From: Diaphorobacter sp. HDW4B
GTDB taxonomy: Bacteria > Pseudomonadota > Gammaproteobacteria > Burkholderiales > Burkholderiaceae_C
NCBI RefSeq assembly: GCF_011305535.1
Contig: NZ_CP049905.1
Span: forward strand, 1,312,001-1,376,000
Direction: 5' to 3'
DNA length: 64,000 nucleotides
Numbering within the stretch: the first letter of the stretch is position 1; each line of letters starts with the position of its first letter. Below, piece by piece: positions 1-64,000 of the stretch. Both the position numbers and the translations under genes were made by a program. The notes under the pieces were generated by a model. It saw only the letters and a program-made list of their open reading frames with translations. It was not told where the DNA came from and did not search any database.

Positions 1-228
1 CAGACCACAGGCGGCAAAGGCCAGCGAAATCCACACAAAGCCGAAACGGTCGCTGATCAGATGGTGCACACTGAAGGCCAACAAGCCCAGCGCCACGACC
101 ACGCAGCCGATCACCCAGAGATAGCCCAGAGCGGCAAACCGGATCACGCTGCGTCGGTACGCACGGCTGTCCTGCGCACAGTCCTGCTCGCTGGTGCGCG
201 CCAGATGAACAAAATCGGCGTAATCCAT
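1..228 (-). CDS. M48-family metallopeptidase-like membrane protein, N-terminal part only
   Basis: The reverse strand is open from an ATG at 228 to the window edge, giving 76 residues that begin MDYADFVHLARTSEQD. A charged stretch of about 28 residues is followed by two hydrophobic segments (roughly residues 33-54 and 63-76), so this is the start of an integral membrane protein. The N-terminus resembles that of M48-type metallopeptidases of Comamonadaceae as I remember them. The catalytic HExxH region would lie outside the window, so the family call is tentative. It is divergent from the DUF1653 gene, with 47 bases between the two starts. Confidence 0.5.
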   Translation of the reverse strand, partial: MDYADFVHLARTSEQDCAQDSRAYRRSVIRFAALGYLWVIGCVVVALGLLAFSVHHLISDRFGFVWISLAFAACGL

Positions 229-275
229 TCCCTCGGGCCTTCCGTTGTTAATCCTTACTTTCGTCAATAGTAACC

Positions 276-518
276 ATGTCCGCAGAAAAACTCCCAGATT
301 TGATCGTGACCGAGCCTGGCCTGTACCGCCACTACAAGGGAAATCTCTACGAAGTTCTGGACACCGTGCGCCACAGCGAAACGCTGGAGCCGATGACCTT
401 GTATCGCGCGCTCTACGGCGAGCACGGACTGTGGGTGCGGCCTGCCGCCATGTTTGGCGAGACCGTTGTCATCGATGGAATCACGCAGCCACGCTTTGCC
501 AAGGTGGCTGCCGACTAA
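276..518 (+). CDS. DUF1653 domain protein
   Basis: This 80-residue soluble protein has the compact DUF1653 pattern: GLYRHYKGNLYEVL, then RHSETLEPMTLYRALYG, then GLWVRPAAMF. The family is small, widespread and of unknown function, so no role is assigned. The ATG at 276 is the only start that keeps the whole domain. The gene ends 19 bases before the convergent purN stop, and no hairpin is visible in that gap. Confidence 0.85.
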   Translation: MSAEKLPDLIVTEPGLYRHYKGNLYEVLDTVRHSETLEPMTLYRALYGEHGLWVRPAAMFGETVVIDGITQPRFAKVAAD

Positions 519-537
519 AGAAAGCTGACCGAAGAGA

Positions 538-1116
538 TCAGCCGCGCATCAGGTTGACGATGGCGCGCGGGTAGATCACATGCTCCTGCGTGAGCACGCG
601 CGCGGCCAGCGTGTCGGCCGTGTCTTCAGGCAGCACGGGCACCACGGCCTGCTCCAGAATCGGGCCCACGTCGAGTTCGGCCGTCACGCGGTGCACGGTG
701 CAGCCTGCGAACTTGCAGCCTTCGTCGATCGCGCGCTGGTGCGTGTGCAGACCGGGGAAGGCGGGCAGCAGCGAGGGATGGATGTTGACCATGCGCCCCT
801 CGAAATGCTGCACGAAGCCAGGCGTGAGAATGCGCATGAAACCCGCCAGCACCACGAGCGCCGGGTTGTACTGGTCGATGATCTTGGCCAGCTCCGCATC
901 GAACGCCTCGCGCGTTTCGAACTGCTTGTGATCGAGCACCTCGGTGGCAATGCCGTTGTCCTTGGCGAATACCAGACCGCCGGCGCTGGCTTTGTTGCTC
1001 ACGACCACGGCCACGCGGGCACCATAGCGGCCAGCCCAGTCCTGTTGCTGGGATGCACGCACAATGGCTGCCATGTTGGAGCCACCGCCCGAGATGAGGA
1101 TCACGATGTTTTTCAT
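538..1116 (-). CDS. purN: Phosphoribosylglycinamide formyltransferase (PurN)
   Basis: It transfers a formyl group from 10-formyltetrahydrofolate to GAR, the third step of de novo purine synthesis, in the cytosol. The 192-residue protein starts MKNIVILISGGGSN, the phosphate-binding N-terminus of the family. It has NIHPSLLPAFPG, holding the catalytic Asn and His, and ELDVGPI, holding the catalytic Asp. The frame extends upstream to 1158, but the extra 14 residues are not family-like, so the ATG at 1116 is preferred. It stands alone, with no other pur gene beside it. Confidence 0.96.
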   Translation of the reverse strand: MKNIVILISGGGSNMAAIVRASQQQDWAGRYGARVAVVVSNKASAGGLVFAKDNGIATEVLDHKQFETREAFDAELAKIIDQYNPALVVLAGFMRILTPGFVQHFEGRMVNIHPSLLPAFPGLHTHQRAIDEGCKFAGCTVHRVTAELDVGPILEQAVVPVLPEDTADTLAARVLTQEHVIYPRAIVNLMRG

Positions 1117-1210
1117 GGGCGGCGATTGTCGCACCGAAGCCATGGGGCGTCGGGGCAATCAGGTTTTATGAACTGAACCGAGTACCCACGTACCAAAGAG
1201 ACGGACACCT

Positions 1211-1945
1211 ATGCCTTTCGATCCCCACACCACCCCGCTGACCGTTGAGGAAGCCCGCGTTCTGGCCACGCTGGTCGAAAAGTCGCGCACCGTGCCCGAC
1301 AGCTACCCGCTGACGCTCAACTCGCTGGCCTCGGGCTGCAACCAGAAGACCAGTCGCGATCCGGTGATGCAGCTCTCCGACGGGCAGATCCAGGAAGCGC
1401 TGGACAATCTGCGCCGCCGCTCGCTGGTCACCGAAATCGGCGGCGCGCGCACCTCGCGCTGGGAACACAACTTTCCGCGCGGTGTGGGCGTGCCCGACCA
1501 ATCTGCCGCCCTGCTCTGCCTGCTGATGCTGCGCGGCCCGCAGACGGCTGGCGAACTGCGCATCAACTCCGAGCGCTGGCACCGCTTTGCCGACATTTCC
1601 TCGGTCGAGGCCTTCCTCGACGAACTGCAATCGCGCAGCGAGGAAAAAGGCGGCCCGCTGGTCGTGCTGCTGCCGCGCGCACCGGGCTCGCGCGAGCCAC
1701 GCTGGGCGCATCTGCTGTGCGGGCCGGTCGACGTGGCGGCGCTGTCGGTGGCTGCAGCGAGCGGTTCTTCCGCATCGGCGCAGCCCGTAGACAACGCCAT
1801 GGCCGAGCGCATCACCGCGCTGGAGGCGGAAGTGGCAAGCCTGCGCTCGGCACTGTCGCAAATCTGCGAACAATTGGGCATCGAGATCGCCCCTGTCACT
1901 CCAACCGCCCATACCGACGCCGAATCGGACAGCGCTGCAAATTGA
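1211..1945 (+). CDS. YceH family protein (DUF480)
   Basis: This 244-residue protein has the YceH architecture of two winged-helix domains. The first contains [16 protein letters not shown] and [22 protein letters not shown]; the second contains [22 protein letters not shown] Pro/Ala-rich linker leads to a short C-terminal coiled coil ([22 protein letters not shown]). The molecular role of the family is not established. It is divergent from purN and about 120 bases upstream of the acyl-CoA dehydrogenase pair, with no clear operon link. Confidence 0.9.
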
Positions 1946-2065
1946 ATCGAAACTGTCCCGACGAGGACAACCGCGAAAAGCACACGCGTGCTACAACACG
2001 GGTTGATTGATGAGCACGGGGAAGCCCTCCCTGCAGGTTTCAAAAGGATCCAAAGGAGACACACA

Positions 2066-3247
2066 ATGGATTTGGCCTTCACGCCCGAAGAGTTGGCGTT
2101 CCGCGACGAGATTCGCGAATGGGTACGCACCCATCTGCCCAAAGAGATTTCCGACAAGGTCCACAGCGCCCAGCGCCTCACGCGCGACGATATGCAGGGC
2201 TGGGCCAAGATTCTGGGCAAGAAAGGCTGGCTGGGCTACGGCTGGCCCGAGCAGTTCGGCGGCCCCGGCTGGAACGCGATTCAAAAACACCTGTTCGAAG
2301 AAGAATGCGCCATGGCCGGTGCGCCGCGCATCGTGCCATTTGGCCCGGTGATGGTTGCGCCGGTGATCATGGCGTTCGGCTCGCCCGAACAACACAAGCG
2401 CTTTCTGCCCGGCATCGCCAGCGGCGAAGTCTGGTGGAGCCAGGGCTACAGCGAACCGGGCTCCGGCTCCGATCTCGCCAGCGTCAAGACCCGCGCCGAG
2501 CTGGTGGGCGACAAATACATCGTCAACGGCCAGAAGACCTGGACCACCCTCGGCCAATACGGCGACTGGATGTTCAACCTCGTGCGCACCAGCACCGAAG
2601 GCAAGCCGCAAGCGGGCATCAGCTTTTTGCTGCTGGACATGAAATCGCCCGGCGTGACGGTGCGCCCCATCAAGCTGCTCGACGGCGAATGCGAAGTCAA
2701 TGAGGTGTTCTTCGACAACGTCGAAGTGCCCGCCGACCAGCTCATCGGCGAAGAGAACAAGGGCTGGACCTACGCCAAATACCTGCTCGCGCACGAGCGC
2801 ACCAACATCGCCGATGTGAACCGTGCCAAGCGCGAACTGGAACGCGTCAAGCGCCTTGCCAAGCAGAACGGCGTGTGGGATGACACGCGTTTCCGCGACC
2901 AGATCGCGCTGCTCGAAGTCGATGTCGTCGCGCTCGAAATGATGGTGCTGCGCGTGCTGTCCGCAGAAAAGGCGGGCAAGAAATCGCTCGACGTGGCGGG
3001 CCTGCTCAAGATCCGCGGCAGCGAGATTCAGCAGCGCTACACCGAACTCATGATGCTGGCCGCCGGCCCCTTCAGCCTGCCCTTCATCGAAGAAGCCATG
3101 GACGCTGGCTGGCAAGGCAACTTCCCCGGCGGCAACGTGCTCAACGCGCCACTGGCCGCGAACTACTTCAACATGCGCAAGACTACGATCTACGGCGGAT
3201 CGAACGAGGTCCAGCGCAACATCGTCGCCCAGACGGTTCTCGGTTGA
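2066..3247 (+). CDS. Acyl-CoA dehydrogenase, large-subunit type of a two-gene pair
   Basis: This 393-residue flavoprotein has the acyl-CoA dehydrogenase fold: an N-terminal helical domain, a middle beta domain with WWSQGYSEPGSGSDLAS, and a C-terminal helical bundle. The last segment reads IYGGSNEVQRNIV. In the single-gene enzymes this position carries the catalytic Glu (as in YEGT); here it is Gly. That substitution is usual for one partner of heteromeric dehydrogenases such as the pimeloyl-CoA or sterol side-chain types. The ATG at 2066 follows AAAGGAGAC and begins with the typical MDLAFTPEEL. The next dehydrogenase starts 15 bases downstream, so the two are probably co-translated. The substrate is unknown. 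Confidence 0.9.
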   Translation: MDLAFTPEELAFRDEIREWVRTHLPKEISDKVHSAQRLTRDDMQGWAKILGKKGWLGYGWPEQFGGPGWNAIQKHLFEEECAMAGAPRIVPFGPVMVAPVIMAFGSPEQHKRFLPGIASGEVWWSQGYSEPGSGSDLASVKTRAELVGDKYIVNGQKTWTTLGQYGDWMFNLVRTSTEGKPQAGISFLLLDMKSPGVTVRPIKLLDGECEVNEVFFDNVEVPADQLIGEENKGWTYAKYLLAHERTNIADVNRAKRELERVKRLAKQNGVWDDTRFRDQIALLEVDVVALEMMVLRVLSAEKAGKKSLDVAGLLKIRGSEIQQRYTELMMLAAGPFSLPFIEEAMDAGWQGNFPGGNVLNAPLAANYFNMRKTTIYGGSNEVQRNIVAQTVLG

Positions 3248-3262
3248 AAGGGAGACAAGAAC

Positions 3263-4378
3263 ATGGATTTCGATTTCACAGAAGACCAGCAATCCCTGCG
3301 CGACGCGGTCGCCCGCTGGGTGGACAAGGCCTACACCTTCGAGCGCCGCCGCGAGATCGTCGCAGCGGGCGGATTTGATCGTGCCGTCTACGGCGAACTG
3401 GCCGAGCTGGGCCTGGCCGCCCTCACCATCCCCGAAGACAACGGCGGCATGGGTCTGGGCGCCGTGGACGCGATGATCGTGATGGAAGAGCTTGGCCGAG
3501 GCATCGTGCTGGAGCCGCTCACACAGACGCTGATCGTGAGCAATGTACTGAGCCAATTCGCCAGCGCAGCCGTCAAGGAAAACTGGTTGCCGCGCATTGC
3601 CAGCGGCGAAGCACTGGTCGTGCTCGCGCAGCAGGAACGCCCATCGCGCTACCGCCTCGATGTCTGCGACGCCCAAGCCAGCAAAGCGGGCAACGGCTAC
3701 ACCGTCACCGCACACAAGAGCATCGTCCCCGCAGGCGATCAGGCCGACGCCTGGCTGGTGCCCGCACAGCTCGACGGCAAGATCGCCCTGTTCGTCGTCG
3801 AGCGCAGCGCCAGCGGTGCCAGCAGCCAAGGCTACATCACGCAGGACGGCAGCCGCACGGCGGAAGTGCAACTGAAGGACACGCCCGCCGAGCTGGTCAC
3901 CACCGATGGGGTGATCGCCCTTGAACTCGGCGTGGACACCGGCATCGCCGCGCTGTGCGCCTATTCCGTCGGCGCAATGGAAAAGACGCTTGCCGTCACG
4001 GTCGAGTACATGAAACAGCGCAAGCAGTTCGGCGTGGTGATCGCAAGCTTCCAAGCCTTGCAGCACCGCGTGGCCGACATGAAGATGCAACTCGAACTCG
4101 CTCGCTCGATGAGCTACTTCGCCAGCCTCAAGCTCGGCGACGAGCCCGAAGCCCGCCGCCGCGCACTCTCGCAGGCCAAGGTGCAGATCGGCAACTCCAT
4201 GCGCTTCGTCGGCCAACAGGCCGTGCAACTGCATGGCGGCATCGGCGTGACGGACGAGTACATCGTGAGCCATTACTTCAAGGCACTGACGCAACTGGAG
4301 ATGACTTTTGGAGACACATTGCATCACCTTGGGCAGGTCTCGGACCGCATGAAAGAGACCGCTGGCGTGTTCGGCTGA
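3263..4378 (+). CDS. Acyl-CoA dehydrogenase, small-subunit type of a two-gene pair
   Basis: This 371-residue acyl-CoA dehydrogenase starts MDFDFTEDQQSLRDAVARW, with GGGAGAC ahead of the ATG. The C-terminal bundle contains QAVQLHGGIGVTDEY, the FAD-contact motif seen in these proteins. N-terminus and length resemble the small subunit of pimeloyl-CoA dehydrogenase. I infer an alpha-beta enzyme with the preceding gene, acting in beta-oxidation of a dicarboxylic, alicyclic or otherwise bulky acyl-CoA. A terminator follows the stop within about 20 bases, so the pair forms a complete transcription unit. Confidence 0.88.
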   Translation: MDFDFTEDQQSLRDAVARWVDKAYTFERRREIVAAGGFDRAVYGELAELGLAALTIPEDNGGMGLGAVDAMIVMEELGRGIVLEPLTQTLIVSNVLSQFASAAVKENWLPRIASGEALVVLAQQERPSRYRLDVCDAQASKAGNGYTVTAHKSIVPAGDQADAWLVPAQLDGKIALFVVERSASGASSQGYITQDGSRTAEVQLKDTPAELVTTDGVIALELGVDTGIAALCAYSVGAMEKTLAVTVEYMKQRKQFGVVIASFQALQHRVADMKMQLELARSMSYFASLKLGDEPEARRRALSQAKVQIGNSMRFVGQQAVQLHGGIGVTDEYIVSHYFKALTQLEMTFGDTLHHLGQVSDRMKETAGVFG

Positions 4379-4397
4379 TTGCGGACTCCATCTCGTC

Positions 4398-4433
4398 AAA
4401 CGCCCCGCAGCCCTTGGCCGTGGGGCGTTTTGC
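4398..4433 (+). terminator. Rho-independent terminator of the acyl-CoA dehydrogenase pair
   Basis: The stem CGCCCC (4401-4406) pairs with GGGGCG (4422-4427). It is flanked by AAA on the left and TTTTGCTT on the right, immediately after the second dehydrogenase. Confidence 0.75.
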
Positions 4434-4631
4434 TTGTGGAAACTGAAGCTTTGAGGAACCAAGACTCAAAGCCCGATTCACATGCCGTAACCACCCCAAA
4501 CAGCCTATCAACATCCGCGTTGATCAAGTTCAACGACGAATCCACGATAATCGAGAGTTCAGCGCCGGTGATCCGGCCCCGTCACTCAGAGGGTGACCTT
4601 TTGCCAGACTGATCTGGCCGTATGAAGTTTT

Positions 4632-5951
4632 ATGAGCGCTACTGCCACATCCTACGATCCGATTCGCCAACTGCTGGAGACAGCGACCAAGCAGATTGAA
4701 AAGAACGAGCTGCAAGAAGCGGCACAGACGTTGAACGAGTGCCAGAAGCTCTGGCCCAATGACGCGCGTACTTTCATGCTGGCCGGCTTGATGGCCGAGA
4801 AGTCCGGCAACATCCCTGCGGCATTCGATGCGTTGCGTCGCAGCGTGGCACTCGACCCGAACTGGACACCGGGGGAGTTGCAACTCGCCCTGCTGTACTC
4901 GCGTCGCGGTATGCACGACAAAGCCATCATGCACGCCGAGCGCCTGGCCAAGCGCGAGCCCAGCAATGCGCTGGTGCTGGCTCACCTTGTGGACTTTGCT
5001 CACGAGGCGGGCAACACGGAACTTGCGATTCGCGAACTGCGCCGTGGCCTGACCTACATGCCCAAGGACGTGCAACTGCGCAAAGTGCTTGCCAACGATC
5101 TTCAAGTCACAGGCCATCGCGCCGAAGCGCTGGAAATCTGGACCAGCCTGGTGCAGGACAATCCCAAGGACGAGATGGCCCTGCTCGGCCGCGTCACCAC
5201 GTTGATCGAAGGCGGCAAGCCGTCCGCAGCCATCAACGACACCACGACGCTGCTCGAGCTCTCGCCCGGCAACACCATCTACGCCTACTACAGCGCCATT
5301 GCCCATGGTGTGACGCCTGAATATCAGCCGCCTGAACTCAATCGCATGCTGTTTGACAGCCTGGCCGCAGACTACGACCAGACCATGGTGCGCGGCCTTC
5401 GTTATCAGTTGCCAAAGATCGTCGCCGACAAGATCCTCAAGAAGTACCCCAGCAAGTCGCTGAGCTTGCTCGATCTGGGCTGCGGCACGGGCTTGCTGGG
5501 CGTTTGCCTGGGCCGCCTCGATGGTTTCCTCATCGGCGTGGACGTTTCGCCCAACATGATTGCGCAGGCCACACGCCACGAGGTCTACGACCGCTTCCAT
5601 GCAGTCAACATGCTGGATGCCTTGCGCGAGACACCGGCATCGGTCTACGAAGTCATCACCGCGCTGGATGTCGTCATCTACACAGGCGACCTCAAGGCGA
5701 CCGTGCCGAACGCCTATCGCATCCTGATGCCTGCGGGCGACCTGTACTTCTCGTGCGAAATCGCGCCAGAAGACGGCCCCGACCTCGTACTGCAACCCAA
5801 CGGTCGCTACGCCCACAAGCGCAGCCATGTGCTCGCGCTGTGCAAGGAGGCGGGCTTCGAGGACGTGCAGATCGAGGACCTGGTGCTGCGCCATGAAGCG
5901 GGCGAGCCGGTCAACGGCTTCCTGGTGACGGCACACAAGGCTGCGATCTGA
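4632..5951 (+). CDS. TPR-repeat SAM-dependent methyltransferase
   Basis: This 439-residue protein fuses two parts. Residues 1 to about 235 are helical tetratricopeptide repeats (for example ELQEAAQTLNECQKLWPNDARTFMLAGLMAEKSGN). Residues from about 250 to 435 are a class I methyltransferase with motif I LLDLGCGTGLLG and an acidic ribose-binding loop IGVDVSPNMIAQA. This is the layout of predicted TPR methyltransferases. The TPR part probably recruits a protein substrate, which cannot be named. No clear ribosome site precedes the ATG at 4632. A terminator lies after the gene. Confidence 0.85.
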   Translation: MSATATSYDPIRQLLETATKQIEKNELQEAAQTLNECQKLWPNDARTFMLAGLMAEKSGNIPAAFDALRRSVALDPNWTPGELQLALLYSRRGMHDKAIMHAERLAKREPSNALVLAHLVDFAHEAGNTELAIRELRRGLTYMPKDVQLRKVLANDLQVTGHRAEALEIWTSLVQDNPKDEMALLGRVTTLIEGGKPSAAINDTTTLLELSPGNTIYAYYSAIAHGVTPEYQPPELNRMLFDSLAADYDQTMVRGLRYQLPKIVADKILKKYPSKSLSLLDLGCGTGLLGVCLGRLDGFLIGVDVSPNMIAQATRHEVYDRFHAVNMLDALRETPASVYEVITALDVVIYTGDLKATVPNAYRILMPAGDLYFSCEIAPEDGPDLVLQPNGRYAHKRSHVLALCKEAGFEDVQIEDLVLRHEAGEPVNGFLVTAHKAAI

Positions 5952-5980
5952 TCCCTGGCCCTGTCGAGTTGAACTCCCTG

Positions 5981-6008
5981 AACGGCGCGTCACCCACGCG
6001 CCGTTTTT
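5981..6008. terminator. Bidirectional terminator between the methyltransferase and metI
   Basis: A nine-pair GC-rich stem, ACGGCGCGT (5982-5990) with ACGCGCCGT (5996-6004), closes on the loop CACCC and is followed by TTTTTC. It sits between convergent genes and can serve both. Confidence 0.85.
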
Positions 6009-6033
6009 CATTGGCCCGTCGCCAGCCAGCCAA

Positions 6034-6687
6034 TCAATGCCGATGATTCACCCGCCTGCTGAGCCACTCGCCGCCCAACTGCAGCACGGACACCAGCGCG
6101 ACCAACACCACAATCACCTCGAACATCACCCGCGTCTCGTAGCGCTCGTAGCCGTAGCGAATCGCCAGATCGCCCAATCCACCCGCGCCCACGGCACCCG
6201 CCATCGCCGAGGCGTTGATCATCGCGATCACCGTAACCGTCATGCCGCCGATGATGCCCGGCAACGCCTCGGGCAGCAGCACATGGCGCACGATGTGCCA
6301 GCGCTTGCAGCCCATGGCGCGTGCGGCTTCGACCAGCCCACTGTCCACGTCGTTGAGACTGACCTGCGCAATGCGTGCGAAGAATGGAATCAGGTTGATC
6401 GACAGCGGAACGATCGCCGCCCACGTGCCCAGCGTTGTGCCCATCAACAGGCGCGTGAACGGCAGCAATGCAACGAGCAGGATGATGAACGGCACCGCAC
6501 GAAACAGATTCACCGTGAGCGACAGGCCCTTGTAGACACGCGGCCGCGCATACAGGCCGCGCGGCCCTGTGATGGTGAGCACGACGGCCAACGCGAGCCC
6601 GACACCGATCGCAATGGCGGACGACACGCCCACCATGATCAGCGTCTCGCCGAGCGCTTGCAGGTATTTTTCAATGGGTGCCGACAT
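6034..6687 (-). CDS. metI: Methionine ABC transporter permease MetI
   Basis: This 217-residue inner-membrane permease has about five hydrophobic helices and the cytoplasmic EAA loop EAARAMGCKRWHIVRHVLLPEALPG-type sequence that contacts the ATPase MetN. Length equals the usual MetI length. The frame is open further upstream, but that part overlaps metN and is not family-like. The ATG at 6687 overlaps the end of metN by 17 bases, so the two are translationally coupled. With metN and metQ it forms an importer for methionine and related compounds. Confidence 0.94.
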   Translation of the reverse strand: MSAPIEKYLQALGETLIMVGVSSAIAIGVGLALAVVLTITGPRGLYARPRVYKGLSLTVNLFRAVPFIILLVALLPFTRLLMGTTLGTWAAIVPLSINLIPFFARIAQVSLNDVDSGLVEAARAMGCKRWHIVRHVLLPEALPGIIGGMTVTVIAMINASAMAGAVGAGGLGDLAIRYGYERYETRVMFEVIVVLVALVSVLQLGGEWLSRRVNHRH

Positions 6688-7744
6688 AGCCCAGAATCTC
6701 CAGTTGATCCGCTCCGGTCGCAATGCGCAGCAGCTCTTCGGATGGCAAAGAAGCCGCAGGAACAGACACCAGAATCTGCCCCAGCGAATGTCCACGCAAG
6801 CGATCCAGCCCGCCATGCAGCAAGGCGACATCGGGCCCCAGTGCATTCAAAGCCTGCAGCGGAACGCCCTGCTGCTGGCGCGCGCCTTCATAGCGCAGGC
6901 TCACCACGGCAAGCGATGCCGTCGCGGAAGGCTCCCGCTGCAGTTGCTGCGCCAAGTCTTGCGGCAGCCCTTGCTTGAGCGGCGAGAGCAGCGCCTGGCT
7001 CGCATTCGATGCGGGGGCTCCAAACACTTTCCACACCTCGCCCACTTCCTGCAGTTGGCCTTGGTCCAGCACCAGCACGCGGTCGCAGATGGCGCGGATC
7101 ACGGCCATGTCATGGGTGATGAGCACGATGGTCAAACCCAGCTTGCGGTTGATGTCTCTGAGCAGCGCCAGAATCGACTGCGTGGTCTCCGGATCAAGCG
7201 CCGATGTCGCCTCGTCACACAACAGCACTTCGGGCGAATGCACCAACGCACGTGCAATGCCAACGCGCTGTTTCTGCCCACCCGAGAGTTGCGCCGGATA
7301 TGCATCGGCCTTGTCGGCCAATCCCACCAGATCGAGCAACTGCAGAACGCGTTGATGGATCTGCGCAGGCCGCGCGCCAGCCACCAGCAGCGGCAGGCCG
7401 ATGTTCTCGCGCACGGTCTTGGCGGACAGCAGATTGAAATGCTGAAAGATCATTCCGATCTTGCGGCGCAATGCCACCAGACCGTCTTCATTGAGCTCCG
7501 CCGGGTTCACGCCGTGAATGCGCACGCTGCCCTCGGTCGGCAACTCCAGCGCGTTGATGGTGCGCAGCAGCGTGGACTTGCCTGCGCCGCTGCGCCCGAT
7601 GATGCCGAAGACCTCCCCCCAGCGCACATCGAAGTTGACGGCAGACAGCGCACGCACCTCGCCCGCATCGCTGCCGAAGGACTTGCCTACGCCCTCGAAA
7701 ACGATGTGCGGCTCCAATTGAACAGGGGGTGGGAGTCTGGTCAT
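6671..7744 (-). CDS. metN: Methionine ABC transporter ATP-binding protein MetN
   Basis: This 357-residue ATPase powers methionine import. It shows Walker A GRSGAGKST, the signature LSGGQKQRV and Walker B VLLCDEATSALDP in the first 240 residues. A C-terminal NIL-type domain of about 100 residues follows; in the family this binds methionine and inhibits transport when the cell has enough. The ATG at 7744 lies six bases after AGGAG and is preferred to the TTG one codon earlier. The gene follows metQ by 10 bases. Confidence 0.95.
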   Translation of the reverse strand: MTRLPPPVQLEPHIVFEGVGKSFGSDAGEVRALSAVNFDVRWGEVFGIIGRSGAGKSTLLRTINALELPTEGSVRIHGVNPAELNEDGLVALRRKIGMIFQHFNLLSAKTVRENIGLPLLVAGARPAQIHQRVLQLLDLVGLADKADAYPAQLSGGQKQRVGIARALVHSPEVLLCDEATSALDPETTQSILALLRDINRKLGLTIVLITHDMAVIRAICDRVLVLDQGQLQEVGEVWKVFGAPASNASQALLSPLKQGLPQDLAQQLQREPSATASLAVVSLRYEGARQQQGVPLQALNALGPDVALLHGGLDRLRGHSLGQILVSVPAASLPSEELLRIATGADQLEILGYVGTH

Positions 7745-7754
7745 CAACAGCTCC

Positions 7755-8585
7755 TCAGAACGCCGGAATCACCGAGCCCTGGTACTTGGTTTCGATGAAC
7801 TTGCGCACCGCGTCGGACTGATAGGCGGCTACCAGCGACTTGGTCCAAGGCGCGTTCTGGTTGTCGGCGCGCACGGCGATGAGATTCACATAAGGATTGC
7901 GCTCGCGCTTCTCGACCGCAATGCCATCGCGCGTGGCAATGAGACCGGCCTGGTAGGCGAAACTGTTGACGATGGCGGCTGTCGCCAGATCATCGAGTGA
8001 ACGTGCCAACACCACCGATGCCACCTCCACCAGTTCCACCTTCTGGTTGAGCTTCTTCACGTCGGCCAGCGTCGCGGTGCCGGAGAACGGATCGAAGCCG
8101 TCGCGCAATTCGAGCACACCCTGATCACGCAGCACGACCAGCGCGCGCGTCTGGTTGCTGGGATCGTTGGGAATGCCCACGCGTGCGCCAGCGGGCAGTT
8201 CGGAAAGCTTTTTGTACTTCTTCGAATAGAACGCAATCGGCGAGATGTAGGTGTCGCCCGCCGACACCAGCTTGTAGCCGCGCTGCTGATTCTGGTCGCG
8301 CAAAAACGGCACGTGCTGGAACGAGTTCGCCTCCAGATCGCCATTGTTCACGCCCTCGTTCGGACTGACCGCGCCGGCAAGCACCACGGACTTCACCACC
8401 AGGCCGCGCTCCTTCGCCACCTGCGTGACGACTTCCCAGATTTCCTCGTCCACACCGCCGCGCACGCCCACCCGAATCACCGAAGGCGTGGCGGCGTTTG
8501 CAGCCGTGATGCCCACCACACCCGTCGTTGCCGATGCGATCAACGCGGCACCAGAGGTGCGGAGAAATGCGCGCTTGTTCATCAT
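7755..8585 (-). CDS. metQ: Methionine-binding periplasmic protein MetQ (NlpA family)
   Basis: This 276-residue binding protein is first in the metQNI operon. It starts MMNKRAFLRTSGAALIASATTGVVG and has a Sec-type signal peptide ending near ANA-AT. Family motifs are present: VIRVGVRGG, the region around VVLAGAVSPNEGVNNGDLEANSFQH, and PYVNLIAVR. Most NlpA proteins are lipoproteins with a lipobox Cys; none is visible here, so this one may be a free periplasmic protein. Either of two adjacent ATG codons (8585, 8582) could start it. Confidence 0.93.
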   Translation of the reverse strand: MMNKRAFLRTSGAALIASATTGVVGITAANAATPSVIRVGVRGGVDEEIWEVVTQVAKERGLVVKSVVLAGAVSPNEGVNNGDLEANSFQHVPFLRDQNQQRGYKLVSAGDTYISPIAFYSKKYKKLSELPAGARVGIPNDPSNQTRALVVLRDQGVLELRDGFDPFSGTATLADVKKLNQKVELVEVASVVLARSLDDLATAAIVNSFAYQAGLIATRDGIAVEKRERNPYVNLIAVRADNQNAPWTKSLVAAYQSDAVRKFIETKYQGSVIPAF

Positions 8586-8649
8586 GATGCGTACCCGATC
8601 AAAGCTGTTGAGATGAACCCAGTATCGGCAACGCAAGGCGCATGGCACA

Positions 8650-8660
8650 ACGAAGCTTTT
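8650..8660. promoter_or_regulatory. 11-bp motif upstream of metQ shared with the organosulfur cluster
   Basis: ACGAAGCTTTT on the + strand (AAAAGCTTCGT toward metQ) is repeated exactly at 12927-12937 between the two sulfur operons. At both places TGCATGCA or TGCATATGCA palindromes lie just beside it. A common sulfur-responsive regulator site is an inference. Confidence 0.4.
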
Positions 8661-8724
8661 CGGCTAAGCACATGCTGTTTTGTTTGCATGCAGCACCGCG
8701 ATGCATGCGCGCAATTCCAGCAAT

Positions 8725-9894
8725 TCAATGTACGCGCCCGCCCTTCACAAACCGCACGGGCTCGGCATCCATGGTGCGGATGATGCGCGTGAGCTGGTCT
8801 TCCGGTGTCACAGCAAGTGCTGCAACCGGCTGATCTGCCGTCGGTGATTTGCACAGCAGATCGTCATCGTTCCACGCAGCGATGCCACGCCCATTGCGTG
8901 CGCGAAGCCAGCCCTGGCGGTCGGTAAGCCACTGCGACTGTTCCACATCAGCGCTGCCATTGATGAGCGAAATGCTGGCACGCGCATCGGCAACGGATGT
9001 GACCGCGCAGTCGACCGTATCCGGCACGGTGTTGCTCACTTGAGTCGGCAGCCACACGGTCACCATGCGCGGATCGGGCAACAGCTTTTGTGGGTCTGCC
9101 GTCACGAGCAAGACGCGCTGGTTTTTCCAGTCGCTCAGCCACTGCTTGCTCGCGTTGTGGCAGCGCAATTGCATGTCCGGCAGATGCACGGGCTGCGGCC
9201 AATTGCCGGTGGCCCGCAGCAGTTCACCCGCAGCGAGCGCGCGCAAGTATTGCAGCAGCTCCCAAGATTCCTGCACGTTCAGACTCTGCGCAAACGCGGG
9301 CATGGTCTGCTGACCATCGCGGCCTTGCAGGCCATGCCTGACGGCCCAGAGCAATTCACCATCGGCGCGTCGCCACAGCAAAGGGCTTGCAAAATTCGGC
9401 GGCCACACCGGCTGCTGCGAAGCCAGCGCGCCCTGCCCCTTGCCGTTCTCGCCATGGCATTGCACGCACTGCGCCGCATAAAGCCGCGCGCCGTTTGCAA
9501 TCGCATGATCGGAGAAAGGCACTGCCGCCACATGAAAGCTGGTGGGATGCGCCTGCGTGAACAGCACCGCCGCCGCAGGCCACGGCGCGAGCACCAAAGC
9601 CAATGCACTTGCGCCCACCAGCCAAAGCCGCGCGCGCTTCCACCAGAGTGCGACAACGAGCAGCACCAGCACGCTTGCAATGATCAACAAGCTGATCGCC
9701 AACTGCCGCGCCTGCGCCTGATCGATCAGCAGGTTCTCGCCCGCCAACCGCCAGCGCCACGGCCACGCGGCCTGCTCGTCCACTTCTCCCACAAGACCCA
9801 CAACATGCATCGCGCGCAGCAAACCCCACTGCGCACGATGCATTCCCTCCAGCAGCCATTCCAGCCAGACCGCGTTGTTCGTCAAATCGTTCAA
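8725..9894 (-). CDS. Membrane-anchored c-type cytochrome, probably part of an organosulfur uptake cluster
   Basis: This 389-residue protein has two membrane helices (about residues 65-85 and 91-112), then one cytochrome c domain with haem motif CVQCH (143-147) and probable axial Met in TMPAF (M198). The last 130 residues lack haem motifs; the stretch around WLTDRQGWLRARN recalls the end of thioredoxin-like or SCO-like folds, which is only suggestive. The start at 9894 is a TTG that overlaps the ATPase stop as TTGA; a later ATG at 9843 is possible but would have a ribosome site too close. A cytochrome in an SsuABC-like operon is unusual and may serve a periplasmic oxidation of the imported compound. 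Confidence 0.7.
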   Translation of the reverse strand: MNDLTNNAVWLEWLLEGMHRAQWGLLRAMHVVGLVGEVDEQAAWPWRWRLAGENLLIDQAQARQLAISLLIIASVLVLLVVALWWKRARLWLVGASALALVLAPWPAAAVLFTQAHPTSFHVAAVPFSDHAIANGARLYAAQCVQCHGENGKGQGALASQQPVWPPNFASPLLWRRADGELLWAVRHGLQGRDGQQTMPAFAQSLNVQESWELLQYLRALAAGELLRATGNWPQPVHLPDMQLRCHNASKQWLSDWKNQRVLLVTADPQKLLPDPRMVTVWLPTQVSNTVPDTVDCAVTSVADARASISLINGSADVEQSQWLTDRQGWLRARNGRGIAAWNDDDLLCKSPTADQPVAALAVTPEDQLTRIIRTMDAEPVRFVKGGRVH

Positions 9895-10697
9895 AGCGAA
9901 TCCGGAAGCCCCAAGTGCGACAAGGCCTGCTGGCGCAACTCGACAAAACGCGGCTGCGCGCGGTGGCGCGGAAAGGGCAGATCGACATGCAATTCCGCCA
10001 CAGCACGCGCAGGACGCGGCGAGAAAACGATCACGCGATTGGCGAGGAACAACGCCTCTTCCACATCATGCGTGACCAGCAACACCGAGAAGCCTGCACG
10101 TTGCCACAGCTTGAGCAATTCGCTTTGCATCGACAAACGCGTGAGCGAATCCAGCTTGCCCAGTGGCTCATCGAGAACCAGCAACTGCGGGTCGTTCACC
10201 AGCGCACGCGCCAGCGCCGCGCGCTGCGCCATGCCGCCCGAGAGCTGATGCGGATAGCTGTTCGCAAACTCGGACAGACCCACCAGCGCCAACGCATCGT
10301 CGATGCGCGCATGCTGGTCCTTGGGCACCTTGCGCGCCTGCAGGCCCAACGCCACGTTGTCGCGCACCGTGCGCCATGGAAACAGCGTCGGGTCCTGAAA
10401 CACCACGATGCGCGAGGGATCGGGCTGCGTGATCGCCGCACCATCCTGCGTGATGTGGCCTTGCGTCGGGGCCTCCAGGCCCGCCACCAGACGCAGCAGC
10501 GTGGACTTGCCGCAACCGCTGGGCCCCAGCAGCGCGACGAACTCGCCGGGCTTGACGCTCAGGCTTACATCGTCGAGCACTGGCAACGCGCCCTGCTTCT
10601 GCGCAAAGCTGTGGCTCACATGTTCGATCTCGATCTGCGCGCCTCGCGCTGCCACTTGCGGTTCTGCATTCTTTTCTTCAGCAACGATACTCACCAT
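9891..10697 (-). CDS. NitT/TauT/SsuB-type ABC transporter ATP-binding protein
   Basis: This 268-residue ATPase has Walker A GPSGCGKST, Q-loop VFQDPTLFPWRTVRDNV, signature LSGGMAQRAALARAL and Walker B LLVLDEPLGKLD. The sequence is of the sulfonate/nitrate/taurine class. Its start overlaps the permease stop by 7 bases and its stop overlaps the cytochrome start, so all are in one operon. Neighbouring metY and the oxygenase suggest an organosulfur substrate rather than nitrate. Confidence 0.92.
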   Translation of the reverse strand: MVSIVAEEKNAEPQVAARGAQIEIEHVSHSFAQKQGALPVLDDVSLSVKPGEFVALLGPSGCGKSTLLRLVAGLEAPTQGHITQDGAAITQPDPSRIVVFQDPTLFPWRTVRDNVALGLQARKVPKDQHARIDDALALVGLSEFANSYPHQLSGGMAQRAALARALVNDPQLLVLDEPLGKLDSLTRLSMQSELLKLWQRAGFSVLLVTHDVEEALFLANRVIVFSPRPARAVAELHVDLPFPRHRAQPRFVELRQQALSHLGLPDSL

Positions 10698-11767
10698 TTC
10701 ACGGTTCCTTTCTGCCAGACCAGCACGCGATCACGCAAGGTGAACAGCAGCGTGATCAAGCCCGAGCACAACACCGCCATTACCAGCAGCGCGCCATACA
10801 TGTTGGCGTATGCAGCCCAGCCCTGCGCCCATTGCAGATACCAGCCAAGCCCCGCTTTCACGCCCATCATTTCTGCAGTGATGAGCACCGAGAACGCCGC
10901 GCCCAAGCCCATGAACAAGCCCACAAAAACCTGCGGCAATGCAGCCGGAATCGCAACGCGCAGCACCAGAAACCAGCTTGATGCGCCCAAGGTACGAGCC
11001 ACGTCGTAGTAGCTCTTGTTGACATTGGCAACGCCCGACCATGTCAGCACCGCCACCGGAAAGAACGTGGCCAGCGCGATCAGAAACACCGCTGCGCTGT
11101 AGCTCGAAGGAGCGAAGAAGAACGCCAGCGGCAGCAATGCCGACGCAGGCACGGGCCCCAGGAAGCGCAGCAGCGGATGCACCCAATAGCCCGCAACGCG
11201 CGACCAGCCCACCCACACGCCCGTCACAAAGCCAACCACCGCACCAATGACGATTCCGTTGACCAGCAAACGCAGCGAATGCGCGACCGACAAACCAAGA
11301 CGACTGGCGTCATCGATATAGACCTCGAACAGGCTTTGCGGTGGCGCGAAAAACGGCGGCGGCAACGCACCCGTTTTCGCCGTCAGCACCTGCCAGATGG
11401 CGAGCAGCACAGCGCCCGCCACCAGCCACGAGCCCGCAGGTTGGAGCCACTGAAAGAACTTGCCCAGCCGCTCGCCGGCAAACGAAATCGCCAGCAGCAA
11501 CACGGCCACGCCCGCCGCCGCAATGGCGAACTCCTGCGTGTAGGCCCAGTCGCTGAAACCGATCTCCTTGTTGGGCCAGAACGCCGTGAGCGCAGCCAGA
11601 CCGAGCCACGCTGCGGCAGCCAATCCACCGCGTGTCCAGAACGTGATGCCCGATGCACGAGGTGCGGTGGCTTTCTGCACTGGCACTGCCGCTGGTGCTG
11701 GTGTCGAAGACTTCTGCACCTGCGTGGGCGCGCCCGCAATCGGGAAGGTGACTTGCACGCTACTCAT
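10691..11767 (-). CDS. NitT/TauT/SsuC-type ABC transporter permease
   Basis: This 358-residue inner-membrane permease ends in a binding-protein-dependent transport domain with the EAA-type loop YYDVARTLGASSWFLVLRVAIPAALPQ. It is longer than SsuC or TauC (about 260): a Pro/Ala-rich cytoplasmic segment of 40 residues and two extra hydrophobic helices precede the core. The start overlaps the binding-protein stop as ATGA. It should pair with the ATPase downstream. Confidence 0.9.
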   Translation of the reverse strand: MSSVQVTFPIAGAPTQVQKSSTPAPAAVPVQKATAPRASGITFWTRGGLAAAAWLGLAALTAFWPNKEIGFSDWAYTQEFAIAAAGVAVLLLAISFAGERLGKFFQWLQPAGSWLVAGAVLLAIWQVLTAKTGALPPPFFAPPQSLFEVYIDDASRLGLSVAHSLRLLVNGIVIGAVVGFVTGVWVGWSRVAGYWVHPLLRFLGPVPASALLPLAFFFAPSSYSAAVFLIALATFFPVAVLTWSGVANVNKSYYDVARTLGASSWFLVLRVAIPAALPQVFVGLFMGLGAAFSVLITAEMMGVKAGLGWYLQWAQGWAAYANMYGALLVMAVLCSGLITLLFTLRDRVLVWQKGTVKW

Positions 11768-12786
11768 GACAGCACATCCAGCGAAACATGGTTGGCAAAG
11801 CGCACCGGATCGGTGCTCTTCTTGAGAATGCCCGCCGAGCGGAAGTCGGCAGCAAAGTCGCGCACCTCGTCACGCAGATTGCTGCCTGCGGGGTGGTGCT
11901 TGTAGGTCAGCTCGGCCAGCAGTTTCTGCAGATCGTCGACCTCGAACTTGGGCGTGTACTTGGCGAAGATGCGCGCCGATTCGTTCGGATTCTCGGCCAC
12001 GTATTGCGATGCCTGTGCCAGCGCGCGCACCACGCCCGCCACATGTTTCTTGTCCTCGCGCGCAAACTTGCCGCCAGCGCCGAGCACGCAGCAAATCTTC
12101 TCTGCATATTCACCCTTGGCACTGTTGCCCAGTTCGGTGAACACGCCGGGGTTACGCTTTTCGATGAGATAAAGGTTCGGGTCGCCGTCCGCAATCGCGT
12201 GGACCTCGCCCTTCTTCACCGCCACATCCAGCAAGTCGGCCGGGTAGACGCGCCACTCGACATCCTTGTCCACATTGATGCCCTTCTTGGCCAAATGAAT
12301 GCTGTAGAACTGCTTGGCAGGCGCGTTCAGATCGGCCACGCCAATCACCTTGCCTTTGAGCGTTTTCACATCCTGCGTGACGCCTGCAGCATTCACACCG
12401 ACCAAGCGCAAGCAGCCGCCGTGCACGCTGCCCACCAGCTTCACATCGAGGCCCGCTTCGAGCGGCTTCACCCAGCGGTGAATCAGGCCCACGCCGACTT
12501 CCGCCTTGCCGGTTGCCAGCGCTTCCAGCAGTTGATCTGCCGCGCCGCCCCAGTTCAGCACCTCGACCTGCAGGCCGTTCTTTTCAAAGAAGCCACGCTC
12601 CAGCGCAATCGGCACCGGCACCTGGCAGAAGCTCGCCTGGCTCCAGGCAAACGTGATCTTGCGTGGCTGCGACAGCACGGGCAGCGGCGAAAAAGCGGCA
12701 GCGGCCGTACCAGCCACAGCAGCGCTGGCGAGAAACTGGCGACGGCTCAGGCCATCAAGCACCCCCGCGGGACCGAATTCGTTCAT
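11764..12786 (-). CDS. SsuA/TauA-like ABC transporter substrate-binding protein
   Basis: This 340-residue periplasmic receptor has a twin-arginine signal (SRRQFLASAAVAGTAAAAF) and an NMT1/SsuA fold, with ALERGFFEKNGLQVEVLNWGG and the typical ATGKAEVGVG. The Tat signal suggests export in a folded state. The ATG at 12786 follows AGGGAG. It is the first gene of the leftward operon and is divergent from osmC. Sulfonates or sulfate esters are likely ligands by context only. Confidence 0.88.
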   Translation of the reverse strand: MNEFGPAGVLDGLSRRQFLASAAVAGTAAAAFSPLPVLSQPRKITFAWSQASFCQVPVPIALERGFFEKNGLQVEVLNWGGAADQLLEALATGKAEVGVGLIHRWVKPLEAGLDVKLVGSVHGGCLRLVGVNAAGVTQDVKTLKGKVIGVADLNAPAKQFYSIHLAKKGINVDKDVEWRVYPADLLDVAVKKGEVHAIADGDPNLYLIEKRNPGVFTELGNSAKGEYAEKICCVLGAGGKFAREDKKHVAGVVRALAQASQYVAENPNESARIFAKYTPKFEVDDLQKLLAELTYKHHPAGSNLRDEVRDFAADFRSAGILKKSTDPVRFANHVSLDVLS

Positions 12787-13010
12787 GACAAAACTCCCTG
12801 TTCGTTCGTTGATCGATGGACCGAACGATAGGCAGGCGCAGCCGCTTAGCCAACAAAGAATTCCGTGTATCGATATGCGCAAAGCTCACTGAACGCGCAC
12901 AGCACTGGAGTGCATATGCATCTGCAAAAAGCTTCGTAGGCAGCCCCTTTCACAGCGTTCACGATGCGCTCATCGCAACACCAACATGCAACACAGCAGC
13001 GGAGCAAACG
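12787..13010. promoter_or_regulatory. Divergent control region between the two sulfur operons
   Basis: These 224 bases separate the leftward ABC operon from osmC-metY-oxygenase. Seen here: a TGCATATGCA palindrome at 12911-12920 and AAAAGCTTCGT at 12927-12937, which is repeated in front of metQ. No regulator gene is adjacent. Global sulfur regulators of the CysB type would be the obvious candidates, but this is inference. Confidence 0.45.
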
Positions 13011-13574
13011 ATGAGCCTCAACGACTACCTCTCCCACAAGCGCAGCGCCGTTCTGGCACGCGATGAACGCATTGCCAAGGGCAAGGCCGAAGCGCACACG
13101 CTGCAGGCCCATGTCACCGCAGAAGGCCGCAGCGGCGTGCGCCGCCTGCGCATTCGCGAGCACCAGATCATCAGCGACAGCCCTTATGACTTTGCGGGTT
13201 TCAACCTCGGCCCTTCGTCGCCCGAGTTGCAGTTGGGTGTGCTCGGCACCTGCGTCACCCATATCTTCGAGATTCAGGCAGCCAAGCTGCAGGTGCCGCT
13301 CGACAGCCTGGAAGTGAAGGTGCAAGGCCGCATCGATCCACGCGCAGGTCACCCCGGTCACGAGTCCACTCCCATCTGGCCGCACGACATTCGCTACGAC
13401 GTGCAGGTGCAGACCTCGGCAAGCGATGAACAACTGGCCGAGCTGTTCGAAGCCGTCGAACGCAACTGCCCCATCCTCAATCTGCTGCGCAACCCGCAGC
13501 ACATCGAAGGCCGTGTCGTGCGCGTTGGTGGCGATACGCAAACACCAACAAAGAAGGAAGCGGTGGCAGCATGA
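13011..13574 (+). CDS. OsmC family protein
   Basis: This 187-residue protein has the OsmC/Ohr fold: strands around SGVRRLRIREHQIISDSPYDFAG and the helix segment LGVLGTCVTHIFEIQAAKLQVPLDSLEVKVQGRID, whose Cys matches the C-terminal reactive Cys of the family. A second conserved Cys lies in ERNCPILNLLRNP. Members detoxify organic peroxides or act on small thiols. The ATG at 13011, after GGAG, starts MSLNDYLSHKR. It overlaps metY by ATGA and is first in the sulfur operon, so handling reactive sulfur or peroxide by-products is plausible. Confidence 0.87.
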   Translation: MSLNDYLSHKRSAVLARDERIAKGKAEAHTLQAHVTAEGRSGVRRLRIREHQIISDSPYDFAGFNLGPSSPELQLGVLGTCVTHIFEIQAAKLQVPLDSLEVKVQGRIDPRAGHPGHESTPIWPHDIRYDVQVQTSASDEQLAELFEAVERNCPILNLLRNPQHIEGRVVRVGGDTQTPTKKEAVAA

Positions 13575-14932
13575 GCGACAACACAGCACCTCCATGGCAC
13601 GCGGACACCATCGTGCTGCACGCGGGCTACAACGGCCACGATCACCAGCGCAGCGCGGCCGTGCCCATCTACCAGACAACGTCGTTTCTGTTCGAGAACG
13701 CGCAGCAGGGTGCCGACCTGTTCGACCTCGAAGAAGAAGGCCACATCTACGCACGCACCGGCAACCCCACGCAGACCGTGCTCGAAGAACGCATTGCGCA
13801 GCTTGAAGGCGGCACGGCGGCCCTCGCCGTGGCCTCGGGCATGGCGGCCATCGACATGGCGATTGCAACGCTGGCGCAGGCGGGTGACCACATCGTCGTC
13901 GCATCGCAACTCTACGGCGGCACGCAGAACCTGATCGCCCATGTGCTCAAGGCGCGCGGCATCACCAGCACGCTGGTGCATCGCAATGAACTGGGCCAGC
14001 TGGAGAAGGCCTTCACGCCGCAGACCAAGGCGGTGTTCGTGGAGTCGGTCGCCAACCCATCGGGCAACATCGCCGACCTCGACGCGATTGCCGCGCAGGC
14101 CCATGCGCATGGCATTGCCGTCATCGTGGACAACACCAGCGCCACGCCGCTCTTGATCCGTCCGTTCGATCATGGTGCGGACGTGGTCGTGCATTCCGCG
14201 ACCAAATACATCGGCGGGCATGGCAACGCGATTGGCGGTGTGATCGTCGATGGTGGGCGCTTCGATTGGGCCCAGCACCGCGAGCGCTATCCGCAGTTCA
14301 CCACACCCGAGCCCGCGTTCCACCACTTCGTGATCACCGAGAAGTTTCCGGACTTCCCGTTCGTCGCGCGCACCCGCACCGTGGTGCTGCGCAACAGCGG
14401 CGCATCGCTGGCGGCACTGTCTTCGTTCCTGTTGCTGCAAGGGCTGGAAACGCTGCCGCTGCGGCTTGATCGCATCAGCAGCAACACACGCGAACTGCTC
14501 GACTTTCTCGTGCAACATCCGCAGGTTTCGCATGTCAGCCATGTGACGCTGACCACGCATCCCGATCACGCGCACGCGCGTCGTTATCTGCGCGGCAAGC
14601 ATGTGCCGGGATTGATCTCGTTCGAACTTTACGGCGGGCGCGATGCGGCACGCAGGTTCTACGATGCGCTCAAGCTGTTCCAGCGCCTCGTCAACATCGG
14701 CGACAGCAAATCGCTGGCAGCGATTCCCGCGGAGACCACGCACCACCTGCTCACCGATGACGAGTTGCAGCAAGCGGGCATCGCACCCGGAGCGGTGCGG
14801 CTGTCGGTGGGCATCGAGCATCCCGACGATCTGATTTCCGATCTGCGCCAGGCGCTGCAGCATGCAGAAGTCGAACGCACATCGCCTTCACATTTCACGA
14901 CTAAAACACTTGCACTGGAGGAACACCCATGA
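13571..14932 (+). CDS. metY: O-acetylhomoserine sulfhydrylase-type PLP enzyme (MetY family)
   Basis: This 453-residue Cys/Met-metabolism PLP enzyme would join O-acetylhomoserine with sulfide or methanethiol to give homocysteine or methionine. Seen: the active-site lysine in HSATKYIGGHGNAIGG (K212), YARTGNPT near residue 60, and the MetY-type block NRLDFTTPEPAFHHF-like region WAQHRERYPQFTTPEPAFHH. The length exceeds MetB/MetC (about 390) and matches MetY (about 430). It overlaps both neighbours by ATGA, so osmC, metY and the oxygenase are tightly co-translated. In this setting it may fix sulfide or thiol released from an imported organosulfur compound. Confidence 0.88.
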   Translation: MSDNTAPPWHADTIVLHAGYNGHDHQRSAAVPIYQTTSFLFENAQQGADLFDLEEEGHIYARTGNPTQTVLEERIAQLEGGTAALAVASGMAAIDMAIATLAQAGDHIVVASQLYGGTQNLIAHVLKARGITSTLVHRNELGQLEKAFTPQTKAVFVESVANPSGNIADLDAIAAQAHAHGIAVIVDNTSATPLLIRPFDHGADVVVHSATKYIGGHGNAIGGVIVDGGRFDWAQHRERYPQFTTPEPAFHHFVITEKFPDFPFVARTRTVVLRNSGASLAALSSFLLLQGLETLPLRLDRISSNTRELLDFLVQHPQVSHVSHVTLTTHPDHAHARRYLRGKHVPGLISFELYGGRDAARRFYDALKLFQRLVNIGDSKSLAAIPAETTHHLLTDDELQQAGIAPGAVRLSVGIEHPDDLISDLRQALQHAEVERTSPSHFTTKTLALEEHP

Positions 14933-16029
14933 GCGCGTCCGCATTGGCGATTGCCGAAACTCTGGATGACGAAAGCACGGCGCTGCCGGTCATCGACTTG
15001 TCGGAACTCGACGCGCCGGAAAATCGCGCGGAGTTCCACCAGCGCCTCGCACGCATTGCGTGCGACACGGGCTTCTTCTATCTCGAAGGCCACGGCATCG
15101 ACGTGGCGCAGATCCGCGAACTCGAACGCCTCACGCGCGAGACTTTCAAACTCTCCGCAGAAGCCAAGGACCGCATCGCCATTCGCAACACGCCGCACTT
15201 TCGCGGCTACACCGGCGTGGGTGGCGAGATCACGCGGCTCAAGCCCGATCTGCGCGAGCAACTCGACTTTGGCGAAGAGCTTCCGGCGGTCACCTCAACC
15301 GACCCCAACCATCCGATCTGGTGGAGCCTGCAAGGCCCGAACCAATGGCCCGTCGAGCTGCCCGAACTGAAACCCGCCGTGCTCGACTGGTTGGACAAAA
15401 CCCGCGCAGTAGCGGAACGTTTGCTCAGCGCCTTTCTCGTCGCGCTCGGCCAGGAGCCCGATGCGCTTGACGAGCTGATCGGCACGCCGCGCAACCATAG
15501 ACTCAAGATCATTCACTACCCCGGTCAGCCGCAAGGCCAGTCCGATCAGGGCGTGGGCGCACACAAGGATGGCGGGCTGCTCACATTGCTGCTGCAAGAT
15601 GACGTGGGCGGGCTGCAGGTGCTGGGGCAGAACGGATGGATCGATGTGCCGCCGCGCAAGAACGCCTTCGTCATCAACATCGGGGAGATGCTGGAACTGG
15701 CCACCAACGGCTATCTGCGCGCCAATGTGCACCGCGTGGTCTCGCCCAGCAATGGCGCGGATCGCTACTCGATTGCCTACTTCTTCACGCCCAGTCTGAA
15801 TGCGCAGGAAGTGCCGCTGCTCGCGCTGTCCGACGAGCTGGCGAACCAAGCGACCGGACCCGAGAGCGATCCCGACAATCCGCTGTTTCGCCACATCGGC
15901 ACCAACGCGCTCAAGGGCCGCATCCGCTCGCATCTGGACGTGGCCGAGCGCTTCTATCCCGAGCAGTTTGCGCAGCTCAAGGCGCAGGCGGCGGCGCATG
16001 GCAGACCGCTGCAGGCTTCTACATATTGA
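14929..16029 (+). CDS. 2-oxoglutarate/Fe(II)-dependent oxygenase of the isopenicillin N synthase-like family
   Basis: This 366-residue non-haem iron oxygenase has the N-terminal DIOX_N segment (LPVIDLSELDAPENRAEF and ACDTGFFYLEGHGID) and a jelly-roll core. The iron ligands H212, D214 (AHKDGG) and H268 (VHRV) are all present, as is the 2-oxoglutarate pair R279 and S281 (RYS). It is unrelated in layout to TauD. Placement directly after metY and opposite an SsuABC-like importer suggests oxidative cleavage of a C-S or C-O-S bond, but no substrate can be read from the sequence. It stops 3 bases from the convergent livF-type gene. Confidence 0.85.
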   Translation: MSASALAIAETLDDESTALPVIDLSELDAPENRAEFHQRLARIACDTGFFYLEGHGIDVAQIRELERLTRETFKLSAEAKDRIAIRNTPHFRGYTGVGGEITRLKPDLREQLDFGEELPAVTSTDPNHPIWWSLQGPNQWPVELPELKPAVLDWLDKTRAVAERLLSAFLVALGQEPDALDELIGTPRNHRLKIIHYPGQPQGQSDQGVGAHKDGGLLTLLLQDDVGGLQVLGQNGWIDVPPRKNAFVINIGEMLELATNGYLRANVHRVVSPSNGADRYSIAYFFTPSLNAQEVPLLALSDELANQATGPESDPDNPLFRHIGTNALKGRIRSHLDVAERFYPEQFAQLKAQAAAHGRPLQASTY

Positions 16030-16032
16030 ACT

Positions 16033-16761
16033 TCAAACGCCAAGCAACTGCGCCAGTCGCTCGGGATCGGCATGCAGTTGCGCGGAGTCTTGCGACACCA
16101 CCAGCCTGCCCTTTTCCATGACCACCGCGTGGTCCGTGTTCGCCAGCACCTTGCGGTAGTCGCGGTCCACGATCAGCGTGGAAATGCCGGTGCTGCGGAT
16201 CTCGGCAATCACGCGCCAGATCTCCGCCACCACCAGCGGCGCGAGGCCTTCGGTCGCTTCATCCAGAATCATCAGGCGCGGATTGGTCATGAGCGCGCGG
16301 CCAATCGACACCATCTGCTGCTCACCGCCCGAGAGCTGATTGCCGCCGTTGTTCCAGCGCTCCTTCAAACGCGGAAAGGTGTCGAGCACGCGTTCGTACG
16401 TCCAGTTCCGTTCGCCATTCAAACCGGCGCGCGCGCTCATCAACAGGTTTTCCTTCACCGTGAGATTGGGGAACACGCCGCGCCCTTCCGGCACGTAGCC
16501 AATGCCCAGCCGCGCCATCTTTTCGGGAGGCGCAGCGGTCACGCTCTTGCCATCGCAATGCACGGTGCCCGAACGCGGTCGCACGTAGCCCATGAGCGTG
16601 CGGATCAGTGTGGTCTTGCCCATGCCGTTGCGGCCCAGCAGACCGACCGCCTTGCCGCGCGGAATCGCAAGGCTCACGCCATGCAGGATGTGGCTGTCGC
16701 CGTAGTAGGTGTGCAGGTCCTGGATATCGAACATCGTGGTGTCAGCCATCGCATCAGCCAT
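16033..16761 (-). CDS. LivF-type ABC ATPase of the benzoate-linked importer
   Basis: This 242-residue ATPase is of the branched-chain amino acid class: Walker A GRNGMGKTT, signature LSGGEQQMVSIGRAL, Walker B RLMILDEATEGLAP. The start at 16761 has GAGAGGAG at a good distance and overlaps the LivG-type stop by 8 bases. An alternative start at 16779 would add six residues. It is last in the bclA operon, so it probably serves uptake of benzoate or another aromatic acid rather than an amino acid. Confidence 0.9.
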   Translation of the reverse strand: MADAMADTTMFDIQDLHTYYGDSHILHGVSLAIPRGKAVGLLGRNGMGKTTLIRTLMGYVRPRSGTVHCDGKSVTAAPPEKMARLGIGYVPEGRGVFPNLTVKENLLMSARAGLNGERNWTYERVLDTFPRLKERWNNGGNQLSGGEQQMVSIGRALMTNPRLMILDEATEGLAPLVVAEIWRVIAEIRSTGISTLIVDRDYRKVLANTDHAVVMEKGRLVVSQDSAQLHADPERLAQLLGV

Positions 16762-17539
16762 GCGCCTGCTCCTCTCCAAGATACGCGGTGCGCACGATGG
16801 GATCGACGCGAATCTGATCGGGCGTTCCGCTCGCCACCACGCTGCCGTTGACCATCACGGTGATGCGGTCGGCAATGCGGAACACGGCATCCATGTCGTG
16901 CTCGACCAGCAGCACGGCGTGGCCGGTCTTGAGTTCCTGCAGCAGTTGCAGCATGCGTTCGGTCTCCTCTGCGCCCATGCCTGCGAGCGGTTCGTCGAGC
17001 AACAAGACTTGCGGTTCCGTGGACAGGCACATTGCCACTTCAAGCTGCCGCTTCGCGCCGTGGCTCAAGCTGCCAGCTTGCGCGTGTTGATGCTGCAGCA
17101 GACCCGCGCGCGCCAACGCGGCCTTGGCCCGTTCGTTGCTCAACATGCAACCGCGCGCCGATTGCCAGATGTGCCATGGCCTTGGATGGGCCTGCGCCTG
17201 CGCGGTGAGGCGGCAGTTTTCGAGCACCGAGAATTCGGGAAAGATGGTGGTGCGCTGGTAGCTGCGGCCGATGCCCGCTTTGGCGCGGCGCGGCTGCGAC
17301 ATTTGCGTCACGTCCTGCCCGTCGAGCGCAATCGTGCCGCTGCTCGCGGCTATCTCGCCCGAGAGCATGTTGATCAGCGTGGACTTGCCCGCGCCGTTGG
17401 TGCCGATGACGGCGTGCACCTCGCCCACATGCAGATCGAGGTTCACGTTGTTGACGGCAATGAGACCACCGAACATGCGCGTGAGGCCGCGCACCGCGAG
17501 CTTGGATGCGAATGGTGATGTCGATGGAGATTCAGCCAT
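16754..17539 (-). CDS. LivG-type ABC ATPase of the benzoate-linked importer
   Basis: This 261-residue ATPase has Walker A GTNGAGKST, the LivG feature GIGRSYQRTTIFPEFSVLENCRL, signature LSHGAKRQLEVAMCL and Walker B VLLLDEPLAGMG. The signature begins LSHG rather than LSGG, which is common in LivG proteins. It overlaps the LivM-type gene by 8 bases. It forms the ATPase pair with the LivF-type protein. Confidence 0.92.
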   Translation of the reverse strand: MAESPSTSPFASKLAVRGLTRMFGGLIAVNNVNLDLHVGEVHAVIGTNGAGKSTLINMLSGEIAASSGTIALDGQDVTQMSQPRRAKAGIGRSYQRTTIFPEFSVLENCRLTAQAQAHPRPWHIWQSARGCMLSNERAKAALARAGLLQHQHAQAGSLSHGAKRQLEVAMCLSTEPQVLLLDEPLAGMGAEETERMLQLLQELKTGHAVLLVEHDMDAVFRIADRITVMVNGSVVASGTPDQIRVDPIVRTAYLGEEQAHG

Positions 17540-18605
17540 GTGCGGCTCCTCCTGCCTGCTTCTTCTTTCTTGCCAACTGCTCGCCGATTCCCATCACGCC
17601 CTTGGGCAGCAAGGCCACGAGCACGATGATGGAAATGCCCAGCGTGAGCTGCCAGTGATCGGCCAGATTGCCGACCAGCGCGTGTGTGGAAAGCAGTTCC
17701 TTGAGCAGCACAAACGTGACCGTGCCGATGACCGCACCGCGCAGCGAACCGATGCCGCCCAGAATCACCATCAGCAGCACCTCGCCCGAGTGATGCCAGG
17801 CCAGCAGTTCCGGGTTGACCACGCCATCGCGCGCGGCCAGCAGAAAGCCTGCAGTTCCGGCAAGCATGCCTGCGATCACGAACGCCGCGAGCTTGTACCA
17901 GTAGGTCGCAAAGCCTGCCGCGCGCATGCGCTGCTCGTTCACGCGAATGCCTGCAAGGGCTGCGCCAAAACGCGAGCGGCCGATCATCGCGAGCAGCGCG
18001 TAGACCAGCACCAGCGCGCCAAGCACCACGTAGTACTGCGTGCGGCTGCTTTCCATGTCGAGCGCGCCGATGGCGGGGCGCACCATCAGATAGATGCCGT
18101 CACTGCCGCCGCCGACCGAGGTGTCGTGAAAAACAAAGTACGCAAGCTGCGCGAACGCGAGCGTCACCATGATGAAGTAGATGCCCTTGGTGCGCATGCT
18201 GAACGCGCCGATGAAGGCCGCGCTCAAACCGCTTGCCACCAGCGCCGCGAGCAGCAGCACCAGAAAATTGCCGCCTTCGGGCGATGAGGCCAGCACGGTG
18301 GCATAGGCACCGATGCCGAGAAACGCCGCGTGGCCGAGGCTCACCAGCCCCGTTCCGCCCACCAGCAATTGCAGGCTCAGCGCGAAGATGGAGAGGATCA
18401 TGATCTTCACGACCAGATCGGAAAGATATGAAGACCACATCGGTGCCAGCAGCGCAAGCACCACGGCGCAGGCCAGTGGAATGATCCAGCCGAAGGAGCG
18501 CGTGCGTGCATCGGCGGGCATGCTTTTCGATGTGATCATGGGCGCTTCGGCGTAGGCCTGTTCAGCCGCTTCGATGGAGGCATTGGGAGTTTTGTTGGCG
18601 GCCAT
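17532..18605 (-). CDS. LivM-type ABC permease of the benzoate-linked importer
   Basis: This 357-residue permease begins with a hydrophilic leader of about 45 residues followed by eight or more hydrophobic helices. The LivM core has SLGHAAFLGIGAYATVL and GGIGSLRGAVIGTV. The ATG at 18605 follows GAGGAGCTGA; the longer open frame to 19100 lies inside the LivH-type gene and is rejected. It begins 2 bases after the LivH-type stop. Confidence 0.92.
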   Translation of the reverse strand: MAANKTPNASIEAAEQAYAEAPMITSKSMPADARTRSFGWIIPLACAVVLALLAPMWSSYLSDLVVKIMILSIFALSLQLLVGGTGLVSLGHAAFLGIGAYATVLASSPEGGNFLVLLLAALVASGLSAAFIGAFSMRTKGIYFIMVTLAFAQLAYFVFHDTSVGGGSDGIYLMVRPAIGALDMESSRTQYYVVLGALVLVYALLAMIGRSRFGAALAGIRVNEQRMRAAGFATYWYKLAAFVIAGMLAGTAGFLLAARDGVVNPELLAWHHSGEVLLMVILGGIGSLRGAVIGTVTFVLLKELLSTHALVGNLADHWQLTLGISIIVLVALLPKGVMGIGEQLARKKKQAGGAAHG

Positions 18606-18607
18606 AT

Positions 18608-19480
18608 TCAGCTCCTCTTGCCCATCAGGCCTTCGGGCCGCCACACCAGAATGATGGCCATGAGCAGATAGACGCTCATGCCGCTCAATTCCTGAAAGAA
18701 CACCTTGCCGAAGGTATCGACAAAGCCCACCAGCAGCGATGCGACGAGCGCGCCTGTGATGGAGCCGATGCCTCCGATGACCACCACCACAAAGCAGATG
18801 ATGAGCACGCTCGAACCCATGTTCGGGTAGACCGATGCCATGGGCGCGGCAATCATGCCGGCCAGCGCGGCGAGCGCCACACCCATCGCGAAGACGATGC
18901 GGTACAGCCGCTTGATGTCGATGCCGAGGCCGCGCACCATGTCGCGGTTGCTGGCACCGGCGCGCACCATCATGCCAAGGCGCGTGCGGTTGACCATCCA
19001 GTACATGGCAGCGGCCACGATCAGGCAGACAACGGTGGCGAACACCCGATACCACGGGTAGCTCATCATGCCGAGCAGCGAGAAGCTGCCCGCCAGCCAT
19101 TCGGGCGGCTGCACGCCATGCACATCGTTGCCGACGAGAATCGCGCGCAGTTCCTCGAACACGAGGATCAGGCCGAAGGTCATCAGCACCTGCTGCAGAT
19201 GGTCGCGCTCATACAGAAAGCTGAAGAACGCCCATTCGAGCAGATAGCCCAGCACCACGGCCAGCACCACGCCGACCAGCAGCATGGTGATGAAGTGCTG
19301 TCCCAGATACGGCGCGAGCGCGAACGCCATGTACGCGCCGATCATGTAGAAGCTGCCGTGGGCCAGATTGATCACGCCCATGATGCCGAAGATCAGCGTC
19401 AGGCCCGAAGACAGCAGGAACAGCAGCAGCCCGTACTGAACCGAGTTCAGGCACTGCACCAGAAAAGTCGCAAGATCCAC
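18608..19480 (-). CDS. LivH-type ABC permease of the benzoate-linked importer
   Basis: This 290-residue hydrophobic permease has the LivH signature LIFGIMGVINLAHGSFYMIGAY and a conserved GGIGSITGALVASLLVGF near the C-terminus. The start is a GTG at 19480. It lies 70 bases after the binding protein, in the order bclA, binding protein, LivH, LivM, LivG, LivF. Confidence 0.92.
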   Translation of the reverse strand: MDLATFLVQCLNSVQYGLLLFLLSSGLTLIFGIMGVINLAHGSFYMIGAYMAFALAPYLGQHFITMLLVGVVLAVVLGYLLEWAFFSFLYERDHLQQVLMTFGLILVFEELRAILVGNDVHGVQPPEWLAGSFSLLGMMSYPWYRVFATVVCLIVAAAMYWMVNRTRLGMMVRAGASNRDMVRGLGIDIKRLYRIVFAMGVALAALAGMIAAPMASVYPNMGSSVLIICFVVVVIGGIGSITGALVASLLVGFVDTFGKVFFQELSGMSVYLLMAIILVWRPEGLMGKRS

Positions 19481-19550
19481 GGCAGTCCCGAATCAGTTGT
19501 CGTGTCGATGAGAAGAACAATGCAAGGTGCGCGGCAACGCTTAAAGCTCG

Positions 19551-20732
19551 TCAGAGCTTGCAGCCGCGCGCCGGATCGGCCAGCCCCTTCACGGCCACGC
19601 CGAGCTTCTTGTTTTCCTTGCCCTCGACCTTGCGCAGATAGATGTCCTGCACCGGGTTGTGCGCCTTGCTCAGCGTGAAATCGCCGCGCGGGCTGGCGAT
19701 GGTGGCCTTTTCCACGGCGGCGCGGAACACGTCCTTCTTGCTCACATCGCCACCCGCGGCCTTCAGGCCCACGGCCAGCATCTGCGCGGCGTCGTAGCCC
19801 TGCACGGCATACACGTCGGGCATCAGCTTGTACGACTTGGCGTAGTTGGTGCGGAACACCTTGTCGCGCTCCGTGCCCAGTTCATCGGCGTAATGCAGCG
19901 TGGTCAGCATGCCTTGCGCGGCCTCGCCCTGCGCATCCAGCGTGCCATCGGTGAGGAAGCCGGGGCCGTACAGCGGAATGGTTTTCGACAGACCCGCCGC
20001 GTGGTAATCCTTCACGAACTTGACCGCGCCCGCGCCCGCGAAGAACGCGAACACCGCATCGGGTTTGGCCGCCGCGATCTCGGTGAGCAGCGCCTGGAAC
20101 TCCACGTTCGGGAACGGCAGCGTGAGCTGCTTGTGGACCTTGCCGCCGTTCTTTTCAAAGCCTTCCTTGAAGCCCGCCACCGCCTCTTCACCCGCCGCAT
20201 ATTTCCAGGTGATGGTCATCGCGTTCTTCTTGTTTTCCTGCTTGGCGGCGACCACGCCCATCGGGTAGGCGGTCTGCCAGTTGCTGAACGACGAACGGAA
20301 GATGGTCGGCCCGCACATCGGCCCGGTCACCGCGTCGGCTCCGGCGTTGGGCACGATCAGAATCGTGTTGCTTTCCTTGGCCGCGCGCGCCATCGCCATC
20401 GCCACGCCCGAGTGCACGGTGCCGACGATCACATCGACCTTGTCGCGCTTGATCAGGCGATTGACGTTGTCGGTGGCCCTGGCGGGATCGGACTCGTCAT
20501 CGACCTTGAAGTACTCGATCTCGCGCCCGGCCAGCTTGCCACCCTGCTCGCCCACGTACATGCGAAAGCCGTTCTCGATGGCCACGCCCAGCGCCGCAAA
20601 GGTGCCGCTGGCGGGCAGCATGAAGCCGACCTTGATCTTCTCTTGCGCAAGCACCGGGCCGCTCAAGGCCGCCAGCGTGGCCAGGGTCAGTGCGCCCTTC
20701 AGACTGTTCAACTTCCATACGGTCTTGGTCAT
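19551..20732 (-). CDS. Periplasmic receptor of a Liv-type ABC importer, probably for benzoate
   Basis: This 393-residue type I periplasmic binding protein has a Sec signal ending in VLAQ-EK and the opening IKVGFMLPASGTFAALGVAIENGFRMYV. Two lobes follow, with VDVIVGTVHSGVAMAMARAA typical of the family. GGAGACAAAAA precedes the ATG. It lies 93 bases downstream of benzoate-CoA ligase in the same direction. The same linkage is known from box clusters of other beta-proteobacteria, where the transporter is thought to import benzoate. Ligand assignment is from context. Confidence 0.88.
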   Translation of the reverse strand: MTKTVWKLNSLKGALTLATLAALSGPVLAQEKIKVGFMLPASGTFAALGVAIENGFRMYVGEQGGKLAGREIEYFKVDDESDPARATDNVNRLIKRDKVDVIVGTVHSGVAMAMARAAKESNTILIVPNAGADAVTGPMCGPTIFRSSFSNWQTAYPMGVVAAKQENKKNAMTITWKYAAGEEAVAGFKEGFEKNGGKVHKQLTLPFPNVEFQALLTEIAAAKPDAVFAFFAGAGAVKFVKDYHAAGLSKTIPLYGPGFLTDGTLDAQGEAAQGMLTTLHYADELGTERDKVFRTNYAKSYKLMPDVYAVQGYDAAQMLAVGLKAAGGDVSKKDVFRAAVEKATIASPRGDFTLSKAHNPVQDIYLRKVEGKENKKLGVAVKGLADPARGCKL

Positions 20733-20825
20733 TTTTTGTCTCCAGTTTTTCTGCGTTGATTTCCGAATGCCGATGATGGCGTGTGTTGGCCGATCACGAT
20801 GTGGGGAATGCCCGAATGCGGGCCT

Positions 20826-22397
20826 TCACGCCACGGCGTCGCGCAGCCGAAAGCGCTGGATCTTGCCGGTTGCCGTCTTGGGCAGCTCGTCCACGAATTC
20901 GATGAAGCGCGGATATTTGTAGGGCGCGAGCCGCTCCTTCACAAAGGCCTTGAGTTCCTCTTCGCTGGCCGACTGGCCGGGCTTGCAGACCACGAACGAC
21001 TTGGGTTTGACAAGGCCGTCCTGATCCATCTTGCCGACCACGGCGGCCTCCAGCACGGCGGGGTGCTGCATCAGCGTGGCCTCGACCTCGAAGGGCGACA
21101 CATAGATGCCGCTCACTTTCAGCATGTCGTCGCTGCGGCCCGCGTAGGTGTAGTAGCCGTCGGCGTCGCGACTGTACTTGTCGCCGCTTTTCAGCCACTC
21201 ACCGCGAAAGGTGTCGCGCGTCTTCACGCGGTTGTTCCAGTACATCAGCGCCTTGCTCGGCCCCTTGATGAACAGGTCGCCGATTTCGCCATCGACCACC
21301 GATTTGCCATCCTCGCCGCGCAGTTCAACCTCATAGCCGGGCACGGGCTTGCCCGTGCTGCCGTAGCGGATGTCATCGGGCCGGTTGGACAGAAAGATGT
21401 GCAGCATCTCGGTCGAACCCAGCCCATCGACGATGTCCGCACCGAAGTGCGCCTTGAAGCGCTGCGCGATCTCCGCCGGAAGCGCCTCGCCCGCAGACGA
21501 ACACATGCGCAGGCTGACCTGCTCGCGCGCGGGCAGCGCCGGGTTGGCGAGCATGCCCGCAAAGCCCGTGGGTGCGCCGAAGAACACGGTCGGTCGTTGC
21601 TGTGGCTGCGTCCAGCGCGCAAAGACCGCTGCAGGCGTGGGCCGCTCGGCCATCAGCACGACCGTCGCGCCGACGCTCAATGGAAAAGTCAGCGCATTGC
21701 CCAGCCCGTAGGCGAAGAACAGCTTGGCCGCCGAAAAGCAAATGTCGTTTTCGGTGAGTTGAAGAATCGCCTTGCCGTACAGCTCCGCCGTCCAGTACGG
21801 ATTGGCCTGCGTGTGCACCGTGCCCTTGGGTTTGCCGGTCGAGCCCGATGAATACAGCCAGAAGCCGGGATCGTCGCCCATGGTCTTGGCGGGTGCGGCC
21901 AGCGGCGGGTGCTGCTGCAACCAGTCCTCGAACAACGCGGCATTGCGCGGCAGCGCCGGAGCCTCGTCCGCGCGCGTCAGCCAGATCAGCCGCACCTCGT
22001 GGTCGGCCTTGTCCATCGCAGATTCCAGCACCGGCAGCATTGCGCCATTGGCAAAAATCGCCTGCGCGCGGCTGTTCTCCAGCATGTAGGCGTAGTCGTC
22101 GGCAGTCAGCAAGGTGTTGACCGCCACGGGCACCACGCCCGCATAGATCGCGCCCAGAAAACTGACCACCCACTCGCGCATGTCCTGCATCGCAAGCAGC
22201 ACGCGCTCCTCGCGGTGGATGCCGCTGGCCATCAGCGCACTGGCCACGCGGCGCGCCTGCTGCTCCAACTCGCCATAGGTCAGCGTGCCGCGATCGTCGA
22301 TGTAGGCCAGCTTGTCTGCGCGCGCGCGGTTGGCCTCGAACAGATGGCTGGCGAAATTGAACGGCTTGTCGGAATCCATCGAAATCATCGAATCCAT
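20826..22397 (-). CDS. bclA: Benzoate-CoA ligase
   Basis: This 523-residue ANL-superfamily ligase converts benzoate, ATP and CoA to benzoyl-CoA, the entry step of the box pathway. Seen: the ATP loop LYSSGSTGKPKGT, the adenylate motif region GLGSTEMLHIFLS, the hinge YTYAGRSDDMLKVSG and the C-terminal lysine segment LPKTATGKIQRFRLR. The GLGSTEMLHIFLSN stretch is characteristic of benzoate-CoA ligases. The ATG at 22397 follows AGGAGACA; the upstream extension of the frame runs through the promoter. It heads the leftward operon with the importer. Confidence 0.95.
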   Translation of the reverse strand: MDSMISMDSDKPFNFASHLFEANRARADKLAYIDDRGTLTYGELEQQARRVASALMASGIHREERVLLAMQDMREWVVSFLGAIYAGVVPVAVNTLLTADDYAYMLENSRAQAIFANGAMLPVLESAMDKADHEVRLIWLTRADEAPALPRNAALFEDWLQQHPPLAAPAKTMGDDPGFWLYSSGSTGKPKGTVHTQANPYWTAELYGKAILQLTENDICFSAAKLFFAYGLGNALTFPLSVGATVVLMAERPTPAAVFARWTQPQQRPTVFFGAPTGFAGMLANPALPAREQVSLRMCSSAGEALPAEIAQRFKAHFGADIVDGLGSTEMLHIFLSNRPDDIRYGSTGKPVPGYEVELRGEDGKSVVDGEIGDLFIKGPSKALMYWNNRVKTRDTFRGEWLKSGDKYSRDADGYYTYAGRSDDMLKVSGIYVSPFEVEATLMQHPAVLEAAVVGKMDQDGLVKPKSFVVCKPGQSASEEELKAFVKERLAPYKYPRFIEFVDELPKTATGKIQRFRLRDAVA

Positions 22398-22634
22398 CGG
22401 CTGTGTCTCCTGAATGCAGGTCTGCGCCGCTTGCTGGCTGCTCGCATGTTGAACATGCATTATGTTGCGTGCAACTGAAAGATAGTTAGGATAGAATTCA
22501 GTGTCAAGCACTATATTGCATGATTCGCGTTAACCCTTGGAACGAAAGTGCAGCGCGGCAGACTTCGCTCAACGTCTGCCGCATCGCTCAATCGACCCAG
22601 TGTTTATGATTCGTGCCTTCTTTCAGGAAGCCTT
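22398..22634. promoter_or_regulatory. Divergent bclA/boxR control region with a BoxR-type operator
   Basis: For bclA, on the - strand, TTGACA (22507-22502), 17 bases, then TATCTT (22484-22479) forms a near-consensus sigma-70 promoter. Immediately upstream of its -35, TGCA-ATATAG-TGCT reads leftward at 22520-22507, which fits TGCA-N6-TGCA with one mismatch. More TGCA words occur at 22456-22459 and 22470-22473. A weaker rightward candidate for boxR is TTGCGT (22465-22470), 16 bases, TAGGAT (22487-22492). Repression by BoxR relieved by benzoyl-CoA is known for the family and inferred here. Confidence 0.65.
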
Positions 22635-23552
22635 ATGGAGCAGATGCACGCCGAGAGCCCAGCGCGGGACGAGGGAGCGGACGGACATGCCGACGCGGTC
22701 AACAAGAATCAGGTGCTGCAAGCCTTGGGCGAGCGCGTGCGCCAGTTGCGGGCACAGCGCGGCATCACGCGGCGCACCTTGGCCATCACGGCCGAGGTGT
22801 CCGAGCGGCATCTTGCCAATCTCGAATACGGCACGGGCAATGTCTCCATCCTGGTGCTGCACCAGATCGCGCAGGCACTGCACTGCTCGATGGCCGAGTT
22901 GCTGGGCGACGTGACCACCTCCAGCGCCGAATGGCTGCTGATCCGCGAACTGCTCGAAGGCCGCAAAGAGGACGAACTGCGCCGCGTGCGCCTTGCCGCC
23001 GGAGAAATCCTCGGCACCGCGCCCACCGGCGACCTGCATCGCCACACCCGCATCGCCCTCATCGGCCTGCGCGGCGCGGGCAAATCCACGCTCGCCAAGA
23101 TGCTGGCCGACGACATGGGCGTACCCTTCATCGAGCTGAACCACGAAATCGAAACGCTGGCCGGTTGCAGCGTGCGCGAAATCTACGACCTGTATGGCGT
23201 GAGTGGCTACCGTCGCTACGAACGCCGCGCGCTCGAAGAAGCCGTGCAGATCTACGCCGACGTGGTCATCGCCACGCCGGGCGGCATCGTCTCCGACCCG
23301 GCCACGTTCAACGAACTGCTCTCGCACTGCACCACCGTGTGGGTGCAGGCACAGCCCGACGAGCACATGAGCCGCGTGATCGCCCAGGGCGACACCCGCC
23401 CCATGGCCGCCAACCCCGAAGCCATGGACGACCTGCGCCGCATCCTCGAAGGCCGCCGCGAGTTCTACGCCAAGGCCGACCATGTGCTCGACACCAGCGG
23501 CAGAACGCTGGAGCAGAGCTTTGCGCAACTGAAGGCACTGGTGGCGACCTGA
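22635..23552 (+). CDS. boxR: BoxR transcriptional regulator (XRE HTH fused to shikimate-kinase-like domain)
   Basis: This 305-residue regulator has an N-terminal XRE helix-turn-helix (about 34-90, with GITRRTLAITAEVSERHLANLEYG) and a C-terminal shikimate-kinase-like domain with P-loop GLRGAGKST (144-152). In the BzdR/BoxR family this domain binds benzoyl-CoA and releases DNA. The ATG at 22635 follows AGGAAG; the frame continues upstream to 22548 without family similarity. It is divergent from bclA and upstream of boxCBA. Confidence 0.94.
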   Translation: MEQMHAESPARDEGADGHADAVNKNQVLQALGERVRQLRAQRGITRRTLAITAEVSERHLANLEYGTGNVSILVLHQIAQALHCSMAELLGDVTTSSAEWLLIRELLEGRKEDELRRVRLAAGEILGTAPTGDLHRHTRIALIGLRGAGKSTLAKMLADDMGVPFIELNHEIETLAGCSVREIYDLYGVSGYRRYERRALEEAVQIYADVVIATPGGIVSDPATFNELLSHCTTVWVQAQPDEHMSRVIAQGDTRPMAANPEAMDDLRRILEGRREFYAKADHVLDTSGRTLEQSFAQLKALVAT

Positions 23553-23610
23553 GCCTCCCGGCATCCACGATCTGGCGCACGCTGGGTGCTTTCCCTAGGA
23601 ATCCTCAAAA

Positions 23611-23700
23611 ACTGCAACATACTGCATACCCCGACGTGCAATTTTCTTTGTGAAATGCATAATAGTGCCAACACCTGTTCTGCAAGTGCACTATTTTTCA
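23611..23700 (+). promoter_or_regulatory. boxC upstream region with multiple BoxR-type TGCA repeats
   Basis: A perfect TGCA-N6-TGCA lies at 23613-23626. TGCA-TAATAG-TGCC is at 23656-23669, and on the opposite strand TGCA words at 23681-23690 are followed by a leftward TGAA-AAATAG-TGCA (23700-23687). A further TGCA is at 23637-23640. CATAAT (23658-23663), inside the second box, is the best -10 candidate, so binding there would block RNA polymerase. Confidence 0.65.
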
Positions 23701-23716
23701 TCCGAAGAGGCCGCGC

Positions 23717-25402
23717 ATGTCACAGCAAGCTCCCGCCGTCGCCCACATTGACGCTCCCATCGTCGATTACCGCGTTGACCCGTCCCAGTACCGCCACTGG
23801 TCCTTCGAGGTCGATGGCCAGACCGCCCGTCTGAAACTCGACATCGCCGAAGACGGCGGCATTCGTCCCGGCTACAAACTCAAGCTCAACAGCTACGACC
23901 TCGGCGTCGACATCGAACTGCACGACGCCATCAACCGCATCCGCTTCGAGCATCCACAGGTGCGCTCGGTGATCGTCACCAGCGGCAAAGACCGCATCTT
24001 CTGCTCGGGCGCCAACATCTTCATGCTCGGCGTCTCGTCGCATTCCTGGAAGGTGAACTTCTGCAAGTTCACCAACGAAACCCGCAACGGCATGGAAGAC
24101 AGCTCCCGGCACGACGGCCTCAAGTTCGTCGCTGCGGTGAACGGTGCCTGCGCGGGCGGCGGCTACGAGCTGGCGCTGGCCTGCGACGAGATCGTGCTGA
24201 TCGACGACCGCTCGTCTTCCGTCTCGCTGCCCGAGGTGCCGCTGCTTGGCGTGCTGCCCGGCACGGGCGGCCTCACCCGCGTGACCGACAAACGCCATGT
24301 GCGCAACGATCTGGCCGACATCTTCTGCACCAGCGTGGAAGGCGTGCGCGGCCAGCGCGCGGTCGATTGGCGGCTGGTCGATGCCATCGCCAAACCCGCG
24401 CAGTTTGCCGAGACCGTGAAGCAGCATGCCGACCAGCTCGCATCACAAAGCCAGCGCAGCGCAGCGGCCAGCGGCATTCAACTCACCCGCGTCGAACGCG
24501 AACTGACTGACAACAGCCTGCGCTACCAGCATGTGAACGTCGAAATCGACCGCGCCAAGCGCACCGCCACCATTACCGTGCGTGCTCCGCAAGGCGCGCA
24601 ACCGACGACGACCAACGCCATCGAACAAGCCGGCGCAACCTGGTGGCCGCTGGCAATGGGCCGCGAACTCGACGACGCCATCCTGCACCTGCGCACCAAC
24701 GAACTCGACATCGGCACCTGGCTGCTCAAAACCGAAGGCGATGCAGCGGCCGTGCTTGCCGCCGATGCGACCATGCTCGAACACAAGGGCCACTGGCTGG
24801 TCAACGAAACCATAGGCCTGCTGCGACGCACGTTTGCGCGGCTCGATGTGTCCTCGCGCTCGCTGTTCGCCATCATCGAACCGGGTTCGTGCTTTGCAGG
24901 CATGCTCGCCGAGTTTGCCTTCGCCGCAGATCGCACCTACATGCTCGTGCTGCCCGATGAGCCCGAACGCGAACCGCACATCCAGCTCGACGCATTCAAC
25001 TTCGGCCTGCTGCCGTTGGTGAATGACCAAAGCCGTCTGCAACGCCGCTTCTACGAAGAAGCCGCACCGCTTGAAGCCGTGCGCGCGGCCACGGGTCAGG
25101 CGCTCAATGGCGACGAAGCGCAGAAGCTCGGCCTTGTCACCGCCGCGCTTGACGACATCGACTGGGAAGACGAGATTCGCATCGCCATCGAGGAACGCGC
25201 GGCGATGTCGTCCGACGCGCTCACCGGCCTCGAAGCCAATCTGCGTTTCAACGGCAAGGAAAACATGCTCACGCGCATCTTCGGCCGCCTGTCCGCATGG
25301 CAGAACTGGATCTTCATCCGCCCCAATGCCGTGGGCGAGAAAGGCGCGCTCAAGCTCTACGGATCGGGCCAGAAAGCGGGCTTCGACTTCAACCGCGTCT
25401 GA
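23717..25402 (+). CDS. boxC: 2,3-epoxybenzoyl-CoA dihydrolase / benzoyl-CoA-dihydrodiol lyase (BoxC)
   Basis: This 561-residue enzyme cleaves the ring of 2,3-epoxybenzoyl-CoA, giving 3,4-dehydroadipyl-CoA semialdehyde and formate. It is built from two crotonase-like halves, which explains the length, about twice that of an enoyl-CoA hydratase. The first half carries SGKDRIFCSGANIFMLG and the oxyanion region GACAGGGYELALACD (143-157). A ribosome site AAGAGG precedes the ATG at 23717. It is first of boxCBA, with 35 bases to boxB. Confidence 0.96.
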   Translation: MSQQAPAVAHIDAPIVDYRVDPSQYRHWSFEVDGQTARLKLDIAEDGGIRPGYKLKLNSYDLGVDIELHDAINRIRFEHPQVRSVIVTSGKDRIFCSGANIFMLGVSSHSWKVNFCKFTNETRNGMEDSSRHDGLKFVAAVNGACAGGGYELALACDEIVLIDDRSSSVSLPEVPLLGVLPGTGGLTRVTDKRHVRNDLADIFCTSVEGVRGQRAVDWRLVDAIAKPAQFAETVKQHADQLASQSQRSAAASGIQLTRVERELTDNSLRYQHVNVEIDRAKRTATITVRAPQGAQPTTTNAIEQAGATWWPLAMGRELDDAILHLRTNELDIGTWLLKTEGDAAAVLAADATMLEHKGHWLVNETIGLLRRTFARLDVSSRSLFAIIEPGSCFAGMLAEFAFAADRTYMLVLPDEPEREPHIQLDAFNFGLLPLVNDQSRLQRRFYEEAAPLEAVRAATGQALNGDEAQKLGLVTAALDDIDWEDEIRIAIEERAAMSSDALTGLEANLRFNGKENMLTRIFGRLSAWQNWIFIRPNAVGEKGALKLYGSGQKAGFDFNRV

Positions 25403-25437
25403 CCGCATCGCCACCGAATTCAAACAGGAGAAGAGAG

Positions 25438-26865
25438 ATGAGCAACATCGATTACAGCGTCAAGATTCCCAACAACGTGGACCTCTCGGGCGACCGCACC
25501 TTGCAACGCGCGCTGGAGAGCTGGCAGCCCAACTTCATCAAGTGGTGGGACGACGTGGGCCCCGAAGGTTCGACCAACCATGACGTCTATCTGCGCACGG
25601 CAGTCAGCGTCGATCCGCAGGGCTGGGCGCAGTTCGGCTACGTGAAGATGCGCGACTACCGCTGGGGCATTTTTCTCAATCCGGCCGATCAGGATCGCGC
25701 CATTCACTTCGGTGATCACAAGGGTGAAAAGGCCTGGCAGGAAGTGCCCGGCGAGCACCGCGCCAACCTGCGCCGCATCATCGTCACGCAAGGCGACACC
25801 GAGCCCGCATCGGTCGAGCAGCAACGGCATCTGGGACTGACCGCGCCATCGCTCTACGACCTGCGCAATCTCTTTCAGGTCAACGTGGAGGAAGGCCGTC
25901 ATCTGTGGGCCATGGTCTACCTGCTGCACAAATACTTTGGCCGCGATGGCCGCGAAGAAGCCGAAGCGCTGCTGGAGCGCCAATCGGGCGACGAGAACAA
26001 TCCGCGCATCCTCGGCGCGTTCAACGAGAAGACGCCCGACTGGCTGGCGTTCTTCATGTTCACCTACTTCACCGATCGCGACGGCAAGTTCCAGTTGGCA
26101 GCGCTCGCCGAAAGCGCATTCGATCCGCTGGCACGCACCACCAAGTTCATGCTGACCGAAGAAGCGCACCACATGTTCGTCGGCGAATCGGGCGTCTCGC
26201 GCGTGCTGCAGCGCACCTGTCAGGTGATGAACGAACTCAAGACCGACGACGCGAACAAGCTGCGCGCTGCGGGCGTGATCGATCTGCCGACGATGCAGCG
26301 CTATCTGAATTTCCACTACAGCGTGACCATCGACCTGTTCGGCGCGGACCAGTCGAGCAACGCCGCCACGTTCTACAGCTCGGGCCTCAAGGGCCGCTAT
26401 GAAGAAGGCAAGCGCGCCGACGATCACGCGCTGCACGACCAGCAATACAAGGTGCTCGAAGTGGTGGACGGCAAGCTGCAGGAAAAGGATGTGCCGATGC
26501 TCAACGCCCTCAACGAGGTGCTGCGCGATGACTACATCAAGGACTCCAACGCGGGCGTGGGTCGTTGGAACAAGGTCATGGAAAAAGCGGGCATCGACTT
26601 TCGCCTGACCGTTCCGCACAAGGCCTTCAACCGCCAGATCGGCGCACTCGCGGGCGTGCGCATCAGCCCCGATGGACGCCCGGTGACGGAAGCGGAATGG
26701 CAATCACGCAAGAACGATTGGCTGGCCAGCGACGACGATCGAACCTTTGTCGCATCGCTGATGAAGCAGTGCCTGGAGCCCGGCAAGTTCGCAGGCTGGA
26801 TTGCACCGCCGGTCATGGGGATCAATCGCCAGCCCGTGGATTTTGAGTACGTCCGTTTCAACTGA
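25438..26865 (+). CDS. boxB: Benzoyl-CoA 2,3-epoxidase, diiron oxygenase component (BoxB)
   Basis: This 475-residue class I diiron protein inserts one oxygen atom into benzoyl-CoA, using electrons from BoxA. The two E-x-x-H iron-binding pairs are visible at E152-H155 (EEGRHLWAM) and E241/E242-H245 (EEAHHMF). The start ATG at 25438 follows CAGGAG. The sequence is full length compared with known BoxB (about 475), with no missing ligand. It sits between boxC and boxA. Confidence 0.97.
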   Translation: MSNIDYSVKIPNNVDLSGDRTLQRALESWQPNFIKWWDDVGPEGSTNHDVYLRTAVSVDPQGWAQFGYVKMRDYRWGIFLNPADQDRAIHFGDHKGEKAWQEVPGEHRANLRRIIVTQGDTEPASVEQQRHLGLTAPSLYDLRNLFQVNVEEGRHLWAMVYLLHKYFGRDGREEAEALLERQSGDENNPRILGAFNEKTPDWLAFFMFTYFTDRDGKFQLAALAESAFDPLARTTKFMLTEEAHHMFVGESGVSRVLQRTCQVMNELKTDDANKLRAAGVIDLPTMQRYLNFHYSVTIDLFGADQSSNAATFYSSGLKGRYEEGKRADDHALHDQQYKVLEVVDGKLQEKDVPMLNALNEVLRDDYIKDSNAGVGRWNKVMEKAGIDFRLTVPHKAFNRQIGALAGVRISPDGRPVTEAEWQSRKNDWLASDDDRTFVASLMKQCLEPGKFAGWIAPPVMGINRQPVDFEYVRFN

Positions 26866-26910
26866 TCGGTGACAGGCGGCGCTCCAACCGCCGCAAGGAG
26901 ACAGCAGATC

Positions 26911-28227
26911 ATGACCACCACCACGATGATCGAAAACGGCATCCTCAATCAGCATCTGATCGACCCGGAAATCTGCATCCGCTGCAACACCTGCGAAGCG
27001 ACCTGCCCGGTGGACGCCATCACGCACGACGACACCAACTACGTCGTCATGGCCGACAAGTGCAATGGCTGCATGGACTGCATCTCGCCCTGCCCCACGG
27101 GCAGCATCGACAACTGGCGCAAGGTGCCTGCGGCAGAGGCGTATTCGATTGCGGATCAGTTCAGTTGGGAAGCGCTGCCGCAGGAAATATCTGCCGAGCG
27201 ACTGGCTGCAGTGCAGAACGCCGACCCTGCAGCAGTCGCCGAAGTCGAAGACCTGTCGCAAGCACAAGCGGCGATTGCCGCAGTGGCAGGGCTCACATCG
27301 AACGTGGGTGAAATTGGCGAAACGCCCTTTCGTTCCGCGGCCTTTGGCGCAACGGTTCCGCCGTGGTCGGCTGCGCACGCCTACACCAATCTGTATGCTC
27401 CCAAGAGCCCGGTCACGGCGAGCGTGGTGGGCAACATCAACTGCACCGAAGCGGGCTTCGACAACGAGACGCACCACATCGTGCTCGACTTCGGCGCCAT
27501 GCCTTTCCCGGTGCTCGAAGGCCAGTCGATCGCGATCATCCCGCCCGGCGTGGACGCCAACGGCAAGCCGCATGTGGCGCGCCAATACTCCATCGCCAGC
27601 GCGCGCAATGGCGAGCGGCCCGGCTACAACAACATCGCGCTCACCGTCAAACGCGTCACGCAGGACCACGAAGGCAAGCCCGTGCGCGGCGTGGCCAGCA
27701 ACTATCTTTGCGACCTGAACGTGGGCGACAAGGTGCAGGTGATCGGCCCGTTCGGTCACTCGTTCCTCATGCCGAATCATCCGCGCTCGCACATCGTGAT
27801 GATCTGCACCGGCACTGGCAGCGCACCCATGCGCGCGATGACGGAATGGCGCAGACGCCTGCGCAAGAGTGGCAAGTTCGATGGCGGCAAGCTCATGCTG
27901 TTCTTCGGCGCACGCACTCCTCAGGAGCTGCCTTACTTCGGCCCGCTGCAGAACCTGCCCAAGGATTTCATCGACAACAACTTCGCGTTCTCGCGCGTGG
28001 CGGAGCAACCCAAACGCTATGTGCAAGACGCGATCCGCGAACGCGCGGTGGACTTGGTCGAACTGATCAAGGACGACAACACGCACATCTATGTCTGCGG
28101 TTTGAAGAGCATGGAAGAAGGCGTGGTGCTCGCGCTGCGCGATGTGATCGTGCAAGCCGGAATGGACTGGGACAGCGTCGCGGCAAAACTCAAGCAGCAC
28201 GGAAGACTGCACCTCGAAACCTACTGA
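26911..28227 (+). CDS. boxA: Benzoyl-CoA 2,3-epoxidase reductase component (BoxA)
   Basis: This 438-residue reductase passes electrons from NADPH through FAD and iron-sulfur clusters to BoxB. Two 4Fe-4S motifs are complete: C22, C25, C28, C32 and C51, C54, C57, C61. A linker of about 110 residues leads to a ferredoxin-NADP reductase module with the FAD motif RQYSIASA and the NADP motif [10 protein letters not shown]. The ATG at 26911 follows AAGGAG. A strong terminator lies 18 bases after the stop. Confidence 0.96.
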
Positions 28228-28244
28228 GCCCTCGCCAGAAACAA

Positions 28245-28281
28245 CAAAGCGGTGAACCTTTGCAGGCTCACCGCTTTGCTC
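28245..28281. terminator. Bidirectional terminator between boxA and the encapsulin operon
   Basis: An 11-pair stem, CAAAGCGGTGA (28245-28255) with TCACCGCTTTG (28268-28278), closes on a 12-base loop. A and T flanks on the two sides let it act for both boxA and the convergent cysteine desulfurase gene. Confidence 0.85.
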
Positions 28282-28297
28282 ATTTCAAGCAGACGAA

Positions 28298-30391
28298 TCA
28301 GCGACGCTGCGATGCCAGTCGTCGCACCACGTGCACCAGTTCGTCGATTTCCTCGAACGTGTTGTAGAACGCGAGCGAAGGACGCACGGTGGTCTCGACA
28401 CCGAAGCGACGCAGAATCGGCTGCGCGCAATGGTGGCCGGTGCGCACCGCAATGCCTTCGGCGTTGAGCGCCTTGCCCACTTCGTCGGTCGTATAGCCTT
28501 CCAGCGTGAAGGACAGCACACTCGCCTTGCCCGGCACGGTGCCGATCAGGCGCAGACCGGGGATGGTGCCCAGTTGCTGCATACCGTAGTCCACCAACGC
28601 GTGTTCATAACGGCTGATGTTTTCGATGCCCAGACGCTCCACATATTCCAGCGCAGCGCCCAGCCCCACGGCATCGGCGATGTTGCCGGTGCCTGCCTCG
28701 AAGGTGTTGGGCAGCGGCTGGAACACGGTCTTCTCGAAGGTCACGTCGGCAATCATGTTGCCGCCGCCCTGCCATGGCGGCATGTCTTCGAGCACCTCGC
28801 GCCGACCCCAGAGCGCACCGATGCCGGTGGGCGCAAAAATCTTGTGGCCGGAGAACACGAAGAAGTCCGCGCCGATGTCCTGCACATCGACGGGCGTGTG
28901 CGCAATCGACTGCGCACCATCGACCAGCGTGACGATGCCGCGACGCTTGGCGATCTCCACCACCTGCTTGACGGGCACCACCGTGCCGAGCGTGTTCGAC
29001 ACATGGCCGATGGCGACGATCTTCGTGCGGTCGTTGATCAGCTTCTGGTATTCGTCGAGACGAATCTGGCCCTGATCATCCACCGGAATCACGCGCAGCC
29101 TGGCACCCTTGGCTTCGGCCAACTGCTGCCACGGGACGATGTTGGCGTGGTGTTCGAGATGGGAAACGATGATTTCATCACCTTCTCCAACGTGCTTGCC
29201 GCCCCAGCTTTTGGCGACCAGATTGATGGCCTCGGTCGTTCCGCGTACAAAGATCACCTCGTTCACATCGGGCGCGTTGATGAAGCGGCGAACCACTTCG
29301 CGCGCATGCTCGTAGGCATCCGTCGCGCGCGCAGCGAGTACGTGCGCGGCGCGGTGGATGTTGGAGTTTTCATGCTCGTAGAAATGAGAAATGCGCTCAA
29401 TCACCTGACGCGGCTTGTGCGTGGTCGCGGCGTTGTCCAGCCAGATCAGTTGCTTGCCGTTGATGCGCTCCGACAGAATCGGAAAATCGCGTCGCACGGC
29501 GTTCACATCAAAGCCCGGATGACGGTCCTGCTGGCCCAGTGCGGGCGTGGCGTTCGCACCTTGCGGATGCGGCTTTTCAGGCGTGACGTAGCCGCTCGGC
29601 AGCCTCACCGCATCCACAAAATAGTATTGCGGCGCGGCGCTGGCGGTCGGTGTCTGTGTTGCAGGACTGCTGTTGCCAACCAGTTGCGGAACGGCCGGTT
29701 GCTGGGCAGCGCGCGCTGCAATCGCCTGGCCGCTGAGGGCATCCAGACCATCGGGCGCGGATGGACCCGCTTGCTGTTGCGACAGGAAATAGAACGGCGA
29801 TGCTGGTGATGCCGGTGATGAGGACGACACCGTGGGCTGCTGCGCTGCCGATGTCGCCGTGGCAGCATGGGCCTCGGGCACACCATTGGTGATGCTCGAC
29901 AACCTGGGCTCGTAGGCCGGAGCCGCTGCGTAGGCCAGATCGGGCACGCCGTTGCCCGCAACCGCCTTGGGCGATTCCGCAGGCAAGCGGTTGGCGAGCG
30001 TGAGCACCTGCGCCGGGTTGCTTGGCAGGATGTTGCTGCCCGGAATCTGTCCAAGCGGAATCGGATTGCCGGGCAGGTTCGGAGCAAGCCCCACAGGGCT
30101 GGCGAAGGGCGAGCCTGCAGGCGCGAGATTGCTCTGCGGCTGCGCGCCAATCGGCCATGAATGTGGCAGCGAGTGGCTCACCGTGCCCGCACTTGCGGGA
30201 ACCGACAACGGCGTCGCGCCTGCGCCACCCGACGCGGACTGCAACCCGGCTGGAGCTGCCGCCTCGCCGGGCAAAGCGCGGAAGAACGCCGATGCCAGTT
30301 GCGCAAGCGCTGCCGGATCGATGGGGCTCTCCGGTGCCTGCGGCAGCGACGGCGCGCCGCTGGCAGGCGGGGAGAAAGTGGATGACGTCAA
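28298..30391 (-). CDS. Cysteine desulfurase cargo of a family 2A encapsulin
   Basis: This 697-residue protein has a SufS-like class II cysteine desulfurase domain at about 295-697, with PLP lysine K517 (FSGHKIFAP) and catalytic C655 (RTGHHCAQP). It removes sulfur from cysteine, giving alanine and sulfane sulfur. The first 290 or so residues are low-complexity, rich in Pro, Ala, Ser and Gln, with islands: LAQLASAFFRALPGE (29-43), NILPSNPAQVLTLANRLP (120-137), PFYFLSQQQ (199-207) and QYYFVDAVRLPSGY (255-268). In family 2A encapsulins such an extension loads the enzyme into the shell. The start is a TTG at 30391, seven bases after GGGGAG and 15 bases after the shell gene stop. Confidence 0.93.
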   Translation of the reverse strand: MTSSTFSPPASGAPSLPQAPESPIDPAALAQLASAFFRALPGEAAAPAGLQSASGGAGATPLSVPASAGTVSHSLPHSWPIGAQPQSNLAPAGSPFASPVGLAPNLPGNPIPLGQIPGSNILPSNPAQVLTLANRLPAESPKAVAGNGVPDLAYAAAPAYEPRLSSITNGVPEAHAATATSAAQQPTVSSSSPASPASPFYFLSQQQAGPSAPDGLDALSGQAIAARAAQQPAVPQLVGNSSPATQTPTASAAPQYYFVDAVRLPSGYVTPEKPHPQGANATPALGQQDRHPGFDVNAVRRDFPILSERINGKQLIWLDNAATTHKPRQVIERISHFYEHENSNIHRAAHVLAARATDAYEHAREVVRRFINAPDVNEVIFVRGTTEAINLVAKSWGGKHVGEGDEIIVSHLEHHANIVPWQQLAEAKGARLRVIPVDDQGQIRLDEYQKLINDRTKIVAIGHVSNTLGTVVPVKQVVEIAKRRGIVTLVDGAQSIAHTPVDVQDIGADFFVFSGHKIFAPTGIGALWGRREVLEDMPPWQGGGNMIADVTFEKTVFQPLPNTFEAGTGNIADAVGLGAALEYVERLGIENISRYEHALVDYGMQQLGTIPGLRLIGTVPGKASVLSFTLEGYTTDEVGKALNAEGIAVRTGHHCAQPILRRFGVETTVRPSLAFYNTFEEIDELVHVVRRLASQRR

Positions 30392-30406
30392 AGCGCGGCT
30401 CCCCGT

Positions 30407-31345
30407 TTACTTGTAGGTGTCCAGCACCGAGTAATCGTGGTACTTGGTGATTTCCACATCGTCGAGCACAGCAATCGCATCGGGCGTGAGCACGGCGAGC
30501 GAGCAGTACAGCGAGATCAGGTACGACGCAATCGCGTGGTTGTTGATGCCCATGAAGCGCACCGACAGACCAGGGCTTTGCTCGCCCGGCAGACCCGGCT
30601 GGAACAGGCCGACCACGCCCTGGCGACGGTCACCCACGCGCAGCAGAATGATCTTGGACTTGCCATCGGCCACCGGCACCTTGTCCGAAGGAATCAGCGG
30701 CACGCCGCGCCATGTGATGAACTGCGAACCGAACAGGCTCACGGTCGGTGGTGGTGTGCCGCGGCGTGTGGCTTCGCGGCCGAACGCGGCGATGGTCAAC
30801 GGATGCGCGAGGAAGAATGCGGGCTCTTTCCACACCTTGGTCAGCAGCTCGTCCAGATCGTCCGGCGTGGGCGCACCGGTCAGCGGGAAGATGCGCTGTT
30901 CGTCGGTCACTTGCGCAAGCAGGCCGTACTCGGGGTTGTTGATCAACTCGCTTTCCTGATTTTCCTTGATCGTCTCGATCGTCAGGCGCAGTTGTTCCTT
31001 GATCTGATCGTGCGGGCTGCTGTACAGATCGGAGATGCGCGTGTGCACGTCGAGCACGGTGGAGACGGCATTCAGGAAGAACTCACGCGGCTTTTCGTCG
31101 TAGTCGACATACGTGCGCGGCAGTTGGTTCTCATGCTCCTTGGCGGTGCAGGTCACCTTGATGGCTTCCGGGTTCTTGACCTGGTTGACGCGGTAGATGC
31201 CCGCTTCCACCGGCACCCACTGCAGCAGATGCGTGAGCCAGCGTGGGCTGATGGTCGATAGCTGAGGCGCGGTCTTGGTGGCGTTGGCTAGTTGACGTGC
31301 TGCGTTGTCGCCCAATGCGGTGGTGCCGCCTACGGTTGCTGTCAT
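30407..31345 (-). CDS. Family 2A encapsulin shell protein (SrpI-like)
   Basis: This 312-residue HK97-fold protein is expected to assemble into an icosahedral compartment. It begins with an N-arm, then SPRWLTHLLQWVPVEAGIYRVNQVK. It has DYDEKPREFFLNAVSTVLDVHTRISDLYSSPHDQIKEQLR, and ends with FMGINNHAIASYLISLYCSLAVLTPDAIAVLDDVEI, hallmarks of SrpI-type shells. It lacks the cyclic-nucleotide-binding insertion of family 2B, which would make it over 400 residues. The cargo gene follows after 15 bases. Storage of elemental sulfur is the role reported for related systems; here it is inferred from homology. Confidence 0.94.
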   Translation of the reverse strand: MTATVGGTTALGDNAARQLANATKTAPQLSTISPRWLTHLLQWVPVEAGIYRVNQVKNPEAIKVTCTAKEHENQLPRTYVDYDEKPREFFLNAVSTVLDVHTRISDLYSSPHDQIKEQLRLTIETIKENQESELINNPEYGLLAQVTDEQRIFPLTGAPTPDDLDELLTKVWKEPAFFLAHPLTIAAFGREATRRGTPPPTVSLFGSQFITWRGVPLIPSDKVPVADGKSKIILLRVGDRRQGVVGLFQPGLPGEQSPGLSVRFMGINNHAIASYLISLYCSLAVLTPDAIAVLDDVEITKYHDYSVLDTYK

Positions 31346-31445
31346 GGTGAGTCAGGTCCTGAAAAAGTTCGGAGAAAAAATCGAAGATGAAACTGGCAAG
31401 ATGAAGAAGAACGCCAGCCAAGTGTTGATTGCGCGCGCCGCAGTC

Positions 31446-31721
31446 TCAACAGGCTATAGCCGTCAAGCGCAGATGCTGTGTGTTGCGCAGCGATGCAATC
31501 TGATCCGTGCGCAGCAGCAGGTCGGCAGCCCGGATGTCCAGCGCGCAAGCCAGCTTGTGCAAGGTGACGAGCGACGGCGTGACGAGGCCGCGCTCCACTT
31601 CACCCACGTAGGTGCGATGCAGATCCGAATGCGCGGCCAGCATTTCCTGCGACCAGCCGCGCGATTCGCGCAACTGCCGCACGGCGATACCGAAGTCGTG
31701 AACAAGGCTTGGAGAAGTCAT
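31446..31721 (-). CDS. Small XRE-family regulator of the encapsulin operon
   Basis: This 91-residue protein is almost only a helix-turn-helix: VRQLRESRGWSQEMLAAHSDLHRTYVGEVERGLVTPSLVTLHKLACALDI. It lies between serine acetyltransferase (9 bases upstream) and the shell gene (100 bases downstream), all in the same direction. AAAGG precedes the ATG. A local regulator of cysteine and sulfur storage genes is the simplest reading. It has no toxin partner, so it is not called an antitoxin. Confidence 0.85.
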   Translation of the reverse strand: MTSPSLVHDFGIAVRQLRESRGWSQEMLAAHSDLHRTYVGEVERGLVTPSLVTLHKLACALDIRAADLLLRTDQIASLRNTQHLRLTAIAC

Positions 31722-31730
31722 GTGGACCTT

Positions 31731-32672
31731 TCACGCAGCAACGCGTGCCTCGCTGTGGTGGTTGCCCTGGCCCGATTCAACATCTTTCTGAAGTCTGGCC
31801 TGTGACACATTCGCGCCCGCTGGCACGTCGTCGGTGATCCACACATTGCCGCCGATGACCGCGCCCTGCCCGATCGTCACGCGCCCCAGAATCGTCGCGC
31901 CCGCGTAGATCACCACATCGTCCTGAACAATCGGATGCCGTGCCCAGCCCTTCTGCAGATGGCCCTGCGCGTCTTTCGGAAAGCGCTTGGCGCCCAGCGT
32001 CACCGCCTGGTAGATGCGCACGTTGGAGCCAATCTCCGCCGTCTCGCCAATCACCACGCCCGTGCCGTGATCGATGAAGCAGCCCGACGCAATCTGCGCG
32101 CCGGGATGGATGTCAATGCCCGTCTGGCTGTGCGCGATCTCGGAGATGATGCGCGCGAGCAGCGGCAGCTCCAGCCGATACAACGTGTGCGCAATGCGGT
32201 GGTGAATCAGCGCGAGCACGCCCGGATAGCTGAGCACCACTTCATCCACACTGCGCGCCGCCGGATCGCCTTGAAATGCAGCAAGCACATCGGTGTCGAG
32301 CAACTGCCGCAAGCTCGGCAAGCTGTGTGCAAACTGGTGCACGGCGTTGGTGGCCTGCGCGTCGATTTCCTTGGCGCTCAATGCGCTACCACGTTGCCGG
32401 TAATGCAGCTCGATGCCCGCCTGCGCATGCAGCGTCTGCAGCGCACTGTCGAGCGTGTGGCCGACGTAGAAATCTTCCGTAGCGTGGCGCAACTCGGGCG
32501 GCCCAAGGCGCAGCGGAAACAGCACGCCTTTGAGCGATTCCACCGCTTTGGCCACCGCATCGCGTGACGGAAACTCGCGGTATTCGGTATCGGTGCGGTT
32601 CTGCTTTTCGCGCCACTGGTCACGCACCGCACGCAATTGCTTGACGATTTCGGGAATGTCGAAAGTGCTCAT
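31731..32672 (-). CDS. epsC: Serine O-acetyltransferase, EpsC type
   Basis: This 313-residue enzyme makes O-acetylserine, the acceptor for sulfide in cysteine synthesis. A helical N-terminal region (about 1-185) is followed by hexapeptide repeats forming the left-handed beta helix: TGIDIHPGAQIASGCFIDHGTG, GETAEIGSNVRIYQAVTLGA and IYAGATILGRVTIGQGAVIGGN. The ATG at 32672 starts MSTFDIPEIVKQLRAVRDQW. This long EpsC form is often found next to encapsulin and desulfurase genes. It lies 28 bases after the rhodanese. Confidence 0.93.
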   Translation of the reverse strand: MSTFDIPEIVKQLRAVRDQWREKQNRTDTEYREFPSRDAVAKAVESLKGVLFPLRLGPPELRHATEDFYVGHTLDSALQTLHAQAGIELHYRQRGSALSAKEIDAQATNAVHQFAHSLPSLRQLLDTDVLAAFQGDPAARSVDEVVLSYPGVLALIHHRIAHTLYRLELPLLARIISEIAHSQTGIDIHPGAQIASGCFIDHGTGVVIGETAEIGSNVRIYQAVTLGAKRFPKDAQGHLQKGWARHPIVQDDVVIYAGATILGRVTIGQGAVIGGNVWITDDVPAGANVSQARLQKDVESGQGNHHSEARVAA

Positions 32673-32700
32673 GATGTTCAATCCGTCCACTTTCGTCAGA

Positions 32701-33198
32701 TCAGTCCTGCACCCAAGGCAAGCCATGAAAGCGCCAGCCATTGAAATGCCCGCGCTGCTGCACATCGTCGATGTCGCCCTCGAAGCCTTCGCTCACGTTG
32801 AACACCAGCTCGATGCCGGCCTTCGCAGCCTCCTGCGCCGCCAGCGCCGAACGCTTGCCGCTGCGGCACAGCAGCAGCACGACGGGCGGATGCTCATCAT
32901 CCGGCTTGGCCTGCTTGGACACCAGCGCCGCCAACTCGCGCGCAAAACGCGGATTGCGATTGAGCGAAGTCCCCGTCGCCCATGCCACATGCAGACTGTC
33001 CGGCACCTGGCCGACAAACTTGCGCTCCTCGGTGGTGCGCACATCGATCAGCACGGCCTGCCCGCTCTTGACCAGCTCCCAAGCCTGCACCGGCGGCAGG
33101 CTGCCCGCATACGGCAGACCCTCGGCCTGCGCGCTGGCGATGGCCTGCTGCAACACAGGTGCCAAAGTTGCTTCGAATTCCAGTTCGACTGCGCTCAT
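32701..33198 (-). CDS. Rhodanese-domain sulfurtransferase
   Basis: This 165-residue single-domain rhodanese has the active-site loop CRSGKRS with catalytic C111 and the VLIDVRTTEERKFVGQVPDSLHV entry. It can carry a persulfide, so it may receive or deliver sulfane sulfur for the desulfurase compartment. The ATG at 33198 (MSAVELEFE) follows GATGAGG. The frame is open to 33264 with less likely starts. It is the first gene of the five-gene encapsulin operon. Confidence 0.9.
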   Translation of the reverse strand: MSAVELEFEATLAPVLQQAIASAQAEGLPYAGSLPPVQAWELVKSGQAVLIDVRTTEERKFVGQVPDSLHVAWATGTSLNRNPRFARELAALVSKQAKPDDEHPPVVLLLCRSGKRSALAAQEAAKAGIELVFNVSEGFEGDIDDVQQRGHFNGWRFHGLPWVQD

Positions 33199-33277
33199 GT
33201 TCGCGTACCTCATCTCGTCCATTGGTTGCCAGATTCGCCATCGACTGATGGCTATGGACTTCAATGTAGGGCCGCGT

Positions 33278-33315
33278 CCAAATCACATCAAAGAATAAAA
33301 AACGATGTATTTGGA
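33278..33315. promoter_or_regulatory. Inverted repeat upstream of the encapsulin operon
   Basis: CCAAATCACATC (33278-33289) faces GATGTATTTGG (33304-33314), with an AT-rich spacer of 14 bases. The arms match except for one extra base. The spacer holds a leftward -10-like TATTCT. The whole region 33199-33458 has no gene, and this is the only structure I see in it. It is a candidate operator for the operon's XRE protein or a sulfur regulator. Confidence 0.5.
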
Positions 33316-33458
33316 TGGAAAACGCATAAGAGATTGCCGCCGAACGCATCGTTGCCCATGGGTCGACAGGCAGGTTCGAAGGAAAGAAATGGGCCATTTC
33401 GAATGGCCGAAGCGCCACGCTCGATGCGGTCCCACGCGATCAACAGTCGCGCAGAGCA

Positions 33459-33842
33459 TCAAGGCCGTGCTTTGCGGGCACCCATTTGCCTCAGGAAATA
33501 GGTCATGACGGCGGCTGGCAAGCACAAGACAAAGGCCAGAACCAACCCCTCCAAATCAGCGCTATCCGGTATCGCTTTTTCTGCAAACCGGCGCACCCAG
33601 GATGTTTTCGGTAGGAAACTACCAACCATCAGAAGCGTTCCCCAGATGCCAAAAACCAGCACCAAGGCACTCAACAGGGCAGTCCAGCCACTGAATTCCT
33701 GCCAAGAGGCAGGCAGCACGCCAAAGGCCAGAACCGCAATGGCGATGGAAAACAGTGCGACACCGGCGCAAAACATCACAGAGCACAAAAACAGATCATC
33801 CTGCTCGATCCATGCCTGCAACTTCACGAGATATTGCTTCAT
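33459..33842 (-). CDS. Small integral membrane protein of unknown function
   Basis: This 127-residue protein has three clear hydrophobic segments: about residues 18-42 (LFLCSVMFCAGVALFSIAIAVLAF), 53-75 (TALLSALVLVFGIWGTLLMVG) and 100-117 (GLVLAFVLCLPAAVMTYF). I do not recognise a family. The start ATG is at 33842, 43 bases after the HNH gene in the same direction, so the two may be co-transcribed. Confidence 0.6.
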   Translation of the reverse strand: MKQYLVKLQAWIEQDDLFLCSVMFCAGVALFSIAIAVLAFGVLPASWQEFSGWTALLSALVLVFGIWGTLLMVGSFLPKTSWVRRFAEKAIPDSADLEGLVLAFVLCLPAAVMTYFLRQMGARKARP

Positions 33843-33885
33843 GTTCTCTCATGCAACAGCGGTGCGACTCAGGCCGATTGCGATT

Positions 33886-34464
33886 TCAGCTGTTGAGCAA
33901 CCGCGAAGACTTCGGCACATGTGCCATCAGAAACTCCATCTGATCCGCCAGAATGCGGCGGTTGCGCAGGATGAAGTCTTCCCACAGGCTGGGCACATAG
34001 GGTGTGTAGAGCAGCGGCATGTGTGCCTGCTCGGGCGTGCGCGGGCCCTTGCGGTGGTTGCAGGGGCGGCAGGCGGTGACCACGTTCATCCAGTGGTCCT
34101 GGCCGTTGCGGGCGAATGGTACGATGTGTTCGCGGGTGAGGTCTTCCTCGTGGAAGTGGCCGCCGCAGTAGGCGCAGACGTTGCGGTCGCGGATGAAGAG
34201 CTTGCTGTTGCTGAGCGTGGGCTTGAGCACGAACGGGTCGATGGCCGGAACGCCCTTGGTGCCGATGATGCTGCTGACCGCGATCTGCGACTGCTCTCCC
34301 GTGACGGCGTTGTGGCCGCCGCGAAACAGCGCCACCTGCGCGCCTAGCTCCCAGCGCACTTCACCCGCTGCATAGTGGGTCACCGCCTGTTCGAGCGACA
34401 CCCACGATTGCGGCAACCCTTGAGCCGACAGCTTCAACACCTTCACCACACGCCTCCAGTTCAT
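33886..34464 (-). CDS. HNH endonuclease
   Basis: This 192-residue protein has an HNH core: two zinc-type pairs (CAYCGG and CRPCN) flank REHIVPFARNGQDHWMNVVTA, giving the His-Asn-His metal site, and RNVCAYCG is typical of stand-alone bacterial HNH proteins. An N-terminal stretch VLKLSAQGLPQSWVSLEQAVTHYAAGEV is seen in the conserved chromosomal type, not in phage or CRISPR nucleases. The ATG at 34464 is chosen; the open frame up to 35676 is an antisense shadow of ribF. It is divergent from ribF. Confidence 0.88.
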   Translation of the reverse strand: MNWRRVVKVLKLSAQGLPQSWVSLEQAVTHYAAGEVRWELGAQVALFRGGHNAVTGEQSQIAVSSIIGTKGVPAIDPFVLKPTLSNSKLFIRDRNVCAYCGGHFHEEDLTREHIVPFARNGQDHWMNVVTACRPCNHRKGPRTPEQAHMPLLYTPYVPSLWEDFILRNRRILADQMEFLMAHVPKSSRLLNS

Positions 34465-34614
34465 CCGTTGAAAAAACAAGACTCGGAACGCAGATAACAA
34501 GTGCCGATCCGCCGCAATGGCGGTCAGCTGACTCACAATATACTCTTTTCGTGACGAAATGGCGTCTTTTGCCCTGTTTGCGGCTCGGGGCGCTATCAAA
34601 AGAAAAGTACAGCG

Positions 34615-35661
34615 ATGAAGATCTTTCGAGGCTTGCACCACCCGGGTGTCGCAGAAGCATGTGCGCTGACCATCGGCAATTTCGATGGCGTGCACCGCGG
34701 ACATCAGGCCATGCTGGCTCTGCTCAACAATGAAGCGCGCCAACGCGGCGTGGCCAGCTGCGTGCTCACGTTCGAGCCGCATCCGCGCGACTATTTCGCG
34801 GGCAAGCTCAACAAGCCCGAACTCGCGCCCGCCCGCGTGGGCACGCTGCGCGACAAGCTGATCGAGCTGGCCGCCTGCGGCGTGCAGCAGACCATTGTGC
34901 TGCCGTTCAACGAAAAGCTGGCCAGCCAGCCGCCCGAGTCTTTCATCAATGACGTGATCCTGAACGGTCTGGGTGCGAAGTACGTGCTTGTGGGCGACGA
35001 TTTCCGCTTTGGCGCCAAGCGCGCAGGCGACTATTCGATGCTCGACGCCGCCGGTCGCGCCAACGGCTTCGACGTGGCCCGCATGAACAGCTACGAGGTG
35101 CACGGCCTGCGCGTTTCCAGCTCCGCCGTGCGCGAATCGCTGGGCAAGGGCGATCTGGCCGAGGCCGCTCGCCTGCTGGGACGGCCCTATGCCATCTCCG
35201 GCCACGTGGTGCACGGGCGCAAGCTGGGTCGCCAGCTGGGCAAATCGGCCGCCAAGGGGGCCGACCAGGACGGTTTTCGCACGCTCAACCTGCGTTTCAA
35301 ACACTGGAAACCCGCCGCGAGCGGCATTTTTGCGGTGCAGGTCTACGGTCTGGCCGACCAGCCCCTGCCGGGCGTGGCCAATCTGGGGGTTCGCCCGTCC
35401 GTGGACCCCAATGACGTGAACGGCGGGCGCGTGCTGCTGGAAACCCATTGCCTCGAATGGCCTGCCGATCTGGGGGCCGAAGGGGCATACGGTAAAATCA
35501 TCCGCGTGGAACTCCTGCACAAACTGCACGACGAGCTGAAATACGACAGCCTCGACGCCCTGACCGCTGGTATCGCCAAAGATTGCGATGATGCCCGCGC
35601 GTTTTTTGCTGCCTCCACGCATGCCGAAACCCGGCGTCAGACCACTCGCGACCGAATTTGA
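34615..35661 (+). CDS. ribF: Bifunctional riboflavin kinase / FAD synthetase (RibF)
   Basis: This 348-residue enzyme phosphorylates riboflavin to FMN and adenylates it to FAD. The N-terminal nucleotidyltransferase has GNFDGVHRGH (21-30), GDDFRFGAKRAGDY and the SSSAVR motif. The C-terminal kinase domain starts near GRPYAISGHVVHGRKLGR and has ANLGVRPSVDPN and ELLHKLHDELKYDS. The gene order ribF-ileS-lspA is widely conserved. The start ATG at 34615 gives MKIFRGLHHP. Confidence 0.96.
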   Translation: MKIFRGLHHPGVAEACALTIGNFDGVHRGHQAMLALLNNEARQRGVASCVLTFEPHPRDYFAGKLNKPELAPARVGTLRDKLIELAACGVQQTIVLPFNEKLASQPPESFINDVILNGLGAKYVLVGDDFRFGAKRAGDYSMLDAAGRANGFDVARMNSYEVHGLRVSSSAVRESLGKGDLAEAARLLGRPYAISGHVVHGRKLGRQLGKSAAKGADQDGFRTLNLRFKHWKPAASGIFAVQVYGLADQPLPGVANLGVRPSVDPNDVNGGRVLLETHCLEWPADLGAEGAYGKIIRVELLHKLHDELKYDSLDALTAGIAKDCDDARAFFAASTHAETRRQTTRDRI

Positions 35662-35757
35662 CGCTCTCGCCGTCACATTCCTTCCGCATCCTCGTGATAT
35701 TCGTATTCAGCGCTCCGACTTCCCGCCGGAGTCCGACCGCTTTCAAGATTTCAGCTC

Positions 35758-38628
35758 ATGTCCGATAAACAGCAAGCCACAGACACGTCCACCACGTCCA
35801 ACAAAACGGACTACCGCAAGACCCTGAACTTGCCCGACACCTCCTTCCCGATGCGCGGCGACCTGCCCAAGCGCGAGCCGAGCTGGGTCAAGGAATGGCA
35901 AGACGAAGGCATCTACAAGAAACTGACCGACGCCCGCTGCGGCGCGCCCAAGTTCATCCTGCACGATGGCCCTCCGTATGCCAACGGCCAGTTGCACATC
36001 GGTCACGCGGTCAACAAGATCCTCAAGGACATGATCGTCAAGAGCCGCCAGCTCGACGGTTTCAACGCGCTTTATGCACCGGGCTGGGACTGCCACGGTC
36101 TGCCGATCGAGAACGCCATCGAAAAGCTGCATGGCCGCAATCTGCCGCGCGACGAGATGCAGTCCAAGAGCCGCGCCTTCGCGACCGAGCAGATCGCTCA
36201 GCAGATGACGGACTTCAAGCGCCTGGGCGTGCTGGGGGATTGGGAACATCCCTACAAGACCATGAACTTCGAGAACGAAGCCGGTGAATTGCGCGCCCTG
36301 AAGCGCGTGATGGAGCGCGGCTTTGTGTATCGTGGCCTGAAGCCCGTGTACTGGTGCTTTGACTGCGCCTCGTCGCTGGCCGAGTTCGAGATCGAATACC
36401 AGGACAAAAAGAGCAACACGCTCGACGTGATGTTCAAGGCCCATGAGCCTGCCAAGCTGGCCACAGCGTTCGGTCTGCCCCAACTCGACAAGGACGCCTT
36501 CATCGTCATCTGGACCACCACTGCGTGGACCATCCCCGCCAACCAGGCGCTGAACCTGAACCCCGAGCTGCCCTACGCGCTGGTCGATACACCACGCGGC
36601 CTGCTGATCGTGGCCGAGACGCTGGTGGAAGACACCATGAAGCGCTGGAACCTCGAAGGCAAGGTGCTTGCCGTGGCCCAGGGCGAAAAGCTCGACGCAC
36701 TGCAATTCGAGCATCCGCTGTACGACGTGGACGCGGGCTACAAGCGCCTGTCGCCCGTCTATCTGGCCGACTACGCCACCGCCACCGACGGTACGGGTAT
36801 CGTGCACTCGGCACCCGCCTACGGTCTCGATGACTTCAACTCCTGCGTCTCGCACGGCATGAAGCTCGACGAGATCCTGAACCCCGTGCAGGGCAACGGT
36901 GCTTACGCGCCCGACTTCCCGCTGTTCGGCGGTCTGCACATCTGGAAGGCCGTGCCGGTCATCCTCGAAGCGCTGGACAAGGCCGGTCGCCTGCTGGGCA
37001 CCACCACCATCACCCACAGCTACCCACATTGCTGGCGTCACAAGTCGCCGGTGATCTACCGCGCCGCTGCGCAGTGGTTCATCCGCATGGACGAAGGCGA
37101 AGGCGTGTTCACCAAGGCCGGTGACAAGCCAGCACAAACGCTGCGCCAGATCGCGCTCGAAGCCATCGAGCACACCAGCTTCTACCCCGAAAACGGCAAG
37201 AGCCGCCTGCGCGACATGATCGCCGGTCGTCCCGACTGGTGCATCTCGCGTCAGCGCAGCTGGGGCGTGCCGATCCCGTTTTTCCTGCACAAGGATTCGG
37301 GCGAGCTGCACCCACGCACGATGGAAATCCTCGACCAGGCCGTTGAGGTCGTCGGCAAGGGCGGCATCGAAGCCTGGAGCCGCGTGACGGCCGAAGAAAT
37401 CCTCGGTGCGGAAGAAGCCAAGAGCTACACCAAGAGCACCGACATCCTCGAAGTGTGGTTCGACTCCGGCTCCACTTTCTGGCACGTGCTGCGCGGCACG
37501 CACAACAACATGCACCACGATTCGGGCCCCGAAGCGGACCTGTATCTGGAAGGCCATGACCAGCATCGCGGCTGGTTCCACTCGTCGCTGCTGCTGGCGT
37601 CCGCCATCTATGGCCGCGCACCGTACAAGGGCCTGCTCACGCACGGCTTCACGGTGGACGGTCAGGGCAAGAAGATGAGCAAGTCGCTGGGCAACACCGT
37701 CTCGCCTCAAGAAGTGAGCGGCAAGCTGGGCGCGGAAATCATCCGTCTGTGGTGCGCCTCGACCGACTACTCGGGCGACCTCGCCATCGACGACAAGATC
37801 CTCGCCCGCGTGGTGGACAGCTACCGCCGCATCCGCAACACGCTGCGCTTCCTGCTGGCCAACGTGAGCGACTTCGACGCCGCCAAGGACAGCGTGAAGT
37901 TCGAAGACATGCTGGAGATCGACCGCTACGCCCTCACCCGCGCAGCCGCTCTGCAGCAGGACATCCTCGCGCACTACAAGGTGTATGAGTTCCACCCCGT
38001 GGTCGCCAAGCTGCAACTGTATTGCTCGGAAGACCTGGGCGGCTTCTACCTCGACGTGCTGAAAGACCGCCTGTACACCACCGGCGAAAACAGCCACGCC
38101 CGCCGCAGCGCACAGACCGCGCTCCACCAGATCACGCACGCCATGCTGCGCTGGATGGCACCGTTCCTGTCCTTCACCGCGGAAGAAGCGTGGAAGGTGT
38201 TCGGCCAATCCGAATCCATCTTCCTCGAAACCTACGGCACCATCGCCGCAGGTGACGACGCGCTCAGCGCCAAGTGGCAACGCTTGCGCGAAATCCGCGA
38301 TCTGGTGAACAAGGAAATCGAAGCCGTGCGCACCAGCGGTGCCGTCGGTTCTTCGCTGCAAGCCGAAGTCGTGCTCACCGCAGCGCCAGAAGACCACGAC
38401 ATGCTGGCATCGATCGGTGCCGACTTGAAGTTCGCGCTCATCGTCTCCAAGGTCGAACTCAAGGCAGGCGACGCGCTCGCCATTGAAGTGAAGCCATCGC
38501 AAGACACCAAGTGCGAACGCTGCTGGCACTACGCCGCAGACGTGGGCAGCAACACCGAGCACCCAACGCTCTGTGGCCGCTGCGCAAGCAACCTCTACGG
38601 CGCGGGCGAAACCCGAGCCTTCGTCTGA
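35758..38628 (+). CDS. ileS: Isoleucyl-tRNA synthetase
   Basis: This 956-residue class I synthetase attaches isoleucine to its tRNA. Seen: HIGH at residues 80-83 ([11 protein letters not shown]), the CP1 editing domain with [19 protein letters not shown] at 639-643 and the C-terminal zinc finger (CERCWHY and CGRCASN, about 918-946). Length is typical for the bacterial type. It lies 96 bases after ribF and 2 bases before lspA, with no T-box or other leader structure visible. Confidence 0.97.
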
Positions 38629-38630
38629 TC

Positions 38631-39134
38631 ATGGCGCGCGGCGGCTCCAGCAGCGGCGGCAATGGAAGCATCTGGCCCTGGCTCGCCTGGGCCGTGGTGA
38701 TCTTTCTTGCCGACCAGTTCACCAAGGTGCTCATCCTCGGCTACTACAAGCTGGGCGACGCCACGTACATCACGAACTTTTTCAACATCGTTCGTGCCCA
38801 CAACACCGGCGCAGCCTTCAGCTTCCTCGCGAATGCGGGCGGCTGGCAGCGCTGGGCATTCACCGGCATCGGCCTCGCCGCAGCCGTGTTCATCATCTGG
38901 CAACTGCGCGCGCATCCCGGCCAGAAGCTGTTTGCGTTCTCGCTCTCCAGCATCCTCGGCGGCGCCATCGGCAATGTGGTGGATCGACTGCAGCACGGCT
39001 ACGTAGTGGACTTTCTGGACTTCCACCTGAGCGGTCGCCACTTCCCCGCCTTCAACATTGCGGACAGTGCGATCACGGTGGGGGCGATCTGCCTGATCGT
39101 CGATGAGTTGCTGAGAGTGAAGCGCAGCAAGTAA
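38631..39134 (+). CDS. lspA: Lipoprotein signal peptidase II (LspA)
   Basis: This 167-residue membrane aspartyl protease cleaves the signal peptide of lipid-modified prolipoproteins. It has four membrane helices and both catalytic aspartates, D118 in GNVVDRL and D145 in [10 protein letters not shown] Gly/Ser-rich leader of about 12 residues precedes the first helix. The ATG at 38631 begins 2 bases after the ileS stop. A terminator follows. Confidence 0.96.
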
Positions 39135-39157
39135 TCATCCATCTGCGACGACCTCAC

Positions 39158-39186
39158 AAAGGGCATTCCAACGGAATGCCCTTTTC
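39158..39186. terminator. Terminator after lspA
   Basis: A perfect nine-pair stem, GGGCATTCC (39161-39169) with GGAATGCCC (39173-39181), closes on a three-base loop. AAA on the left and TTTTC on the right allow action for both lspA and the convergent WG-repeat gene. Confidence 0.88.
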
Positions 39187-39252
39187 ATTTTCAATGCCGA
39201 CTTTGAACGCCCTGTCAGCGATGCGAGCAACAACGTTCATCGCATCGCCGCG

Positions 39253-42200
39253 TCACCGCACAAACGTTTTGAGCACACGTCGGAAAAAGAACTTCCAGGC
39301 AAACGTGTACAGCAGCACTACGATGCAGCAGATGCCAAGGCCCACACTGAGCGGCGTGTTGAACAGATATTTCCAGGCCCAGTAGATTTCCGAATAGCCC
39401 ATGAGCACGGCGGTGGCCAATCCATACCAGATGCCTTCGGCACGCCAGACCGCCACAGTCACGACCACGTGGCAGATCAGGGCAATGATTCCAAATAGCG
39501 TGTTCAGCAGAAGCAGCAAACCGGGGCGCTGCTCCAGTGCACCGGCCGCGCCGCTCATGGTCTGGGGTTTGTTGCTGGTCTTGCCCAGAAACATCGCGTG
39601 CAGCACAAAGGCCCAGCCCGCGAGCTTTCCGCCACCACGCGAAGACGAGTTCATGAAGTTCTCGAAAAGTCGATCACTCATGGTGGACTGCTCCGGCGCC
39701 AATGCCACCAAGGCACCGCCAGAATTCCTCTCGTCTTCTTCCTTGAGCAACGCAACGGACTTGAGCACCAACTCGCGCAACTCCGGCGGCTCCTGTGGCA
39801 CATACTCGATGGCCGACTCCCGGTCCTGCACCGCAGTGACGCACACGCGCATGGTGCGCAGGTTCTCCGGCAGATACTGCAGCCGATATCCGGCATCGCG
39901 CACTTCTTCGACACAGGCATCCTCGCTCATCATGTCCGGAGGAATTTGCTCGAACGTCTTTTCGTGCTTCTTCAGTGCAATGACATAGCGCTCGGGCGTC
40001 ATCAGACGACGTGGAACATAACGCACCGCGTTCTCGTCAGCTTCCAGCGCTGCATCCACGATGGCATCGGTGATGCGCTCGCGCGGCACGTTGGCGAGGC
40101 TCATCGGGTGCGTGCGCATCTGGGCGATCAGCGCGGACTCGTCCGTCACCGATGTGGTCTTGTTGGCCCATTCGTGCAACCAGCGCGTGTCCTCGTCGGG
40201 ATCCCATTCCGCACTGTATGGCGACTCCATCGACAACACAGTCGAGGCCTCGGGACCGATCTCCGCGTCGCGCCCCAGGGCACGATACGCCGACGCGAGT
40301 ATGTAGTGCGCGTTCTGCTTGAAGCGCGTGTGCTCCATGCCCACAAGCGCATCGGCAATCGCTGCTTCGTGGTCGCCATTCCACAAGTGCGACCAGGCAC
40401 GAAAGATGTGCCAGTGGCTTCCATCGCGCGGTTCACCCTCGTCGTCCGTATCGCTCAAATCCGCGGCGATGAGCCGCGTGATCACCGGCACACGCAGAAC
40501 TTTCGGCACGTGCGGAAATGCATAACTGTCGTCATCCAGCGCCGCCACGCAAACCTCCTGCGTGCGCAGAGCTTCGGGCACATGCTGCAGCGCCTGTCCA
40601 TCTCGACTCACGGCCGCAAGGCACATCTTTGGCGTGAGCAGATGCGCAGGCACATGCTTGATCAAGTCGCCATTGTTTGCGGCCTCTTCAGCAAGCGCGG
40701 GCGTGACGAGGTCCGGTGAGACATATTCGATGTTGCGAACATTGGTCTTCAACGCCAGCTTCACCACATCGTCCGTGCGCAACCAATGCGGCACGTCGCG
40801 CAGCGACGCGTAGTTCTTGATCGCCTTCATGACCTTGTCGTGATCCAGCAGCCCACCCCACACCTGCCCCAGTGCGTCCATATTCCAGCTCGACGGCATC
40901 TCGCTATTGCGCTCGTCCGTCCAGCTCCAATCCACATCATCGGCATACAGCGAGCGCGCAAGTTTCAACCCTTGCGGCGTCATGCACGCTTTGGGCACTT
41001 CCGCCGCGTCCCGCGCACTGCGCCGGATCAGCGCCTCAAGGCGCTCAGGCGTCTGGAATGCCACAGGCGCGTACTCCAACTCGCTGACATGGCAAGCCAC
41101 CGCGTGATCGACGATCTCGTCATCCAGCCACTGCGGCGGCGCCACGCTCAAATAGCCCTGCCCCAGCCCAACCGCGAAGTACCAGCCGTCCTTGGTTTTC
41201 GGCAAATTGTCGGGAGACAGAGGTGCCTCCACAGCGTCTCCTTTGCCTTCCGCCTTGCTTGCATCGTCACCGCTTCCCGCATGTACGGTGCTGCTCGCCT
41301 GCCGCGCCGCCTGCGCCGTGCGCAACGCATCCACGCTCGGCGCAACGCTGACATAAAGCTGGCTCCAGACATCGCCATCCCCCGCATCGCCCGACGCATA
41401 CAGCGTCAACCAAAGCTCGCGTGATTCCTCCAGCGCGCCCGTATCACCCGGCAATGCACGCTTCATGCGCACCGGCCAGCCACGCAGATGTTGAGCACCA
41501 TGCAGCAGTGGTGCAGCCTGTTCCGGGTCGGGATCGGCTGTGCCATGATCCCCGCTCAGCAGCGCCAGAAACTGCTTGCGTACCTGCTCGACCAAAGTCG
41601 AATGTTCGTGACCGATGAAGTCGTACGTGCCGTTGTGTTCCTCGTCGACATAGCAGCGCATCACACGGCACTTGATCGTCGTGGCGATGCGATCCGCCAT
41701 GTCGGGGTCGCCGTCGCTTTCATCGTCCTCCTCATCATCATCTTCATCGTTCTCGCTGGCTGATGCGTCCGCCCCTCCATCAGCGAGCGCATGCAGCTTC
41801 AGCTCGGCCTGCGCGAGCAGCCGTTCAGTGAGCGGCAACAACTCGTCCACCGAAGCAATATGCTGAAAGTAGTCAGTGGCCACGCGTCCGAAGAACGGCG
41901 TGGGAGGCAGACATTCGCCATCGCTCGCGCTGCTGTGCCACAACGGCTTGGCATTCGCATCCGTCAACGTGACTTGCCCCTGCGCAAACACAGCGCGATA
42001 CGGCACCACGCCCTCGGGGTCCATCCACGCAATCTGCTGACCATCGAGCGCAATAAACGGAACCAGCGGCGTATCCGCCATGCCGTTCACGATCCAGTTG
42101 TCCGCGTCCGTCAAGGGCTCGCTCAGGTCACCGGGAGCAGGCACGAAGCGGCCATCCTCATGCAGCAATCCCCATTGCGGCTCAGCGCCGCCATACGACG

Positions 42201-43155
42201 AAGTGCGCACCACCGCAAAGCGCCCCGTGGATCGAAACGACTCGCCAAAACTCAGCGACGGCGTGTCCAGTGATGAGCCATCCGCGCGCAAATAACGAGT
42301 GCCGTTGTAGCTGTTGCGCACGATGCCGCACGCCATGTCCTTGGCCAGATTGTCCGAGCCCCGGAACCGCTCGCGCCCTTGCATGTCCAGATACCCGGGT
42401 GGGTCCGACCAACTGTTGCCGTCCTTGTTGAAGTAGGCCAAGCCATCACTGTTGAAAGATTCGATCCAACGGAACGAAGGCTTGAGCACCCAGTCGCCAC
42501 GCGCGTTCAGAATGCCGTACTGCTCCGATGCTTCGCTCACGGCGACGACATCGTGTGCTCCGAAATTCGCATACGTATTGAACTTCGGCTCGATGCGCCA
42601 GGCACCCGAGCGATCCACATATCCAAATCGACGCTCGCCTTGCTTGTTGCGTCCCAAAGCACACGCCAGACCATTGGCACCGAAGGCAAAGAGGTTGAGA
42701 AAGCTCGCATCGCTCGTGAACCTGCCGCTCGCATCGATGATGCGCCAGTCGTTCTCGCCCACCAGCACACCCGCCGCGCCCGCACCAAAAGGTCGTGCAT
42801 CCAGAAACTGCGGAGCAACCACCACCTGCGCCGCGAGATTCACAAAACCCCAGCGACCCTCCTCGGAATAGCGCGCCAAACCATCCTCGGTGAACCCGCG
42901 TGCGTTGTCCAACGTGGGCGGAATCAGCCACTCGCCACACCCGTTGAGATAGCCCCATTTCCCGCTATCCACCTGCGCCGCACCGATCCAACCGCCACGG
43001 CCATCGTCAGTGAAATCGATCACCGACGTCAGCCCCTCCACGGGCGAGAACACGGCATCGCCATCCACAATCAAAACTCTCTGCAATGCTTTGTCCGCCC
43101 TCAGCGGCAATCGCAGCAACTGTGGGGGCTTGGTCTTGTTGGCGCGATCACTCAT
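39253..43155 (-). CDS. Giant WG-repeat protein with helical repeats and C-terminal membrane anchor, function unknown
   Basis: This protein has 1300 residues. Residues from about 20 to 440 hold WG repeats (GKWGYLNGCGEWLIPP, GRWGFVNLAAQVVVAPQF, RFGYVDRSGAWRIEPKF, QYGILNARGDWVLKPSF), likely a beta-propeller or solenoid. About 465-487 is a run of Asp and Glu. Two blocks (about 788-888 and 1012-1135) repeat a unit of some 25 residues resembling DUF4116: HVPAHLLTPKMCLAAV, HVPEALRTQEVCVAAL, YLPENLRTMRVCVTAV. Three hydrophobic helices end the protein (about 1215-1290). GAGAGGG precedes the ATG at 43155. It is monocistronic; a surface or envelope-associated binding scaffold is only a guess. Confidence 0.75.
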   Translation of the reverse strand: MSDRANKTKPPQLLRLPLRADKALQRVLIVDGDAVFSPVEGLTSVIDFTDDGRGGWIGAAQVDSGKWGYLNGCGEWLIPPTLDNARGFTEDGLARYSEEGRWGFVNLAAQVVVAPQFLDARPFGAGAAGVLVGENDWRIIDASGRFTSDASFLNLFAFGANGLACALGRNKQGERRFGYVDRSGAWRIEPKFNTYANFGAHDVVAVSEASEQYGILNARGDWVLKPSFRWIESFNSDGLAYFNKDGNSWSDPPGYLDMQGRERFRGSDNLAKDMACGIVRNSYNGTRYLRADGSSLDTPSLSFGESFRSTGRFAVVRTSSYGGAEPQWGLLHEDGRFVPAPGDLSEPLTDADNWIVNGMADTPLVPFIALDGQQIAWMDPEGVVPYRAVFAQGQVTLTDANAKPLWHSSASDGECLPPTPFFGRVATDYFQHIASVDELLPLTERLLAQAELKLHALADGGADASASENDEDDDEEDDESDGDPDMADRIATTIKCRVMRCYVDEEHNGTYDFIGHEHSTLVEQVRKQFLALLSGDHGTADPDPEQAAPLLHGAQHLRGWPVRMKRALPGDTGALEESRELWLTLYASGDAGDGDVWSQLYVSVAPSVDALRTAQAARQASSTVHAGSGDDASKAEGKGDAVEAPLSPDNLPKTKDGWYFAVGLGQGYLSVAPPQWLDDEIVDHAVACHVSELEYAPVAFQTPERLEALIRRSARDAAEVPKACMTPQGLKLARSLYADDVDWSWTDERNSEMPSSWNMDALGQVWGGLLDHDKVMKAIKNYASLRDVPHWLRTDDVVKLALKTNVRNIEYVSPDLVTPALAEEAANNGDLIKHVPAHLLTPKMCLAAVSRDGQALQHVPEALRTQEVCVAALDDDSYAFPHVPKVLRVPVITRLIAADLSDTDDEGEPRDGSHWHIFRAWSHLWNGDHEAAIADALVGMEHTRFKQNAHYILASAYRALGRDAEIGPEASTVLSMESPYSAEWDPDEDTRWLHEWANKTTSVTDESALIAQMRTHPMSLANVPRERITDAIVDAALEADENAVRYVPRRLMTPERYVIALKKHEKTFEQIPPDMMSEDACVEEVRDAGYRLQYLPENLRTMRVCVTAVQDRESAIEYVPQEPPELRELVLKSVALLKEEDERNSGGALVALAPEQSTMSDRLFENFMNSSSRGGGKLAGWAFVLHAMFLGKTSNKPQTMSGAAGALEQRPGLLLLLNTLFGIIALICHVVVTVAVWRAEGIWYGLATAVLMGYSEIYWAWKYLFNTPLSVGLGICCIVVLLYTFAWKFFFRRVLKTFVR

Positions 43156-43261
43156 TGGATGCCCTCTCATTCAATGCAATCATTTCAAAATAACAATAGA
43201 TTTACGCAATCAACAAAAGCATACCATTGGAGCTATCCGCACAGTCCGTCAGATCAGCACC

Positions 43262-43585
43262 ATGAGCATCGTTGTCTTCTACATGCACAACTACAGCCAG
43301 AACGAGGCCGCGCCCGACTGGCAACCCGAGTGCCTGCATTTCAGCGACAAGCAAATGACCGAAGCCTTGAAGCAATGCCAGGTGCTGCGCGCCGACATGA
43401 ACAATGCCCATGTAGTGATGTCATCGGAATTGCGCGACATGGTCGGCCCCATCGGCGTGAGCGCGGTCGAAGACGGCAAGACGCCCGACGGCCACGACTA
43501 CGAATGGAGCAAGGCAGGCCGCGCAGGCAAGAGTCGCCGCAACGCGAGCGAGCCACCGAAGACGCGCAAAGACATGGACCGCTGA
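43262..43585 (+). CDS. Conserved-looking 107-residue protein of unknown function
   Basis: This soluble protein begins MSIVVFYMHNYSQNEAAPDW and contains ALKQCQVLRADMNNAHVVMSSELRDMVGPIGVSAVEDGKTPDGHDYEWSKA. It has no signal peptide or membrane helix, and its tail is basic (KAGRAGKSRRN). I do not recognise a family. The ATG at 43262 is the natural start; upstream the frame enters the control region of the divergent WG-repeat gene. The GNAT gene starts 21 bases later. Confidence 0.65.
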   Translation: MSIVVFYMHNYSQNEAAPDWQPECLHFSDKQMTEALKQCQVLRADMNNAHVVMSSELRDMVGPIGVSAVEDGKTPDGHDYEWSKAGRAGKSRRNASEPPKTRKDMDR

Positions 43586-43606
43586 CGCGACAACCCAACC
43601 GACCAC

Positions 43607-44158
43607 ATGACAGTCCCCAACAACCCATTCCAATTCGTTTCCTGCACCTTCGAGCGCCACGCCGAAACGATTCTGGCGATCTTCAACGACGCCATCGAAA
43701 ACTCCACCGCGCTCTATGACTACAAGGCCCGCACCATGGACAACATGGTCGCGTGGTTCGAGGCCAAGCGCAAAGGCGATCTGCCTGTCATCGGCATTGA
43801 AGATGCGCAGACCGGCGAGCTGCTGGGCTTTGCAAGCTGGGGGGCGTTTCGCGCTTATCCGGCCTACAAGTACACCGTCGAGCATTCGGTCTATGTGCAC
43901 ATGGACCATCGCGGCAAGGGCCTCGGCAAGCGGCTGATGAACGCGCTGATCGACGCGGCGCGTCAAAGCGACCAGGTGCATGCGCTCATCGGTGCCATCG
44001 ATGCGGCGAACAGCGGCAGCATTTCGCTGCATGAACGGCTTGGCTTTCAGCATGTAGGCACGCTGCCGCAGGTCGGATTCAAGTTCGGGCGCTGGCTCGA
44101 TCTGGCGTTCTACCAGCTCACGCTGAATGCGACGCCTGCCCATCCCATCGACGGCTGA
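43607..44158 (+). CDS. GNAT N-acetyltransferase, phosphinothricin acetyltransferase-like
   Basis: This 183-residue acetyltransferase has the acetyl-CoA loop HMDHRGKGLGKRLM and later NSGSISLHERLGFQHVGTLPQVGFKFGRWLDLAFYQL. The last block and EHSVYVHMDHRGKG are typical of the PAT subfamily, which acetylates phosphinothricin, methionine sulfoximine or similar amino acid analogues. The actual substrate is not shown by context. It may be co-transcribed with the preceding small gene. Confidence 0.88.
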   Translation: MTVPNNPFQFVSCTFERHAETILAIFNDAIENSTALYDYKARTMDNMVAWFEAKRKGDLPVIGIEDAQTGELLGFASWGAFRAYPAYKYTVEHSVYVHMDHRGKGLGKRLMNALIDAARQSDQVHALIGAIDAANSGSISLHERLGFQHVGTLPQVGFKFGRWLDLAFYQLTLNATPAHPIDG

Positions 44159-44222
44159 AAACGCGGCGCGCGTCGGCTATTCTTCGCTCTTCAGATTTCA
44201 TACCGGACATCAGGAGATCGAA

Positions 44223-45224
44223 GTGAAGAAGAACACCACAATCCACAACAAGCGACGCCGCCAACTGACCATCGCCGCACTGGCCGCCGTGGCCGCCACC
44301 ACCGCAGGCATTTCGCCAGCGTTCGCGCAAGCCAGCAACTGGCCGAGCAAGCCCATCACCTTCATCGTTCCACAAGCCCCCGGCGGTGCGAACGACGTGA
44401 TCGCGCGCGCCATCGCGCAAGGTCTTGAAAGCACGCTCGGTCAGCCCGTCATCGTCGACAACCGCCCCGGCGCAAACGGCAATCTCGGCACCAGTCAGGT
44501 CGCACGCAGCGCGCCCGACGGCCACACTTGGCTGGTGACGGCGCAAAGCGCGTACACCATCAATCCGGCGCTGTATGCCAGCGTGCCGTTCGATCCGATC
44601 AAGGACTTCACGCCCGTGATGCAGTTGGCCGTCGCGCCTTATCTGCTCGTAGTGAATCCCAAGTTTCCGGCGAAGAATCTGGACGAACTTGTGGCCTATG
44701 CCAAGGCCAATCCCGGCAAGGTCGAGTTCGCATCTGCGGGCAACGGCACGCTGAATCACCTGCTCGGCGAAATGCTGAAAAAGCAGCGCAACGTCGAACT
44801 GCTGCACGTGCCCTACAAGGGTGCGGCAGCCGCAGCCACCGACGTGGTGGCAGGCCAGTTGCCGGTGACCTTCGGCAGCTTTCCCGGCGTGATGCCCTTC
44901 GTCACCAGCGGCAAGCTGCGCGTGCTCGGCGTGGCGTCCGACAAGCCGACATCGCTCGCGCCTGACATCCCGCCGCTCGGCAAAGACCTCGCCGTCACCT
45001 CGTGGTATGGCCTGTTCGCCCCCGCTGGCACGCCTGCACCCGTCATCGACAAGGTCTACGGCGCAATCACCAAGGTACTCGCCACCCCCGCGATGCAGGA
45101 GCGCTTGAAGGTGCTGGGTGCGGAGTCCGTGGAGTCGAATCCTGCCAGCTTCAAGGCTTCGCTGCCGGGCGAACTGGCCTACTGGAAAAAAGTGGTGAAG
45201 GACTCCGGCGCGCACATCGATTGA
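44223..45224 (+). CDS. Bug/TctC-family periplasmic solute receptor
   Basis: This 333-residue receptor has a Sec signal ending AFAQ-AS and the Bug-family motifs WPSKPITFIVPQAPGGANDVIARAIAQGLE, GQPVIVDNRPGANGNLGT and ADVVAGQLPVTFG-type spacing. Bug proteins bind carboxylic acids, amides or amino acids for tripartite transporters, and many in this lineage are orphans. The start is a GTG at 44223, six bases after AGGAG. No TctAB partner is nearby. Confidence 0.9.
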   Translation: MKKNTTIHNKRRRQLTIAALAAVAATTAGISPAFAQASNWPSKPITFIVPQAPGGANDVIARAIAQGLESTLGQPVIVDNRPGANGNLGTSQVARSAPDGHTWLVTAQSAYTINPALYASVPFDPIKDFTPVMQLAVAPYLLVVNPKFPAKNLDELVAYAKANPGKVEFASAGNGTLNHLLGEMLKKQRNVELLHVPYKGAAAAATDVVAGQLPVTFGSFPGVMPFVTSGKLRVLGVASDKPTSLAPDIPPLGKDLAVTSWYGLFAPAGTPAPVIDKVYGAITKVLATPAMQERLKVLGAESVESNPASFKASLPGELAYWKKVVKDSGAHID

Positions 45225-45255
45225 GCGCCGCACGCGAGCCCTCCACGACTTGGGC

Positions 45256-46326
45256 TTATCCAGCCAGTACCTTCAGCGCCTGCTGCCTGAAGCTGTCGTC
45301 CTTGAGCGAAGCCATGTCCGGCTTCGCGCGGATATTGCCCATGCGCAGGTGCCAGTCGACCAACTCATCGAGACCCACATAGGAAGGGGCAGCGTCGGCA
45401 GGAAAGTCCAGCATGGGCGTTTCGGGCACGACTTCCATGTTGTACTTCTTGAGGATGGTGACGAGTTCCGCGCGCCCCTTGTCGCCGTCGATGAAGGCGG
45501 CTCGATAGTCACGCAGCGCACGGATGTAGGCCACCATGTAGCGGCGACCGGCTTCCTGATTGCGGCGCGTGAGGCTGGCCGCATAGAGCAGATAGCCGTT
45601 GGGAAAATTGGGCTTGAACTGGTCCATCGACATCACGCGCACGCCGTTGATGCGCTGCAGCACCTGCGTGGCGTGCGGCTCGTTGATGCAGCCGCCGTCG
45701 ATGGATTTGTTGCCCATGCCCGCGACCACATTGGGCAGGCCGAGCTGCACGATCTCGAACGATTTTTCGCTCACGCCATGCTTGCGCGCCAGTTCCGACA
45801 CGAACCAGCTGCTGGGCGCGGCAAGGCCCGAAGCGATCTTCATGCCCTTGAGGTCGGCGGGCGTCTTGTAGCGCCCCGACTCCACCAGATCGCGGCGCAG
45901 CACCAGGCTGATGGAGCCATGGCCGGGCGAGTGCTGACCGGCGCTGGCGACGATGGTCAGATCGATGTTGCGCTGACGCGAATTGAAGATCATCGGGTTG
46001 GGGCCGCTCGCCAGCACGTCGAGCGCACCAATCGCCAGCGCCTGCGCCGCGTCGCCCGATCCGGGGAAGGCGCGGACTTCGACGTCCAGTCCTTCCGCGC
46101 GGAAATAGCCTTTTTCCACAGCAATCAGCGAGACCGCATCGAACATGGCGGCGATGATGCCGACGCGCAGTTTGACGGGCGGGTTCAGCGGTTGACGTGT
46201 CGCAGCAGTTTGCGCAAACACAGTTTGCGGGAGGCCCAATGCGAAAGGAACAAGCACCGCACCGGCCGAAGCGGCCAGCAGGTGACGCCGCGACAAACCA
46301 GCGGCATGGGTGGAGTGAGTGGACAT
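45256..46326 (-). CDS. NMT1/SsuA-like ABC transporter substrate-binding protein
   Basis: This 356-residue receptor has a twin-arginine signal (SRRHLLAASAGAVLVPFAL, cleaved after VFAQ) and an SsuA-like fold with LIAVEKGYFRAEGLDVEVRAFPGSGDAAQALAIGALDVL. It is last in an operon that also holds permease, ATPase, acetamidase-like, HbpS-like and porin genes. An amide, nitrile or aromatic nitrogen compound would fit the neighbours. The partner ATPase is broken, so import may not work. Confidence 0.87.
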   Translation of the reverse strand: MSTHSTHAAGLSRRHLLAASAGAVLVPFALGLPQTVFAQTAATRQPLNPPVKLRVGIIAAMFDAVSLIAVEKGYFRAEGLDVEVRAFPGSGDAAQALAIGALDVLASGPNPMIFNSRQRNIDLTIVASAGQHSPGHGSISLVLRRDLVESGRYKTPADLKGMKIASGLAAPSSWFVSELARKHGVSEKSFEIVQLGLPNVVAGMGNKSIDGGCINEPHATQVLQRINGVRVMSMDQFKPNFPNGYLLYAASLTRRNQEAGRRYMVAYIRALRDYRAAFIDGDKGRAELVTILKKYNMEVVPETPMLDFPADAAPSYVGLDELVDWHLRMGNIRAKPDMASLKDDSFRQQALKVLAG

Positions 46327-46360
46327 GACGTTGTGACCTTCTCGGATGGGATGGCGGCGT

Positions 46361-47227
46361 TCAGCCACGAGACTTCCACGGCAGCAGTCGGCGCTCGACC
46401 GCGTCGAGAATCGCAAACGAGCAGATGCCGACGGTCGCGATGACGATCAGACCGACATACATGTCTTCCACTGTCAGAAGCTGCCACGCACGCCAGATCA
46501 CGAAGCCGATGCCCGATTGGCTCGACACCATTTCCGCAGTCACCAGAAGCAGCAGCGCCGAACCCCATCCAAGGCGCAGACCGGCAAAAATCACCGGCAG
46601 CGCACCGGGCAGCGCGATGGTCAGATAACGGTTGAAACGACCCGCACGGAAGTTCTTTCCGACGTCGAGATAGATCTTGTCGATGTTGGCAACGCCCGCC
46701 GATGTGGCGATCAGCACCTGGAAGAACACGCCCACGGCGATGATGGCCCACTTGGATTCTTCGCCGATGCCGAAGATCAGCATCAACAGCGGCAGGATGG
46801 CGACCTTTGGAATCGGGAACAGCGCACCCACCAGCGGCTGCAGCGCAGCACGCACGATGGGAACAAGGCCCATGATCGCGCCCAGCATCACCGCCGGAAT
46901 CGCACCGAACAGAAAGCCGATGAGCGCACGCGACAGGCTGACCAGCGTGTGATAGCCGAGCGACTGATCCCACGGCGCGCTGAACATCATCGCGTAGAAG
47001 GTCTGAATGATCTGCGTGGGTGCGGGAAAAAATCGCACATCGAGCGCGCCGGTTCGCACGGCCAATTCCCACAACGCCAGCAGCGCGAGCGGTGCCAACA
47101 CCGCGGCGGTGCGTTCGATGGCACGTGGTGACATGAAGCGCGGCCCCTGCAATTGCACCGGTGCACGACGCTCGATCAAAGGTGCTGCACCTATGCTCTC
47201 GGCATTCAATGTGGCGGCGGTGTTCAT
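46361..47227 (-). CDS. NitT/TauT/SsuC-type ABC transporter permease
   Basis: This 288-residue permease has about six hydrophobic helices and the EAA-type loop YLDVGKNFRAGRFNRYLTIALPGALPVIFAGLRLG. The ATG at 47227 follows AAGGAGACAGC. It overlaps the end of the damaged ATPase gene by 4 bases and precedes the receptor by 34 bases. Confidence 0.9.
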   Translation of the reverse strand: MNTAATLNAESIGAAPLIERRAPVQLQGPRFMSPRAIERTAAVLAPLALLALWELAVRTGALDVRFFPAPTQIIQTFYAMMFSAPWDQSLGYHTLVSLSRALIGFLFGAIPAVMLGAIMGLVPIVRAALQPLVGALFPIPKVAILPLLMLIFGIGEESKWAIIAVGVFFQVLIATSAGVANIDKIYLDVGKNFRAGRFNRYLTIALPGALPVIFAGLRLGWGSALLLLVTAEMVSSQSGIGFVIWRAWQLLTVEDMYVGLIVIATVGICSFAILDAVERRLLPWKSRG

Positions 47228-48133
47228 GCTGTCTCCTTGGTTTGGCGGCTGCCCATTACCTCTTCGCGAAGCTCGGCCCACAGGCGGGTGCTGAGCGCGC
47301 CGTAGCCTTCGCTCGCACGCACTTCATAGGCACCGCGCGGGCGAGCCAATGTCACCTCGATATCGGCCTTCAACGTGCCAGGGCGCGAGGTCATCACCAG
47401 CGCGCGGTCGCTTAGCACCAGCGCCTCATCAATCGAGTGGGTGATGAACAGCACGGTCTTCTTGGACTCTTCCCAGATGCGCAGAAGCTCCTCTTGCAGG
47501 ATCGCCTTGTTCTGTTCATCAAGTGCCGCAAACGGCTCATCCATCAACAGGATTTCGGGATCGTTGGCGAATGCGCGGGCGATGGAAACGCGCTGCTTCA
47601 TGCCGCCCGAGAGCTGGTGCGGATAGGCTTCGCGAAACGCGTTCAGCCCCACCTTGTCGATGTAGTGCGAGACGATGTCGCGGCGCTCCCCACGCGGCAC
47701 GCCACGCATGCGCAGGCCGTATTCGACATTGCGCTCCACCGTCATCCACGGAAACACCGACTGCTCCTGGAACACCATCGAATGCAGTGGCTTGCTGCGA
47801 TCGAAGTGCGCCAATTCCAGCTCGCCGCTGCTGTGCGTCTCCAGCCCCGCGATGATGCGCAGCAGCGCAGCCCGATGGACCGACGATGCAGCAGAACTGG
47901 CCCTTGTAGACATCAAGCGTCACATCGTGCAGAGCGGTAACGCGGCTGCCACGGCTGATGAATTCCTTGCCCAGATGGGTGGTGCGAATCTGCGGAACCA
48001 ATGCGGCAGGATCGCGTTGAAGTGTTTCGCCAATGGGGCGAGAAGCCGTATCCAACGACGGCCTGGCAACGTTGAGAGGGAAAGGCGGCGCGGCCCCGAT
48101 GGGCAATGAGCGCTCTGCAAGCAATGCGGACAT
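47224..48133 (-). pseudogene. NitT/TauT/SsuB-type ABC ATPase, disrupted in Walker A
   Basis: The gene starts at 48133 (MSALLAERSLPIGAAPPF) and reads correctly to GQFCCIVGPSGC. It then leaves frame; the correct continuation LLRIIAGLETHSSGE resumes in another frame and runs to the stop at 47224, with signature LSGGMKQRVSIARAF and Walker B ILLMDEPFAALD. At 47866-47867 the expected 12 bases for GKST/GKSA are reduced to one base, so 11 bases are missing. The loss removes the Walker A lysine and shifts the frame. Either the gene is a recent pseudogene or the assembly is wrong here. Confidence 0.88.
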
Positions 48134-48173
48134 GGTGTTTGTCTCCGGAAGATTGGAATGCGTTGTCTGAAGC

Positions 48174-49343
48174 TCAAGCCTTGCGCATGGCCTGCGAAAG
48201 CCGCGCCTGCATCTCGGGCGAGAGAATGCTTTTGGGCAGCAGGCCGTGCATGGTCTGCAGCGGCTTGTTGGTGTAGACCGTCTGCAGTTGACGCGCAAAC
48301 TTGGTGACGCGGAAGCTGCCTGCCAGGCTGAACAGCGAATAGGCTTCCGCGCGGCTCATCTCGAGTGCCGGAGCGCTCCAGTCGAGCAGCGCGCGCAGGC
48401 AGTTGACGAGTGCGTCGTCCAGCGTTTCGCCAAAGCCCATGCCGATCCAATGCGTGGGCGTTTCTGCGAGCGGTGCCACCAGCGTCTTGCGCTTGTGCAG
48501 CACGTATTGAATGCGCAAGTCTTCCATCGCGGTTTCCAGCGCGGTCTGGTTGACGTTGCCATCACCCACCGTGGCGTGCGAGTTCGAGGTCCACACACGG
48601 CCACCCGCATGGAACACAGGCAGAAACAGCGATGAGCCCACACCCAGTTCATGCAGCCCGAGCTTGCCGCCATATGGCCCACTCAAGATGCCGCTGACGG
48701 GCTTGTCGCCCGGTGGCTGCGTGGCAAACAAACCCTGGCCGGGATGCAAGTCCAAAGTGATGCCGGGGCAGAACTCGGTAGTTTTGCGATCTTCAGAGAA
48801 CTTGAAATACTGCAGATAAGGCTGTTTGAAATCTTCCGGCAAGGTGCCGACGTTGACCGGCGAAGAGTTCCAGCCCCATCCGATCGGACGTGCCTTCAAG
48901 GTACGGATTTCGATCACATCGCCCACCTCCGCGCCACGCACAAACACCGGTCCGATGTTGGAATAAGGCCCCGCCGGATAGCGCCGACGGATCGGCTCGC
49001 GGTCGGCAAAGTTCATGCCGTACTTCGGCTCGTTGGCCCAGTTCAGCCAGGTGTTCGGGTAATGCACGATGTCGCCCGAATCGATGGTGACGGCCGCTTC
49101 TGCCGCTGGATCGAGCAGGCCCACGCGCACCGTCTTCTGGCTGCATTCGAGCACATGGGTGCGCGGTGCGCTACCGCCCGTCACGAGCGGCGCTGCGGTC
49201 GTTTTGTCGTGCGTTGTCGCGCAGCCTTGCAACACGGCGGCCGAGGCCAGACCCGCGCCGAGAAAGCCGCGACGCCCGAGATGCAAACGTGGCAATACGC
49301 GGTTGAAAGCTTCATCGTTTTGGGGCAGATCGACATGGTTCAT
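48174..49343 (-). CDS. Acetamidase/formamidase family protein, exported
   Basis: This 389-residue protein has the acetamidase/formamidase fold: HYPNTWLNWANEPKYGMNF in the substrate region, PVFVRGAEVGDVIEIRTL, GPYGGKLGLHELGVGSSLFLPVFHAGGRVWTSNSHATVGDGNVNQTALE. The metal-site features of the family, including GDG and E in the NQTALET block, are visible. A twin-arginine signal, LGRRGFLGAGLASAAVLQGC, ends in a Cys, so it may be a Tat-exported lipoprotein, which is unusual because most formamidases are cytosolic. It overlaps the HbpS-like gene by ATGA. Confidence 0.85.
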   Translation of the reverse strand: MNHVDLPQNDEAFNRVLPRLHLGRRGFLGAGLASAAVLQGCATTHDKTTAAPLVTGGSAPRTHVLECSQKTVRVGLLDPAAEAAVTIDSGDIVHYPNTWLNWANEPKYGMNFADREPIRRRYPAGPYSNIGPVFVRGAEVGDVIEIRTLKARPIGWGWNSSPVNVGTLPEDFKQPYLQYFKFSEDRKTTEFCPGITLDLHPGQGLFATQPPGDKPVSGILSGPYGGKLGLHELGVGSSLFLPVFHAGGRVWTSNSHATVGDGNVNQTALETAMEDLRIQYVLHKRKTLVAPLAETPTHWIGMGFGETLDDALVNCLRALLDWSAPALEMSRAEAYSLFSLAGSFRVTKFARQLQTVYTNKPLQTMHGLLPKSILSPEMQARLSQAMRKA

Positions 49344-49885
49344 TTGCGCACCTCGCTCGCTCCGAGTGCGCGAATGCCTGCGCGGCCTGCATCTTCATCC
49401 ATCTGCGACGACGCGGCGCTCGCGCCCACGGAGCCGATGTAGACACCGTCCTTGAAGATGGGCAACGAGCCCTGCGCAGGGAACATCGGGCCACCGTATG
49501 ACAGCGAACTGATCTGCCCGAACACGACCGAGTTGGCCTTGAAGCGCTCCAGCAATTCCTTGCCTGAAACGCCACCGGTGGCAGCGCTCGCAATCGCCTT
49601 GCCGCGCGCCACATCGAAGCTGCCGAACGGCACGCCATCCATGCGCGCGGCAGCCACCACATAGCCCGAGGTGTCCACCACCACCACGGAGATCGCGACC
49701 TTCTGCGAGACCGCATAGGCCACTGCGCCTTCGATCACCTTGTTGGCCTGCGCCAGCGAAATATTGGCCACCGCAATCGTGCCTTCCGGTTGCGCCGCCC
49801 AGCCAATGCTTGCGCCGCCCATGCTGACCGCTACAGCCAACGAAGTCTTGAGCAATGCGCTGCGGATGTTTGCAAGTGTCGTCAT
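49340..49885 (-). CDS. HbpS/GlcG-like (DUF336) exported protein
   Basis: This 181-residue protein has a Sec signal ending near GWAAQ and a GlcG/HbpS domain: VANISLAQANKVIEGAVAYAVSQKVAISVVVVDTSGYVVAAARMDG, then FDVARGKAIASAATG and GSLPIFKDGVYIGSVGAS. Related domains bind haem or corrinoid, or are of unknown use; the sequence does not settle this. GGAAGGAATCAAC precedes the ATG at 49885. It lies 40 bases after the porin gene. Confidence 0.87.
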   Translation of the reverse strand: MTTLANIRSALLKTSLAVAVSMGGASIGWAAQPEGTIAVANISLAQANKVIEGAVAYAVSQKVAISVVVVDTSGYVVAAARMDGVPFGSFDVARGKAIASAATGGVSGKELLERFKANSVVFGQISSLSYGGPMFPAQGSLPIFKDGVYIGSVGASAASSQMDEDAGRAGIRALGASEVRK

Positions 49886-49925
49886 GTTGATTCCTTCCAA
49901 TGGGAAAAATTGCTTTTGAAAATCA

Positions 49926-50969
49926 TCAGAAGCGATGGCGAACGCCGAGCGCCAGAATGCGTTGCTCGATCAGCACGTTGCGCTGCAGATCGCGATAAGC
50001 GACCGCGTAGATGTCGGTGCGCTTGGACAGGTTGTAGTCATAGCCGAGCGACCACACGCGGCGTTGGCTCGGTGTTGCTGGGTTCACGTCATCAATGTTC
50101 GAGTACGCATACGCGGCAGTGAACTTGCCGGGGCCGACGGGCACGCCCGCGCTCAGTTCGTACACGCGGCGCTTCACGTCGAGGTTGGCGTTGCTGCGGA
50201 AGGTCTCCTTGCTGTCGTGCACCTGGCCGAACAGCTCCATGAAGCCGAAGTCGTATTTCAAACCGGCCATGTAAGCCTTCTGCTTGCGACCGTTGTCGTT
50301 GGCGTTCAGGTTGATCTGGCGCGTGCCGATGGCTGCGCCCCATGGGCCGTTTTCATAACGGACCACGGCATCGACTGCACGCGCCTGCCGTGCGTTCGGA
50401 CCATCCGGAACTTCGGTACCGAACGAGTACAGGCCATCGAAGATGAAGCCGCCCATGTTCGGTGTCGTGTAGCGGATGCTGTTGTTGTTGCGCGTGTCGC
50501 CCTGCACATTGCCCTTGAACACCGTGGCGAACGATGGGCTGAATGTGGTCGATCCGGTCAACGGCGAGAAATTGCCGGTAGCCAGCGCATAGGGCGTGAC
50601 ATGGCGGCCAATGGTCACGGTGCCCCATTGTTTGGAGCTCAGGCCCACGATGGCCAGGCGGCCCCAGAACGAGTCCGCATCGTTGCGACCGTAGACGCCC
50701 GTGTCCACGCGGACGAAGGATTCGATGCTGAAGATCGCCTTCAGGCCCGAGCCCAGATCTTCCGAGCCCTTGAAGCCGATGAACGAGGTGGTCATGCCGC
50801 CCGAATTGACGACGCCGGTCGTCACGCCCGGTTTGCCTTCGGTGGCGGTGCGGACGGCACCGGCATAAGCGTCGACCACGCCGTAGATGGACACCTGGTC
50901 CTGTGCGTTGGCAAACTGGCAGAAAAGGCCGGCAACCAGCGCGGTTGCGGTAAGTGCGCGATGCTTCAT
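49926..50969 (-). CDS. Gram-negative porin (Neisseria/Burkholderia type)
   Basis: This 347-residue outer-membrane protein has a signal peptide ending NAQ-DQVSIYGVVDAYAG, alternating beta strands, the constriction-loop region FWGRLAIVGLSSKQWGTVTIGRHVTP, and C-terminal ILALGVRHRF with the terminal Phe needed for outer-membrane assembly. It should be a 16-strand trimeric porin. It is the first gene of the leftward six-gene operon and would admit the compound handled by it. Confidence 0.92.
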   Translation of the reverse strand: MKHRALTATALVAGLFCQFANAQDQVSIYGVVDAYAGAVRTATEGKPGVTTGVVNSGGMTTSFIGFKGSEDLGSGLKAIFSIESFVRVDTGVYGRNDADSFWGRLAIVGLSSKQWGTVTIGRHVTPYALATGNFSPLTGSTTFSPSFATVFKGNVQGDTRNNNSIRYTTPNMGGFIFDGLYSFGTEVPDGPNARQARAVDAVVRYENGPWGAAIGTRQINLNANDNGRKQKAYMAGLKYDFGFMELFGQVHDSKETFRSNANLDVKRRVYELSAGVPVGPGKFTAAYAYSNIDDVNPATPSQRRVWSLGYDYNLSKRTDIYAVAYRDLQRNVLIEQRILALGVRHRF

Positions 50970-51280
50970 CGAGTGTCTCCAAGGTTGGTATTTGTGTGCC
51001 ACCACCGGGTTATCCCGGGAGGCTCGATGCACACCTGAAACGGCTGTCACATCGAGTGGTTCCGAGACTAAGTGGCACTGCCTTGAAGACCGCAACCGCA
51101 GTTTCCGGACTCTTACCCATTCGTCCGAAAAACAAGAAAGAAATGGCTTATTCGGACGATTCGGTAAGCGACAGGATGTCGTCGTACACAGGGTTTTCCG
51201 CAGCGTCCCTACACTGCAATCCAACCGCTGGACCGGTCCTGCGGATCGCCGGATTCACACATTGAAAATTGGAGACATTC
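50970..51280. promoter_or_regulatory. Divergent control region, porin operon versus Bug receptor, with inverted repeat
   Basis: These 311 bases have no gene. They contain a perfect nine-base inverted repeat TCGTCCGAA (51121-51129) and TTCGGACGA (51151-51159), plus a related half-site TTCCGGAC near 51103. Closer to the porin start lies CCGGG-TTAT-CCCGG (51005-51018). The first is a candidate operator for a regulator encoded elsewhere. Confidence 0.45.
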
Positions 51281-52284
51281 ATGCAAACGCCCTCTTCTCT
51301 CAGCCGACGTGCAGTCACCTGGGCCGTCACCGCCTCCGTGGTGACAGGCACTGCGGGCTTGCTCGCCACCCTCAACGCGGCGCATGCCCAGCAAGCGGCG
51401 CCCTACCCCACCAAGGCGATCCGCATCGTGGTTCCGTTCCCGGCGGGCGGCACGCAGGACGTGTTGATGCGCATGGTCGCCGAGCCGCTGGCGCAGCGCC
51501 TGAAGCAACCCATCGTGGTCGAAAATCGCGGCGGCGCAGCGGGCAACCTGGGTGCCGATGTAGTGGCCAAGGCCGCGCCCGATGGCTACACGCTGGGCCT
51601 GCTCAGCGGCGTGCACACGGCCAATTCGGCCTTCTATCGCAAGATTGCCTTCAACCTGGAAAAGGACTTTGTGCCGGTCAAGGCCATCGGCGAATCAGCC
51701 GTGCTGCTGGTCACGCATCCCAAGACGCCGTTCTCGACCGTGCCCGAATTTCTCGCTTACCTGAAGGCGAATCCCGGCAAGGTGCAGATGGGCAGCACCA
51801 CCAGCTTCTCCACCGATCTGCTGAAAATGCAGTCGAACACCGACATCCAGTTCATTCCCTACAAGGGCGTCGGCGAAGCGCTGCAGGATCTGATCGGCGA
51901 GCGTCTCGACGTGGTGGTGGGCCCCAGCCTGCAACTCATTCCGCTGGTCAAAGAAGGCAAGGTGCGCGCTTTGGGTTTGGGCAGCACCCGCACGATTCCC
52001 GATCTGCCCAACGTCACCCCGGTAATCCAGAGCGTTCCCGGTTATGACGTCGGCATGTGGTTCGGCCTGTTCGCGCCCAAGGGCACGCCCGCTGCGGTGA
52101 TCACGCGCCTGAACACCGAACTGACCGAGTGCTCAAGCAACCCGCGCTGCGCGACAAGCTCGCGCAACAGGGCATCGACCTGAGCTATTCCAGCGCCACG
52201 CCGGAGCAGATGAACACGCGCATCCACGACGAAATCGTGCGCTGGAAGGCGCTGGCGGCCAAGACCGGCAACTACGCGAACTGA
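51281..52284 (+). pseudogene. Bug/TctC-family solute receptor, frameshifted near the C-terminus
   Basis: The gene starts at 51281 after GGAGAC with a signal peptide ending AHAQ and reads as a Bug receptor (YPTKAIRIVVPFPAGGTQDVLMRMVAEPL; IVVENRGGAAGNLG) to RLNTELT at about 52126. One base is then missing near 52128. The natural frame stops early at 52183 with a foreign tail, while the family-like ending VLKQPALRDKLAQQGIDLS continues in another frame to 52284. The intact protein would have 334 residues. About 50 C-terminal residues are lost, so the product is probably unstable. Confidence 0.85.
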
Positions 52285-52345
52285 TAACGCAGCCGTTCAT
52301 CCTGATCTCGGGTGGCGCAGACGCGGTTTCGTACATACTTGCGTC

Positions 52346-53167
52346 ATGGACGAAACCGCATTGACTCTGCTGGCCCAACTCTCCGACACCCATATCCGCG
52401 AGCCGGGGCAACTGGCTTACGGCCGGATCGACACCGCACCTTATCTGCGCGACGCCATCGCCAGCATTGGCCGTTTGCCGCAACGCCCCGATGCGCTGGT
52501 CATCACGGGCGACCTCACGGACTTCGGCAGTGCTGCGGAGTATGCGCATCTCGCCTCGCTGCTCGCACCGCTTGGCGACATGCCGGTGTTCCTGCTTCCG
52601 GGCAACCACGACGAGCGCAAGCAACTACGCCAAAGTTTTCCAAAGCACCAATACTTGGGCGACGGCGAGTTCATTCAATACAGCGTGCCGGTCGGCACAA
52701 TGCAACTGATCGCGCTCGACACGGTGACGCCCCAATCCCCCATGGGCAATCTGTGCAGCCAACGCCTCGAATGGCTGGAAGCAGAGCTGGACAAACAGCG
52801 CCATCGCCCCGTGGTGATCGCCATGCACCACCCACCCTTCCGCACGCTGATCAACAGCATGGACCACTACGGCCTGCAAAGCGGCGCGGCGGAACTGGAA
52901 ACCATCGTCTCGCGCCATCCCAACGTGGAGCGCATCATCTGCGGGCATATGCATCGCAGCATTCAGGTGCGTTTTGGCGGAACCATCGCGGCCACCATTC
53001 CATCGCCCGCGCACCAGATCAACCTCGATCTGGCAGCCAACGCACCGTTGATGTGGACACTGGAGCCACCCGGTTATGCCTTGCATGCACTGCCCGAGGG
53101 TGGGCGCATGGTGACGCATCAGATCGCCAGCAGTGTGTTCGAGGGGCCTTATCCGTTTCGGTCGTGA
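52346..53167 (+). CDS. Calcineurin-like metallophosphoesterase (CpdA-like)
   Basis: This 273-residue cytosolic enzyme carries the full dimetal set: QLSDTHI, ITGDLTD, LPGNHDER, AMHHPPF and CGHMH. This arrangement is that of class III cyclic nucleotide phosphodiesterases such as CpdA, which hydrolyse cAMP, though other phosphodiesters are possible. It is monocistronic with a strong terminator after it. Confidence 0.88.
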   Translation: MDETALTLLAQLSDTHIREPGQLAYGRIDTAPYLRDAIASIGRLPQRPDALVITGDLTDFGSAAEYAHLASLLAPLGDMPVFLLPGNHDERKQLRQSFPKHQYLGDGEFIQYSVPVGTMQLIALDTVTPQSPMGNLCSQRLEWLEAELDKQRHRPVVIAMHHPPFRTLINSMDHYGLQSGAAELETIVSRHPNVERIICGHMHRSIQVRFGGTIAATIPSPAHQINLDLAANAPLMWTLEPPGYALHALPEGGRMVTHQIASSVFEGPYPFRS

Positions 53168-53197
53168 AGGCCGCTGCCACGACGCACACGCCATAAG

Positions 53198-53234
53198 AAA
53201 AGACCTGCAAAGCGCCAAGCTCTGCAGGTCTTTT
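53198..53234. terminator. Bidirectional terminator between the phosphoesterase and the M20 hydrolase
   Basis: AAAAGACCTGCA (53198-53209) pairs perfectly with TGCAGGTCTTTT (53223-53234): a 12-pair stem with a 13-base loop, T-rich on both exits, between convergent genes. Confidence 0.9.
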
Positions 53235-53258
53235 CAGTTTTGCCAATCAGCCGAAGAA

Positions 53259-54668
53259 TCAGTTCTTCTGCGCAGCCAGCATGTAATCCACCGCCATGTT
53301 CGACAGCGCGCGCACGCCGTAGATCATCGACGACTCATCCGCGTAGAAGAGCGGCGAGTGGTTGTTGGGTGCGGTGTTCGGATCCTTGTCCTTGGGTGTC
53401 ACGCCCAGATAGAAGAACATGCCCGGCGCTTCCTGCTGGTAGAACGAGAAGTCTTCCGATGCGGAGGACTTGGGCTGCACGCCGTAGTTGCCCTTGCCTG
53501 CCACGCGCTCCAAGGTGGGCGACATCTGGGTGACCAGATCGGGTGGGTTGACCACGGCGTTGTAGAGCTCGACCACACGCACCTTGGCCTTGGCCCCGGA
53601 GCTTTCGGCGATGTGCTCGGCCGTGTTCGCAAGGCGCTTGTGGATGTCCTTCTTCATGCCTTCGTCGTACGTGCGGATGGTGCCGATCATCGAGACCTTT
53701 TCGGGAATGATGTTCATGCGGTTGCCGCCGTTGATCGCGCCGACGGTCACCACGGCAGGCTCAAGGCCGATGTTGGCCTGGCGGCTCACGATGGTCTGGA
53801 TGCCGGTGATGATCTGGGCGCTTGCGACGATCGGGTCGATGCCCGACCAGGGGCGCGCGCCGTGGGTCTGCTTGCCCGTCACGTCGATCCAGAACTGGTC
53901 TACTGCCGACATGGCCGGGCCCGGACGCCATGCGATGTAGCCTGCAGGATAAGCGCTCGACACATGCAGACCGAAGACGGCATCGACCTTGGGGTTCAGC
54001 ATCGCGCCTTCCTTGATCATCTGCTTGGCGCCCCAGATCTTTTCGCCATCGGGCTCGAAGGTTGCGGGCGATTCTTCGGCGGGCTGGAAGATGAACTTCA
54101 CGCTGCCGGGCAGTTGCTCCTTCATGCCCGCGAGCACTTCGGCCGTCGCCATCAGCATGGCGGTGTGCGTGTCGTGGCCGCAGGCGTGCATCACGTCCAC
54201 TTCCTTGCCGAGGTACATGCCCTTGGCCTTGGAAGCGAACGGCACATCGACCTGTTCCTTCACCGGCAGCGCGTCCATGTCGGCACGCAGCGCGACGACC
54301 GGGCCGGGCTTGCCGCCCTTGAGCAGACCGACCACGCCGGTCACGGCTACTTCTGTCTTCACGTCCATGCCGAGTTTGCGCAGATGGTCGGCGACGAGCT
54401 TGGCCGTGCGGGTTTCGAGGTTGCCGAGTTCAGGATGCTCGTGAATGTCACGACGCCATGCGATGAGTTGCTGCTCGATGGCCTTGGCGCGCTGGTCGAT
54501 CTGCGAGTGCAGCGTCTGGGCCTGTGCGGTCTGAATCGCAGCCACTGCGGGCTGCGCCGCCTGCTGTGCCTGAACACCGGCAGACAGCGTCAGCATCGTG
54601 AAAACGGCCAACGCGGTGCGCTTGATGGCATTGTTCTTGCAAGAGGATTTGTGATCGCTCTTCATCAT
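53259..54668 (-). CDS. Exported M20-family amidohydrolase
   Basis: This 469-residue metallopeptidase-like hydrolase has a Sec signal ending GVQAQ and metal-site motifs RRDIHEHPELGNLE, ALRADMDALPV, HACGHDTHTAML, FQPAEE and the distal HGARPWSG of the dimerisation domain. The family removes N-acyl groups (hippurate, N-acetyl amino acids, indole conjugates). The signal peptide places it in the periplasm. GGAGACATGAC precedes the ATG at 54668. No operon partner; the 295 bases upstream show nothing else. Confidence 0.9.
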   Translation of the reverse strand: MMKSDHKSSCKNNAIKRTALAVFTMLTLSAGVQAQQAAQPAVAAIQTAQAQTLHSQIDQRAKAIEQQLIAWRRDIHEHPELGNLETRTAKLVADHLRKLGMDVKTEVAVTGVVGLLKGGKPGPVVALRADMDALPVKEQVDVPFASKAKGMYLGKEVDVMHACGHDTHTAMLMATAEVLAGMKEQLPGSVKFIFQPAEESPATFEPDGEKIWGAKQMIKEGAMLNPKVDAVFGLHVSSAYPAGYIAWRPGPAMSAVDQFWIDVTGKQTHGARPWSGIDPIVASAQIITGIQTIVSRQANIGLEPAVVTVGAINGGNRMNIIPEKVSMIGTIRTYDEGMKKDIHKRLANTAEHIAESSGAKAKVRVVELYNAVVNPPDLVTQMSPTLERVAGKGNYGVQPKSSASEDFSFYQQEAPGMFFYLGVTPKDKDPNTAPNNHSPLFYADESSMIYGVRALSNMAVDYMLAAQKN

Positions 54669-54963
54669 GTCATGTCTCCAAAAAAGCAAAATCTGCACGC
54701 TCGTCATCTCGCTATGCATGAGGTGCGCCAAGCAGTGCAGTCGGGCCAACAGGCCGCGCACGATTGTAGGTGTCAGGTGGGTGGGTGCACGCTTCAAATG
54801 TCGCTTGCGCATTCTTCTTCCGACAAGTCTGCCTTCACGCTTCTCGAATGGAATGGGCGTGGTTTGAGGCGCGCAGCACGCGGTCACTCACGACCTTATG
54901 CAGGGAATCCCTGAATTCCACGTTGGACACATAACTGTCACATAGATGTAGACTTGAGCGACA

Positions 54964-56697
54964 GTGAAGCATTTGTTGAATCTTTTAGCCGCCATCGCGT
55001 TACTAGTGTGGGGAAGCCACCTCGTGCGAACCGGCGTGCTGCGCGTTTTTGGCGCAAACCTCCGTTCCCTTCTGGCCCGCAGCATGGGCAACCGCTTCAC
55101 CGCGGCGCTCTCGGGCATGGGCGTCACGGCGCTGGTGCAGTCGAGCACGGCCACGTCGCTGATGACCTCGTCCTTCGTCGGCCAGGGCCTGATCGCGCTG
55201 CCCGCCGCGCTCGCGGTGATGCGCGGTGCGGACGTGGGCACGGCGCTCATGTCGGTGCTGTTCTCGGTCGATCTTTCCTGGCTTTCGCCGGTCTTCATTC
55301 TGGTCGGCGTGATCCTGTTCGTCACGCGCCAAGCCAGCACCGCAGGCCGCGTGGGGCGCGTGTTCATCGGCCTCGGCCTGATGCTGATGGCGCTCGAAAT
55401 GGTGGTGCAGGCGAGCGAACCCATGTTGGCCTCGCCCATCATCAAGGCCATGCTCAACTCCATCAGCAGCGACATCTTCATGGAGCTGGTGATGGGCTGC
55501 GTGCTCGCGGTGGTGGCGTATTCCAGCCTCGCCATCGTGCTGCTGATCTCGGCGATGGCGGCATCCAATGTGGTGCCGGTCGATGTGGCGCTGGGCTTGG
55601 TGCTCGGTGCCAATCTCGGCAGCGGCCTGCTGGCCGTGCTGACCACCGCGAAGTCGGCCGTCGAAGTGCGCCAGGTCACCGTGGGCAACATGGTGTTCAA
55701 GGTGCTTGGCGTGATCGTCATGACGCCCTTCATCGGCGCGTGGATGAAGTATGTGCAGCCGCTGCTGCCCAACGTCGGGCAGAGCGTGGTGCTGTTCCAT
55801 CTGGCGTACAACGTGATCATCAGCATCGGCTTCATCGGCTTCACGCAATGGGTGGCCGACCTGATGACCAAGCTGATGCCCAAGCCCGTCGAAGACAAGC
55901 CACGGCGTCCGCATCACCTCGACCCGTCCGCGCTGTCCACACCATCGCTCGCCATCTCCTGCGCCGCGCGCGAGGCGCTGTATCAGGCCGACGTGGTGGA
56001 GACCATGCTCACCGGCATGCTCGACGTGATTCAAAAGAACGACGAACAGCAGGCCGAACGCATCCGCAAGATGGACGACGAGGTCGACCAGCTCTACTCC
56101 GCCATCAAGTACTACCTCACCAAGATCTCGCGCGAGGCGCTGGGCGAGGAAGAAAGCAAGCGCTGGGCCGACATCATCAGCTTCACGATCAACATGGAGC
56201 AGATCGGCGACATCATCGAGCGCGTGATCATCGACATCGAAGACAAGAAGATCAAGAAGGGCCGCAAGTTCTCCGAAGCCGGCATGGCCGAAATCACCGA
56301 ACTGCACACCCGCTTGGTGAACAACCTGCGTCTTGGCATGAGCGTGTTTTTGAACGGCAACGTGCGCGACGCCAAACGCCTGCTCGAAGAAAAAGTGCGC
56401 TTCCGCGACCTGGAACGCACCTACTCCACCACCCATCTGGCGCGCCTGTCGGAAAACACGATGCAAAGCATCGAGACCAGCTCGCTGCACATCGACCTGA
56501 TCAGCGACCTCAAGCGCATCAACTCGCTGATCTGCTCGATCGCCTATCCCATATTGGAATCCGCCGGAGAACTGGTCCCCAGCCGCGTGAAGGCATTCAA
56601 CGAAGCCTCTGCGGCAGCGGCCGCCGCACCTTCCACCACATTGGCCCAGCCCACCGGCGCAGTAGCCGACCACCGCCAACCCCGCAGCGCAATCTGA
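54964..56697 (+). CDS. Na+/phosphate cotransporter family protein with PhoU-like tail
   Basis: This 577-residue protein has two inverted NptA/SLC34-type halves with QSSTATSLM in the first and LGANLGSG in the second, about eight membrane helices in all, and a helical PhoU-like C-terminal domain (about 320-540) with EMGQIGDIIERVI-type sequence (INMEQIGDIIERVIID). It should move phosphate with sodium or control phosphate flux. The start is a GTG at 54964. Confidence 0.9.
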   Translation: MKHLLNLLAAIALLVWGSHLVRTGVLRVFGANLRSLLARSMGNRFTAALSGMGVTALVQSSTATSLMTSSFVGQGLIALPAALAVMRGADVGTALMSVLFSVDLSWLSPVFILVGVILFVTRQASTAGRVGRVFIGLGLMLMALEMVVQASEPMLASPIIKAMLNSISSDIFMELVMGCVLAVVAYSSLAIVLLISAMAASNVVPVDVALGLVLGANLGSGLLAVLTTAKSAVEVRQVTVGNMVFKVLGVIVMTPFIGAWMKYVQPLLPNVGQSVVLFHLAYNVIISIGFIGFTQWVADLMTKLMPKPVEDKPRRPHHLDPSALSTPSLAISCAAREALYQADVVETMLTGMLDVIQKNDEQQAERIRKMDDEVDQLYSAIKYYLTKISREALGEEESKRWADIISFTINMEQIGDIIERVIIDIEDKKIKKGRKFSEAGMAEITELHTRLVNNLRLGMSVFLNGNVRDAKRLLEEKVRFRDLERTYSTTHLARLSENTMQSIETSSLHIDLISDLKRINSLICSIAYPILESAGELVPSRVKAFNEASAAAAAAPSTTLAQPTGAVADHRQPRSAI

Positions 56698-56807
56698 CCC
56701 ATCTCGCGAAATCGCGAGATGCAGCACGAGCGCAGCGAAGTGCCGAATCACACCTCTTCCAGACTGACTTGCGGCAAGCTGTTTGAACGGAGCGCCTACG
56801 GCGCGCA

Positions 56808-56905
56808 GTGAGTTTTGCCGCAGGTATTGAAAAGCGATTTTTGGTGACTTTTTGGCGCAAGCAAAAAGTTACTCGCCCGCCGGGGCGAGACCCGGCACCC
56901 GCTCT
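56808..56905. repeat. Putative dispersed intergenic repeat
   Basis: The stretch contains GGTGACTTTTTGGCGCAAGC, then AAAAAGTTACTCGCCCGCCGGGGCGAGACCCGGC. One frame reads VTFWRKQKVTRPPGRDPA, a pattern I associate with small interspersed repeats in beta- and gamma-proteobacterial genomes rather than with a gene. There is also a short CGCCCGCCGGGGCG hairpin. Only this one copy is in the window, so the repeat status is inferred. The gap 56698-56915 holds nothing else. Confidence 0.4.
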
Positions 56906-56915
56906 CAAACCAATC

Positions 56916-57926
56916 TCAGGCCTTGGAAGCCTTCCCCTCTTCCAGCTTCTCCGAAGCCTCGTCGGGACGACGCGCATACCTCTGCGCAATCACAGCACAC
57001 ACCATGAGTTGCATCTGATGAAAGATCATCAACGGCAACACAATCATGCCCGCTTCAGCAGAAGAAAAAATCGCCTTGGCCATAGGCACACCACTGATCA
57101 GACTCTTCTTGGAACCGCAGAACACGATGGTGATTTCATCTTCCTTGCTGAACCCAAGCAGACGCGACAACCAGGTCGTGAGCGTGAGCACCAAGGCCAG
57201 AATCACCGCGCACACCACCAGCAGACCAGCCAATGCCGTCAGCGGCAGTTGACGCCAGATGCCAGCAACCACCGCCGCGCTGAACGCCGTGTAGACCACC
57301 AGCAGGATGGAGCCCTGATCGACGACCTTGAGCAGCTTGGCGTTGCGCTTGACGAAGTCGCCGATCCAAGGACGCAGAAAGTGACCGGCCAGGAATGGCA
57401 GCAGCAGTTGCAGCATGATTTTGCCGATGCTGCCGAGCACGTCTTGCTGCGCTTCGCCCGCTTGTGGCAGCAGCAGTTTGACCAGCAACGGCGTGATCAC
57501 GATGCCCAGCAGCGTGGAGCCCGAAGCGCTGCAGATCGCAGCAGGCATGTTGCCGCGCGCCATGGCGGTGAAGGCAATCGCCGACTGCACCGTGGCGGGC
57601 AGGATGCACAGATACAGCACGCCGGTGTACATCTGCGGCGTGACCAGCGGCTCCAGCACGGGGCGCAGCACCACGCCGATCACCGGGAAGACCACGAAGG
57701 TGGTGGCGATCACCAGCAGGTGCAGCCGCCAGTGGCCCACACCCGCGATGATGGCGTCGCGCGAGAGCTTGGCGCCGTGCAGAAAGAACAGCAGCGCGAC
57801 GCAGACCGTCGTCAGCCCTTCGAAGAAATGGGCCGCCTGTCCGGAGACAGGCACAAAGCTGGCGAGCGCCACCGTGGTGACGAGCATCAGCAGAAAGTTG
57901 TCGGGAAGAAATCGGGAGCGAGCCAT
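56916..57926 (-). CDS. Bile acid:sodium symporter family protein (YfeH-like)
   Basis: This 336-residue membrane protein has nine to ten hydrophobic helices and BASS/SBF-like motifs: FFLHGAKLSRDAI, LPATVQSAIAFTAMARGNMPAAICSASGSTLLG and FCGSKKSLISGVPMAKAIF, the last two matching the sodium-site crossover regions. It resembles the YfeH subgroup; the substrate is unknown and is probably not bile acid. It is divergent from a LysR gene, its likely regulator. Confidence 0.9.
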   Translation of the reverse strand: MARSRFLPDNFLLMLVTTVALASFVPVSGQAAHFFEGLTTVCVALLFFLHGAKLSRDAIIAGVGHWRLHLLVIATTFVVFPVIGVVLRPVLEPLVTPQMYTGVLYLCILPATVQSAIAFTAMARGNMPAAICSASGSTLLGIVITPLLVKLLLPQAGEAQQDVLGSIGKIMLQLLLPFLAGHFLRPWIGDFVKRNAKLLKVVDQGSILLVVYTAFSAAVVAGIWRQLPLTALAGLLVVCAVILALVLTLTTWLSRLLGFSKEDEITIVFCGSKKSLISGVPMAKAIFSSAEAGMIVLPLMIFHQMQLMVCAVIAQRYARRPDEASEKLEEGKASKA

Positions 57927-58002
57927 GACGAGAACCGGGGCCCAAGGGGCCTGTTATTGAGTACTGGGACCGGATTGGACCTGATCGGCCACACAAAGTA
58001 AA

Positions 58003-58017
58003 ATCGATTTATCTGAT
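58003..58017. promoter_or_regulatory. Candidate LysR-type box (T-N11-A)
   Basis: ATC-N9-GAT at 58003-58017 gives T58004-N11-A58016. It sits in the 110-base gap between the divergent symporter and LysR genes, the usual place for autoregulation and target control. Confidence 0.5.
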
Positions 58018-58036
58018 AATTTCATGAGTCTGAATC

Positions 58037-59008
58037 ATGAATGTGACCTTGCGCCAGTTGCAGGTGTTTCTCTCGGTGGCGGAAACGCGCAATTTCAGCC
58101 GTACGGGCGATCTCATCGGCCTGACCCAACCGGCGGTGAGCCGCAGCATCACCGAGTTGGAAGCGCAGCTCGGCCTGCAACTCGTGAACCGCACGACGCG
58201 CGAAGTCGAACTGACCGACGCGGGTCGCAGTCTCGCCACGCGGCTGCCGCGCGTGCTCGATGATCTGGACACCACGCTGCTCGATGTCGCAGGCATGGCG
58301 ACCGCACGGCGCGGACGCGTGCGCGTGGCAAGCAGCCCCACGCTGTCGGCCAATCTGATGCCCGAATGCATTGCGCTGTGCCACGAACTGCATCCGGGCA
58401 TGGAGCTGATGCTGCTCGACCGCGTGCAGAACGCGACGCTGGCCAGCGTGCTGTCGGGCGAGGTGGATTTCGGCGTGGTGATCGATCCCGAGGAACGCGA
58501 GGCGCTGACCTGCGAGACGATTCTGAGCGAGCCGTTTCTGCTGGCCTGCCCGAGCGATCATCGGCTTGCTCTGAAGAAAACGGTGAACTGGAGCGATCTG
58601 AATGGCGAGTCACTGGTGCTGCTCGATCACGCATCGGGCAGTCGGCGGCTGATCGACGATGTGCTCTCCAAGCTCGGCGTGCAATGCACGGTGGCGCAGG
58701 AAGTGGGCCACAGCACCACGATTTTTCGGATGTTGGAAGCGGGCTTGGGCGTGGCGGTGATTCCCCAAATGGCGCTGCCGCCGCAAGGCTTCGCCAAGGA
58801 TTCCGGACTCACCGTGCGCCCGCTCACGCCGCGCATGGACCGGCAGGTGATGCTGGTGCAACGCCGCAATCGCGCGCTCTCGCCATTGGCGCAAACAGCT
58901 TGGCAACTGGTGCGCGAACAGGCGGCCAAGCTCGGTGATGCAAGCCCCGAACCCGCACGCAAAGTCTCAAATACGAAAACGAAGAAGGCTGCTCACCAGC
59001 CGAAGTAA
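58037..59008 (+). CDS. LysR-family transcriptional regulator
   Basis: This 323-residue regulator has the N-terminal winged HTH (TLRQLQVFLSVAETRNFSRTGDLIGLTQPAVSRSITELEAQLG) and a two-lobe effector domain starting RRGRVRVASSPTLSANLMPE. It ends with a basic tail (TKTKKAAHQPK). It likely controls the divergent symporter. It overlaps the convergent NUDIX gene by 16 bases. Confidence 0.93.
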   Translation: MNVTLRQLQVFLSVAETRNFSRTGDLIGLTQPAVSRSITELEAQLGLQLVNRTTREVELTDAGRSLATRLPRVLDDLDTTLLDVAGMATARRGRVRVASSPTLSANLMPECIALCHELHPGMELMLLDRVQNATLASVLSGEVDFGVVIDPEEREALTCETILSEPFLLACPSDHRLALKKTVNWSDLNGESLVLLDHASGSRRLIDDVLSKLGVQCTVAQEVGHSTTIFRMLEAGLGVAVIPQMALPPQGFAKDSGLTVRPLTPRMDRQVMLVQRRNRALSPLAQTAWQLVREQAAKLGDASPEPARKVSNTKTKKAAHQPK

Positions 59009-59814
59009 TCGGCCAGCAGCAACGCGGCCTCGGGCGTGAACTCGCCACGCGCGAGATGGTCGTGCACCACGGCGGTGGTCCACAACTCGAAGCGCTCGAC
59101 CTCGCCATCCTGATTCGCGGGCTCGATATGAGCAGGCACAACTGCGCTGAACCAGTCGATGCGCTCGCGCATGTAGCCCGCGTTGTTTTCTTCTTCCGCA
59201 GGCTGCTGGAAGTCCACATGGCCGCCATGGCGCAGGCTCTGCAGATCGGCGATGCGCAGGCCCGCCTCTTCCCAGGTCTCGCGCTCCAGCGCCTGTTCGA
59301 GCGAATCGGCAGCCGACACCATGCCGCCCATCAGAGTGTCCCACATGCCCGGATTGTTGGCCTTGTTGAAGGCACGCTGCTGCACCCACATGCGGCCATC
59401 GGGCGCGGTGCCGATCAGGTGAACCGCGCAAGTTGCAATCGCCAAAGGCCGCACCAGCCCGCGCTCGATCATGCCGATGCGCTTGCCGTCTTCGTTGCAC
59501 ACGACCAGTTGCTCGTTGCGCCACGGGCCATTCAAACCCAGTTCGCGCATGGCCTGCGCGAGCGTGTTCATGGCTTGCGTGGCGTTGCCGTTGGCGCTTT
59601 GCAGATGCCACGCGGCATCATGAAAAAACAGGCGATGACCACCGGGCAGATGCTCGACGATGCGATCCATCACCACCGTTTCCACCGATCCCACATCCTC
59701 CCCATCAACCACGAACGGCATGCGCATGCGCAGCGTCGGGCGGTTGGCATGGGCGCGCGCAGCGGCCAGCCATGCGGGTGCGGTGGACGCTGCGGTCACT
59801 GCTGTTTCGTTCAT
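58993..59814 (-). CDS. NUDIX hydrolase with DUF4743-type N-terminal domain
   Basis: This 273-residue protein has the complete NUDIX box GGMVSAADSLEQALERETWEEAGL preceded by HLIGTAPDGRMWVQQRAFNKANNPGMWDTL. Residues 1 to about 120 match the N-terminal domain of thiamine pyrophosphokinase-like NUDIX proteins. It hydrolyses a nucleoside-diphosphate-linked compound not identifiable here. The ATG at 59814 is 2 bases from the oxidoreductase stop, so the two are co-transcribed. Confidence 0.9.
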   Translation of the reverse strand: MNETAVTAASTAPAWLAAARAHANRPTLRMRMPFVVDGEDVGSVETVVMDRIVEHLPGGHRLFFHDAAWHLQSANGNATQAMNTLAQAMRELGLNGPWRNEQLVVCNEDGKRIGMIERGLVRPLAIATCAVHLIGTAPDGRMWVQQRAFNKANNPGMWDTLMGGMVSAADSLEQALERETWEEAGLRIADLQSLRHGGHVDFQQPAEEENNAGYMRERIDWFSAVVPAHIEPANQDGEVERFELWTTAVVHDHLARGEFTPEAALLLADYFGW

Positions 59815-59816
59815 GC

Positions 59817-60803
59817 TCAGTCCAGCGTCAGAATCGTCGAGCCCGTGGTCTTGCGCGCTTCCAGATCGCGGTGTGCCTGCTGCACGTCCTTGAGCGGATA
59901 ACGCTGCTCGATGTGGATCTTCACCTCGCCGCTCGCGACCACCGCGAACAGATCGTCGGCCATGGCCTGCGTGGCCTCGCGCGTGCTGATGTGGGTGAAC
60001 AGCGTCTGGCGCGTCACGTAAATCGAACCGTACTTTCCCAGAATCGCAGGCGCGAACGGCGGCACGGGGCCGGACGCGCTGCCGAAGCTCGCCATCAGAC
60101 CGAACGGACGCAGGCATTCCAGCGACTTGTCCCAGGTGTCCTTGCCCACCGAGTCGTACACCACTTTCACGCCCTTGCCGCCGGTGATTTCCTTCACACG
60201 CGCGGCGAAGTCTTCGGTGTTGTAGTTGATGGCATGGGTCGCGCCGTTGGCGAGCGCCAGTTGGCATTTCGCATCCGAGCCCGCCGTGCCGATGAGCTGC
60301 AGACCCAGCGCCTTGGCCCATTGGCAAGCGATCAGGCCCACGCCGCCAGCCGCTGCGTGGAACAGCACAAAGTCGCCCTTTTCCAGACCTTCGACGGGAC
60401 GCGCTTTCTTCAGCAGATACTGCGCCGTCAGGCCCTTGAGCATCATGGCCGCGCCAGTCTCGAAGCTGATCGCATCGGGCAGTTTGCAGACCTGCATCGC
60501 AGGCATCACGCGCGCTTCGCAGTAGCTGCCCGGCGGGTTGGCGGCATAGGCCGCGCGGTCTCCCACCTTGAGATGCGAGACGCCCTCGCCCACTGCCTCG
60601 ATGACGCCCGAAGCCTCCATGCCGATGCCTGCCGGCATCTTGAGTGGATACAGCCCCGTGCGGTGGTACACGTCGATGAAGTTCAGGCCGACGGCCTTGT
60701 GGCGGATGCGGATTTCTCCGGGCCCCGGCTCGCCCACCTGCACGTCGACGAGTTGCAGTTCTTCGGGACCACCGTGTTGACGGATCTGGACGGCGAGGCT
60801 CAT
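59817..60803 (-). CDS. NADPH:quinone oxidoreductase (QOR family)
   Basis: This 328-residue zinc-independent medium-chain reductase has the NADPH-binding region LFHAAAGGVGLIACQWAKALG and the N-terminal VGLNFIDVYHRTGLYPLKMPAGIGMEASGVIEAVG, both diagnostic of quinone oxidoreductase 1-type proteins. It reduces quinones or reactive enones. AAGGAGA precedes the ATG at 60803. Its upstream region has a triple 11-base repeat. Confidence 0.93.
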   Translation of the reverse strand: MSLAVQIRQHGGPEELQLVDVQVGEPGPGEIRIRHKAVGLNFIDVYHRTGLYPLKMPAGIGMEASGVIEAVGEGVSHLKVGDRAAYAANPPGSYCEARVMPAMQVCKLPDAISFETGAAMMLKGLTAQYLLKKARPVEGLEKGDFVLFHAAAGGVGLIACQWAKALGLQLIGTAGSDAKCQLALANGATHAINYNTEDFAARVKEITGGKGVKVVYDSVGKDTWDKSLECLRPFGLMASFGSASGPVPPFAPAILGKYGSIYVTRQTLFTHISTREATQAMADDLFAVVASGEVKIHIEQRYPLKDVQQAHRDLEARKTTGSTILTLD

Positions 60804-60832
60804 GGCAGGAATCTCCTTGTTCGTTGTGTGTT

Positions 60833-60865
60833 GGGACATTGCAGGGACATTGCAGGGACATTGCA
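60833..60865. repeat. Three tandem copies of an 11-bp unit
   Basis: GGGACATTGCA occurs three times head to tail without error (60833-60843, 60844-60854, 60855-60865), between the divergent quinone oxidoreductase and EamA genes. One helical turn per unit puts the copies on one DNA face. Confidence 0.85.
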
Positions 60866-60970
60866 GATGTTCGACTCCTATGCTGCCACGAAAAGAACAC
60901 CCGCGCCCGCGTCGGCCCTCCCGCGCCGTGGAATGCAAAGGGTGGCCGCGCTCCCTACAATCCCCGTCTC

Positions 60971-61870
60971 ATGTCTCAAAAAATAGCACCCGGCACCATG
61001 GCCATGCTGACGCTCGCGCCGCTCCTTTGGGCAGGCAACGCGGTCACCGGCAAACTGGTCCATGACCTCATTCCTCCTGCCACGCTGAATTTCGTTCGCT
61101 GGACACTCGCCTTTCTCATCCTGCTGCCCTTCGCGTGGAAGGCCGTGAGCCCATCGAGCCCCATGTGGCAGCACTGGAAGCGCTACTGCCTGCTCGGCCT
61201 GCTGGGTGTGGGCTGCTACAACGCGCTGCAGTATCTGGCGCTTGGCACTTCGACGCCGCTCAACGTCACGCTGGTGGGTGCCAGCACGCCGGTCTTCATG
61301 CTGTTCATCGGCGCCATGTTCTTCGGCGTGGCTGCACGGCGCGAGCAGATCATCGGTGCGGTGCTGTCCATCGTCGGCGTGGTGCTGGTGCTGTGTCGTG
61401 GAAGTCTGGAGCAACTGTTTGCACTGCGGCTGGTGGTGGGCGATCTCTATATGGTGCTCGCCGTGATCTCGTGGTCGCTCTACAGCTGGCTGCTGGTGCG
61501 CACCAAGGAGCCCGCCGAAATCCGCAATGACTGGGCCATGTTCCTGATCGCGCAGATGCTGTTCGGCCTGGGTTGGTCGGGTGCGTTCGCGGGCATCGAG
61601 TGGTCCGTCGGACATCACGAGATTCTGTGGAGCTGGAAGCTCGCCGCCGCCATGGCCTTCATCGTGGTCGGCCCAGCCATCATGGCCTATCGCTGCTGGG
61701 GTCTGGGCGTGCAGCGCGCGGGGCCAGTGGTCGCGGGCTTCTTTATCAATCTCACGCCGCTGTTCGCTGCCGTGCTCTCGCTGGCGCTGCTGGGCGAGGC
61801 GCCGCATCTCTATCACGCAGCAGCCTTCGTGCTGATCGTCGCGGGCATCGTGATCTCGTCGCGACGCTGA
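60971..61870 (+). CDS. EamA-family (DMT superfamily) transporter
   Basis: This 299-residue membrane protein has ten hydrophobic segments in two EamA repeats, starting LTLAPLLWAGNAVTGKLVHDLIPPATLNFVRW and later GPAIMAYRCWGLGVQRAGPVVAGFFINLTPLFAAVLS. Members export metabolites such as amino acids. The ATG at 60971 is preferred; the frame upstream to 60824 crosses the tandem repeat. Confidence 0.9.
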   Translation: MSQKIAPGTMAMLTLAPLLWAGNAVTGKLVHDLIPPATLNFVRWTLAFLILLPFAWKAVSPSSPMWQHWKRYCLLGLLGVGCYNALQYLALGTSTPLNVTLVGASTPVFMLFIGAMFFGVAARREQIIGAVLSIVGVVLVLCRGSLEQLFALRLVVGDLYMVLAVISWSLYSWLLVRTKEPAEIRNDWAMFLIAQMLFGLGWSGAFAGIEWSVGHHEILWSWKLAAAMAFIVVGPAIMAYRCWGLGVQRAGPVVAGFFINLTPLFAAVLSLALLGEAPHLYHAAAFVLIVAGIVISSRR

Positions 61871-61878
61871 CAAACACA

Positions 61879-61934
61879 CTGACACCAAAGCGTCACAAAT
61901 TCGTCAACGCGCTGTCACCCTCGCTTTCTAGCAT
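61879..61934 (+). promoter_or_regulatory. Four-repeat Pho box and -10 upstream of the PhoX gene
   Basis: Four 7-base units at exactly 11-base steps: CTGACAC (61879), GCGTCAC (61890), TCGTCAA (61901) and CTGTCAC (61912-61918), with CAAA, AAAT and CGCG as spacers. This is the CTGTCAT-N4 direct-repeat arrangement bound by PhoB. A -10-like TAGCAT (61929-61934) follows 10 bases after the last unit, the usual PhoB promoter spacing. Confidence 0.8.
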
Positions 61935-62079
61935 CCGTGCCAGAGAGAGCAAGGGACGCGTAGGCGCATGAACGTACGCAGTCACCCAGCCATCCATCCC
62001 TTGCTTCTCGTTTCGATCTGCACGCATCCACCCACGCGGAGGTGCTGCATCAGTTTCACTACACCCAACGAAAAGCACG

Positions 62080-64000
62080 ATGTCCCAATCCACACTGCTC
62101 TCCCGTCGCAAGACCCTGCAAATGCTCGCTGGCATCCCCATGTTGCCGCTGGGCGCAGGCGCCTCCACAGCCTTTCTGACCGCATGCGGTGGTGGCAGCG
62201 ATAGCAGCAGCGTCGCATTCAAGTCCGTGAGCTTCACCAGCATGGCCGCGCCCACGCTGGCCACGCCCGCAGCCATGGCCACCACCACCGTCGGTTCGGC
62301 CCTGAAAGTGACCTTCGCTGATGACAGCACGCAGAGCTACAACCTCGCCTACCAACCGTTCTTCATCTCCGGCGACAAGGTTAGCGATGGCAAGGGCGGC
62401 ACCATCCTGGCGGGCGGCTATCTCGACATCAACAACAAGCCCATCGTCGACGGCACCGTGGCAGGCAGCGAGCGCCAGTACTTCTCCGACGCACCGGACG
62501 GCACATCGCTGCTGACCGTGGCCGATGCCAAGGTCGATGGCGTCAAGGGCAAGCCCGTGTTCGCGGTCGTTCAGTTTGAATACACCACTTGGGCGCAAGA
62601 CGGCAAGACCGACATGTACGGCAAGCTGCCTTCGCCCATCGCCGTGCTCACGCTCGACCAGGACCAGACCACCGGCAAGCTCAGCCTCGTCAAGTACCAC
62701 AACGTCGACACCTCCAAGGTGCACGGCCTGTGGATCACCTGCGGCGCCAGCCTCTCGCCATGGGGCACGCACCTGTCCAGCGAAGAGTACGAGCCCGATG
62801 CCTTCAGCATCGCTTCGAACACCATGTTCAAGGCCTACTCCAAGAACCTCTACGGCGACGAAGCCAAGGCCAACCCGTACCACTACGGTCACATGCCCGA
62901 AGTCACCGTCAACAAGGACGGCACCGCCTCCATCAAGAAGCATTTCTGCATGGGCCGCATCTCGCACGAACTCGTGCAAGTCATGCCCGACCAGCGCACC
63001 GCACTGATGGGTGACGACGCCACCAACAGCGCCTACTTCGTGTTCGTGGCCGACAAGGAAAAGGACCTGTCCTCCGGCACGCTGTACGCAGCCAAGGTCG
63101 GCGCGGGCTTCTCCATCGACCCCGCTGCAACCACCGCTGCGGCGCTCACCTGGATCAAGCTCGGCTCCGCCTCCAGCGCAGAAATCGAGAACCTGGCCAA
63201 CACCCTCAAGCCCACCGACATCATGACCGTGGTGAGCAAGGACCCAGCGGACACCAGCTACACAAAAATAGTCGCCAACGGCAAGACCGAGTGGATCAAG
63301 ATCAACGCCGGCATGGACAAGGCTGCCGCCTTCCTCGAAACCCACCGCTACGCCGCCTTCAAGGGCGCGAGCCTGGGCTTCACCAAGATGGAAGGCACCA
63401 CGGTCAACGCCAAGGACAAGGTGGCCTACTCTGCGCTGCAGAACTGCCAGACATCGATGGTCGCAGGCAACGCCGCCAACGTGCCGGGCAACGGCGTGTC
63501 CATCCCCAAGGCCCTGAACGCAGGCGCCGTGATGGCACTGAACCTGCGCGGCGGCCAAAAGGACACCGCTGGCGCTGCGATCAACAGCGAATGGGTGCCC
63601 GTCGACACCAAGGCACTGCTGGCCGGTGAAGACATCACCGCCGACGCCCTGGGCAACACCGGCAACCCCAACAAGATCTGCAACCCCGACAACCTCAAGT
63701 TCTCGGAAAAGATGCGCACGCTGTTCATCGGCGAAGACTCCAGCCAGCACGTGAACAACTTCCTGTGGGCCTACAACATCGACACCAAGACGCTCTCGCG
63801 CATCATGTCGATCCCCGCTGGCGGCGAATCCACCGGCCTGCACGCCGTGGACGAAATCAACGGCTGGACCTACATCATGAGCAACTTCCAGCACGCCGGT
63901 GACTGGGGCGGCATCCACGCCGTGGTCAAGGACACACTGGACCCGCTGATCAAGGCCAACTACAAGAACAAGGCCGGTGCGGCTGTGGGTTACCTGACAG
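62080..64000 (+). CDS. phoX: PhoX-type alkaline phosphatase (DUF839), C-terminus beyond window
   Basis: The frame is open from the ATG at 62080 to the window end, 640 residues. A twin-arginine signal (SRRKTLQMLAGIPMLPL) ends at a lipobox-like LTACGGG, so it is probably a Tat-exported lipoprotein. The PhoX core has SPWGTHLSSEEYEPDA, the counterpart of the PWGTWLxxEE metal-site block, and later MRTLFIGEDSSQHVNNFLWAYNIDTKTLSRI with conserved acidic residues. It would release phosphate from phosphate esters outside the cytosol under phosphate starvation. The long leader (about 145 bases after the promoter) has no obvious structure. Confidence 0.88.
   Translation, partial: MSQSTLLSRRKTLQMLAGIPMLPLGAGASTAFLTACGGGSDSSSVAFKSVSFTSMAAPTLATPAAMATTTVGSALKVTFADDSTQSYNLAYQPFFISGDKVSDGKGGTILAGGYLDINNKPIVDGTVAGSERQYFSDAPDGTSLLTVADAKVDGVKGKPVFAVVQFEYTTWAQDGKTDMYGKLPSPIAVLTLDQDQTTGKLSLVKYHNVDTSKVHGLWITCGASLSPWGTHLSSEEYEPDAFSIASNTMFKAYSKNLYGDEAKANPYHYGHMPEVTVNKDGTASIKKHFCMGRISHELVQVMPDQRTALMGDDATNSAYFVFVADKEKDLSSGTLYAAKVGAGFSIDPAATTAAALTWIKLGSASSAEIENLANTLKPTDIMTVVSKDPADTSYTKIVANGKTEWIKINAGMDKAAAFLETHRYAAFKGASLGFTKMEGTTVNAKDKVAYSALQNCQTSMVAGNAANVPGNGVSIPKALNAGAVMALNLRGGQKDTAGAAINSEWVPVDTKALLAGEDITADALGNTGNPNKICNPDNLKFSEKMRTLFIGEDSSQHVNNFLWAYNIDTKTLSRIMSIPAGGESTGLHAVDEINGWTYIMSNFQHAGDWGGIHAVVKDTLDPLIKANYKNKAGAAVGYLT

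Follow-up and report, generated by a model that had tools for sequence, protein, structure and literature searches.

Has a nutrient importer of Diaphorobacter sp. HDW4B lost its ATPase, or has the deposited sequence lost eleven bases? The question is raised by a minus-strand gene with its ATG at 48133, which encodes the subunit that powers a bacterial ABC importer for nutrients and whose reading frame breaks at the P-loop, while the relatives' genes are unbroken. The gene is probably an ordinary recent pseudogene, produced by a loss-of-function deletion in a nitrate/taurine-type ABC importer operon. Coordinates without a contig prefix are positions in the window, the whole 64,000-nt stretch that was analysed (NZ_CP049905.1, 1,312,001-1,376,000). 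The gene and its surroundings are laid out as follows:

47867..48133, minus strand: 5′ part of the ATPase gene, 89 codons, the last of which read GPSGC
47866..47866, minus strand: junction base, where the relative Diaphorobacter caeni has 11 extra bases
47224..47865, minus strand: 3′ part of the ATPase gene in another frame, 213 codons and a stop, with LSGGMKQR and Walker B ILLMDEP
47537..47866, minus strand: upstream frame continued out of register to its own stop, ending at 47537
46361..47227, minus strand: permease (BPD_transp_1), open frame, its ATG overlapping the ATPase stop
45256..46416, minus strand: NMT1-like substrate receptor, open frame (limits are those of the ORF; the true start lies further in)
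48174..49343, minus strand: acetamidase/formamidase-like protein, open frame
49340..49900, minus strand: HbpS-like protein, open frame
49926..50975, minus strand: porin, open frame, start approximate
51269-52183, plus strand: TctC-type receptor, broken by a frame change near 52128 (52127/52128), about 4.3 kb from the ATPase break

At the junction, the minus strand reads GGTCCATCGGGCTGC (GPSGC) from 47881 to 47867, followed by a lone G at 47866 and by CTGCTGCGC from 47865. This is the arrangement that the first-pass annotation had described. The downstream frame begins LLRIIAGLETH... and stays open for 213 amino acids up to the stop at 47226-47224; an ATG at 47913 also opens it, giving 229 amino acids. 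A Viterbi scan of codon usage, which made no use of relatives, switches the coding frame at 47867/47868; the same-strand switches checked individually were this one and that at 52127/52128. No single continuous frame covers the PF00005 domain, and its Walker A element has no lysine, since the frame changes after GPSGC. The 3′ part matches the profile from position 27 of 137 onward. LSGGMKQR, ILLMDEP and ITHS, the signature, Walker B and H-loop of PF00005, all lie in the 3′ part. Counted from the coordinates, the product of the first frame has 198 residues, the final 109 of them out of register. The gene as sequenced cannot yield a complete nucleotide-binding domain: whether one frame is read, the other, or a frameshifted fusion of both, the P-loop is still without its lysine.

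Bacterial frameshift pseudogenes in general show a single indel, conserved flanks and intact orthologues. The ATPase gene resembles them in all respects but one, namely that its indel falls on the P-loop. GPSGCGK[S/T] is present in 11 of the 11 orthologous loci fetched from the genome scan (Diaphorobacter, Noviherbaspirillum, Polaromonas, Bradyrhizobium, Massilia and others); the window stops at GPSGC. This comparison upholds the claim of the first-pass annotation that the Walker A lysine is lost, and it rules out a lesion common to the relatives. Intact orthologues and a disabling change in the coding frame are thus both on record.

The closest relative found is D. caeni NR2-3-3-1 (locus L009), whose operon has the ATPase, permease and receptor in the same order as the window, and in which the permease ATG likewise overlaps the ATPase stop. 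Over the aligned stretches, the two are 94.8% identical in the 3′ part of the ATPase gene, 87.3% in the permease and 91.6% in the receptor. Unlike the window, D. caeni has an unbroken ATPase gene, longer by 11 bases at the P-loop and open across the junction, where it reads GPSGCGKSTLLR. The alignment contains one 11-column gap at the junction; the 13 bases bordering it on the left are identical, and the first 23 on the right include 1 mismatch. Both the 11-base deletion and the conservation of its flanks in two frames, as first proposed, are therefore borne out by the alignment, and the codon-usage switch agrees on the latter. In a search of six genomes of the genus, only G002, besides the window's own genome, matched most of the query; we count G002 and the D. 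caeni locus as one, since their contig coordinates coincide. The family search (E <= 1e-70) returned these same two genomes, the window's own and G002, out of 299. No close orthologue was found on a plasmid, the best of 13 plasmid records at E <= 1e-60 being 61% identical.

Among solved structures, the chains closest to the 3′ part are NrtC/NrtD and CmpC/CmpD, ATPases of nitrate and bicarbonate importers (PDB 8wm7, 9u9z; E 2.1e-41 against 8wm7_C and 6.5e-40 against 9u9z_D), which, unlike the window gene, are not interrupted at the P-loop. Among the titles listed by a literature search, none dealt with this operon, and no paper combined acetamidase, HbpS, ABC transporter and porin.

The porin, HbpS-like, acetamidase/formamidase-like, ATPase, permease and receptor genes all run in one direction on the minus strand. 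The frames of all but the ATPase match their Pfam families, the acetamidase over just 80 of 389 residues, and in this sense the neighbours are intact, as had been stated. The surroundings are not untouched, however, given the frame-broken TctC-type receptor. Within 52120-52280 (plus strand), the codon-usage scan follows the TctC coding signal in another frame as far as about 52280. A blastn comparison gave no match to the window's acetamidase-HbpS-porin-TctC stretch in the 12.9-kb D. caeni locus. In Noviherbaspirillum (L010) and Polaromonas (L011), matches to the acetamidase, HbpS and porin of this stretch (48174-52340) are located upstream of the ATPase.

If the gene had been broken for long, relaxed selection might be visible. 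The comparison with D. caeni gives a dN/dS of 0.058 in the 3′ part, 0.106 in the permease and 0.075 in the receptor. The ratio is higher, 0.32, in the 5′ part; this counts against a recent deletion, but the N-terminal stretch is poorly conserved in the other orthologues also, which are 35-60% identical to the window there over the aligned stretches. Amino-acid changes were then assigned to the window or the D. caeni lineage using the outgroups L010, L011 and L012, respectively. The counts (window/D. caeni) are 4/5, 3/3 and 4/2 for the 3′ part, 0/5, 4/4 and 1/0 for the 5′ part, and 8/5, 7/10 and 4/8 for the permease. In the 3′ part, 99 columns do not vary among the seven other sequences; the window differs at one of these (A59G) and D. 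caeni at none, and a single difference is too little to mean decay. Thus, neither dN/dS nor the lineage counts against D. caeni give a clear excess of changes after the break, one genome of the host species having been compared. Given that the 3′ part is without clear decay, the lesion is either recent or an assembly error. If the deletion is recent, the flanks have had little time to change and so look intact.

That the strain's gene is intact, with the 11 bases missing only from the deposited sequence, is rather unlikely in our judgement. The lack of decay fits an assembly or consensus error equally well, as relaxed selection is not clearly seen on either side, and the second frame break 4.3 kb away may be either decay or local sequence error. 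Further breaks exist elsewhere in the genome. The ABC ATPase family has 145 matches there, including a second broken locus at C1:482441-483601 (examined in L048, G000:C1:482000-484600), where two adjacent ABC ATPase genes, presumably a LivG/LivF-like pair, lie in four fragments, with one break at a tandem GGCTT GGCTT. The TctC family has 139 matches, the broken receptor of the window among them. One other (C2:455047-455788; examined in L049, G000:C2:454700-456400) is split, its frame changing near 455410; another has an internal TAG (C1:370718), and a third is a short remnant with two TAG (C1:563741). These breaks may be biological or sequence errors and can be read in favour of a real deletion as well as of an assembly error, and there is no sign of a mutator strain, the mutS and mutL frames being open. 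Nevertheless, the two-contig genome has ratings of 100% for completeness and 0.02 for contamination, and an 11-base gap is unlike the usual long-read error, which is a single-base change in a homopolymer.

The remaining alternatives accept the break and seek to keep a working product. Some sugar importers are known to share ATPases, and the genome holds 120 further matches to the 3′ part from which the importer could borrow its ATPase. None is a second copy, however: the next nine are just 41-49% identical, and 8 of the 9 have their own permease homologue no more than about 1.5 kb away. Simple replacement is therefore unlikely, and we consider a borrowed ATPase very improbable. Still less credence is due to programmed frameshifting that joins the two frames, or to an internal start that makes a working product of the 3′ part. 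The ATG at 47913 and the conservation of the 3′ part would suit this reading, but neither product would have the P-loop lysine, the orthologues, intact in 11 of 11 cases, do without any such mechanism, and the junction has no unusual hairpin as DNA (z 1.15). It is equally far-fetched, if conceivable, that the product of the internal ATG acts as a P-loop-less, ATPase-like subunit, coupling translation to the permease and keeping permease and receptor in a complex that does not pump but is perhaps sensory; if so, the absence of decay in the 3′ part would be explained.

Returning to a recent deletion, the loss may stem from slippage between two- or three-base repeats. The junction 15-mer occurs once in the window and carries no information on the cause. 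The first-pass annotation had stressed that precisely the P-loop residues were removed. The loss does lie at Walker A, but this carries little weight: by a hand count, an 11-base loss could be placed in some 900 ways, of which about 13 (~1.4%) would affect the lysine codon, and its position is no evidence of targeting because the frame shifts wherever the loss falls. ABC importers that lose the Walker A lysine no longer hydrolyse ATP. From the normal start, the 198-residue polypeptide would contain no nucleotide-binding domain, and the importer would be left unpowered. Moreover, the early stop falls about 310 bases ahead of the permease start, and expression of the permease and receptor may fall too, because the permease ATG overlaps the normal ATPase stop and translational coupling would be lost.

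The consequence is mainly one for annotation: the importer should be regarded as non-functional and the gene as a pseudogene until reads say otherwise. If the lesion is real, it would represent a very young inactivation, in which the operon's other genes are still intact.
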